Shown here: in pieces, positions 1 through 38,053 of the stretch
How positions within the stretch are numbered: the first letter of the stretch is position 1
How the letters are laid out: every line of letters begins with the position of its first letter
Source of the DNA: Alistipes sp.
GTDB lineage: Bacteria; Bacteroidota; Bacteroidia; Bacteroidales; Rikenellaceae
Direction: 5' to 3'
Assembly: GCA_017465605.1 (NCBI GenBank)
Contig: JAFTVW010000012.1
Location: forward strand, 1-38,053
DNA length: 38,053 nt
The notes under the pieces: generated by a model
What the model saw: the letters and a program-made list of their open reading frames with translations, nothing else
Told to the model about the DNA's origin: nothing
Database searches by the model: none
Position numbers and translations under genes: made by a program

Positions 1-23
1 ACTTTTTAGCCGTAAAAAGTGGA

Positions 24-178
24 GCAAAAAGCGGCGCAATGATAAATTTTAGGGGTCAGCCAATAAAATTTCCTAAAACAGATGCTTCGCACTTTTGAAG
101 CAATCAAAAGGTCTCTGTTTTTTAACGGAAATTTCACCGCCAGACCTGTTTCCTAAAATTCATCGGTGCGTTTTTATT
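24..178 (+). repeat. Nested multi-stem hairpin block, left copy
   Basis: Four nested stems can be drawn. The outer stem joins about 26-53 to 152-175 (GATAAATTTTAGG against CCTAAAATTCATC plus an imperfect extension). Inside it are AAATTTCC 66-73 with GGAAATTT 127-134, AAAACAGA 75-82 with TCTGTTTT 114-121, and GCTTC 84-88 with GAAGC 97-101. It is preceded by ACTTTTTA-gccg-TAAAAAGT at 1-20. The inner stems are kept in the right-arm copy. It could be a MITE-like unit or a structured RNA; the sequence alone does not decide. Confidence 0.7.
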
Positions 179-212
179 TCTACACACGTCATTACACAAT
201 AAATATCACGTC

Positions 213-278
213 ATTCCTCATTTTTACATCAACTCACTTGTGTTGATAGTATTAGGGGATATGTAAAAATGTTGGAAT
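213..278 (+). repeat. Variable-arm hairpin H1
   Basis: Outer stem ATTCC 213-217 pairs with GGAAT 274-278. After a small internal loop, inner arm ATTTTTACAT 220-229 pairs perfectly with ATGTAAAAAT 261-270, around a loop of about 31 nt. It is flanked on the left by CACGTC. Its counterpart in the right arm (5116-5180) has a different but equally self-complementary arm. Confidence 0.85.
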
Positions 279-414
279 CGACCGCTTAATTATGACCTTG
301 CAGTGTGCGACAACAAAAAACTCTCCCTCTAAGTTAGAGGGAGTCCCCGAAGGGGGAGGGAGTGTGTCTTTTGTAGCAAAGTCTCTTTTTGCAAGGTGGT
401 TTATTATAATGTAG

Positions 415-480
415 ATTCCATCATTTTTGTATGGTAGCTAATCTTTTATAATCACTCACTCTATTACAAAAATGTGGAAT
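415..480 (+). repeat. Variable-arm hairpin H2
   Basis: ATTCC 415-419 pairs with GGAAT 476-480. Inner arm ATTTTTGTA 423-431 pairs with TACAAAAAT 465-473, around a loop of about 33 nt. It is followed by GACGTG. The counterpart in the right arm (4914-4979) has arm ATTTCTTCAT instead. Confidence 0.85.
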
Positions 481-499
481 GACGTGTGTATATATTAAA

Positions 500-534
500 T
501 ATCCTGCCTAACTCGATGTTAGACAGGATATTTT
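500..534. terminator. Stem-loop terminator candidate downstream of prfB
   Basis: ATCCTG-c-CTAAC (501-512), loop TCGAT, GTTAG-a-CAGGAT (518-529), followed by TTTT on the plus strand and ATTTAAT on the minus strand. It lies just past the 3' end of prfB, which is on the minus strand. A copy with a related stem lies beyond the phosphoesterase at the other end of the inverted repeat. Confidence 0.6.
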
Positions 535-567
535 GTCGATTTTGAATCTTGAATTCTGAATTTTGAA

Positions 568-1684
568 TTACACCGTCTCGCCGCCTGTTTGCATAAGGTA
601 CTCCTTGATGAAAGCATCTAAATCACCGTCCATAACGGCCTCTACGGCCGAAGTTTGATGGCCTGTGCGGTGGTCTTTGACTCTACGATCGTCGAACACA
701 TATGAGCGAATCTGCGAGCCCCACTCGATACGTTTCTTCGTAGCCTCCAACGCCTGCTGTGTGGCCATACGTTTCTCCATCTCACGCTGGTAGAGTTTCG
801 AGCGTAGGATTCGCATTGCATTCTCGCGATTCATAAGTTGTGAGCGTGTTTCGCTATTCTCGATAAGGAACTCAACCGCCTCACCCGTATCGGCATCTTT
901 ACCGTGATATCGCAGGCGAACAGCGGTCTCTACCTTGTTGACATTCTGACCTCCCGCACCACTTGAACGATAGGTATCCCACTCGTAATCCGAAGGGTTG
1001 ATCGTAATCTCGATGCTATCGTCAACTGCGGGCGCAACAAAGACCGACGCAAATGTTGTTTGACGCTTGTTGTTGGCATTGAACGGTGAAAGGCGCACCA
1101 TACGATGCACGCCGTTCTCGCTTTTTAGATAACCATAGGCATAGTCGCCCTCAATCTCCAACGTACAGGACTTCACACCCACTTCATCACCCGCCTGATA
1201 ATCCATCATACGGTACTTATAGCCGTGAGCATCGCACCAGCGGGTGTACATACGCAACAACATCGAGACCCAATCCAAAGCCTCCGTACCGCCAGCACCT
1301 GCATTGATATCCATAATAGCCCCCATCTTATCCTCCTCACCTCGCAACATATTGCGAAGTTCGAGAGCTTCGATAAGTTCGATGGTCTTGGCGTAGTGCT
1401 CCTCCATTTCGGCCTCCGTAGCGAGCTCTGCCGCCACAAATTCGGGCATCAGACCCAAATCCTCGACAGCCTTAGCCACCGTATCGTAATCGTCAATCCA
1501 CGACTTTATGGCCGCCACCTTGCGGAGTTGCTTCTGCGCGGCATCGGCATCGTCCCAAAATGCAGGGTCCTGAGTCTTCTCCTGCTCGTTTTGCAAGTCT
1601 ATTCGCTTCTGAGCGATGTCAAAGACACCTCCCCAACGAATCCTGTCGTCTTATAGCCTCTTTAATTTGGTCTTCTGAAATCAT
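568..1684 (-). CDS. prfB: Peptide chain release factor 2, with programmed +1 frameshift
   Basis: RF2 recognises UAA and UGA and triggers peptide release on the ribosome. The reading frame is split. Translation starts at ATG 1684-1682 and runs 21 codons to an in-frame TGA at 1621-1619. Skipping the T at 1621 resumes in the +1 frame at GAC and gives a 371-aa protein, complement(join(568..1620,1622..1684)). The shift site reads CTT TGA C, and a Shine-Dalgarno-like GGGGAGG lies just upstream, the classic RF2 autoregulatory arrangement: low RF2 favours the shift. Seen motifs: anticodon-like SPF at about residues 199-201 and the catalytic GGQ at 244-246 of the shifted product. Length matches the family (E. 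coli 365 aa). Annotating only the long frame from a TTG near 1596 would lose the N-terminus. Confidence 0.96.
1608..1640 (-). promoter_or_regulatory. prfB: prfB programmed +1 frameshift site
   Basis: On the minus strand the order is TTG GGG AGG TGT CTT TGA C: an internal Shine-Dalgarno-like GGGGAGG, one codon, then slippery CTT followed by the UGA stop in a poor context (next base C). This matches the known E. coli layout (AGG GGG TAT CTT TGA C). RF2 shortage lets the ribosome slip on CTT and read GAC. Confidence 0.93.
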
Positions 1685-1864
1685 AATGTTATCTGTTATA
1701 ACGGGTAACCTATCACCTTTGGGATTGCTTGTGGCTTGCGGCCGTTAGCCGCATTTACAAATCTGACCCACCCCCTAATCCCCCGCCTCAGGCAGGGGAC
1801 TTTGGTCGCTTTGCAAGCAAAGCTCCAAGTGCTAAATCAGTATGTAAGAGTAATTTTTTACTCC
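1685..1864. other. Short gene-free spacer with small hairpins
   Basis: The spacer holds three small inverted repeats: TGCGGC-cgtta-GCCGCA near 1738-1754, a C-rich/G-rich hairpin near 1780-1798, and GCTTTGC-aa-GCAAAGC near 1808-1823. The C/G-rich hairpin resembles the GGGAG/CTCCC-type one inside the long inverted repeat. I see no clear promoter for prfB here. Confidence 0.4.
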
Positions 1865-2032
1865 TTATTTTTTGTTTTCCTCTTTCTTGGTATTGGCAGA
1901 ATAGGCTGCACCGAGGGCAACACCTATGCAAAGGCCTATTGGAATATTATCCATAGCAAGACCTAACATTAGACCAATTGCCAAGCCAATAGACAAATAT
2001 TGACCTTTCTTAATAGGCTTCTTCCCCTCCAT
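1865..2032 (-). CDS. Small glycine-rich membrane protein (glycine-zipper-like), 55 aa
   Basis: This is a short reading frame with ATG at 2032-2030 and TAA at 1867-1865. The product begins MEGKKPIKKGQYLS, then has a hydrophobic glycine-patterned stretch (IGLAIGLMLGLAM, then IGLCIGVALGAAYS) and ends in a lysine/glutamate-rich tail (NTKKEENKK). The repeated G-x3-G-like spacing over residues 16-43 resembles small glycine-zipper membrane proteins of Bacteroidota and Firmicutes; function is unknown. It lies between cysS and prfB on the same strand, 151 nt after cysS with a large hairpin repeat in between. Upstream GTGAGAAATT gives at most a weak ribosome site, as is normal in this phylum. Charge layout and hydrophobicity support a real gene despite the size. 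Confidence 0.7.
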   Translation of the reverse strand: MEGKKPIKKGQYLSIGLAIGLMLGLAMDNIPIGLCIGVALGAAYSANTKKEENKK

Positions 2033-2074
2033 AATTTCTCACAATATAACTATTGCTACCCTAAAACCTCTTAT

Positions 2075-2173
2075 GATTAGGCTATTTTGAGGCTGGTCGC
2101 AGTGGGCGAAAGCGGAGCATACTTTGCGTATGTGAGCATTTCGCACGCAAGCCAGACGCCAAAAGAGCCAATC
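2075..2173. repeat. Long hairpin repeat, family R2, copy a
   Basis: The element is an imperfect hairpin of about 99 nt. GATT-a-GGCTATTTTG (from 2075) pairs with CAAAAGAGCC-AATC (to 2173). Inside are CTGG 2093-2096 with CCAG 2152-2155, GCGAAA 2106-2111 with TTTCGC 2139-2144, and apex CATAC 2118-2122 with GTATG 2127-2131. Copies at 12628-12730 and about 37967-38053 share the scaffold but differ in stem sequence with pairing kept. It lies just downstream of cysS, so it may also act in 3'-end formation. Confidence 0.85.
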
Positions 2174-2183
2174 AGAAGGAGTT

Positions 2184-3665
2184 TTACTCTATCTCCCAAT
2201 CAACTCCGTCCTTACGGTCTTTAACGCGGATACCAATGGCGGTGAGTTCGTTGCGAATCTTATCCGATGTGGCCCAATCCTTTGCAGCCTTAGCATCTTG
2301 ACGTACTGCAAGAATCATATCTACCACCTTCGATAGCATATCTCCGCCTGCCGCAGCACCCTCCTGCTTCTCGTTGCGCAGACCCAAAATATCGAATATA
2401 TAGAGGTTGAACACTCGCTTCATCTCTGCCAAATCGGCCTCCGAGATGGTTGCCTTACCTTCGGCTACCTGATTGATGATGCGAACATAGTCGAACAGAG
2501 CCGAGATAACCATTGGAGAGTTCAAATCGTCGTCCATAGCCTCGCGGCAACGGCCTTCGAGTTCGGCAACAGATATACCCTCCGACGAAGTGGCCGACGG
2601 CTTCAACTTACCCAACGTCTCCACGCCCTTCATCAAGCGGTCAAACCCCTTCTCGGCGGCCTGCAAAGCGGCATTTGAGAAATCCAACGTCGAACGATAG
2701 TGAGCCTGCAAGATGAAGAAACGGATAGTCATAGGCGAGTATGCCTGCTCCAACTTGGGGTGCTCACCATTAAAGAGCTGCTCCATTGTGATAAAATTAC
2801 CATACGACTTACCCATCTTCTGGCCGTCGATAGTAATCATATTATTGTGTATCCAATAGCGGGCCGAGTCCTTACCCAAAGCGGCTGTGGCTTGTGCAAT
2901 CTCGCACTCGTGGTGAGGGAACATCAAATCCATACCGCCACCGTGAATGTCAAACTGCTCACCCAAATACTTGCAACTCATAGCCGAGCACTCCATATGC
3001 CAGCCAGGGAAACCATCGCTCCACGGCGAGGGCCAACGCATAATATGTTCGGGCGAAGCCTTCTTCCACAAAGCAAAGTCAAACGAATTGCGCTTGTCGC
3101 TCTGACCGTCCAAATCGCGGGTGTTGGCTACGATATCTTCGAGGTTGCGACCCGAGAGCTTACCATAATGATAATCTTTGTTATACTTCTCCACATCGAA
3201 ATAGACCGAGCCATTTGATTCGTAGGCATAGCCAGCGTCGAAGATACGCTTCACGAAATCAATCTGCTCGATGATGTGACCCGAAGCGTGGGGCTCGATT
3301 GATGGGGTGAGTACGCCCAACTGCTCCATAGCCTTATGGTAACGCTCGGTGTAGTAGTGGGCAACCTCCATAGGCTCCAACTGCTCCAAACGAGCCTTCT
3401 TTGCAATCTTATCCTCGCCCTCGTCGGCATCGTGCTCCAAGTGGCCTACGTCGGTGATATTGCGCACATAACGCACCTTATAACCCAAAGCCTTCAAGTA
3501 TCGGAACAACAAATCGAAGGTGATAGATGGACGTGCGTGACCCAAATGTGGGTCACCATATACTGTTGGGCCGCAGACATACATTCCCACGCGGCCCTCG
3601 TTAATTGGCTCAAACTCCTCCTTACGACGAGTGAGCGTATTGTATAAATTGAGTTTTGATTCCAT
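2184..3665 (-). CDS. cysS: Cysteinyl-tRNA synthetase
   Basis: This class I enzyme charges tRNA-Cys with cysteine in the cytoplasm. The product is 493 aa from ATG 3665-3663. Seen in order: CGPTVYG with the first zinc cysteine (about residue 31), the HIGH motif as HLGH (40-43), zinc-site WHMECSAMS (Cys about 226) and HHECE (about 251-255), the KMSKS loop as KMGKS (283-287), and the C-terminal DALR/anticodon region. An in-frame GTG six codons upstream is rejected as start because the TATCTTTG -7 box (3683-3690, minus) sits on it. The gene is divergent from the phosphoesterase and is followed by the 55-aa gene and prfB. Confidence 0.97.
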
Positions 3666-3682
3666 AACTTCAATATTTTTCA

Positions 3683-3690
3683 CAAAGATA
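3683..3690 (-). promoter_or_regulatory. cysS promoter, -7 box
   Basis: TATCTTTG on the minus strand matches the Bacteroidota TAnnTTTG -7 element. It lies 17 nt upstream of the cysS ATG, so the leader would be very short. No well-spaced TTTG -33 box is evident. Confidence 0.65.
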
Positions 3691-3712
3691 CAATATTTAA
3701 TTCAAAATTAAG

Positions 3713-3763
3713 AATTCAAAATTCAAAATCAAGTCGTAACGACCCAATTTTGAATTTTGAATT
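3713..3763. repeat. Perfect 17-bp inverted repeat between divergent promoters
   Basis: AATTCAAAATTCAAAAT (3713-3729) and ATTTTGAATTTTGAATT (3747-3763) are exact reverse complements around a 17-nt loop. The repeat lies between the cysS and phosphoesterase -7 boxes and supplies the TTTG -33 candidate of the latter. Related TTTTGAATCTTGAATTC-like tracts occur at 540-570 and about 5573-5601. Confidence 0.85.
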
Positions 3764-3777
3764 TATTTGTATCTTTG
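3749..3777 (+). promoter_or_regulatory. Promoter of the metallophosphoesterase gene
   Basis: TTTG at 3749-3752 and TATCTTTG at 3770-3777 with a 17-nt spacer fit the Bacteroidota -33/-7 pattern, slightly short of the usual 19-21 nt. This places the transcript start near 3784 and rules out a protein start at 3767. Confidence 0.6.
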
Positions 3778-3835
3778 CACTAAGAGTAGCGTAATACAAC
3801 GCAACAACCCTACGCAAAACAAAATTAACAACGAT

Positions 3836-4846
3836 ATGAAACTTTCAAAGACCTTTTTACTTCTCGCAGTAGTGGCTATCGTAGGAGCATTTTTCACGTC
3901 TCAATCGGCCTATGCGCAGGCTCCTACTCTCAAATTCAATGCCGAGGGCAAATTCAAAATCGTGCAACTGACCGATATTCATTGGAAATACGGCAATCCC
4001 AAGTCTGACATCGCTGCCGAGCGTATGGCCGAGGTACTCGATGCCGAAAAACCCGACCTTGTGGTGGTGACAGGTGACATTGTCTTTGCAAAACCCGCAG
4101 CCGATGGTATGAAGGCAGCACTCGCCCCTATTATCGAGCGAGGAATACCGTTTGCCGTAACCTTCGGTAACCACGACGACGAGCACGACCTCTCGCGCGC
4201 CCAGCTACTCGAATTGGTGCAGGGTATGAAGGGTAATCTTAGCTCCACAACAGAGGGCATTACAGGAGTGACGAACTACACCCTCACAATTAAATCATCT
4301 TCGTCAGATGCCACAGCCGCAGTGCTTTACGTCTTTGATAGCAACTCCTACTCTGCCAACAAACGAGCAAAGGGTTACGATTGGATTGCACACGACCAGA
4401 TAGGTTGGTACATGAAACAGAGCGCAGCCTTCACAGCCGCCAACTCGGGCACTCCTCTGCCAGCTTTGGCATTCTTCCACATTCCACTCCCCGAATACAA
4501 CGAGGCAGTACGCAACGAAGGCTCATTTATGATTGGCACTCGCAAAGAGGCAGCCTGCTCGCCAAAAGTCAATTCGGGCTTGGCTACGGCAATGCTCGAT
4601 GCAGGCGATGTGATGGGAGTATTTGTGGGTCACGACCACGTCAACGACTACGCCGTAGATTGGCGCGGCATACTCTTGGCATACGGCAGATATTCGGGTG
4701 GCGACACGGTCTATAACGATATCCCCAACGGCAACGGTGCGCGTATAATTGAGCTTAGCGAAGGCTCACGCGAGTTCAAGAGTTGGATTCGCATCGGCGA
4801 AGGTCGCACAATCAACCACCTAAACTACCCCGCCGATACGAAGTAA
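3836..4846 (+). CDS. Periplasmic calcineurin-like metallophosphoesterase
   Basis: A 336-aa secreted phosphoesterase. The start is ATG 3836, which opens with a signal peptide (MKLSKTFLLLAVVAIVGAFF, ending near SAYAQA). Two-metal calcineurin-fold motifs follow in order: DIH (residues 47-49), GD (80-81), GNHD (111-114), a histidine in FFHIPLPEY, and GHDH in VGHDHVNDY. The set is complete, so the protein should bind two metals and hydrolyse phosphomonoesters or diesters; the substrate cannot be told. It resembles the ICC/purple-acid-phosphatase-like single-domain group. It stands alone, divergent from cysS, and its 3' end abuts the right arm of the long inverted repeat. Confidence 0.9.
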   Translation: MKLSKTFLLLAVVAIVGAFFTSQSAYAQAPTLKFNAEGKFKIVQLTDIHWKYGNPKSDIAAERMAEVLDAEKPDLVVVTGDIVFAKPAADGMKAALAPIIERGIPFAVTFGNHDDEHDLSRAQLLELVQGMKGNLSSTTEGITGVTNYTLTIKSSSSDATAAVLYVFDSNSYSANKRAKGYDWIAHDQIGWYMKQSAAFTAANSGTPLPALAFFHIPLPEYNEAVRNEGSFMIGTRKEAACSPKVNSGLATAMLDAGDVMGVFVGHDHVNDYAVDWRGILLAYGRYSGGDTVYNDIPNGNGARIIELSEGSREFKSWIRIGEGRTINHLNYPADTK

Positions 4847-4865
4847 ATTCAAAATTGGCAAAATG

Positions 4866-4892
4866 TCCTGTCTAACACTGAGTTAGGCAGGA
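4866..4892. terminator. Stem-loop terminator candidate downstream of the phosphoesterase
   Basis: TCCTGTCTAAC (4866-4876), loop ACTGA, GTTAGGCAGGA (4882-4892): eleven pairs including one wobble. It begins 20 nt after the stop codon and mirrors the stem at 500-534. Confidence 0.6.
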
Positions 4893-4913
4893 TATTCAAT
4901 ATATACACACGTC

Positions 4914-4979
4914 ATTCCGCATTTCTTCATTTGTGAGGGTTGGAGAAGATAATTAGTAACTATGAAGAAATGTAGGAAT
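4914..4979 (+). repeat. Variable-arm hairpin H2'
   Basis: ATTCC 4914-4918 pairs with GGAAT 4975-4979. Inner arm ATTTCTTCAT 4921-4930 pairs perfectly with ATGAAGAAAT 4962-4971, around a loop of about 31 nt. It is the right-arm counterpart of H2, and the inner arm differs at several positions, each compensated on the other strand of the stem. Confidence 0.88.
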
Positions 4980-5115
4980 CTACCTTATAATAAACCACCT
5001 TGCAAAAAGTGACTTTGCAGCAAAGACACACTCCCTCCCCCCTTCGGGTGCTCCCTCTAACTTAGAGGGAGAGTTTTTTGTTGTCGCACACTGCAAGGTC
5101 ATAATTAAGCGGTAG

Positions 5116-5180
5116 ATTTCAACATTTTCGCATAGATGCTGATAATATCACCGCTGGCTGTTAATGCGAAAATATGAAAT
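5116..5180 (+). repeat. Variable-arm hairpin H1'
   Basis: ATTTC 5116-5120 pairs with GAAAT 5176-5180. Inner arm ATTTTCGCAT 5124-5133 pairs perfectly with ATGCGAAAAT 5164-5173. It is the counterpart of H1; both the outer and inner stems carry compensated changes. Confidence 0.88.
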
Positions 5181-5217
5181 GACGTGATATTTATTGTGTA
5201 ATAACGTGTGTATAATA

Positions 5218-5369
5218 AAAAACGCACCGATGAATTTTAGGAAACAGGGCAGACGGTGAAATTTCCGTAAAAAAACAGAGACCTTTTGATTGCTTCAAAA
5301 GTGCGAAGCATCTGTTTTAGGAAATTTTATTGGCTGACCCCTAAAATTTATCATTGCGCCGCTTTTTAC
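5218..5369 (-). repeat. Nested multi-stem hairpin block, right copy
   Basis: This is the reverse-complement copy of 24-178, without gaps and with about five differences by my count in the 175 bases spanning the block. The AAATTTCC/GGAAATTT, AAAACAGA/TCTGTTTT and GCTTC/GAAGC stems are all kept. Confidence 0.75.
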
Positions 5370-5413
5370 TCCACTTTTTACGGCTAAAAAGTGGAATAAA
5401 ACAAAAAACCGTC

Positions 5414-5479
5414 ATTCTTACATTTTTGTATAGAAGATAGTTACATCACCCACCCTCACCAATACAAAAATGTCAGAAT
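5414..5479 (+). repeat. Variable-arm hairpin H3
   Basis: ATTCT 5414-5418 pairs with AGAAT 5475-5479 and inner arm ATTTTTGTAT 5422-5431 with ATACAAAAAT 5462-5471, around a loop of about 30 nt. GTC precedes and GACG follows, so the ends are symmetrical (CGTCATTC ... GAATGACG). It lies just outside the right arm; a matching copy, if any, would be left of the window. Confidence 0.88.
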
Positions 5480-5531
5480 GACGCAGTCTTGCGACTGTTT
5501 TATGATTCCCTTGACACCCAACAATAAGGAA

Positions 5532-5566
5532 ATACTCTTTCCAACTCGATGTTGGATAGAGTATTA
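5532..5566. repeat. CTCGAT-loop stem plus AT tract, third copy
   Basis: AATACTCT-tt-CCAAC, loop TCGAT, GTTGG-at-AGAGTATT. The CYAAC-TCGAT-GTTRG core matches the stem at 500-534 although the lower stem differs and is compensated. As at 540-570, a TTTTGAAT...TTTTGAATTA tract follows (about 5573-5601). No gene ends nearby, so a terminator role is not obvious here. Confidence 0.65.
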
Positions 5567-5721
5567 ACTAATTTTGAATCTTGAATTCTGAATTTTGAAT
5601 TATTTTGACAGGCCTGCCAAAATCGCCTCCGCAGACGATTCCTGAATCGCCCAAAAGGCCTATAAACACAAAAATTTAGCTATTGGGTGATAATATTACA
5701 TATTATATTGCGTTAATTTTG

Positions 5722-5729
5722 TATATTTG
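5722..5729 (+). promoter_or_regulatory. Candidate -7 box for the TMEM260-like gene
   Basis: TATATTTG matches TAnnTTTG, 29 nt before the ATG at 5759. I do not see a correctly spaced -33 element. Confidence 0.5.
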
Positions 5730-5758
5730 TCCGAATATTTAACACTTAATTAGACGCT

Positions 5759-8700
5759 ATGAATTTCAAACGTTGGGACAGAATCACAGGTTGGGCGGTT
5801 TTTGCCGTCGCAGCCATCACATATCTGCTTACAATGGAGCCCTCGTCGAGTCTATGGGACTGCGCCGAGTTTATCGCAACATCGTATAAATTGGAAGTGG
5901 GTCACCCACCCGGAGCTCCGCTCTTTATGTTGATGGCCCGTTTGGCTACCCTCTTTGCCCCCTCGACCTACTATGTGCCGCATATGGTCAATGCCCTAAA
6001 CTGCTTAGCCAGCGCATTTTGTATATTGTTCCTCTTCTGGACAATCACCCACTTGGCACGCCGAGTGCTTACTCGCTCTGCCAAAGAGTTCACAACAGCC
6101 GCCAAACTCACCGCTCTGGGAGCTGGTACGGTGGGAGCTTTGGCCTACACCTTCACCGATACGTTTTGGTTCTCGGCAGTAGAGGGTGAGGTGTATTCTC
6201 TTTCATCGATGTTTACGGCTTTGGTCGTATGGCTTATGCTCAAATGGGAGGAGCAGGCCGACGAGCCCCACTCGGCACGTTGGATTGTGCTTATCGCCTA
6301 CCTGATGGGACTCTCGATTGGTGTGCATATCCTCAACTTGCTGACCATACCTGCGCTGGTATTTATCTATTACTTCCGTAAGTATCAGAACATCACACTG
6401 AAAGGCATCTGCTACGCCACGCTCATAGCTTTGGCTATTTTGGGCTTTATCAACGGCATCATCATACCCTACACCGTATATTTGGGTGCAATGGTCGATG
6501 TAGCGTTTGTGAATTGGTTGTCGCTGCCTGTCAATACAGGTATTACGGTATTTGCATTGGCGGTGTTTGGTGCACTGTTCTACGGCATTGTACGCACCCA
6601 CAAGGCGGGCCACAAAGTATGGAATCTGATTTTGGTATCAACCACGATGATTCTCATAGGCTTCTCGTCTTATGCCACCGTTACCATTCGCGCATCGGTC
6701 AATCCTCCGATGAATAGCAACAACCCCGACAATCCACACGCCCTTTTGGCCGTGTTGAATCGTGACCAATATGGCAACCGACCATTGCTTTATGGACAAT
6801 ACTACTCATCGCCTATCGAGGATTATGTGCAGGGCACATCATACCACTACAACCCCGATAGCAAGCAGTATGATAAGGTGACACGCCTTACGGGCTACAA
6901 ATACACCGATGAGTTCCAGCACTTCTTCCCCCGCTTGTGGAACTCATATAAGGGCGAATCGGAGTATAAACCGTGGGCTGCATATCGCACTAAGGTCGAT
7001 ATTATGCGTGACGAGAACGGCGAGCCAATGCTCGACGAGCAGGGCAAACCCATAACAGGCGAGGTGTTGGACTTCGGTCGTGTGGTATTCGACAAGAACA
7101 CGGGCGAGAGTTTCGTAGAGCCCACATTTGCCGAAAACCTCTACTTCTTCTTCACCTACCAGCTGAACTATATGTATTGGCGATACTTCCTATGGAATTT
7201 TGTAGGTCGCCAAGACGACATACAAGCACAAGACGAGACCATCACTCACGGTAATTGGCTCTCGGGAATCGATGCTATCGACGAGGTCTATCTCGGCCCG
7301 CAGAGCAACCTTCCGAGCGAGATGCGCGACAACCCAGCTCGCAACCGTTACTTCTTCCTACCCTTTATTTTGGGTCTGCTGGGACTTATCTACCAACTCA
7401 ACCGCGACCAACGCAACTTTGTGGTGGTGATGTGGTTGTTCGTAATGATGGGAGTGGCCCTTGTGGTATATTTCAACACCTCGCCCGGAGAGCCCCGCGA
7501 GAGAGATTATGTATATGCAGGTTCGTTCTATGCCTTCTGTATTTGGATAGGATTGGGAGTGCTGGCACTCTACGAACTGCTCTCAAAGGCTATGCCTAAG
7601 AGTGGTAAAGCGATGGCCTTTGCAGCTACCGTAGTGGGCCTTGTAGTGCCTGCCATCTTGGCTGCCGAGAACTGGGACGACCACGACCGCTCAGGCCGTA
7701 CTATGGCACGCGATATTGGTTGGAACTATCTGCAATCGCTACCCGAGAACGCCATTATTATCAACTATGGCGACAACGACACATTCCCGCTGTGGTATAA
7801 TCAGGAGGTGGACGGAGTGCGTACCGACGTGAGAATTATGAATTCAAGCTACTTGGGTGGCGAGTGGTACATCGACCAGATGAAGACCCGAGCCAACGAG
7901 GCTGCCGCAGTACCATTCTCACTGCCTTCGAGCAAATACACATTCGTAAACGACCAATTGCCCGTACGAGCAAAGGTGGACCGCGTGGTTGATATCAAGG
8001 AGCTGATGGCATTTATCGAGCGCGAGGACGAAGCCACAAAGCTCCCACTCATTGATGGCACACTCATCGACTACGTTCCTGCCCGCAAGATAGCTATCCC
8101 CGTAAACAAGGATAACGCCATAGCATCGGGCATTGTGAAGGAGGAGGACCGCGACAAGATGGTCGATACGGTATATATCAACATTGCCGAGCGCAAGCGT
8201 TACATCGACAAGAGCGAGATGATGTTATTAGACCTACTTGCAAACTTCGATTGGAATCGCCCGATATGCTTTACTCAGGTCTATATCTTGCAGGATTTTG
8301 GTCTGCTCGACTACTTGCAGTTTGATGGCTATGCTTACCGTTTAGTACCAATCCTTACGCCATATCGTTCATCGTGGGATATTGGCCGCATCGACACCGA
8401 CCGCACCTACGACCTATTGATGAATACGTTCCGATATGGAAATATGGCCGACGAAGATGTGCTGGCCGACCACTTCACACAATACAACCTGAGTGCATCA
8501 CACGCTCGCGAGGCATTTGCTCGCACAGCGAAGGAACTCGCACGCAAAGGTGAGAAGCAGAAAGCACTCGACCTGCTCGATAGAGGTTTGGAGGTGTTGC
8601 CATCGCCAAAGCTACGTTACAGCGAGGCCAACACTGTGCCATTCATCGAGGCATACTACATCTTGGAGGAGTGGGAGAAGGGTGACGCCTTGATGCTTGA

Positions 8701-8953
8701 CTACGCCAACACACTGAAAGAGTACATCGAATACTACTTGCAGTTCGATGGTGCGCAGGCACAGATGGTATCAAACGTCATCACCGAGAAGATGGATAGC
8801 CTCACCGAGCTATACTACATAGCAGGCTACGCCAAGCGTTCAGAGTTGATTAAATACTTTAACGACTATCTGCGCACGTTTGGTTACACCGACGAAGAGC
8901 TTATCCAGCCCGATGTGAAAGATGGCGAGATGATGGACGCACCCCTGCCCTAA
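5759..8953 (+). CDS. DUF2723 / TMEM260-like multi-pass membrane protein, probable GT-C glycosyltransferase
   Basis: A 1064-aa inner-membrane protein. The N-terminal 500 or so residues hold many transmembrane helices. The first extracytoplasmic loop carries LWDCAEFIAT (Asp34, Glu37) followed by GHPPGAP (about 48-54), the signature of DUF2723. Acidic residues in this loop are catalytic in GT-C glycosyltransferases. A further membrane cluster lies near 530-650, and the C-terminal ~350 residues are soluble and end in helical, TPR-like repeats (about 920-1040). Human TMEM260, of the same family, is reported as a protein O-mannosyltransferase, so a role in periplasmic protein or glycan glycosylation is a reasonable inference, not shown here. 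The gene stands between the gene-free repeat region and purC. Confidence 0.85.
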   Translation: MNFKRWDRITGWAVFAVAAITYLLTMEPSSSLWDCAEFIATSYKLEVGHPPGAPLFMLMARLATLFAPSTYYVPHMVNALNCLASAFCILFLFWTITHLARRVLTRSAKEFTTAAKLTALGAGTVGALAYTFTDTFWFSAVEGEVYSLSSMFTALVVWLMLKWEEQADEPHSARWIVLIAYLMGLSIGVHILNLLTIPALVFIYYFRKYQNITLKGICYATLIALAILGFINGIIIPYTVYLGAMVDVAFVNWLSLPVNTGITVFALAVFGALFYGIVRTHKAGHKVWNLILVSTTMILIGFSSYATVTIRASVNPPMNSNNPDNPHALLAVLNRDQYGNRPLLYGQYYSSPIEDYVQGTSYHYNPDSKQYDKVTRLTGYKYTDEFQHFFPRLWNSYKGESEYKPWAAYRTKVDIMRDENGEPMLDEQGKPITGEVLDFGRVVFDKNTGESFVEPTFAENLYFFFTYQLNYMYWRYFLWNFVGRQDDIQAQDETITHGNWLSGIDAIDEVYLGPQSNLPSEMRDNPARNRYFFLPFILGLLGLIYQLNRDQRNFVVVMWLFVMMGVALVVYFNTSPGEPRERDYVYAGSFYAFCIWIGLGVLALYELLSKAMPKSGKAMAFAATVVGLVVPAILAAENWDDHDRSGRTMARDIGWNYLQSLPENAIIINYGDNDTFPLWYNQEVDGVRTDVRIMNSSYLGGEWYIDQMKTRANEAAAVPFSLPSSKYTFVNDQLPVRAKVDRVVDIKELMAFIEREDEATKLPLIDGTLIDYVPARKIAIPVNKDNAIASGIVKEEDRDKMVDTVYINIAERKRYIDKSEMMLLDLLANFDWNRPICFTQVYILQDFGLLDYLQFDGYAYRLVPILTPYRSSWDIGRIDTDRTYDLLMNTFRYGNMADEDVLADHFTQYNLSASHAREAFARTAKELARKGEKQKALDLLDRGLEVLPSPKLRYSEANTVPFIEAYYILEEWEKGDALMLDYANTLKEYIEYYLQFDGAQAQMVSNVITEKMDSLTELYYIAGYAKRSELIKYFNDYLRTFGYTDEELIQPDVKDGEMMDAPLP

Positions 8954-9054
8954 AACGTGTTTAATACAAGAAACAAGCAAACTCAGACAGTAAACAAACA
9001 CTGGTAGCAAGCAAAAAAAGAGATAACTAACAACAATATAAAATTGAAGAAGCT

Positions 9055-9999
9055 ATGAAAGCAATCGTAAAGAACGAATTTAACTTCAAAGGCCAAACAA
9101 GCCACTATGTGGGCAAAGTACGCGATGTATATAGCATCGGCGAGGATTATTTGGTGATGGTCGTATCGGACCGCATCTCGGCATTCGATGTGGTACTGCC
9201 CGAGGGTATCCCCTACAAGGGTCAGGTACTAAATCAGATTGCCGCAAAATTCCTCGACGCAACAACAGATATTCTCCCCAACTGGAAGATAGCTGTCCCC
9301 GACCCAATGGTAACAGTCGGTCACAAGTGCGAGCCCTACAAGGTTGAGATGGTTATTCGTGGATACCTTTCGGGCCACGCGTGGAGAGAGTATAAGGCTG
9401 GCAAGCGCACATTGTGTGGTGTGGAGATGCCAGAGGGAATGGTCGAGAACCAGCGTTTCCCAGAGCCTATCATCACCCCTACAACCAAAGCCGATGAGGG
9501 TCACGACGAGGATATCTCAAAAGAGGAGATTATCGCTCAGGGTATCGTAAGCCGCGAGGAGTACGAGCAGTTGGAGGCATATACTCGCGCCATTTTCCAG
9601 CGTGGTACAGAGATAGCTGCAAAGATGGGACTTATCTTGGTTGACACGAAGTATGAGTTTGGTAAGAAGAATGGCCAAATCTATTTGATGGACGAGATTC
9701 ACACTCCCGACTCATCACGTTACTTCTATGCCGATGGCTACGAGGAGCGTTTGGCCGCAGGAGAGAAGCAGAAGCAACTCTCAAAGGAGTTTGTTCGTGA
9801 GTGGTTGATGGCTAACGGTTTCCAGGGTCAGGAAGGTCAGCAAGTACCTGAGATGACAAAGGATATTGTCGATAGCATCACCGAGCGTTACATCGAGCTC
9901 TACGAGAATATTGTGGGCGAGAAGTTCGTGAAGGCCGAGTCAGACGACGTGGAGGCCCGCATCGAGAAGAACGTAAGCGATTTCTTGGCTACGCTATAA
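9055..9999 (+). CDS. purC: Phosphoribosylaminoimidazole-succinocarboxamide synthase (SAICAR synthetase)
   Basis: The enzyme joins aspartate to CAIR with ATP in purine synthesis. The 314-aa product is of the longer Bacteroidota type. Seen: N-terminal [20 protein letters not shown] with RISAFD (phosphate/ATP-binding region, about 20-45), [17 protein letters not shown] (about 98-114), and [29 protein letters not shown] (about 195-223), all diagnostic of PurC. ATG 9055 is the natural start and there is no competing upstream codon. The gene lies 101 nt after the TMEM260-like gene with no clear TAnnTTTG box between, so read-through from upstream is possible. A strong terminator follows. Confidence 0.97.
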
Positions 10000-10056
10000 A
10001 CTTTCCCCGCCTTCTAATCAGACGAAAGGGATAGAGAAATATACATAATTTATAAG

Positions 10057-10092
10057 AAGGAGTTTGCCTGTTACATTAGGCAACTCCTTTTT
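10057..10092 (+). terminator. Rho-independent terminator after purC
   Basis: AAGGAGTTTGCCT, short loop, AGGCAACTCCTTTTT: an ~11-bp stem with one bulge followed by a run of T. It lies 58 nt past the purC stop. Confidence 0.88.
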
Positions 10093-10120
10093 GTATTTTC
10101 ACACAAAATTCATAACTTTG
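10090..10120 (+). promoter_or_regulatory. Consensus Bacteroidota promoter for the beta-helix gene
   Basis: TTTG at 10090-10093 and TAACTTTG at 10113-10120, spacer exactly 19 nt, an ideal -33/-7 pair. The -33 box overlaps the T-run of the purC terminator. Predicted start near 10127. Confidence 0.82.
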
Positions 10121-10161
10121 TTACAATCCAACCGATAGTGAAACCAATTAAAAGATTGTCT

Positions 10162-12327
10162 ATGAAAATTCGACTTACACTTCTGACGTTGCTCGTTGCC
10201 ATATTTCAAAGCCTAACGGCCATTGGTGCAGTACAAGAGATTTTTGTTGCACCCACAGGTAACGACTCCAATGATGGCTCATCAAAACACCCACTTGCAT
10301 CGTTGCAGGGGGCAATCGAGCGAGTTAAAGCACTCCAAGACAACGCTTCGATAGAGGGTTTTGTCGTACACCTCGCAGCTGGCACTTTTACCCAATACGA
10401 AGCACTCGCAATCGACCATTCACTTCGCAAACCCATCGAGTTCAGAGGTTCAGAGTCAAACTCTCGCACCATCATATCGGGAGCTATGCAGGCTGGTCAA
10501 TTTACCGCTGTAAACGATAATCTTTGGCGTGTTCGCATACCCGAAGTTGCACGCTATGGATTCCGTTTCGAGCAGATTTACATCAATGGCGAGCGCCGAT
10601 TCCGCGCCCAAAGCCCCAATCGTGGCGAGTTTGCAGCAGTCAAGTATGCGAAACATATTCCCATAGACTCTACTAACTTGGGGCGTGACATATATGGTTG
10701 GACGATTGTCAACATCACCCCTAAAAATCCACTCCCATTTGGTGATGCCTGCCGCACATACTATGCTGGAGAGAATCTCAACGATAAAAAAATGGAGATC
10801 ATTGGCGAAGTAATGGGTCGCCCACTCATCACATTCTTCCATAAATGGGACACTTCGCGTCGCCCGCTGTTGCATGTCGATTCAAATGGTACGATGAGCG
10901 TTGCAGGTCGCGGATTCTATCCTTGGAACACTATTGATAGCCGCACTCGCTTTATTGCCGAGAACGATACCGCATTCCTCGACGCAGAGGGAGAGTGGAT
11001 TCTTGCGCGAGATGGCTGGTTATACTATATCCCATGCAAGGGAGAGAGCATCGAGAACACCATTTGCCAAATACCTATTGCCGAGCAGTTTATAACAATC
11101 AATGGCAATGGAATGGAGCAGCAGGTAGATGGCGTAAAATTCAGCAATATAGATTTCAAATACGCCTCATATATCACTCCCGAAGATGGCAACAATCAAA
11201 TGCAGGCCGCAGCAGCTATTGCAACGGTTGTGGAGGTCAACTTTGCCCGCAATATCCACCTTGAAGAGTGCACTATCGCACACACAGGATTGGGAGGAGT
11301 ATGGTTTATGCGAGGTTGCTCGGATTGCACGGTTGAGCGATGCCACATCTACGACTTGGGAGCAAGCGGAGTGAAGATTGGCGAGACCTCGATTCGTGAG
11401 AACCGCGACGAGATTACCCATCATATCAAGGTCGATAACAATATTATCCAACACGGCGGCTTTGTATTCCCTTGCGCAGTTGGAGTGACTATATTCAATG
11501 CCTCAGACAACCAAATAACACACAACGATATTGCAGATTTCCGCTATACAGGAGTATCGGTTGGTTGGGTATGGGGTTACTCATACAGTCCTTCAAAACG
11601 TAACATTATTGAGTACAATCATATCCACCACTTAGGTTGGGCGCAGCTCTCGGATATGGGAGGTGTTTATACGTTAGGTCTATCGGAAGGCACATCAGTA
11701 AGCAACAACCTCCTACACGATATCTACTCGCTATACTACGGAGGCTGGGGACTATATACCGACGAGGGCTCTTCGGGTATTCGTATTGAGAATAACCTTG
11801 TATATAACTGCAAGAGCGGAGGTTTCCACCAACACTATGGCAAGGAGAACGTAGTGCGTAACAACATATTTGGCGGTCAAATTCGCACTCAGTTGGAGGC
11901 GTCACGCATCGAGCCACACCTATCGTTTGAGTTCTCACACAATATAATATATTATAGTAGTGGTGTTATGTGCGGAATCAATTGGGCCAATGTGGGTCAT
12001 AAATCCGATTACAACTGCTACTTCTGTACCGATACAGATAAAAAGATAGAGTTTCAAGGCGTGAAATTCGAGGATTGGCAGGCAAAGGGGCAAGACACAC
12101 ACTCGGTTGTTGCCGACCCGCAGTTTGCAGATGCTAAGGCTGGCAACTTCACCCCTCAGAATAAGGCTATGCTCAAACAAATTGGCTTCAAGATGTTCGA
12201 CTACACAAAAGCGGGTGTATATGGCTCGAAGGAGTGGCGCAAGAAGGCCGAACTAAGCAACGAGTTGAAAGCCGCATTCGACAAATTGGTAAGCGACTAC
12301 GAACAGCAGAAAATTACTGATTGGTAG
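10162..12327 (+). CDS. Secreted right-handed parallel beta-helix protein, possible glycoside hydrolase
   Basis: A 721-aa exported protein. ATG 10162 is preferred over GTG 10138 because it opens directly with a signal peptide (MKIRLTLLTLLVAIFQSLTA) and leaves a normal leader after the promoter. The mature N-terminus reads EIFVAPTGNDSNDGSSKHPLAS, the usual opening of DUF1565-type secreted beta-helix proteins, and GFVVHLAAGTF and FEQIYINGERRFRAQSPN follow. The middle (about 330-620) consists of right-handed beta-helix coils with many asparagine-rich turns (NNIIQHGG, NQITHNDI, NNLLHDIY, NNLVYNC). Domain order resembles GH141/GH120-like polysaccharide-degrading proteins, but I cannot assign a family or substrate with certainty. 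Monocistronic, with its own promoter and terminator. Confidence 0.85.
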   Translation: MKIRLTLLTLLVAIFQSLTAIGAVQEIFVAPTGNDSNDGSSKHPLASLQGAIERVKALQDNASIEGFVVHLAAGTFTQYEALAIDHSLRKPIEFRGSESNSRTIISGAMQAGQFTAVNDNLWRVRIPEVARYGFRFEQIYINGERRFRAQSPNRGEFAAVKYAKHIPIDSTNLGRDIYGWTIVNITPKNPLPFGDACRTYYAGENLNDKKMEIIGEVMGRPLITFFHKWDTSRRPLLHVDSNGTMSVAGRGFYPWNTIDSRTRFIAENDTAFLDAEGEWILARDGWLYYIPCKGESIENTICQIPIAEQFITINGNGMEQQVDGVKFSNIDFKYASYITPEDGNNQMQAAAAIATVVEVNFARNIHLEECTIAHTGLGGVWFMRGCSDCTVERCHIYDLGASGVKIGETSIRENRDEITHHIKVDNNIIQHGGFVFPCAVGVTIFNASDNQITHNDIADFRYTGVSVGWVWGYSYSPSKRNIIEYNHIHHLGWAQLSDMGGVYTLGLSEGTSVSNNLLHDIYSLYYGGWGLYTDEGSSGIRIENNLVYNCKSGGFHQHYGKENVVRNNIFGGQIRTQLEASRIEPHLSFEFSHNIIYYSSGVMCGINWANVGHKSDYNCYFCTDTDKKIEFQGVKFEDWQAKGQDTHSVVADPQFADAKAGNFTPQNKAMLKQIGFKMFDYTKAGVYGSKEWRKKAELSNELKAAFDKLVSDYEQQKITDW

Positions 12328-12334
12328 TAGAAGC

Positions 12335-12368
12335 AAATAGGAGAAACCCCAAAAAGTTTCTCCTATTT
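12335..12368 (+). terminator. Rho-independent terminator after the beta-helix gene
   Basis: A perfect 13-bp stem, AAATAGGAGAAAC (12335-12347) with GTTTCTCCTATTT (12356-12368), and an 8-nt loop. It starts 8 nt after the stop codon. Confidence 0.9.
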
Positions 12369-12448
12369 ATATTTATTAATAGTAGTCTCCCTATACCACC
12401 TTGAAAATCGTATAAGATGAGCTATTTTGAAGCTGCTCGCAGATGGGG

Positions 12449-12510
12449 AAACCGCCGTCTTACGACGGTTTTACGATTGTACTTCTCTGAAAATCGTATA
12501 ATGTAGGCTA
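12449..12510 (+). repeat. 62-bp direct repeat, copy 1
   Basis: It matches 12578-12639 with two differences in 62 bases. It contains apex hairpin CCGTC (12455-12459)/GACGG (12464-12468) and a second stem TACGATT/AATCGTA. Confidence 0.88.
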
Positions 12511-12577
12511 CTCGACAGCTCACTTCCACCATCTAAATTGTATAAGAAGAGGATTTTCAAGGCTTGCGACGCTCGAA

Positions 12578-12639
12578 AAACCGCCGTCTTACGACGGTTC
12601 TACGATTGTATTTCTCTGAAAATCGTATAATGTAGGCTA
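12578..12639 (+). repeat. 62-bp direct repeat, copy 2
   Basis: Second copy of 12449-12510, 129 bp downstream. The same two hairpins are kept (CCGTC 12584-12588 / GACGG 12593-12597). It runs into the complete R2 hairpin. Confidence 0.88.
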
Positions 12640-12730
12640 TTTTGAGACTGCTCGCAGATGGGAAAACCGCAGCATACTCAGCGTATGTGAGGATTTTCAC
12701 ATCAAGGCAGACGCCAAAAGAGCCACATTA
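12628..12730. repeat. Long hairpin repeat, family R2, copy b
   Basis: TAATGT-a-GGCTATTTTG (12628 onward) pairs with CAAAAGAGCC-ACATTA (to 12730). Inner pairs are CTGC 12648-12651/GCAG 12707-12710, GAAAA 12662-12666/TTTTC 12694-12698, and apex CATAC 12673-12677/GTATG 12683-12687. Compared with copy a, the lowest, basal and middle stem segments differ but remain paired. It sits just past the 3' end of the outer-membrane gene on the minus strand. Confidence 0.87.
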
Positions 12731-12743
12731 GACGGTTTTCACC

Positions 12744-14147
12744 TTAGAATAGGAAGCCAGTATTGATATAAAACGCCCCATTACCATCTTGCTTCTTGAT
12801 GTATGGATCGCTACTAAACTTACTGATAGGCAAACCATACTCAAAGGCAACGATAAAGTTCTGATTCATAATAAAGCGCAAACCTCCACCGACGGTGATG
12901 TGCGGACGGTCGGCAGTACGGTTACCCGTCTGCGCCATATACTCGTCGTACTCCTTGCGATACTTCTCTTCACCCTTAAACGACATATCGAAGTTGCGTG
13001 TCACCATTGTACCATCGCTAAACACATTAAAGCCAAAGGCAATATTCTGTTTCCAGAGAGTGAAGTTAACAAAACGCCAACGCAGCTCGGCATTATATGA
13101 TGCCATATCAAGACCCTGCACACGGTTACGCATCAAACCTCTGATGGTACGGTATCCACCCATACCATCGCGGTCATACGATGCACCCATAACTGTAATA
13201 TAGGGAAGAACATAATATGGAGCGTCCTTGCCGAGCGTGCCCTCATAATTCAAACGATAGGCAAATGTCAAGACATCGTTATCAACAATGGGCAAATATT
13301 GGCGGAAGGTTGCCGAATACTTATAATATGAAATCTTTGTTCCCAGCCACTCTGGTGCCATAGTCAAATGAGCCTCGGCCCAAATACCGCGCGAGGGAGC
13401 TCCCTCCTTGTCGCGAGTATCATACAAAAGACCCGCACGAATAGTGCTGTTTAGGCCACCATCGGCCTCCTCGTCAGAGATAATACCCCAAGTGCGATAC
13501 TGCTCGAAAAGAGTAGGCTCATCGTCGGGAAACATTTTATAGTCGTCTTTATTCTTGTTAATCTTCTCGCGGTTGATAGCTCCCTGCTTAAAGTAGCTCA
13601 GATGGTAACCCGCCTCCCAGAAGAGTTTGTTATCCCAAAGATTACCCGTAAGGTCGGTCTTGAAAAGCATCGCAACACGGTTAATTCGGTACTTCGGAGT
13701 ATAGATATAGTTCTCGTGATTGTCCTTATCCTTGCCCAATTCCACCATCTCGTGGTTGAAATACGACATATAACCATTGAAACCATAGAAGTCCATCGCT
13801 TTGTCGTTTGTAAGGGTGAATGTTGATGACCAGCGCACTCCGGGAATCAAGAAACGATTGTCGTACGACACTGTATAGAGTTGCGAACCCTTCGTAAAGA
13901 ACGAAGCCTCGAAGTACCACTGCTGGCGTGAGTTGGGATAGGTAGAGCCATCTCCAAAGTCATAGATATTGAGCAATGCGCCAACCTGAAAACCCTTATC
14001 GGCATCAAAGGCTACTGCGGGCAATGGTCCAAAGTTATAGCCTGTTTTAATAATCTCCTCCTTCGACCCCTTCTGCTGGGTGTTTTGAGCCGTAGCACTT
14101 GTAATGAATAGGAGGGCGACGAGTGAAGTGAAAATATATCGCATCAT
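12744..14147 (-). CDS. Outer-membrane beta-barrel protein, BamA/surface-antigen-like
   Basis: A 467-aa exported protein that ends in ...FYINTGFLF; the terminal Phe preceded by alternating hydrophobic residues is the usual beta-barrel sorting signal. ATG 14147 (MMRYIFTSLVALLFITSATAQN) gives a clean signal peptide and avoids overlap with the upstream gene; an in-frame upstream start at 14219 would lie inside that gene and is rejected. The C-terminal part has Omp85-like features (GGYRTIRGLMRNRVQG near residue 340, resembling the VRGY/F motif region, then GGGLRFIMNQNFIVAFEYGLP), while no POTRA domains are evident, so it resembles PF01103-type barrels lacking the periplasmic arm. It is the last gene of a BASS transporter-acyltransferase-barrel operon, 5 nt after the acyltransferase. 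Confidence 0.82.
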   Translation of the reverse strand: MMRYIFTSLVALLFITSATAQNTQQKGSKEEIIKTGYNFGPLPAVAFDADKGFQVGALLNIYDFGDGSTYPNSRQQWYFEASFFTKGSQLYTVSYDNRFLIPGVRWSSTFTLTNDKAMDFYGFNGYMSYFNHEMVELGKDKDNHENYIYTPKYRINRVAMLFKTDLTGNLWDNKLFWEAGYHLSYFKQGAINREKINKNKDDYKMFPDDEPTLFEQYRTWGIISDEEADGGLNSTIRAGLLYDTRDKEGAPSRGIWAEAHLTMAPEWLGTKISYYKYSATFRQYLPIVDNDVLTFAYRLNYEGTLGKDAPYYVLPYITVMGASYDRDGMGGYRTIRGLMRNRVQGLDMASYNAELRWRFVNFTLWKQNIAFGFNVFSDGTMVTRNFDMSFKGEEKYRKEYDEYMAQTGNRTADRPHITVGGGLRFIMNQNFIVAFEYGLPISKFSSDPYIKKQDGNGAFYINTGFLF

Positions 14148-14152
14148 AGTAA

Positions 14153-15484
14153 TTAATCTTTTTGGTTGAACACTATATTTTTTATTTCGGCATAATGCGC
14201 ACGAAGTTGTTTGCAGCACATTAGGCGGATATCCGAGATGGCCAATCTAAGCAATCGCCACGTCTCGTGAGCCACAATCGGAGCTGGCAACAACAGAATA
14301 ATCAGCAACACAGCCCATAGCGCAGGCAACACAGAGAAGGCTATTACAGAGTATATTACCATCAAAATAGGCCACAAAATAAGATTTATCAGATAGCGCA
14401 CCGAATTGTGGAACGCCTTATCCTTCATCTTACCACAAACGAAAGAACATACGGCCTTGATTGGAGCTGTCAGAATCGAAACAGGCAGACAATATGGCAA
14501 GGCAACAATTACGAATAGGAGCTTCAATATGCGCGAAAGTATGGGATACTTTATCGAAATCGAATCGAGACTTATATGACGCTGACGCCGCATCTGCGAA
14601 GCCTCTGCACCAAGACGCAACAATCGGGCTGCCAATTCGGGTTTTTCTACCTTCATTCGCTCAATCTGCTCGACGGTAATTCTGTTGGCCATAAAGTGAG
14701 CATCGAGTTCGTGCTTAGGCTTACGGCCATCACGCGCCATCTGTCGTACCTGCGACTTAACCACCGTTGCGCATATCTCGTATGCGGCATCGTAGTTCTC
14801 GTCGTTAGGGATATAGAGTATCGACGAGCGCATACGCTCCGAGAGCATATCGCGCAAAATGTTCATTTGCTCCTGCGGCGAACTTTCGGCGTGTGCGGCT
14901 ATGAACTCACCCACATTGATAGGCTCCACAACCTGCACTCTCACCGTTGAGCGGAAACGGAAGAAATTACCATAACGCAATCCAACGGGGACTATATAGA
15001 GTGGCACATCGGGCATAAGCTCCTGCGCCTGAAAAGCAATTCGGAAGATACCCTTCGAGAGTGGCAACGACGAATATTTGGCCTGATGCTGACCCTCGGG
15101 GAAGATACAGAAAGGCACTTTGTCACGCAACACATCAACAGCCTTTTCGATTGTTTCGTTGTTACGTTTCACCTCGTCCAAACCATCACGCATACGCATA
15201 ATAGGCATAATCTTCAAGAAGCGGAAAATCTTGGCCAGCACAGGATTCTTAAAGATGTCGGCACGAGCAACAAAGACTTTGGCCTTCTTATCCATCGCCA
15301 ATATCACAAGTGCGTCCATTAGGGCGTTGGTGTGATTTGGGGCATAGATTACAGCTCCATCTTGTGGAACTTTCTCTCGCCCCACATATCTTATGTTACG
15401 ATACGACAGTTTGAGCGCGAAATCGACATAATAGCGCAACAAGGCGTATCCCAAATTAAAGTCTTGAATCTTTTTCTGCGCCAT
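14153..15484 (-). CDS. PlsC-like glycerolipid acyltransferase with C-terminal membrane segments
   Basis: A 443-aa membrane protein of the 1-acyl-glycerol-3-phosphate acyltransferase superfamily, which transfers fatty acyl chains onto a glycerolipid or related acceptor. The N-terminal half has motif I as NHTNALMD (His51, Asp57; five residues between them instead of the usual four) and the substrate-binding FPEG at 128-131, followed by GIFRIAF. The C-terminal ~150 residues add hydrophobic segments (about 315-350 and 375-415), so it is longer than E. coli PlsC (245 aa) and like the larger Bacteroidota forms. It is 3 nt from the transporter upstream and 5 nt from the barrel downstream, almost certainly one transcript. 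The acceptor is unknown. Confidence 0.88.
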   Translation of the reverse strand: MAQKKIQDFNLGYALLRYYVDFALKLSYRNIRYVGREKVPQDGAVIYAPNHTNALMDALVILAMDKKAKVFVARADIFKNPVLAKIFRFLKIMPIMRMRDGLDEVKRNNETIEKAVDVLRDKVPFCIFPEGQHQAKYSSLPLSKGIFRIAFQAQELMPDVPLYIVPVGLRYGNFFRFRSTVRVQVVEPINVGEFIAAHAESSPQEQMNILRDMLSERMRSSILYIPNDENYDAAYEICATVVKSQVRQMARDGRKPKHELDAHFMANRITVEQIERMKVEKPELAARLLRLGAEASQMRRQRHISLDSISIKYPILSRILKLLFVIVALPYCLPVSILTAPIKAVCSFVCGKMKDKAFHNSVRYLINLILWPILMVIYSVIAFSVLPALWAVLLIILLLPAPIVAHETWRLLRLAISDIRLMCCKQLRAHYAEIKNIVFNQKD

Positions 15485-15487
15485 AAT

Positions 15488-16441
15488 CTACTCGTTAAGC
15501 GGAGTTCTACGGAAGAAATATGCTACGGTAAGACCCGATACGATGTGCCAAATTCCCCACCAAGCTGTGATGAAGAGCATACCGCCATAATGACCGTGCC
15601 AAATCTCGGGTGGGAAGATAGCAGGATTAAAGAGCAGAATCAGGCCGAGTCCAGAATTCTGGATTCCCGTTTCGATGGTAAGCGAGCGGCGGTCGGCTAC
15701 TGATGTGTGGCCCAAGCGACCAACCATATATCCCGAGCCAAGCGCAACGCCATTGTGAAGCATCACGATAAAAAAGACATAGAAGATATTATCCAAAAAG
15801 ATTTGGAAGTTCTGCGAGAACGAAACCACAACCATACCGATAAAGAGCAGTATAGAGAGAACCTGAGCAGGCTTGGTAATCTTCTTTGTGGCATTAGGGA
15901 AATAACGTGCAAAGATAAGTCCCAAAACGATAGGCAACCCCAAAAGTAGCAGAATCTGCTCCAACATCGGGAAGAAAGGAATTACCAATCGGGGAATGTC
16001 GCTATGCATACTTATCATTTGGCTATACAACGAACCCCACAGGAAGAAATTAATTGGCGTGATGACGGGAGCAAAAGCTGTGGTGATGGCGGTCATAGAA
16101 ACAGATAACTCGATATTACCACGCGAAAGGGAACTGATAAAATTTGAGATGTTACCACCTGGACACGAAGCCACCAAAATCATACCCAGTGCAATCATCG
16201 GTGTAATAAGTGGATTAAGAGCCAACACGATAACAAATGTTGCGGCAGGCAAAACCACCCACTGCGACACGATACCCAAGATTACCGATTTAGGATTTGT
16301 GAATACATCTTTGAATGTTTGAGGCTTGATTCCGAGTGCCACACCAAACATCACAAACGCAAGAATGATGTTTACGATAAACATTCCGCCAGAACCAAAA
16401 TTTATGGTCACGGCATTTAGAGCTTCCAGTTGTTCTTTCAT
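15488..16441 (-). CDS. Bile acid:sodium symporter (BASS) family transporter
   Basis: A 317-aa inner-membrane protein with about nine hydrophobic helices. Family hallmarks include the early VMFGVALGIKPQTF, ILVASCPGGNISNFISSLSRGNIELSVSMTAITT (the crossing region of the fold) and a late TIETGIQNSGLGLILLF segment with the conserved E..(I/M)QN. The start is ATG 16441; an in-frame GTG at 16480 is less likely. BASS proteins move bile acids, pantothenate, 2-oxoacids or other organic anions with sodium, so despite the name the substrate is open. It leads the operon with the acyltransferase and the outer-membrane barrel. A TACATTTG box lies at 16581-16588. Confidence 0.9.
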   Translation of the reverse strand: MKEQLEALNAVTINFGSGGMFIVNIILAFVMFGVALGIKPQTFKDVFTNPKSVILGIVSQWVVLPAATFVIVLALNPLITPMIALGMILVASCPGGNISNFISSLSRGNIELSVSMTAITTAFAPVITPINFFLWGSLYSQMISMHSDIPRLVIPFFPMLEQILLLLGLPIVLGLIFARYFPNATKKITKPAQVLSILLFIGMVVVSFSQNFQIFLDNIFYVFFIVMLHNGVALGSGYMVGRLGHTSVADRRSLTIETGIQNSGLGLILLFNPAIFPPEIWHGHYGGMLFITAWWGIWHIVSGLTVAYFFRRTPLNE

Positions 16442-16580
16442 TTGAATAAAATTCCAGTGGTTACAAACCTCTGCAACCACATTGTGTTAGTCTAAATAGT
16501 GAGCGTCAATAGATTCATTTACGCGACATAATGACTATCTGTACTGCTCTTTTGTTCTATCATTAAGACAGAATAGGATA

Positions 16581-16588
16581 CAAATGTA
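16581..16588 (-). promoter_or_regulatory. Candidate -7 box of the BASS operon
   Basis: TACATTTG on the minus strand matches TAnnTTTG. The implied leader is about 135 nt, which is long. No -33 box is spaced properly. Confidence 0.4.
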
Positions 16589-16725
16589 CCAATAATTTCT
16601 CAGAATATGCACTTTTTAGCAAATATATTACACTCAACACCCTCAATTTACATCTTTTACGCTATTTTTTATCGGTTTCGCCTAATTAATGACACTAAAC
16701 GCAGCCGACATAATTAATAAAGTAT

Positions 16726-16733
16726 TAACTTTG
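16726..16733 (+). promoter_or_regulatory. Candidate -7 box of the M28 peptidase gene
   Basis: TAACTTTG, 37 nt before ATG 16771. No clear -33 element. Confidence 0.55.
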
Positions 16734-16770
16734 CCACACTCAACATTTTGTAAACGAAACATATTAAGAT

Positions 16771-18045
16771 ATGAAGAGATTGATATTGATTATTGTTGCA
16801 ATGGCCACAATGTCGCTTGCAACAACCCAACTCTCCGCTCAGGATTTGGCTCACTACAAAAAGATTGTCAAGGAGCTTAGCTCGGCTAAGTATCAAGGTC
16901 GAGGATACGCATTCGGCGGAGTAAACAAAGCGGGAAAATATTTGGAAAAGGAGTTCACAAAGGCAGGTGTTGACGAGGTTGTATGCCAACCATTCAAGAT
17001 GGATATCAACACATTCCCCGGAGCAATGAAGATGGCGGTTGACGGTAAGAAGTTGCAGGCAGGAGTTGATTACACGCTGCGCGAGTTCTCTCCGGGTGTG
17101 AAGGGTAGCTTCAAGCTATACCACATCGACACTGCCAATTACAATTCAGACAAGATTTTTGCCGACCTCGCAAGCCCCGAATACAAAGACGCATTTGTGG
17201 TGTGTGATTTCTGGTTCACCTACAAGCACTCGGCCGATTTCAGGCGTTTGCAAAGCCGCAAGGAGACTCCTTCGGTGGCTGGTCTGATATACACTTGGAA
17301 CGAGCCCTTGAAGTTCTACAAGGCTTACGGCGAGAGAGTTATCGAAAAGCCTATGCTTTGGGCTACAACATCGGCTCTGTCGGCTACGGCCAAGAGCATT
17401 GAGCTTGATATCGAGAATAAGTTTTTGAAGGATTACGAGTGCTTCAACGTCATTGCAAAGGTTGAAGGTAAGCGACACGACGCTTGCTATGTGTTTACTG
17501 CCCATTACGACCACTTGGGTTTATTGGGTAAAAAGGTATTCTATGCTGGCGCACACGACAACGCATCGGGAACTGCCGCCATAGTAACACTTGCAGCTCA
17601 CTACGCAAAGAATCGCCCTGAGTACGACATCTACTTCATCGCATTCTCAGGCGAAGATGCCTACTTGCGAGGCTCGGAGTGGTATGCAAAGAATCCTTTG
17701 GTGCCTTTGACACAGATTAGATACCTATTCAACCTTGATATGATTGGCGACAACAACCCCGTGCAATATTGCGAGGTGAGCGACGAGGGTGAGCGTGGAT
17801 ATGAGTTGTTTGTGAAAATCAACAACGACAAAAAATATTTCAAATCGCTCGATCGTGGTAAGTTGGCAGGAAATAGCGACCACTACCCCTTCGCTCAACG
17901 TCACGTTCCTTGCATCTTCCTTGAAAACAAGGAGGGTGATGCCTTCAAGTTCTATCACACAACGTTTGACACTTGGGAGCGTGCCATATTCGATAGTTAC
18001 GAGCCTACATTCAAACTCGTAACCGATTTTATCGAGCAATATTAA
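16771..18045 (+). CDS. Secreted M28-family metallopeptidase
   Basis: A 424-aa exported zinc aminopeptidase-like protein. Signal peptide MKRLILIIVAMATMSLATTQ, with cleavage near LSAQD. A protease-associated-type insert spans about 90-215. The catalytic domain shows the M28 set: FTAHYDHLG (His245), GAHDNASGTAA (Asp263, bridging), FSGEDAYLRGS (Glu295 as general base, Asp296 in place of the more common Glu ligand), NLDMIGD (Asp323) and FYHTTFDTWE (His396). All metal positions are occupied, so it is probably active on peptides in the periplasm or outside. Single gene, divergent from the BASS operon, followed by a terminator shared with the convergent minus-strand gene. Confidence 0.93.
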   Translation: MKRLILIIVAMATMSLATTQLSAQDLAHYKKIVKELSSAKYQGRGYAFGGVNKAGKYLEKEFTKAGVDEVVCQPFKMDINTFPGAMKMAVDGKKLQAGVDYTLREFSPGVKGSFKLYHIDTANYNSDKIFADLASPEYKDAFVVCDFWFTYKHSADFRRLQSRKETPSVAGLIYTWNEPLKFYKAYGERVIEKPMLWATTSALSATAKSIELDIENKFLKDYECFNVIAKVEGKRHDACYVFTAHYDHLGLLGKKVFYAGAHDNASGTAAIVTLAAHYAKNRPEYDIYFIAFSGEDAYLRGSEWYAKNPLVPLTQIRYLFNLDMIGDNNPVQYCEVSDEGERGYELFVKINNDKKYFKSLDRGKLAGNSDHYPFAQRHVPCIFLENKEGDAFKFYHTTFDTWERAIFDSYEPTFKLVTDFIEQY

Positions 18046-18076
18046 CCAAGGAGCTTGATTAGGAATAAAAAACTGA

Positions 18077-18108
18077 GGGGTTGTCCAACGCATTTGTTGA
18101 ACAGCCCC
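18077..18108. terminator. Bidirectional terminator candidate
   Basis: GGGGTTGTCCAAC (18077-18089), loop, GTTGAACAGCCCC (18096-18108) with one wobble and one mismatch. It lies between the convergent M28 gene and the small membrane/coiled-coil gene. The same GGGGYTGT...AACAGCC theme recurs after the M3 peptidase at the window end. Confidence 0.7.
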
Positions 18109-18151
18109 TACTCTTTGTAAATTATATAACTAGGGTATTACTCTTAGGATA

Positions 18152-18550
18152 TTATTCTGGCTTCGCCTCCAAAATAGGCAAACCCGCCTCAGTTGGAATA
18201 TAGATAATCTTATTTGCCGAAGTATTCTGCTGACGCACCCACAAATACTGAATATAGGTAGAAGTAAGCGACCCATTCTCAATACTGATAGCCTCAGCCG
18301 CACCTTGCGCACGCACCACCTCGGCCTGAGCATTAAGTTTCTCAGCTTCGAGGTTAGCCTTCGCCTCCTCAATTTTGATTTGGCGATTCTGCTCAGCCTG
18401 TGCCAACTCGGCACGACCCTTCATCTCCTGCTGCCACACCCTATAACGAGGTACTCCAAACAAAAAAAATGCAATGACTGCGATACATACAAACGCAAAC
18501 GACAATACAGCACCAGCCGTAATTGTCACACCACTATTTCCTCCTTGCAT
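18152..18550 (-). CDS. Small membrane-anchored coiled-coil protein resembling the C-terminal tail of SPFH/prohibitin proteins
   Basis: A 132-aa protein. After MQGGNSGVTITAG comes one transmembrane helix (about 12-32), then a charged alpha-helical stretch rich in Ala, Glu, Gln and Lys (about 38-90, AELAQAEQNRQIKIEEAKAN...AEVVRAQGAAEA), then YIQYLWVRQQ and the closing IIYIPTEAGLPILE. These last segments read like the end of band-7/prohibitin proteins (coiled coil, then Y-x-R/Q-YLW and a VPTEGGLPIL-type end), but the SPFH domain itself is absent, so this is anchor plus tail only. That resemblance is from memory and not an alignment. Function unknown; possibly a membrane scaffold or partner of a full-length SPFH protein. 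It follows the class III aminotransferase by 80 nt on the same strand. Confidence 0.8.
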   Translation of the reverse strand: MQGGNSGVTITAGAVLSFAFVCIAVIAFFLFGVPRYRVWQQEMKGRAELAQAEQNRQIKIEEAKANLEAEKLNAQAEVVRAQGAAEAISIENGSLTSTYIQYLWVRQQNTSANKIIYIPTEAGLPILEAKPE

Positions 18551-18630
18551 AACTTAATAATTTTAGATGGTTAAATATTCTATGTCTATCTCTATATCGC
18601 AATGACATCGGGTAACACCACCCTGCGCCA

Positions 18631-19830
18631 TTACAATCTATCTAAACATTTGCGAATTATTCGCACGCTATCACGAATCTCGTCGTCGGAAATCACAAGC
18701 GGTGGCGATATGCGGAATGCTGTATCACAATAGAGGAACCAATCGCTCATAATACCCTCCTCGGCAAACATCTCCATCATACGGAACATTCGCTCCGAGC
18801 TACCCAGCTCGACAGCCAAAAGCAAACCACTGCGGCGAATCTGCTTAACGGCCGAGTGGTCGGCCAACAACTGCTCGTACAACTCACCTTTGCGTTCTAC
18901 ATCTTCAACCACGCGATTATCCTGCAAGAACTTCATTGCCGCCAAACCTGCCGCACAACATACGGGGTGACCGCCAAAGGTAGTGATATGACCCAAAACA
19001 GGATTATGCGTAAGGCCCTGCATTATCTCGCGGCTCGACACAAAAGCTCCGAGCGGCATACCGCCACCCAACGCCTTCGCCAAACATACTATATCGGGAG
19101 TTACGCCATATTTGGTCATTGCAAACATCTCGCCCGTACGGCCCATACCTGTCTGAATCTCGTCGAAGATAAGCAATGCCCCAACCTCCGTACATCGCTC
19201 TCGCAACCGACGAAGATAGTCTGCTTGTGGGGGTTGCACTCCCGCCTCACCCTGCACAGGCTCGCACAACACACAAGCCGTACGCTCGGTTATCTGCATC
19301 AAATCCTCCTCGCAGTTGAAACGAATAGCCTTCGTGTCGGGAAGCAATGGTCGAAAAGCATTTTTCCACTCCTCCCCCTCAGGCGCACCCATCATACTCA
19401 TTGCTCCGTGAGTAGAGCCGTGATAGGCACAGCGCATAGAAATCATCTCGGTTCTGTGGGTATATCGTTTGGCCAACTTCAACGCACCCTCAACGGCCTC
19501 CGCTCCTGAATTGAGGAAATAGACACTCTCCAACGGTGCTGGCAACGCCTCGGCCAAACAGCGGGCAAACTCCACCTGAGGACGCTCAACCATCTCGCCA
19601 TACACCATAACGTGCATATAATCGGCTGCCTGACGTTGCACCGCCTCAACGACCACCGGATTGGCGTGACCAACATTGTTTACCGACACACCCGACACCA
19701 AATCGTAATAAGGTTTACCCTCGGGAGTATAGAAGAACACGCCCTCGGCACGCTCCACCTCAATCATCATTGGTGCGGGCGAGGTCTGCCCAACGTGCTG
19801 CAAGAATTGTTTGCGTAGTATCTCGCTCAT
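18631..19830 (-). CDS. Class III PLP-dependent aminotransferase (acetylornithine/4-aminobutyrate type)
   Basis: A 399-aa cytoplasmic enzyme of the ornithine/acetylornithine aminotransferase family. Seen: YFLNSGAEAVEGALKLAKRYT (about 104-124, phosphate-binding region), CAYHGSTHGAMSMMG (134-148), LIFDEIQTGMGRTG (220-233, with cofactor-contacting Asp223) and CLAKALGGGMPLGAF (Lys252, Schiff-base lysine). Length is typical. The exact substrate cannot be read from sequence, and no arginine-pathway gene is nearby. It is 23 nt downstream of trmH at the end of the cvpA-rsgA-trmH run, so co-transcription is likely. Confidence 0.9.
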   Translation of the reverse strand: MSEILRKQFLQHVGQTSPAPMMIEVERAEGVFFYTPEGKPYYDLVSGVSVNNVGHANPVVVEAVQRQAADYMHVMVYGEMVERPQVEFARCLAEALPAPLESVYFLNSGAEAVEGALKLAKRYTHRTEMISMRCAYHGSTHGAMSMMGAPEGEEWKNAFRPLLPDTKAIRFNCEEDLMQITERTACVLCEPVQGEAGVQPPQADYLRRLRERCTEVGALLIFDEIQTGMGRTGEMFAMTKYGVTPDIVCLAKALGGGMPLGAFVSSREIMQGLTHNPVLGHITTFGGHPVCCAAGLAAMKFLQDNRVVEDVERKGELYEQLLADHSAVKQIRRSGLLLAVELGSSERMFRMMEMFAEEGIMSDWFLYCDTAFRISPPLVISDDEIRDSVRIIRKCLDRL

Positions 19831-19853
19831 AAATTATCTCCTTATGCTACTTA

Positions 19854-20579
19854 TTATATTCTATTTGCGCTATTTGGGAACTCACGTTCCAAAATTCGCT
19901 CGGAATCCCTAATCGACGACATCACCCAACGGAAAAGCATCTCATCGCTCTCCTCCTTGCTCAATCGCCAATCAATCGTTTCTGTAAGGCGCATACGCTG
20001 CGAGAGCATATAAATCAATATCGCAGCCGAAGCCGACACATTCAAGCTCTCGACCATACCGCACATCGGAATACAGAGATATTCATCGGCAGCGTCGATA
20101 ATTTCATCGGTAACGCCTGCGTGTTCTGTGCCAAACACCAAACAAAATGGGCTCTTGGCCACATCGAAACTCTCAGGCGTACAACTCTGACGATGGGGCG
20201 TTGTGGCAACAATACGATAACCTGCACCCTTCAACGCTGCAATGGCATCGGCCGTAGAGTCGTGACGAGTGATATCGACCCACTTATCTGTTCCACGAAC
20301 AATATTTACATTGGGATTAAACTTGCAACGGGTCTCCACCGTATGTAAATCCTGCACTCCAAAAGCCTCACAATGGCGCACCAAAGCCGAAGCATTCTGC
20401 GGGTGGAAGGTATTTTCGGTAAGAATCGTCATATAACGGGTGCGCTGAGAAAGTGTGCGCTGCAACACTGCAATACGCTCCTCGGTAAGAAATTGAGCCA
20501 TATAGGCCATACGTTCAGAGTACCACTCCGAATTGTGGCCGTCGTACAAAAGTTTGAATCTATTTGCGATATTTGTCAT
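19854..20579 (-). CDS. trmH: SpoU/TrmH-family RNA 2'-O-ribose methyltransferase
   Basis: A 241-aa SPOUT-fold enzyme that probably methylates the ribose of G18 in tRNA using S-adenosylmethionine. The three knotted-fold motifs are present: PQNASALVRHCEAFGV (Asn/Arg motif 1, about 58-73), FCLVFGTEHAGV (motif 2) and IPMCGMVESLNVSASAAI (motif 3). The C-terminal SKEESDEMLFRWVMSSIRDSERIL helix resembles TrmH rather than RlmB, which supports the tRNA assignment, though another RNA target is possible. Its ATG overlaps the rsgA 3' end by 20 nt, suggesting coupled translation. Confidence 0.88.
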   Translation of the reverse strand: MTNIANRFKLLYDGHNSEWYSERMAYMAQFLTEERIAVLQRTLSQRTRYMTILTENTFHPQNASALVRHCEAFGVQDLHTVETRCKFNPNVNIVRGTDKWVDITRHDSTADAIAALKGAGYRIVATTPHRQSCTPESFDVAKSPFCLVFGTEHAGVTDEIIDAADEYLCIPMCGMVESLNVSASAAILIYMLSQRMRLTETIDWRLSKEESDEMLFRWVMSSIRDSERILEREFPNSANRI

Positions 20580-21489
20580 CTTCGTCCATTATTTTCAAGT
20601 AACTTTCATAGCGAGAATAGGCTATCTCGCCATTTTTCACCGCCTCAACTACGGCACAATGAGGCTCGTGAGTATGGGAGCAGTTATAGAATCTACACTC
20701 AGGCAGGTAACGCATCATCTCGGGGAAGTAGTGTGCCAATTCGGCCTCTTCGATATCAATCAGTCCAAAGCCTTTAATTCCCGGGGTGTCAATTATATAC
20801 CCACCATCGGCCAACGGATACATTGTGGAGAATGTGGTAGTATGCTTACCCTTGTGATGGCTCTGCGAAATCTCACCAGTGCGGATATCCAATCCGGGTT
20901 CAACGGCCGCCACCAAAGTCGATTTTCCAACTCCCGAATTTCCCGACAAAAGGGTTGTGCGACCGCGCAATAGTTCCCTGACTGTATCCACACCATCGCC
21001 CTCGGTTGCCGAAACATCAATCACGCGATAGCCCGCGCTTTCATATATAGCGTGAAACTCCTCCACTGCTTCTGCCTGCTGACGTGCAAGGTCAATCTTC
21101 GCCAACAAAATGGTAACAGGGACTTTATAAGCCTCGCAGGTAACCAAAAAACGATCGATAAATTCGGTGGCTGTCTCGGGCGAAAAGAGAGTTACGACCA
21201 ACAAAGCCTGATCGATATTTGCCGCAATGATATGCGACTCCTTCGATAGATTCGACGCTCGGCGAATGATATAGTTGCGGCGTGGCTCGATGGCTGAAAT
21301 CACATATTCACCCTGCTCATCGGCCTCGCACCTGACCACATCACCCACCACAACGGGATTTGTCGAGCGTACCCCTTTAAGACGCAAACGACCTCGAATA
21401 CGACACTGAATTCGCTGCCCGTCGCTTATCACCTCATACCAACTGCCCGTTGAACGGACTACTGTTCCCAAGAAACTCTCTGCTGCCAT
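20560..21489 (-). CDS. rsgA: Ribosome small subunit-dependent GTPase A
   Basis: A 309-aa circularly permuted GTPase that checks late maturation of the 30S subunit. Order seen: OB fold (1-70), G4 as LLAKIDL (the usual NKxD is AKID at 130-133), the P-loop GNSGVGKST (183-191), G3 DTPGIKGFG (234-242), and a C-terminal zinc knuckle C265-x4-C270-x-H272-x5-C278. The permuted order G4-G1-G3 is diagnostic. It lies 14 nt after the cvpA-like gene and overlaps trmH. Confidence 0.96.
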   Translation of the reverse strand: MAAESFLGTVVRSTGSWYEVISDGQRIQCRIRGRLRLKGVRSTNPVVVGDVVRCEADEQGEYVISAIEPRRNYIIRRASNLSKESHIIAANIDQALLVVTLFSPETATEFIDRFLVTCEAYKVPVTILLAKIDLARQQAEAVEEFHAIYESAGYRVIDVSATEGDGVDTVRELLRGRTTLLSGNSGVGKSTLVAAVEPGLDIRTGEISQSHHKGKHTTTFSTMYPLADGGYIIDTPGIKGFGLIDIEEAELAHYFPEMMRYLPECRFYNCSHTHEPHCAVVEAVKNGEIAYSRYESYLKIMDEDDKYRK

Positions 21490-21503
21490 AGTTCAACTTG
21501 CTG

Positions 21504-21992
21504 TTAGTCAAAAATATTATCTGTGAATTGCTCGAAATATGGAGTCACCTTATCTACAACACTTGCTATGGGTTTATACCATCGTGACTCCTCGACACAC
21601 TCCTTCGATGCCCATTGGTAATCTTTATTCACGCTATCGAACCAAGCAAACAATACGGCCAATATCAATCCCACCTTGACAATCGACAACAAGATTCCCA
21701 ATATCACATCGGCCACACCCAGCCCTGCAAATCGGAATACGGCACGCATCAGGTGAGCCAATATTGTAATGCCTATCAATGCCGCCAAAAAGATTATGAT
21801 AAAACCTGCTATTGAAGCTGTTGGGCTCTCCAAACCAAGCATTGTTCCCACTTGCGCGCCATACTCGGCAGCCATATATATTGCCGCAACGATTGCCACC
21901 AACGACAACATCTGCAACAGGAATCCCTTGCGCCAACCATTAAATATGGCCCACGCCAACGCTATATATACAATAATATCGAATACGTTCAT
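21504..21992 (-). CDS. CvpA-family membrane protein
   Basis: A 162-aa protein with four hydrophobic segments (about 5-25, 30-48, 60-85, 98-122). The opening MNVFDIIVYIALAWAIFNGWRKGFLLQ matches the CvpA family pattern (D...hydrophobic, G-x-x-K/R-G-F). E. coli CvpA is needed for colicin V production, but the family is widespread and its general role is poorly defined, with links to envelope homeostasis. It is the first gene of the cvpA-rsgA-trmH-aminotransferase run, divergent from the GH2 gene. Confidence 0.87.
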   Translation of the reverse strand: MNVFDIIVYIALAWAIFNGWRKGFLLQMLSLVAIVAAIYMAAEYGAQVGTMLGLESPTASIAGFIIIFLAALIGITILAHLMRAVFRFAGLGVADVILGILLSIVKVGLILAVLFAWFDSVNKDYQWASKECVEESRWYKPIASVVDKVTPYFEQFTDNIFD

Positions 21993-22078
21993 TGCTCAAA
22001 AAGTCCTAAAAACTCGCTTATTAGTCGAATATAAAATGAAATATCGCACGAAGTTAGCATATTTTTTTTGATTATTAG

Positions 22079-22086
22079 TATCTTTG
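22079..22086 (+). promoter_or_regulatory. Candidate -7 box of the GH2 gene
   Basis: TATCTTTG, a perfect TAnnTTTG match, placing the transcript start near 22093 and giving a leader of about 100 nt. Confidence 0.65.
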
Positions 22087-22093
22087 CAGAAAG

Positions 22094-22191
22094 TTAATTT
22101 CCTCGGCTGGCAATCTGAGCGGAACGTTTTAGGATAAAATCCGAACAAAATCACCGCTCGGCAAAGATGTCGGCCTTAAAATATTTTGATT
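22094..22191 (+). promoter_or_regulatory. Structured 5' leader of the GH2 gene
   Basis: CTGAGCGG 22115-22122 pairs with CCGCTCGG 22154-22161 (one wobble), enclosing GGAT 22132-22135 / ATCC 22139-22142. I do not recognise a known riboswitch class; the structure may be a stability or translational control element, or chance. Confidence 0.35.
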
Positions 22192-24180
22192 ATGAGACGT
22201 TATATATTATTGATTACAATGATTCTGTGGGCTGTCACATCGCAGGCCCGAGAGACATACACGCTAAACGACAATTGGCGATTCTTCTACAAATTGGAGA
22301 CAAGCAGCGACTACGCCCGCAACATCTCGCTCCCCCACACTTGGAATCTTGACGCATTGGGAGGACAAGGCAAATATCTGCAAACAATTGCCAACTACCA
22401 GCGTAATATGCTCATTCCTACGGAGTGGGAGGGCAAACGCCTATTCGTCAAGTTTCACGGTGTGCAGAGCGTTGCCGACGTATTTATCAACGGCCACCAC
22501 GTTGGCGAACATCGCGGAGGCTGGACTGCATTTACATTCGAGATTACAAAATATGTGAAGTTCGGAGAGAACAACTCACTGCTTGTTGTGGTGAACAACG
22601 CCTACCAAAACGATATTCTCCCCACCTCTTCCGAGATTAACCTCTATGGTGGTATCTATCGTGACGTGGAGCTTATCGTAACCGAGCAGACCACCATCTC
22701 GCCCACATATTACGGCAGCGATGGAGTATTGATACGTCAAGACAATATCACCGACACTTCGGTATCGGCCACAGCTCTTGTTTGGGTCACTGCCACAATG
22801 GACAAAGCGTGTGATTTGGAGATTGTTGTTCGTGCTCCTGAGGGTAACGCCGTACACACTCGCTACATCAAATCAAAAATCGAAGGTAACAAACCCATCG
22901 AGATTCCATTCACCATCGATGAGCCTTTGCTATGGAGCTGCGACGAACCTAATCTCTATACGGTTAGCATAGGCATAGGCCCTCGCCAAGAAGATGTGGT
23001 AACCGTCACAACGGGATTCCGCAAGATTGAATACACACCCAATAGCTTAAAGATTAACGGCAAGAAAGTTCCCGTTCACGGAGTTACGTTGCACCACGAC
23101 CGTGCTGCAATCGGTAGCGCAATAAGCACACGCCACTACGACGAGGATATGGAGCATATCAACGACATCGGAGCAAATGCCATTCGCTCGGCCACAGCCC
23201 CACACGCCCAATATCTCTATGATTGTTGCGACCAGACGGGTAAGTTGGTGTGGATTGACACCCCGTTCACTCGTGCACCATACCTTAGCGACGTGTTCTA
23301 TTACGCCACCGACAAATTCAAGCAGAACGGTTTGCAACAGCTACGCGAGGTGATAATTCAGAACTACAACCACCCCTCGGTTGTGATGTGGGGAATATAC
23401 TCTCTGATTTGGCTTCGTGGGGATAATGTATTGGATTATGTTCGCGAACTCAACAACACAGCAAAGCAACTCGACAGTTCACGTCCAACGGTTGCGTGTA
23501 GCAATCAAGATGGCGAAATCAACTTCGTACCCGACTTGATTGTATGGCAACAAAATTTGGGTTGGGAGCGTGGCTCTATCGAGGATATAAAGCATTGGAG
23601 AGATAATCTGCAAAAGGAGTGGAGCAATCTGCGCTCTGCCGTAGCATATGGCGAGGGTGGTTCTATTGACCAACAGACCGATGAGGCTCTGAAACCTTCG
23701 GCTATCGACCCACGATGGTTGCCAGAGCGTTGGCAGACCGAGTTCCACGAGGGTTATGCAAAACAGGTAGCTCAGGATTCACTCTTCTGGGGTATTTGGA
23801 TTAACAACATGTTTGAGTTTGGCTCTGTACGCCACACCGACGGTATATCTCACACAGGATTGGTTACATTTGACCGTAAAGACGAGAAAGATTCATATTA
23901 CCTCTACCGAGCATTGTGGAACAAGAAAAAGCCAACACTCTACATTACCGAGAAACGACGCAACATACGTCAAGACTCGGTTCAGCAGGTGAAGTTCTAC
24001 GCTTCGACAAAAGAGAAGCCCGTACTTATTGTAAACAAGGATACAATCAAATACAAAAAGACAGCACCTTGCCAATACATCTCCAACCCTGTGGTAATGC
24101 ACGGTCGTAGTTCGATTGTAGTTCGTGCTGGAAAGTTAGAAGACCGTCACAACGTTACAATTGGCAACGCATTAAAATAG
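22192..24180 (+). CDS. Secreted GH2-fold protein, apparently lacking both catalytic glutamates
   Basis: A 662-aa exported protein with GH2 (beta-galactosidase-like) architecture: signal peptide from ATG 22192 (MRRYILLITMILWAVTSQAR), jelly-roll sugar-binding domain (about 25-175), immunoglobulin-like domain (to about 280), then a TIM barrel opening with HGVTLHHDRAAIGSA. In active GH2 enzymes the acid/base Glu lies in N-H-P-S-..-W-x-x-x-N-E; here it reads NHPSVVMWGIYSLIW, with Ser404-Leu405 where NE is expected. The nucleophile motif SEYGAG reads VAYGEG, with Ala485 at the Glu position and a Glu three residues later. The frame is otherwise intact and NMFEFGS...GLVTFDRK is conserved. It may be a non-catalytic binder, or a divergent enzyme using Glu488. 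An in-frame TTG at 22186 is a less likely start. The 3' end overlaps the convergent WbqC gene by 26 nt. Confidence 0.88.
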   Translation: MRRYILLITMILWAVTSQARETYTLNDNWRFFYKLETSSDYARNISLPHTWNLDALGGQGKYLQTIANYQRNMLIPTEWEGKRLFVKFHGVQSVADVFINGHHVGEHRGGWTAFTFEITKYVKFGENNSLLVVVNNAYQNDILPTSSEINLYGGIYRDVELIVTEQTTISPTYYGSDGVLIRQDNITDTSVSATALVWVTATMDKACDLEIVVRAPEGNAVHTRYIKSKIEGNKPIEIPFTIDEPLLWSCDEPNLYTVSIGIGPRQEDVVTVTTGFRKIEYTPNSLKINGKKVPVHGVTLHHDRAAIGSAISTRHYDEDMEHINDIGANAIRSATAPHAQYLYDCCDQTGKLVWIDTPFTRAPYLSDVFYYATDKFKQNGLQQLREVIIQNYNHPSVVMWGIYSLIWLRGDNVLDYVRELNNTAKQLDSSRPTVACSNQDGEINFVPDLIVWQQNLGWERGSIEDIKHWRDNLQKEWSNLRSAVAYGEGGSIDQQTDEALKPSAIDPRWLPERWQTEFHEGYAKQVAQDSLFWGIWINNMFEFGSVRHTDGISHTGLVTFDRKDEKDSYYLYRALWNKKKPTLYITEKRRNIRQDSVQQVKFYASTKEKPVLIVNKDTIKYKKTAPCQYISNPVVMHGRSSIVVRAGKLEDRHNVTIGNALK

Positions 24181-24760
24181 AGTCAACAGCCGAAGGGCCT
24201 TCGCACATCAGAAGGTCGAGAATCGACAGATTGGCAGCAAATGGCAAACGGTCTGAAAAGACTTGAAAATATGGCTCGGCCACGAAGGTCGAGTCATTTT
24301 TTTGTTTGGGGCGTAGGTCGCAATCACCCTCTTCGGCCACAACATAACGCTCTGACAATGGGAGCGAGCTATCCACACCCAGCAGGCTCAATAGCTTTGC
24401 GGTATATTCACAGTTGTAATCCACCAAATATCGCCACTCCTTACGATAGAAAGGCTCTATTTCGGCGGCATAATGATCGAAATAAGGAGACGATTTATAT
24501 GCCGAAAGTATCGACACCCAATGCTGATGCTGCCAACGTTTCGAATAATCAATCTTTACATCTCGCATAGGCTGGCGCATACGATTGGCATTGGCGACAT
24601 TTACCGTAAGCTCCATAACACCGTTAGCCGATAGAATAGAGGCTCTATTACGCTGGGAACGTTTCACATAGTTTTCGCCCAAATCAATCAAACACTCCTC
24701 GCGTAAAAGACGTGCAACATATTCAACTGATGGCATATATGCCGAAGGAAGTATTGTCAT
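24155..24760 (-). CDS. WbqC-like family protein
   Basis: A 201-aa cytoplasmic protein of the WbqC family (PF08889), often found near polysaccharide genes and proposed to act in glycan or nucleotide-sugar amine chemistry, without firm biochemistry. Family signs: opening ILPSAYMPSVEYVARLL with ECLIDLGENYVKRSQRNRA, KIDYSKRWQHQHWVSILSAYKSSPYFDHY in the middle (about 89-117), and YFQVFSDRLPFAANLSILDLL near the end. No polysaccharide cluster is nearby; it lies 37 nt after prmA and is probably in its transcript. It overlaps the GH2 gene tail to tail. Confidence 0.88.
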   Translation of the reverse strand: MTILPSAYMPSVEYVARLLREECLIDLGENYVKRSQRNRASILSANGVMELTVNVANANRMRQPMRDVKIDYSKRWQHQHWVSILSAYKSSPYFDHYAAEIEPFYRKEWRYLVDYNCEYTAKLLSLLGVDSSLPLSERYVVAEEGDCDLRPKQKNDSTFVAEPYFQVFSDRLPFAANLSILDLLMCEGPSAVDSILMRCQL

Positions 24761-24797
24761 AATTGCTCCGTATTTGCTAATTAACTTGTCCTACAAA

Positions 24798-25631
24798 TTA
24801 TCTCTTGCGGCACATCACCACTGCCCAACCATCTCTGCTTAGGCATTCCACGCACTCGAAACCCTGCTCTGCGGCCGCAGCCTCGATAACCGCAACATCT
24901 TCCACTAAAAATCCGCTCATAAGCAGGCGGCCTCCCTCTCCGAGCAACTCGGCAAACGAAGGCATCATATCAGTCAAAATATTGCGATTGATATTGGCCA
25001 GCACAAAATCATAATGCTCGCCACGAACTACATCAATCGAGCCGCAACGAATATCAATCTGCTCCGCCACACCACTCAATGCTATGCTATCGCGGCAACT
25101 ATCGCAGGCCCAATCGTCAATATCGACTGCCATCATACGCTCCGCACCGCAACCTACGGCAACGATTGCCAACACACCCGTACCGCAACCCATATCGAGT
25201 CCCGTTTGACCCTCCACGCCCATCGAAGCTATGGTTTGTGCCATAAGTGCTGTGGTTATGTGGTGTCCCGTACCAAACGACATTCGGGGAGCAATAACCA
25301 CATCGAGTACACCCTCCCGAGCTGGGGTGTGATGCGCTGCACGAATTCTCAATGGTCGCTCGCCCGCAACATCGACAGGCTCCCACTCGCTCTCCCACTC
25401 GGCATTCCAGTTTTGCTGTTCAACACATTGAGCGTGGAACTCAACCTGCCACTCACGCAGCAACTGTTCAACCTCTGCACGACACTCCTCATAATCCGAG
25501 CGTTGCACATAGGCACGCAATTGGCCATCGGCGCAATCAAACGCCTCGAATGGATAGTCTGCAAGCATTGCAGTCAAGATTTCGCCCTGCTCTTCGCTTG
25601 TGATATTTACGGTTAACTCGATATATTCCAT
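24798..25631 (-). CDS. prmA: Ribosomal protein L11 methyltransferase
   Basis: A 277-aa S-adenosylmethionine-dependent enzyme that trimethylates lysines and the N-terminus of ribosomal protein L11. The start ATG 25631 (MEYIELTVNITSEEQGEIL) fits the family N-terminal domain; an upstream in-frame start at 25670 would add an unrelated 13-residue stretch over the promoter and is rejected. The C-terminal methyltransferase domain has PRMSFGTGHHITTALM (about 128-143), motif I GLDMGCGTGVLAI and the NPPY-equivalent VLANINRNIL. It is transcribed from a TATCTTTG box that lies face to face with the xerD box, and wbqC follows. Confidence 0.94.
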   Translation of the reverse strand: MEYIELTVNITSEEQGEILTAMLADYPFEAFDCADGQLRAYVQRSDYEECRAEVEQLLREWQVEFHAQCVEQQNWNAEWESEWEPVDVAGERPLRIRAAHHTPAREGVLDVVIAPRMSFGTGHHITTALMAQTIASMGVEGQTGLDMGCGTGVLAIVAVGCGAERMMAVDIDDWACDSCRDSIALSGVAEQIDIRCGSIDVVRGEHYDFVLANINRNILTDMMPSFAELLGEGGRLLMSGFLVEDVAVIEAAAAEQGFECVECLSRDGWAVVMCRKR

Positions 25632-25648
25632 ATTATGTAAAATTTTGC

Positions 25649-25656
25649 TACCTTTG
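25649..25656 (+). promoter_or_regulatory. Candidate -7 box of xerD
   Basis: TACCTTTG matches TAnnTTTG, with the predicted start near 25663, 29 nt before the xerD ATG. It is only 20 nt from the opposed prmA box. Confidence 0.5.
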
Positions 25657-25676
25657 CTATCGGAAAACATAGCTTA

Positions 25677-25684
25677 CAAAGATA
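25677..25684 (-). promoter_or_regulatory. Candidate -7 box of prmA
   Basis: TATCTTTG on the minus strand, with the predicted start near 25670, about 40 nt before the prmA ATG. Confidence 0.6.
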
Positions 25685-25691
25685 CAAATTT

Positions 25692-26591
25692 ATGGCTGAA
25701 CAGACTAAAAAATGGAGCGAAATTTCGCGCCGATACCGAACATATATGAAATTGGAGAAACACCTATCGGCCAACACCATAGAGTCGTATATGCGCGATT
25801 TAGCCCAATTTGCACACTTCATTTTGCATCGCTACGATGTTGAGCCCAAGCGTGTTGAACGCGAAATGATTGAGCGATATATGGAGTGGATTTACAGTCG
25901 AGGCCGCGAAAAAAGCTCTCAGGCTCGCAACCTGAGCGGTATAAAGAGTTTTTACAATTTCCTACTGCTCAGCGACATTATCGAATCGTCGCCCGCCGAA
26001 CATATTCTACCTCCTAAGGCCGCACGACACCTTCCCGACACTCTCTCTGTCGAAGAGATTGACCGCATTATAAGCACAATCGACCACTCTACAACAAAAG
26101 GTTTGCGCGATAGAGCCATACTTGAAGTTCTCTACTCGTGCGGATTGCGAGTATCGGAACTTTGCGAGTTGAAACTCAGTGATTTATTCTTCGGAGAGGG
26201 ATACATTAGAGTAACCGGTAAGGGTGACAAACAACGATTAGTCCCCATCAGCGGCATTGCACGCGACCGCATACAACTCTATTTGGAGCAACGCCACACC
26301 GACCACCGCAGCGAAGAGAGCGTATTTTTGAATAACCGAGGAACGAAGCTCACCCGTGTTATGATTTTCACCATCATAAAGCAAGCTACCAAATTGGCAG
26401 GCATTGACAAGAAGATAAGTCCACACACCCTTCGTCACTCTTTTGCCACACACCTTTTGGAGGGAGGTGCCGACATACGTCAAGTGCAGGAGCTATTAGG
26501 CCACGAAAATATTCTCACAACCGAGATATACACCCATCTCGACACCACTCATCTGCGCGAAACCGTACAGAAACATATTCAGATTCCGTAA
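25692..26591 (+). CDS. xerD: Tyrosine recombinase XerD
   Basis: A 299-aa site-specific recombinase that with XerC resolves chromosome dimers at dif under FtsK control. The N-terminal SAM-like core-binding domain (1-105) includes HLSANTIESYMRDLAQF. The catalytic domain has the full set Arg153 (GLRVSEL), Lys177 (TGKGDKQR), His245 and Arg248 (HTLRHSFATHLLEGGADIR), His271 (LLGHENILTT) and nucleophile Tyr280 (EIYTH). Length and lack of extra domains fit a housekeeping Xer rather than an integrase; no att site or cargo is nearby. Confidence 0.93.
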   Translation: MAEQTKKWSEISRRYRTYMKLEKHLSANTIESYMRDLAQFAHFILHRYDVEPKRVEREMIERYMEWIYSRGREKSSQARNLSGIKSFYNFLLLSDIIESSPAEHILPPKAARHLPDTLSVEEIDRIISTIDHSTTKGLRDRAILEVLYSCGLRVSELCELKLSDLFFGEGYIRVTGKGDKQRLVPISGIARDRIQLYLEQRHTDHRSEESVFLNNRGTKLTRVMIFTIIKQATKLAGIDKKISPHTLRHSFATHLLEGGADIRQVQELLGHENILTTEIYTHLDTTHLRETVQKHIQIP

Positions 26592-26629
26592 AATCGGCTA
26601 ATGGTCAGGGCAAAATGGCGCGTAGGACA

Positions 26630-27085
26630 TTAACGCGGAGGCTGCAACGGGAACGACAGCACCGTAGCATCTTGGCCAGCAGATGGATATGGAGAGTAGG
26701 GAGGAATCTGTCCTGTGGAGAAAGTTATGCCCCACAGAGTCACCGAGCGACGATATACGCTCCAATATGGGACACTATAATTTAGTCTGATATGCTCGGG
26801 CAATTTATAACGATAAAGGCTATCGGGGTGCATAACCGACAAATCCAATTCAGGATAGACCATAAGAAGCGAATCTATTAACAACTCCTCTGCCGACGGC
26901 AACCTGGGAATAGAGTCAATCTCAAACCACAACGTATCACCCGCCACCCAACGACGTGGCTTCTGCGCCATAGCACTCTGAGTGGATACTGTCGCAGCAG
27001 GTGCGCACAACTGCATCAAACACCTAAACAACGACACCACGCCCAGCGATAGGACAATAACGAGTATTACAAATCTGACTTTCAA
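26630..27085 (-). CDS. Unrecognised small membrane-anchored protein downstream of recO
   Basis: A 151-aa protein I do not recognise. It opens with a short hydrophobic segment (MKVRFVILVIVLSLGVVSLF), either a signal anchor or an uncleaved leader. The remainder is soluble with several aromatic and proline-rich stretches (YSVPYWSVYRRSVTLWG, then TGQIPPYSPYPSAG), likely exposed to the periplasm. It starts 11 nt after the recO stop and is the last gene of the ispG-recO run, so it is probably co-transcribed. The spacing and the hydrophobic start support a real gene. Confidence 0.65.
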   Translation of the reverse strand: MKVRFVILVIVLSLGVVSLFRCLMQLCAPAATVSTQSAMAQKPRRWVAGDTLWFEIDSIPRLPSAEELLIDSLLMVYPELDLSVMHPDSLYRYKLPEHIRLNYSVPYWSVYRRSVTLWGITFSTGQIPPYSPYPSAGQDATVLSFPLQPPR

Positions 27086-27096
27086 ACAATTCCCGA

Positions 27097-27840
27097 TTAA
27101 AAAACCTCCTGCAAAATCTTTATCGACTGTACGGAGTTAATCGTATCGAGATGATAGGCATAATAGGCCAACAACGCATCTAAGAATTCTACTCTCTGCG
27201 CACGATTCAAGCCCACCTCGCCCAAATATCGTACATCACACTCCAACATATCGCGGAGAATTTGAGCGTTTTGTGGTGACATTGCCAGACGTTTTGGTGG
27301 CTCTACGCCCACATACAAACCTTCGGCCATATCAAACCAGCCATCGGCCATATATTCGTTACCCGGCGAGAATCCCAAGAAACGGCACAGATTCGAGAGA
27401 AACCACAAATGAAAATTGGCAACACCCTCATCGGCAACATCTAACGCCTCAATCGAGCCCCAAACGAAATCAAACAACATCTCGTTGGCCTCGCTCTCCT
27501 TCACAAGACGATGCAAAACTTCTGCCATAAAGAGTGCTATCGTAGATTTTTTTACATCGAAAGGTATCGAGCGCAAGACAATGCCTGCGTGAACTTCGGC
27601 AAAACGGTGCATCTGCATCTTCGACGACTCCAACCCCTCGAATTCCAGTGCAAACAAAGGTTGAAACAGAGCCGCACGCGTACCACTTCGGCCACCGCGT
27701 GACCCAAGTCCCTGCACCATAAAACTCTGACGGCCGTGCGAGGACGTAAGCATCTGAACGACAAGACCCTTGTCGCCATACTTGATGGTATTGAGCACCA
27801 CCCCTCGCGCCGTATATCGTTTGATTGAGCCTGCGGCCAT
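27097..27840 (-). CDS. recO: DNA repair protein RecO
   Basis: A 247-aa recombination mediator of the RecFOR pathway, which helps load RecA on SSB-coated single-stranded DNA. The N-terminal OB fold reads RYTARGVVLNTIKYGDKGLVVQMLT (about 7-31), then SFMVQGLGSRGGRSGTRAALFQPL, and a helical C-terminal domain ends at KILQEVF. The zinc-finger cysteines of some RecO proteins are absent, as in many Bacteroidota. Its ATG shares one base with the ispG stop (TAATG), showing translational coupling. Confidence 0.93.
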   Translation of the reverse strand: MAAGSIKRYTARGVVLNTIKYGDKGLVVQMLTSSHGRQSFMVQGLGSRGGRSGTRAALFQPLFALEFEGLESSKMQMHRFAEVHAGIVLRSIPFDVKKSTIALFMAEVLHRLVKESEANEMLFDFVWGSIEALDVADEGVANFHLWFLSNLCRFLGFSPGNEYMADGWFDMAEGLYVGVEPPKRLAMSPQNAQILRDMLECDVRYLGEVGLNRAQRVEFLDALLAYYAYHLDTINSVQSIKILQEVF

Positions 27841-29327
27841 TACTCCTCAGGCTCCTGCCAGTCACCACCAGCCTTGATAAGTTCAATCAATCGATCAATA
27901 GCCTGCTCCTGCGGAATATTCTTCTCGACTATGGTGCGACCCTTATAGAGCGTGATTCGGCCTGCGGCTGCTCCCACATATCCATAATCGGCATCGGCCA
28001 TTTCACCCGGGCCATTCACAATACAGCCCATAATTCCGATTTTCAGATTCTTCAAATGAGAAGTTCGGCTCTTGATATCGGCCAAGGTCTTCTCTATATC
28101 GTAAAGCGTGCGACCACAGCTCGGACAAGCGATATATTCGGTATGCGAAAAACGCACACGCGCCGCCTGCAAAATCATAAGTTCTATATCGCGAATATCT
28201 TTTGCCGACACATTAGGAGCATCAATCCAAACGGCATCTGCCAAACCGTCCAAGAACAGTACTCCCAAATCAGCCGCAGCCTTAACTGCAACCTGCTCAA
28301 CATCAGCATCATCGTAGCGACGTTTAACTGCTACTGGAGCATTGGTATTCATATTCAAAATCGCAGCACGAAGCTCTGCCGAAGGATTACCACTTACCGA
28401 CTCCACAACCACAAAATCATCGGTCAACTCTTCGTGAATCAGCGGCATAGTAATATTCGAGCGACGCACATATTCGGTTGGGTGATACAACTCTGGGTGC
28501 GCAACCTCGAACTCTCCCTCGCGAGCGGAGAAATAATCGACCAACATCTGCGCCACAGGCACCTCATTCTCAGGTGCCTCGGTGAGCGACACTCGGATAG
28601 TATCGCCAATACCATCAGAGAGCAAAGCACCAATGCCCACAGCACTCTTCACTCTGCCTTCGATACCATTACCCGCTTCGGTAACGCCCAAATGCACAGG
28701 GTAGGTCATACCCTCCTTCTCCATAGCCTCAATCAACAAGCGATAAGCCTGCACCATTACACGCGTATTGCTTGATTTCATCGACACGACCACCTGGTCG
28801 AAATTTTCACGTCGGCATACTCTCAAAAACTCCATTGCCGAGACAACCATACCCTGTGGAGTATCACCCCACTCATCGAAGATTCTCTTGGCAAGTGAGC
28901 CGTGATTTACACCTATACGCAGAGCCACTCCTCGCTCACGACACTGCTCGATAAGAGCCTCCAATTCGCCATTCGAGGTGCGATAATTTCCGGGATTGAT
29001 ACGAACTTTATCGACATATCGTGCCGCTATCGATGCCACCTCAGGCACAAAATGGATATCGGCCACAACAGCCGTTGAATAACCATCTTCGCGCAAGCAG
29101 TTCACAATATTCTCCAAATTTTCGCCCTCCTTACGACCTTGTGCGGTAAGACGGACAATACCTGCACCAGCATCAGCAATACGCTCCACCTGAGCTACGC
29201 TAAGCTCTGTATCAGCAGTTGGAGTATTGGTCATCGACTGCACGGCAATCGGGTGAGCTGAGCCAATCACCACATTACCAATCTTTACGTCGTGCGCTTG
29301 GCGACGCGAATATTTCGACAAATTCAT
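27840..29327 (-). CDS. ispG: 4-hydroxy-3-methylbut-2-en-1-yl diphosphate synthase (IspG/GcpE)
   Basis: The enzyme converts methylerythritol cyclodiphosphate to HMBPP in the MEP isoprenoid pathway, with a [4Fe-4S] cluster. The 495-aa product has the TIM barrel (1 to about 265, with VQSMTNTPTADT and GVTEAGNGIEGRVKSAVGIG), an extra domain (about 265-390), and the cluster domain with Cys401, Cys404 (CPSCGRTLYD) and Cys435 (MGCIVNGPGE). The inserted domain makes it longer than E. coli IspG (372 aa), but it is clearly shorter than the roughly 600-aa three-domain enzymes I associate with Bacteroides and Chlamydia. It is first in the ispG-recO run, with a TATATTTG box about 45 nt upstream. Confidence 0.96.
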   Translation of the reverse strand: MNLSKYSRRQAHDVKIGNVVIGSAHPIAVQSMTNTPTADTELSVAQVERIADAGAGIVRLTAQGRKEGENLENIVNCLREDGYSTAVVADIHFVPEVASIAARYVDKVRINPGNYRTSNGELEALIEQCRERGVALRIGVNHGSLAKRIFDEWGDTPQGMVVSAMEFLRVCRRENFDQVVVSMKSSNTRVMVQAYRLLIEAMEKEGMTYPVHLGVTEAGNGIEGRVKSAVGIGALLSDGIGDTIRVSLTEAPENEVPVAQMLVDYFSAREGEFEVAHPELYHPTEYVRRSNITMPLIHEELTDDFVVVESVSGNPSAELRAAILNMNTNAPVAVKRRYDDADVEQVAVKAAADLGVLFLDGLADAVWIDAPNVSAKDIRDIELMILQAARVRFSHTEYIACPSCGRTLYDIEKTLADIKSRTSHLKNLKIGIMGCIVNGPGEMADADYGYVGAAAGRITLYKGRTIVEKNIPQEQAIDRLIELIKAGGDWQEPEE

Positions 29328-29371
29328 ATCACAAAAGTTTTAGAGTGCCGCATCTGCGACAAATATTTCTA

Positions 29372-29379
29372 CAAATATA
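29372..29379 (-). promoter_or_regulatory. Candidate -7 box of the ispG operon
   Basis: TATATTTG on the minus strand, 45 nt from the ispG ATG. No clear -33 box. Confidence 0.5.
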
Positions 29380-29502
29380 CGAATTCGTGCCGAATTTTCT
29401 ACACTTCCAGTGTTTTTAAGCCACATTTGAGGTCATAAATTCCCAAAGCGACCCTTATTTACGCTCAAAAAAGAGCAAAAATATTCGATAAATATCTCAT
29501 TT

Positions 29503-29533
29503 TTTGAGAAGTGGAGTTTTATCGCTATATTTG
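29503..29533 (+). promoter_or_regulatory. Consensus Bacteroidota promoter of the omega-amidase gene
   Basis: TTTG 29503-29506 and TATATTTG 29526-29533 with a 19-nt spacer, an ideal match. It places the start of transcription near 29540 and fixes the protein start at ATG 29556. Confidence 0.82.
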
Positions 29534-29555
29534 TGGCATTAGTTTACATAAATGT

Positions 29556-30311
29556 ATGAGAGTTACTATTCTACAACGCGATATAGTATGGGGTAACCAC
29601 GAGCTTAATCTAAGCCGTGCCGACAAGGCCATTGACGAGAATGCCAATGCCGACCTATACATTCTGCCAGAGATGTTCTCGACTGGATTCTGCACCTCGC
29701 CCGAAGGCATAGCCGAGATAGATGGAGCAATAAGCTTACAGTGGCTCAAAACAAAGGCTGCCCAAACCAATGCCGCCATTGCTGGCAGTGTGGCAGTCGA
29801 GGAGCAGGGACGTTTCTACAACCGTTTCTACTTTGTTAAGCCCGATGGGAGTGTTGCAACATACAACAAGCACCATCTATTCTCATATGGTGGAGAACAC
29901 TTGAAATTTACGGCAGGAGAGGAACGTGTCGTTGTAGAGTGGCGAGGAGTACGCATTCTGCTTGAAATATGTTATGATTTAAGGTTTCCCGTTTGGTCAC
30001 GCAATAGAGGCGACTACGATATGATAATCTACGTTGCCAGTTGGCCCACTCCTCGTGTGGAGGCTTGGAAGGCTCTGCTTGTAGCCCGTGCAATCGAGAA
30101 TCAATGTTATGTTGCAGGAGTAAACCGTGTGGGTGAAGATCCCAACTGCCAATATTGCGGTGGAAGTAGCATTATTGACCCCTATGGTCGCACGATAGCA
30201 GCCTGCGCCGATGGCGTGGAGTGCGAAGCTACGGGCGAAGTGGATATGAAATCATTGGAGGCATTCCGTAAAAAATTCCCCGTACTTAGCGACGCCGACC
30301 CGATTGAATAG
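29556..30311 (+). CDS. Carbon-nitrogen hydrolase, omega-amidase (YafV/Nit2-like)
   Basis: A 251-aa nitrilase-superfamily enzyme. The catalytic triad is Glu39 (LPEMFSTGF), Lys105 (YNKHHLFSYGGEH) and Cys139 (EICYDLRFPVWSRN). The LPEMF-S/T-GF and CYDLRFPVWSRN phrases match the E. coli YafV/Nit2 group, which hydrolyses alpha-ketoglutaramate and related 2-oxoacid amides left by glutamine-type transamination. That fits its place 45 nt before a gene block handling aromatic 2-oxoacids, although it may simply be metabolite repair. ATG 29556 is used because an upstream start at 29511 would lie before the predicted transcript start. Confidence 0.9.
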   Translation: MRVTILQRDIVWGNHELNLSRADKAIDENANADLYILPEMFSTGFCTSPEGIAEIDGAISLQWLKTKAAQTNAAIAGSVAVEEQGRFYNRFYFVKPDGSVATYNKHHLFSYGGEHLKFTAGEERVVVEWRGVRILLEICYDLRFPVWSRNRGDYDMIIYVASWPTPRVEAWKALLVARAIENQCYVAGVNRVGEDPNCQYCGGSSIIDPYGRTIAACADGVECEATGEVDMKSLEAFRKKFPVLSDADPIE

Positions 30312-30356
30312 CTAAGCAAGCAAAATTGTTTAAGAAAAATTGTTAAGTTAGGATAT

Positions 30357-31958
30357 ATGATTGAGAAAAAATTACTTCTCGGTGACGAGGCCATAGCCTT
30401 AGGAGCTATTCACGCTGGTATTAGTGGTGTGTATGCTTATCCGGGCACGCCATCAACCGAGATTACCGAATTCATACAACTTCACGCCCCTGAGGTGCGT
30501 AGCCGCTGGTCTTCAAACGAAAAGACTGCAATGGAGGCGGCACTCGGAATGTCGTATGCTGGCAAACGAGCTTTGGTTTGTATGAAACACGTTGGAATGA
30601 ACGTTGCTGCCGACGCATTCGTAAACTCAGCCATCACAGGCATCAACGGAGGTTTGGTGGTCTTGGCTGCCGACGACCCCTCTATGCACTCATCTCAGAA
30701 TGAGCAGGATTCTCGTTTCTATGGCAAATTTGCGATGATACCCATTTTGGAGCCATCTTCACAACAGGAGGCTTACGATATGATGCCATTCGCATACGCT
30801 CTTTCTGAGGAGCATAAGTTACCCGTGCTGATGCGCGTTGTGACACGTTTGGCACACTCGCGTGCTGATGTCGAGGTAAAAGCACCTTTGCAGCAAAAGG
30901 TTCTTAGCCCCGATAGCGAGCGCACACATTGGGTACTTCTTCCGGGTAATGCCCGACGCCAATATGCCTCGCTTGTGGAGAAGCAACCAGCATTGCAGGC
31001 ATCTGCCGAGACCTCGCCCTACAACATTGGAGCAACAAAGAGTTGTTCAAAAGCCAAATTAGGAGTTGTGGCTTGCGGTATAGCCTACAACTATGTGATG
31101 GAGAACGACCCTGCATCTTTGGGAATACCTGTGGTTAAAGTATCACACTACCCGTTGCCCGTATCGGCCATCAAGGCATTTGCCGAGCAGTGCGACAAGA
31201 TACTCGTAGCCGAAGACGGGCAACCCGTTGTGGAGGAGCAAATAGGAGCATTGCTGGGCGGAGATTATAAATTATGTGGCCGACTAACGGGCGATTTACC
31301 CCGCACAGGAGAGCTAACCCCCGACTCTGTCGGTCGTGCATTAGGAGTAGTTAGCACTCCAACATTTGTGGCAGCACAGAACGTAATGCCACGTCCACCC
31401 GCTCTTTGTCAGGGTTGCGGCCATCGCGACGTATATAACGCATTGAACAAGGTGGCATCGGAGTATGCCGATGCACGTATTTTTGGAGATATTGGTTGTT
31501 ATACACTTGGTGCATTGCCTCCATTCCGCGCAATTGACAGTTGCGTTGATATGGGAGCCTCAATCACAATGGCCAAAGGTGCTGCCGATGCTGGTCTGCA
31601 CCCCGCTATTGCAGTTATTGGCGATTCGACATTCACTCACTCGGGAATGACAGGATTGCTCGATGCTGTAAACGATGGCTCGGCTATCACGGTCATCATA
31701 TCAGATAACCTCACAACTGCAATGACAGGAGGTCAGGATTCAGCAGGAACTAACAAGTTTGAAGCCATCTGCTTGGGATTGGGTGTTAAGCCCGAACACG
31801 TCAGAGTGGTTGTACCCCTACCCAAAAATATGGAGGAAATTACGCAAATCATACGCGAAGAGATTGAATATCGTGGCGTATCGGTGATTATCCCTCGTCG
31901 TGAATGCATACAGACCCTCAACCGCAAATTGCGTCAACAAAAAGCCAAGCAAGAGTAA
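30357..31958 (+). CDS. iorA: Indolepyruvate:ferredoxin oxidoreductase alpha subunit, without C-terminal ferredoxin domain
   Basis: A 533-aa thiamine-diphosphate enzyme that oxidatively decarboxylates aryl pyruvates to aryl-acetyl-CoA with ferredoxin, or runs in reverse. Order: pyrimidine-binding domain (VYAYPGTPSTEITEF, SSNEKTAMEAALGMSYAGKR), a middle domain, then the TDP domain with CQGCGHRD (351-358), FGDIGCYTLG and the GDS...N diphosphate motif (GDSTFTHSGMTGLLDAVNDGSAITVIISDN). Classical archaeal IorA of about 600 aa ends in two CxxCxxCxxxC ferredoxin clusters; this one stops after RRECIQTLNRKLRQQKAKQE, so a separate ferredoxin is needed. The stop overlaps the iorB start (TAATG). Confidence 0.94.
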   Translation: MIEKKLLLGDEAIALGAIHAGISGVYAYPGTPSTEITEFIQLHAPEVRSRWSSNEKTAMEAALGMSYAGKRALVCMKHVGMNVAADAFVNSAITGINGGLVVLAADDPSMHSSQNEQDSRFYGKFAMIPILEPSSQQEAYDMMPFAYALSEEHKLPVLMRVVTRLAHSRADVEVKAPLQQKVLSPDSERTHWVLLPGNARRQYASLVEKQPALQASAETSPYNIGATKSCSKAKLGVVACGIAYNYVMENDPASLGIPVVKVSHYPLPVSAIKAFAEQCDKILVAEDGQPVVEEQIGALLGGDYKLCGRLTGDLPRTGELTPDSVGRALGVVSTPTFVAAQNVMPRPPALCQGCGHRDVYNALNKVASEYADARIFGDIGCYTLGALPPFRAIDSCVDMGASITMAKGAADAGLHPAIAVIGDSTFTHSGMTGLLDAVNDGSAITVIISDNLTTAMTGGQDSAGTNKFEAICLGLGVKPEHVRVVVPLPKNMEEITQIIREEIEYRGVSVIIPRRECIQTLNRKLRQQKAKQE

Positions 31959-32533
31959 TGAAAAAAGATATCATATTAGCAGGCGTGGGAGGACAAGGCA
32001 TTCTCACCATTGCCACTATCATAGGCGATGCTGCTGCTCACGCAGGCGTCAATTTGAAACAAGCCGAAGTTCACGGAATGAGTCAACGCGGCGGCGATGT
32101 ACAATCGAATCTGCGTCTTTCGACACAAAGTATCTACTCCGACTTAGTCAGGGAGGGTGCTGCCGACCTGATTATCTCGATGGAGCCGATGGAAGCACTC
32201 CGCTACCTGCACTACCTTAATAGTGATGGCTGGGTTGTAAGTTCTTCACGCCCATTCAAAAACATTCCCAACTATCCCGATGAACAAGCCTTGATGAAGG
32301 AGCTACAATCTTTGCCCCGTGTGGCAGTACTCGACATTGAGGAGCTGGCAAAGCAGAACAATATGCCCAAAAGTGCCAACATTGTTTTGCTGGGTATGGC
32401 TGCTCCATACATCGAAATACTCTCACCCGCTCAGCTACGCGAGAGTATTGCAAGAGTCTTTTCGTCGAAGGGAGAGCAGGTGGTTAAGGTTAACCAGCAG
32501 GCCTTCGATTTGGGCCTCAATGCAGTTAAATAA
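31958..32533 (+). CDS. iorB: Indolepyruvate:ferredoxin oxidoreductase beta subunit
   Basis: The gamma-type subunit (191 aa) that completes IorA. Opening KKDIILAGVGGQGILTIATIIGDAA, with the nucleotide-like GVGGQG loop, and AEVHGMSQRGGDVQSNLRL are family signatures. ATG 31958 shares one base with the iorA stop; an upstream in-frame start at 31904 lies within iorA and is rejected. Confidence 0.95.
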   Translation: MKKDIILAGVGGQGILTIATIIGDAAAHAGVNLKQAEVHGMSQRGGDVQSNLRLSTQSIYSDLVREGAADLIISMEPMEALRYLHYLNSDGWVVSSSRPFKNIPNYPDEQALMKELQSLPRVAVLDIEELAKQNNMPKSANIVLLGMAAPYIEILSPAQLRESIARVFSSKGEQVVKVNQQAFDLGLNAVK

Positions 32534-32583
32534 TCGCAGACAGGAGTTAGGAAATAGTCAGAGTTAGAGAGAGGATATTAGAA

Positions 32584-33912
32584 ATGAAGATATTTAGCGA
32601 AGAGTTGGTGGCCAAAGCAGTCGAGGAGCTTCACATCGCTTGCCTTTCACAAGCCACAATCGGAGAGGTGTTATTGATAGCCCAATATTTGGAAAAGGCC
32701 ACAGGCATACCATTTGTCCGTATGGATCAAGGCTCTCCCGGCCTACCCGTCAATCGCTTGGGTGTCGAGGCCGAAAAGGCGGCATTGGATAGAGGTGTGG
32801 GTTCACAATACCCCGCAGCCGCAGGCGTTCCAGAATTAAAAGAGGCAGCATCGGGTTTTGTAAAAGCATTTCTTGATGTTGACATATCGGCTCGCTCGTG
32901 TGTGCCTACGGTGGGTAGTGTGGCGGGGTCGTACGGTTCGTTTATCGCCTGCACACAGCGTGACCCCAATAAGAACAAAGTGTTATTCATTGACCCCGGA
33001 TTCCCTATTCAGAAATCGCAACTCAGGGTAATCGGAGCCGAGTGGAGAGAGTTTGACATCTACAACCATCGTGGCGAGGCTCTGCGTGAAAAGTTGGAGC
33101 AGATGCTATCGGCTGGTGATATTGCCGCCATAGTCTATTCCAATCCCAACAATCCTGCGTGGATATGTTTGGAGGAGCAGGAGCTAAAAATCATAGGCGA
33201 ACTCGCCACCAAATACGATGTTATCGTGATGGAGGATTTGGCATACTTCTGTATGGATTTCCGTAGCGATATGGGACACCCATTCGAGCCACCCTACGCT
33301 CCAACCGTTGCACACTACACCGACAACTATATTTTGATGCTCTCATCATCGAAGATATTTAGCTATGCGGGACAACGTATGGCGATGATATGTATTAGCG
33401 ATAGTCTATTCGAGCGTCAGTTCCCCGCTTTGGCTGAGCGTTATCAAGATTCGGGCGTGTTTGGGCAAACACTCATTGCCTCGATTCTATATATGATTAC
33501 ATCGGGTTGTACAGCCTCAACTCAATACGCTTACGCCGAGATGTTGCGTCTTTCGACAGAGGGTAAGATTAATTTTGTGGAGGATACCCGCGAATATGCC
33601 CTGCGTGCCGAGAAGATGAAACGCATCTTTACCGAAAATGGTTTTCACATCGTTTATGACTACGATGTAACCCAAAGCGTGGGAGATGGATTCTTCTTCA
33701 CGATAGGTTATGGCGAAATGAGTGGTGGAGAATTGCTCAGAGAGTTACTCTACTACGGAGTGAGCAGCATTTCGCTCTCGACAACAGGTAGCCAGCAGCA
33801 AGGCGTGAGAGCCTGCACTTCACGTATGCGAGATGATTTATATGAAGTTTTGGAGGAGCGTATGAAGGCTTTCCATGCCGACCACCCAATCAACTCCGAG
33901 TCAAAGGCATAG
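32584..33912 (+). CDS. Class I/II PLP-dependent aminotransferase, probably aromatic
   Basis: A 442-aa fold-type I aminotransferase. Seen: FVRMDQGSPGLPVNRLGVEAEK near the start, GVGSQYPAAAGVPELKEAASGF (about 78-99), IVYSNPNNPAWICLEEQEL (cofactor-contacting NPNNP), VIVMEDLAYFCMDF (Asp of the pyridine-nitrogen pair) and LSSSKIFSYAGQRM with the Schiff-base lysine. It lies between iorB and the CoA ligase, so conversion of Phe, Tyr or Trp to aryl pyruvates is the natural reading; substrate preference is not determined by sequence alone. Confidence 0.88.
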   Translation: MKIFSEELVAKAVEELHIACLSQATIGEVLLIAQYLEKATGIPFVRMDQGSPGLPVNRLGVEAEKAALDRGVGSQYPAAAGVPELKEAASGFVKAFLDVDISARSCVPTVGSVAGSYGSFIACTQRDPNKNKVLFIDPGFPIQKSQLRVIGAEWREFDIYNHRGEALREKLEQMLSAGDIAAIVYSNPNNPAWICLEEQELKIIGELATKYDVIVMEDLAYFCMDFRSDMGHPFEPPYAPTVAHYTDNYILMLSSSKIFSYAGQRMAMICISDSLFERQFPALAERYQDSGVFGQTLIASILYMITSGCTASTQYAYAEMLRLSTEGKINFVEDTREYALRAEKMKRIFTENGFHIVYDYDVTQSVGDGFFFTIGYGEMSGGELLRELLYYGVSSISLSTTGSQQQGVRACTSRMRDDLYEVLEERMKAFHADHPINSESKA

Positions 33913-33967
33913 CCCCACCCCAACAAGCAGAGAAAGGTTAGTTTAAAAATGAGAAATAGATAAAACT

Positions 33968-35269
33968 ATGATTTGGAATCCAAACAAAGAGTGCATGAGC
34001 CGCGACCAGATGCACGCGTTGCAGAGTAAGCGGTTGCAGAAATTAGTACAATATGTGTATCACAACGTACCATTCTATCGAAACAAGATGCAAGCTATGG
34101 ATATTGCTCCTGAGGATATTCAGAGTATTGATGATATTGTAAAACTACCATTCACCACCAAACAGGATTTGCGCGACAACTACCCATACGGATTGCAGGC
34201 AGCTCCTGCATCTGAGATTGTTCGAGTACACGCATCGTCGGGTACTACGGGCAACCCTACAATCGTAGGTTACACACGCAAAGATTTGGCCGTATGGTCG
34301 GAGGTTATGGCTCGATGCCTTACAGCTTATGGTGTAACACGCGAAGATACATTCTCGGTTAGCTACGGATACGGACTTTTCACTGGCGGCTTGGGCGCAC
34401 ACTATGGAGTAGAGAATTTGGGAGCGACTGTAATTCCCACATCGACGGGCAACACAGAAAAGCATATTCGCTTGATTCGCGATTTGAAGATTACGGGTAT
34501 CGCCTGCACACCTTCGTATGCCCTATATTTGGCCGAAACGCTGGAAAAGATGGGCCTTTCAAAGAAGGACATCAGCCTGCGAGTAGGAGCATTTGGAGCA
34601 GAGCCCTGGACCGAAAATATGCGTCACGAGATTGAGGAGCGTTTGGGTCTGAAAGGTTACAACCTCTACGGTCTGAGCGAAATTATGGGCCCGGGCGTAT
34701 CGTACGAGTGCCAAGAACAAAACGGCTCTCACATTTGCGAAGACCACTTCTATCCCGAAATTATCAATCCCGACACACTCGAACAATTACCTTACGGCGA
34801 GCAGGGCGAATTGGTATTCACCACACTCACCAAAGAGGGAATGCCGCTTTTGCGTTACCGTACCAAAGACCTCTGCACACTACAAGATGGTGAGTGCGCG
34901 TGTGGCCGTACAGAGGTACGAATGGGCCGCATTATGGGTCGTAGCGACGATATGCTCATCATTCGCGGAATCAACGTATTCCCCTCACAGGTTGAGAGTG
35001 TCATACTCGAAAATCCTGAGTTCGAGCCACAATATATGTTGGTGGTTGACAGAGTCAACAACCTCGATACATTGCAGGTACAGGTCGAGGTACGCAAAGA
35101 CTTTTTCAGTGACGACATTGGTCGTATGTTGTCTATCAAGAAACAACTGGCCGACCGCTTGAAGAGTGTACTTTCGATTGCAGCCGATGTAAGGCTTATG
35201 GAGCCTGGAAGCATCGAGCGCAGTCAAGGAAAGGGCAAGCACGTCATCGACAACCGCATTTTGAAATAA
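33968..35269 (+). CDS. paaK: Phenylacetate-CoA ligase family protein
   Basis: A 433-aa adenylate-forming enzyme that activates phenylacetate (or indoleacetate / 4-hydroxyphenylacetate) to its CoA thioester. Seen: LPFTTKQDLRDNYPYG (about 58-73), P-loop VHASSGTTGNPTIVGYT (90-106), LYGLSEIMGPGVSYEC, YRTKDLC, and the C-terminal hinge MGRSDDMLIIRGINVFPSQVES. No aerobic paa ring-cleavage genes are present, so the CoA ester is linked to IorAB rather than to ring oxidation. It lies 55 nt after the aminotransferase and 38 nt before the ACT gene. Confidence 0.94.
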   Translation: MIWNPNKECMSRDQMHALQSKRLQKLVQYVYHNVPFYRNKMQAMDIAPEDIQSIDDIVKLPFTTKQDLRDNYPYGLQAAPASEIVRVHASSGTTGNPTIVGYTRKDLAVWSEVMARCLTAYGVTREDTFSVSYGYGLFTGGLGAHYGVENLGATVIPTSTGNTEKHIRLIRDLKITGIACTPSYALYLAETLEKMGLSKKDISLRVGAFGAEPWTENMRHEIEERLGLKGYNLYGLSEIMGPGVSYECQEQNGSHICEDHFYPEIINPDTLEQLPYGEQGELVFTTLTKEGMPLLRYRTKDLCTLQDGECACGRTEVRMGRIMGRSDDMLIIRGINVFPSQVESVILENPEFEPQYMLVVDRVNNLDTLQVQVEVRKDFFSDDIGRMLSIKKQLADRLKSVLSIAADVRLMEPGSIERSQGKGKHVIDNRILK

Positions 35270-35307
35270 AAACCAACCATCTGCAAATCATTTAATAGCT
35301 TAAAGAT

Positions 35308-35718
35308 ATGACTATAAAACAATTATCAGTCTTTTTGGAGAACAAAACAGGCCGCATCAACGAGGTGGCCAAGATTTTGGGCAAGCACTCAATCAATATG
35401 CACGCATTCAGTATGGCCGAGACCACCGATTTCGGAATTCTTCGCCTTATAGTATCGGAGATAGAGAAGGCCGTTGAGATTTTGCGTGCCGAGAATTTCG
35501 CAGTTATGCTCACCGATGTTGTCTGCATCAGCTGCCCAAATGCGGCTGGTTCGCTCTCGACTATTCTCGAAGAGTTGTCGGCAAACAACATCTTCATTGA
35601 GTATATGTACGCTTTTGCCGAAGGCGACAAAGCCAATGTGGTTATACGTCCTACCGATATCGAGCGCTGCGTGGAAGTACTCCAAAGTAGCGATTGTGGC
35701 ATTGTTGACACATTTTAG
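35308..35718 (+). CDS. Tandem ACT-domain protein, probable amino-acid sensor
   Basis: A 136-aa protein made of two ACT domains (about 1-68 and 70-136). The first shows the usual beta-alpha-beta start (LSVFLENKTGRINEVAKILGKHSINMHAFSMAE). ACT domains bind small ligands, often amino acids, at dimer interfaces. Stand-alone tandem ACT proteins next to phenylacetate-CoA ligase genes recur in anaerobes, and a role as aromatic amino-acid sensor for the preceding enzymes is likely but unproven. There is no DNA-binding domain, so it would act through protein contacts. Confidence 0.9.
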   Translation: MTIKQLSVFLENKTGRINEVAKILGKHSINMHAFSMAETTDFGILRLIVSEIEKAVEILRAENFAVMLTDVVCISCPNAAGSLSTILEELSANNIFIEYMYAFAEGDKANVVIRPTDIERCVEVLQSSDCGIVDTF

Positions 35719-35772
35719 CGAGCTACAACGTGAAAACGAAAATTAACTCAAACTAATAAAACATAAAAAACT

Positions 35773-37881
35773 ATGAAATTTGCAAAACAGATGATAGCGG
35801 CAGCAATGGCAATCGCTATGTGCGGTTGCGGCGGAACAAAATCCGACAATCCGCTTTTCAACGAGTTTACAGCACCCTTCGGTATAGCCCCTTTCTCAGA
35901 GATTACAATTGAGAACTACCGCGAAGGAATGCTTAAAGGTATGGAGGAGCAGAAGGCCGAAATCGAGGCTATCGCCAATAGCAAAGATGCTCCCACATTC
36001 GAGAACACAATCGTTGCATTAGACCAAAGCGGAGAGCTCTTGCGCAAGGTGCGTGGCACGTTTGGCCCACTGTCAAGCAGCAACTCTACCGATCAGATGC
36101 GTGACTTGGAGAAGGAACTTTCACCACTTTTCTCGGCTCACAGCGACGATATGTATATGAACGAGAAGCTCTTTGCTCGCGTGAAGAGCATCTACGACGC
36201 ACAGCAGAGCCTTAATCTCAACCCCGAGCAGAAGAAGGTATTGGAGAACATCTACAAGCGTTTCGTAAAGAGCGGTGCCGAACTCAACGATGAGCAAAAG
36301 GCTAAACTCCGCGAGCTTAACAAAGAGATTTCAATGTTGCAGCTCACCTTCTCACAGAATCTTCTCCACGAGACCAACAACACATTCGTAACGGTTGACA
36401 AGGTTGAAGAGCTTGCAGGTTTGCCACAAGCTAACATCGATGCAGCGGCAAAGATGGCCGAGAAGAATGGCAAGAGCGGTAAATATATGTTCAATATGCA
36501 GCGTCCAAGTTGCAATCCCGTATTGCAATATTGCGAGAATCGTGAGTTGCGCCGCAAGGTTTATGAGGCATATTACAATCGTGGTAATCAGGATAACGAA
36601 TACGACAACAAGGCTATCTCGGCCAAGCTCGTTACACTCCGTTTGGAGAAGGCTAAGTTGATGGGGCACGAGAACTACGCACAGTTGGCTCTTGATGACC
36701 GTATGGCAAAGACTCCCGAGGCTGTTTACAACCTTCTCGACCAAGTATGGGGCCCTGCCGTAGAGAAGGCAAAGGAGGAACTCAATGACATTCGCAAGGA
36801 GATTCGCAAGGAGGGTAAAAACTTCGAGCCAGAGGGCTGGGACTATATGTACTACCTCGACAAAGCAAAGAAGGCTAAGTATGCCGTTGACGAGCAGGAG
36901 ATTCGCTCATATATGGAGATTGGCAATGTAATGCAGGGTATATTCCACGTTGCAGGCAAGCTCTACGGCCTTACATTCAAGGAGATTACTGCCAATGTTC
37001 CTTCTTACGAGCCAACGGCTAAGGCTTATGAGGTAATCGACAAAGATGGTAAGACGTTGGCAATATTTTATAGCGATAACTTCCCTCGCGAGAGCAAGCG
37101 CGCAGGAGCGTGGTGCACATCGTTCCGTGGTCAGAGCTACGAGGGCGACGAGCGAATCATTCCTATCGTTGTCAACTGTTGCAATATGACAGCTGCCGCA
37201 GGTGATGGCCCAGCTTTGCAGAGCATCGACAACGTTGAGACCCTCTTCCACGAGTTTGGACACGCATTGCATAGCTTTATGCGCGATGTGCGCTACAACG
37301 GTGCTGGTGGTGTAGAGCGTGACTTTGTGGAGCTTCCTTCGCAGATTAACGAGCACTGGGCATTCGAGCCTGAGGTGCTGGCCGTATATGCAAAGCACTA
37401 CAAGACAGGCGAGGTTATCCCAATGGAGCTTGTTGAGAAGATTACCAAGAGTGCACAGTATGGTCAGGGTTTTGCTACTGTTGAGTATTTGGCCGCATCG
37501 CTCAGCGATATGGATTTGCACGTTCTTACAGAGATTCCTTCAAACCTCAACGTGATGGAGTTTGAGCAGCAGAAACTCGCCGAGCGTGGTATTCCAAAGC
37601 AGATTCTTCCACGTTATCGTATAACCAATTTCAGCCACACAATGGGTGGCGGTTACACCGCAGGATATTACAGCTATATGTGGGCTGAGGTGCTCGATGC
37701 CGACGCATTTGAGGCATTTGCCGAGACTGGCGACATTTTCAATCAGGAGGTTGCTGCCAAGTTCCGCAAGTATGTACTTACCCCCGGTGGTATTGACGAC
37801 GGTATGACTATGTACACCGCATTCCGAGGTCGTGAACCTAAAATTGATGCGCTATTGCGCAATCGTGGTTTCAAGGAGTAA
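35773..37881 (+). CDS. dcp: M3-family metallopeptidase (peptidyl-dipeptidase Dcp-like) lipoprotein
   Basis: A 702-aa zinc oligopeptidase. The catalytic motif HEFGH is at 493-497 within NVETLFHEFGHALHSFM, and the downstream FVELPSQINEHWAFEPEVL supplies the third ligand region. Length and sequence match the Dcp/oligopeptidase A group, which cuts short peptides. Unlike E. coli Dcp, the N-terminus looks like a lipoprotein leader (MKFAKQMIAAAMAIAMCGCGG; lipobox probably AMCG-C19), pointing to the envelope. It lies 54 nt after the ACT gene and may be co-transcribed; peptide breakdown would feed the aromatic amino-acid genes upstream. Confidence 0.93.
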   Translation: MKFAKQMIAAAMAIAMCGCGGTKSDNPLFNEFTAPFGIAPFSEITIENYREGMLKGMEEQKAEIEAIANSKDAPTFENTIVALDQSGELLRKVRGTFGPLSSSNSTDQMRDLEKELSPLFSAHSDDMYMNEKLFARVKSIYDAQQSLNLNPEQKKVLENIYKRFVKSGAELNDEQKAKLRELNKEISMLQLTFSQNLLHETNNTFVTVDKVEELAGLPQANIDAAAKMAEKNGKSGKYMFNMQRPSCNPVLQYCENRELRRKVYEAYYNRGNQDNEYDNKAISAKLVTLRLEKAKLMGHENYAQLALDDRMAKTPEAVYNLLDQVWGPAVEKAKEELNDIRKEIRKEGKNFEPEGWDYMYYLDKAKKAKYAVDEQEIRSYMEIGNVMQGIFHVAGKLYGLTFKEITANVPSYEPTAKAYEVIDKDGKTLAIFYSDNFPRESKRAGAWCTSFRGQSYEGDERIIPIVVNCCNMTAAAGDGPALQSIDNVETLFHEFGHALHSFMRDVRYNGAGGVERDFVELPSQINEHWAFEPEVLAVYAKHYKTGEVIPMELVEKITKSAQYGQGFATVEYLAASLSDMDLHVLTEIPSNLNVMEFEQQKLAERGIPKQILPRYRITNFSHTMGGGYTAGYYSYMWAEVLDADAFEAFAETGDIFNQEVAAKFRKYVLTPGGIDDGMTMYTAFRGREPKIDALLRNRGFKE

Positions 37882-37914
37882 GCAACTCTTTTTCACAAGA
37901 AAAAGCAAAATGGG

Positions 37915-37942
37915 GGCTGTCTAACAAGTTGTGTTAGCAGCC
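37915..37942 (+). terminator. Terminator after the M3 peptidase
   Basis: GGCTGTCTAACA (37915-37926) pairs with TGTTAGCAGCC (37932-37942) with a single bulge. It lies 33 nt past the stop and is followed by TCATCATTTT. Confidence 0.75.
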
Positions 37943-37966
37943 TCATCATTTTAGAAGTTGTATAAC

Positions 37967-38053
37967 AAGAGCTATTTTTAGGCCCTCGAAACCCGAAAAA
38001 CCGCAGTTTACTTGGCGTAAATGAGGATTTTGAGGGTAAGAGAAACGTCAAAA
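37967..38053. repeat. Long hairpin repeat, family R2, copy c (cut by the window end)
   Basis: AGAGCTATTTTTAGGCCCTCG... with CCCTC 37983-37987 pairing GAGGG 38032-38036, an A-run/T-run middle stem, and apex TTTAC 38007-38011 with GTAAA 38017-38021. The 3' half (AAACGTCAAAA) matches the ACGCCAAAAGAGCC end of copies a and b and is truncated here. Apex and basal stem differ from those copies with pairing kept. Confidence 0.82.

Follow-up and report, generated by a model that had tools for sequence, protein, structure and literature searches.

The hairpins of a family represented five times in the window (the whole analyzed stretch, 38,053 nucleotides of contig JAFTVW010000012.1 from the Alistipes sp. 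assembly GCA_017465605.1) probably form both termini of short, non-autonomous repeats that we regard as CGTC-tagged REP pairs of a long kind and for which we propose spread and exchange. The family is large, looks mobile and is dispersed in the intergenic DNA of a group of gut bacteria. Whole hairpins, their own matched stems included, appear to be exchanged between copies, so that the compensated stems would not be products of drift in place.

Structure of the window hairpins and the composite repeat

The five hairpins, h1 to h5, were confirmed at positions 213-278, 415-480, 4914-4979, 5116-5180 and 5414-5479. Together with their tags, h1 (209..282, forward strand; type B, stem core TTAC) carries CGTC outside and CGAC inside; h2 (411..484, reverse strand; type E, stem core TTGT) carries GTAG inside and GACG outside; h3 (4910..4983, forward strand; type A, stem core CTTC) carries CGTC outside and CTAC inside; and h4 (5112..5184, reverse strand; type C, stem core TCGC) carries GTAG inside and GACG outside. 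The orientation of these four thus alternates. The remaining hairpin, h5 (5410..5483, reverse strand; type D, stem core TTGT), has CGTC at both feet, contains a 22-nt inverted repeat, and lies outside any outward-tagged pair.

Folding z-scores of the five hairpins ranged from -2.7 to -8.7 for RNA (ten strand readings) and from -3.6 to -8.0 for DNA (five readings). In a six-row alignment of the window hairpins, in which h5 was entered on both strands, 99.0% of the stem cells were paired, with both-sided changes at 6 of the 16 pairs, compared to at most 52.1% pairing in a slid-register control on the same rows. The compensation in the five stems is far beyond chance. The coordinates, z-scores and pairing agree in supporting the compensated, copy-specific stems reported in the initial annotation, and the loop, described there as about 30 nt, measures 30-31 nt. 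Some details had to be amended: the inner stem, given as 9-10 bp, reaches 10-11 bp once the first C-G pair is counted; each arm is matched by its own complement overall, except for an A-A mismatch at the innermost pair of h2; and the GTC/GAC flanks hold strictly for h5 only, CGTC at one foot being opposed by CTAC (GTAG on the other strand) in h2, h3 and h4, and by CGAC in h1.

The first two hairpins belong to a composite repeat (1..547, forward strand) that consists of module X, h1, a linker, h2 and a terminator-like hairpin, and recurs in inverted orientation at 4847..5392 with 87% overall identity; across the genome, this composite has 84 matches at E <= 1e-3, with 40 of 68 candidates scored. 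Module X (1..198, second copy at 5195-5392) is a separate dispersed repeat. The 128-nt gap between h1 and h2 (283..410) contains a GC-rich repeat insert, module W, at roughly 312-366, and its inverted copy between h3 and h4 (4984..5111) contains module W at roughly 5027-5082, the limits of module W being set by eye. Three copies of the terminator-like hairpin repeat, family D1 (497..532, 4861-4896 and 5530-5565), were absent from the list produced by the terminator scan. The number of promoter-like sites in the window, 10, is close to the expected 9.8.

Hairpin types and conservation of pairing

In stretches of this genome, 93 such hairpins were counted, falling into about seven discrete types (A to G), and the differing window hairpins are discrete types of this kind, each of which is also found many times at other places in the genome. 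Restriction of the hairpins to this one place, named earlier as grounds for abandoning the idea of selected structure, is not what we observe, given that the hairpin model also matched 30 of 180 genomes of the genus. In an order-level sample of 393 genomes, this genome was the only match.

The stem comprises 16 bp in two helices (5 and 10-11 bp), and the loop is 29-33 nt long (30-31 nt in 110 of 129 hairpins). The outer foot is CGTC in 83 of the 93 hairpins and AGTC (3), TGTC (3), CATC (2), CGCC (1) or GGTC (1) in the other 10. The inner four bases are CTAC in 55, CAAC in 17, GTTG in 12 (module Y), CCAC in 3, GACG and CGAC in 2 each, and CTTC and CTAT in 1 each, so that on the other strand the inner foot reads GTAG in 55, GTTG in 17 and GTGG in 3 of the 93. 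Gene context, based on rough ORF calls from which we claim no bias, was contig-edge for 25 of 49 clusters, co-directional for 11, convergent for 8 and divergent for 5, with 2 clusters overlapping an ORF. Where an autonomous copy, with a gene enclosed by a pair of hairpins, was sought (at loci L124 and L087, and part of L086), the ORFs listed look, by eye, like housekeeping genes.

Arms pair with their own partners at 15.53 of 16 positions on average, compared to 14.12 with shuffled partners (sd 0.06; maximum of 5000 shuffles, 14.32; n=129, kinship among hairpins left uncorrected). In a cross-species alignment of 20 chosen hairpins, none of them from the window, 96.9% of the cells were paired, with both-sided changes at 12 of the 16 pairs; none of 500 shuffles paired as well, and slid registers reached at most 50.6%. 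The claim that pairing is kept while the arms vary thus extends to many copies and species. One-sided changes do occur, 10 of the 129 stem cores being inexact complements (4 with wobbles, 4 with a C-A mismatch and 2 with indels).

Probable exchange of whole hairpins

When the window's two inverted arms are aligned, identity is 95.2% in the outer flank, 93.8% in the linker and 90.5% in the second flank, compared to 66.2% and 66.7% in the two hairpin pairs. Taken together, the hairpins are 66% and the rest 94% identical (p 1.7e-14 by Fisher's test, with columns assumed independent), in accord with the initial observation that change is concentrated in the hairpins. The same pattern was found at one clear orthologous locus (L120/L090), where the outer 400 nt are 91.1% identical, the linker 78.0% and the hairpin, of type B in one copy and type C in the other, 63.9%. 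The earlier idea that both arms change together is borne out, in the sense of joint replacement. Selection for the fold on each copy in place is disfavored as the main cause by the fact that the differing hairpins are whole discrete types with members elsewhere, and by the one-sided changes. At four orthologous loci the hairpin type is unchanged at one end or at both, so that exchange is not constant. Among the type-keeping orthologous pairs, 2 of 3 have diverged far less than the sequence around them (3/296 versus 7.6%, and 2/218 versus 11.4%), which fits selection on these two copies. No donor or intermediate of hairpin exchange was caught.

Two other accounts of the matched arms were considered. 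If the hairpins were functional RNAs, transcribed and with the fold kept by host selection, for example, as mRNA-end or untranslated-region structures, strong covariation in both the window and the cross-species alignments would be expected, as would the high conservation of the two orthologous copies relative to their flanks, and transitions make up 27 of the 30 both-sided changes seen in the four core pairs, in line with passage through G-U steps. However, the type differs for whole hairpins between otherwise homologous copies, wobbles account for only 4 of the 10 inexact cores, the others having C-A mismatches (4) or indels (2), and no Rfam match in window positions 1-6000 attained the gathering score of its family, Rfam matches at a relaxed threshold being weak and unrelated only; we consider this account unlikely. 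Still less probable is template switching within a quasi-palindrome, whereby one arm is rewritten from the other at replication, yielding matched arms without selection or mobility. This process is documented and can yield multi-base compensatory changes (PMC8794818), but on its own would not produce another existing type together with its loop, and in the alignments, as read by eye, loops run in the same direction whatever their type. Template switching may still repair single mismatches.

Under the favored reading, that of short non-autonomous repeats bounded by exchangeable hairpins, stem matching would be maintained by a need for the folded hairpin, most likely as single-stranded DNA, during the copying or recognition of source copies. 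Most copies would thereafter be largely neutral. Spread would depend on an enzyme supplied in trans, which in at least one branch would be of the ISL3 type, and the exchange of hairpins would take place at their tagged feet, through strand transfer or recombination.

Organization of hairpin pairs

Most of the hairpins form inverted pairs that have CGTC as the outer tag and a GTAG-like inner tag. The unit runs CGTC-hairpin-CTACC, then some 72 nt of linker, then an inverted hairpin of another type, GGTAG-hairpin-GACG. Among 44 neighboring pairs within 320 nt, CGTC is outside in 33 and inside in 6, and 5 pairs are in tandem. Linker lengths fall into classes of 70-73, 111-129, 150-151 and 202-207 nt. 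None of the 33 outward-tagged pairs combines two hairpins of the same type, compared to a mean of 5.4 under random pairing (P 0.002), a contrast confounded by the two sides of the unit drawing mostly on different type pools. In whole-pair folding, natural pairs averaged -39.7 kcal/mol and same-type models -103.8 kcal/mol, the energy set loaded being unconfirmed; more than four arm-to-arm pairs persist in 18 of 22 natural pairs, so that unlike stems lower long-range pairing without abolishing it. Tentatively, and with considerable doubt, the hairpins can be viewed as an exchange system, in which the CGTC and GTAG feet would be cutting or joining sites for swapping whole hairpins and inserting the 80-nt module Y, and the variable 4-bp stem core would be an identity code that keeps the members of a pair different, each folding alone, without collapse into one long cruciform.

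Relationship to known repeat families

The initial annotation offered the likeness to neisserial elements as analogy only, but it goes further: neisserial dRS3 is a CGTC-1 REP (PMC3733652) and shares tag and layout with these hairpins. In common with the CGTC-tagged REPs described by Di Nocera et al. (2013; PMC3733652), the present family has a one-foot CGTC tag, AT at the stem start, pairs mostly with the tag outside, and subfamilies with alternative complementary stem residues. The published families have stems of 8-9 bp, loops of 4-5 nt with few exceptions, and mostly CCA tails, whereas here the stem consists of two helices, the loop is several times longer and a GTAG-like inner tag replaces the CCA tail; stems and loops being far longer than those published, we refer to a new long variant. 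Unlike pairs predominate in CGTC-2 and CGTC-3, a point in common with the present family, and like pairs in CGTC-1 (PMC3733652), as opposed to their absence among the 33 pairs here. The neisserial intergenic mosaic regions, which mix CGTC palindromes with further repeat families in intergenic DNA (PMC3733652), are similar in this arrangement but belong to another lineage, the palindromes here being long and of several exchangeable types. GTAG REPs and REPINs associated with RAYT (TnpAREP) share the inverted pairs and, with those copies that read GTAG or GTGG, the foot beside the hairpin (on the other strand), but here the other foot is CGTC. Among the matches listed, mainly from the open-access literature, no paper described CGTC hairpins of this length from Alistipes or other Rikenellaceae.

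Two questions were left open by the 2013 survey: how CGTC repeats are moved, and why most families pair unlike units (PMC3733652). The long-hairpin family bears on both, with an ISL3-like vehicle and target duplications in two relatives, and because many species of the genus carry hairpins with different matched stem codes, exchange can be traced at orthologous loci. Should whole hairpins indeed pass between copies intact, stem compensation within a repeat family would be no sign of selection acting on every single copy.

Transposases and ISL3-like terminal repeats

Two transposase families, Y1 and IS110, were searched for in the carriers. The expectation of a REP-associated tyrosine transposase in genomes carrying the hairpins was not borne out: no Y1_Tnp was found in this genome or in 9 carriers (draft assemblies, in which a gene could be missed), setting the family apart from REPs with RAYT, and no IS110 transposase was found in the 9 carriers. 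The published CGTC REPs are described as "apparently lacking a dedicated transposase" (PMC3733652). Across the genus, 2 of 151 genomes had a Y1 match, neither of them with an R2 match: one (G094) resembles, by eye, an ordinary tnpA/tnpB pair, and the other (G145) consists of 24 residues cut off at the end of a contig. Neither has a significant hairpin match nearby (best E 0.18).

In two relatives (G053 and G263), hairpin pairs are flanked on both sides by ISL3-like terminal repeats, and each of the 10 sites examined has a hairpin match. ISL3 elements make 8-bp target duplications, and such a duplication was detected at 7 of the 10 sites (flanking 8-mers equal at >=6 positions, random rate 0.6%; three sites 8/8), with none at the other 3. 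Five of these small, transposon-like units measure 362-363 nt. In the present genome, a 52-residue ISL3 transposase remnant (PF01610, E 5.1e-8) lies beside the same repeat, which also adjoins two hairpins on contig C31. One of these is at L105, the only hairpin flank of this genome with the repeat out of 88 tested (the other 87 lack a close repeat, with >=8 mismatches of 20); the second C31 copy (10404-10477) is cut by the contig end. The window copies lack the repeat, and no target duplication was delimited around them; their mover, and the exchange mechanism, are therefore inferred.

These findings could suggest that the whole family consists of ordinary ISL3-derived MITEs with sub-terminal hairpins, the terminal repeats of the window copies having decayed. 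The units of the two relatives, which combine ISL3-like repeats and 8-bp duplications with model-matching hairpins, and the repeat and ISL3 remnant in this genome agree with such an origin, but the rarity of the repeat at the tested flanks and the lack of a match to it in 7 of 10 carrier genomes make it improbable, to about the same extent as the functional RNA account. CGTC-tagged REP pairs of a long kind remain the preferred description. Other relatives have, as read from the sequence, a short CGTC hairpin after the long one, so that the ISL3 ends look like a vehicle acquired in one branch.

Hairpin family and pair organization

The five intergenic hairpins of the initial annotation (with their tags, window positions 209..282 (+), 411..484 (-), 4910..4983 (+), 5112..5184 (-) and 5410..5483 (-)) proved to be real when their positions, RNA and DNA folding, and arm pairing were all checked, and the covariance model search proposed with them revealed many further copies genome-wide. 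The window is an entire contig of a draft genome (2.32 Mb, 64 contigs, 96.14% complete). With R1, the model derived from these five hairpins, the genome yielded 122 hits (E <= 0.1, hits on either strand included); with window positions 1-547 as a DNA query, it yielded 84. In 39 sources, that is, stretches fetched around the matches, 146 hairpin matches were detected at E <= 0.01; within the fetched stretches of this genome, 93 hairpin places were delineated after opposite-strand matches were merged by hand. These were assigned to discrete stem types using our own left-arm rule (B, 20; A, 19; C, 19; D, 16; F, 8; E, 6; G, 3; unplaced, 2). Type F hairpins have a longer, different loop.

Read from the CGTC tag, each hairpin has an outer stem of 5 bp, in most cases ATTCC, ATTTC or ATTCT, which 1-2 nt separate from an inner stem of 10-11 bp. 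The loop is 29-33 nt long, usually 30-31; after it, the matching arms lie 2-3 nt apart and are followed by CTAC or a variant thereof. We take the family to be a long variant of CGTC-tagged REP pairs. The stem and loop lengths published for such REPs (PMC3733652) are not matched by the hairpins found here, which are therefore kept outside the four families described there.

Among neighbouring hairpins within 320 nt of each other (n=44), CGTC is on the outside in 33 pairs, on the inside in 6 and in tandem in 5. The gaps of the outward-tagged pairs are 70-73 nt (9 pairs), 111-129 nt (18), 150-151 nt (2) and 202-207 nt (4), which fits a bare linker of ~72 nt to which a GC-rich insert (module W) adds ~54 nt and another element (module Y) adds ~79 nt, the module content being as read among the sequences listed. 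None of the 33 outward-tagged pairs combines two hairpins of the same type (random pairing mean 5.4, P 0.002), a result confounded by the fact that either side of the unit mostly draws on its own set of types. The exceptions are loci L103 and L086, where type A adjoins the linker that normally goes with B, C and F, and the partner is D. In relatives, all eight outward-tagged long-hairpin pairs that were read are unlike (six in isolate SIG166 and two in RGIG4679).

Stem complementarity

The assessment of arm pairing started from the non-F hairpins of this genome (n=85) together with 55 of 57 from relatives, the short forms at L067 and L068 being excluded; removal of nine duplicates and two weak-anchor hairpins (L105, L066) left 129. 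Their own arms paired at 15.53 of 16 positions, compared with 14.12 for shuffled partners. In 20 chosen hairpins, to which the window contributed none, both-sided changes were found at 12 of the 16 pairs. Most of the change is held by four core pairs, where transitions account for 27 of the 30 both-sided changes; the cores include TTAC, CTTC, TCGC, TTGT, TTAT, TCAC, CCGC and CTGC. Core complementarity is exact in 119 of the 129 hairpins, the remaining 10 comprising four wobbles, four C-A mismatches and two indels.

Conservation and proposed hairpin exchange at homologous loci

Between the inverted arms of the window (1..547 (+) and 4847..5392 (-)), identity is 66% in the hairpins (91/137 columns) compared with 94% elsewhere (377/401). 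L120 of SIG166 and its orthologue L090 of this genome share 91.1% identity across the outer 400 nt and 78.0% in the linker, whereas their hairpins, one of type B and one of type C, share 63.9%; L120 lacks the second hairpin. L117/L073 is a probable further case of exchange: A stands opposite E at one end, a short CGTC hairpin stands opposite a type B hairpin of 74 nt at the other, and identity across the next 1000 nt is 84%; in the outer flank of the first end, the likeness is confined to the last part (43/70 columns). L128/L088, which aligns poorly, may be another. More broadly, several hairpin types lie behind one outer flank in 10 of 17 shared-flank groups, some of these flanks being repeats themselves, and the hairpin at position 2910 of L074 looks like a hybrid with arms from two types.

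Set against exchange are the loci that retain their types, at both ends in L118/L104, L131/L097 and L122/L084, and at one end (type B) in L111/L101. Among the 11 locus pairs displayed for comparison, L145/L088 looked like separate insertions, and no shared element was found at L112/L073, L117/L078 or L135/L074.

Two of the three copies that conserve their types are unusually conserved between two species, across linkers and loops as well: L118/L104 (L118:722-1017) has 3 differences in 296 nt, compared with 7.6% outside, and L131/L097 (L131:7200-7417) has 2 in 218 nt, compared with 11.4%. The third, L122/L084, where large parts of the region do not align, has 23 differences in 219 nt compared with 17.4%. 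The conservation of the first two is the best evidence that individual copies might play a role in the host.

Module Y and other repeats

Module Y, about 80 nt long, sits at the inner foot of the hairpin (GGAA/TC), for example at L103:160-240, L104:2908-2988 and L122:4501-4582. All 12 full-length copies in this genome are at the inner feet of hairpins of types A to E, and a 13th, partial match lies away from a hairpin foot. The module marks the hairpin foot as a putative preferred point of breakage or joining. L118 and L104 both carry it; L101 carries it and its orthologue L111 does not, and likewise L122 carries it and L084 does not. In eight module Y sequences, 9 of 24 stem pairs are compensated.

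A second dispersed hairpin repeat, terminator-like, occurs at window positions 497-532, 4861-4896 and 5530-5565, often immediately outside hairpin pairs; it has copy-specific stems and a TAACTCGATGTTA-like loop. Module X (window positions 1-198 and 5195-5392), which occurs at the ends of several contigs in this genome, is a repeat in its own right. A weak match to the c-di-GMP-I riboswitch (30.1 bits; gathering score 35) was detected at L101:8279-8351 on the minus strand.

Transposases and terminal repeats

The suggestion that a REP-associated tyrosine transposase might accompany the hairpins was not borne out: Y1 was not found in nine carriers and was detected in two of 151 genus genomes, neither of which has a match to R2, a covariance model built from 20 hairpins. 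IS110 transposases were likewise not found in the nine carriers. All these genomes are drafts, in which failure to find a gene does not prove that it is absent.

In two related genomes, G263 and G053, hairpin pairs are flanked by terminal repeats GGCTCAGTC...GGTGG. With up to 3 mismatches, these repeats have 36 matches in G053, 14 in G263, three in this genome and none in the seven other carriers, and the reversed control gives 0-2 per genome. Ten sites with two facing repeats were examined (seven in G053 and three in G263), each of which contains an R2 hairpin. The flanking 8-mers are equal at at least 6 of 8 positions in seven sites, three of them at 8/8 (random rate, 0.6%), and agree at 1-3 positions in the remaining three; two repeat pairings are possible at L174 and L214, and L174 was counted by the outer one.

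In this genome, the terminal repeat adjoins two hairpins on contig C31 and, at a third place there, an ISL3 transposase remnant of 52 residues (PF01610, E 5.1e-8; L210:6791-6996). It is absent from 87 of the 88 hairpin flanks tested in this genome. Twelve of these 87 reach 8 mismatches in 20, above shuffles (3.4%), and those of the 12 that were printed read as the terminator-like repeat.

Distribution

Strict filters were applied in the large searches. R1 had matches in 4 of the 31 relatives; among 200 family genomes it matched 7, which all belong to this genus. R2 matched 30 of 180 genus genomes and a single genome, the window's own, among 393 of the order, a sample that spans 207 genera and includes little of this genus. 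One genome from each of 84,980 species, the window's own records possibly excluded, was scanned with a pattern that cannot match type D, which yielded 39 stretches. All 39 are titled as Rikenellaceae or Alistipes metagenome genomes, and the sources, where the titles name one, are buffalo, goat, yak and deer guts.
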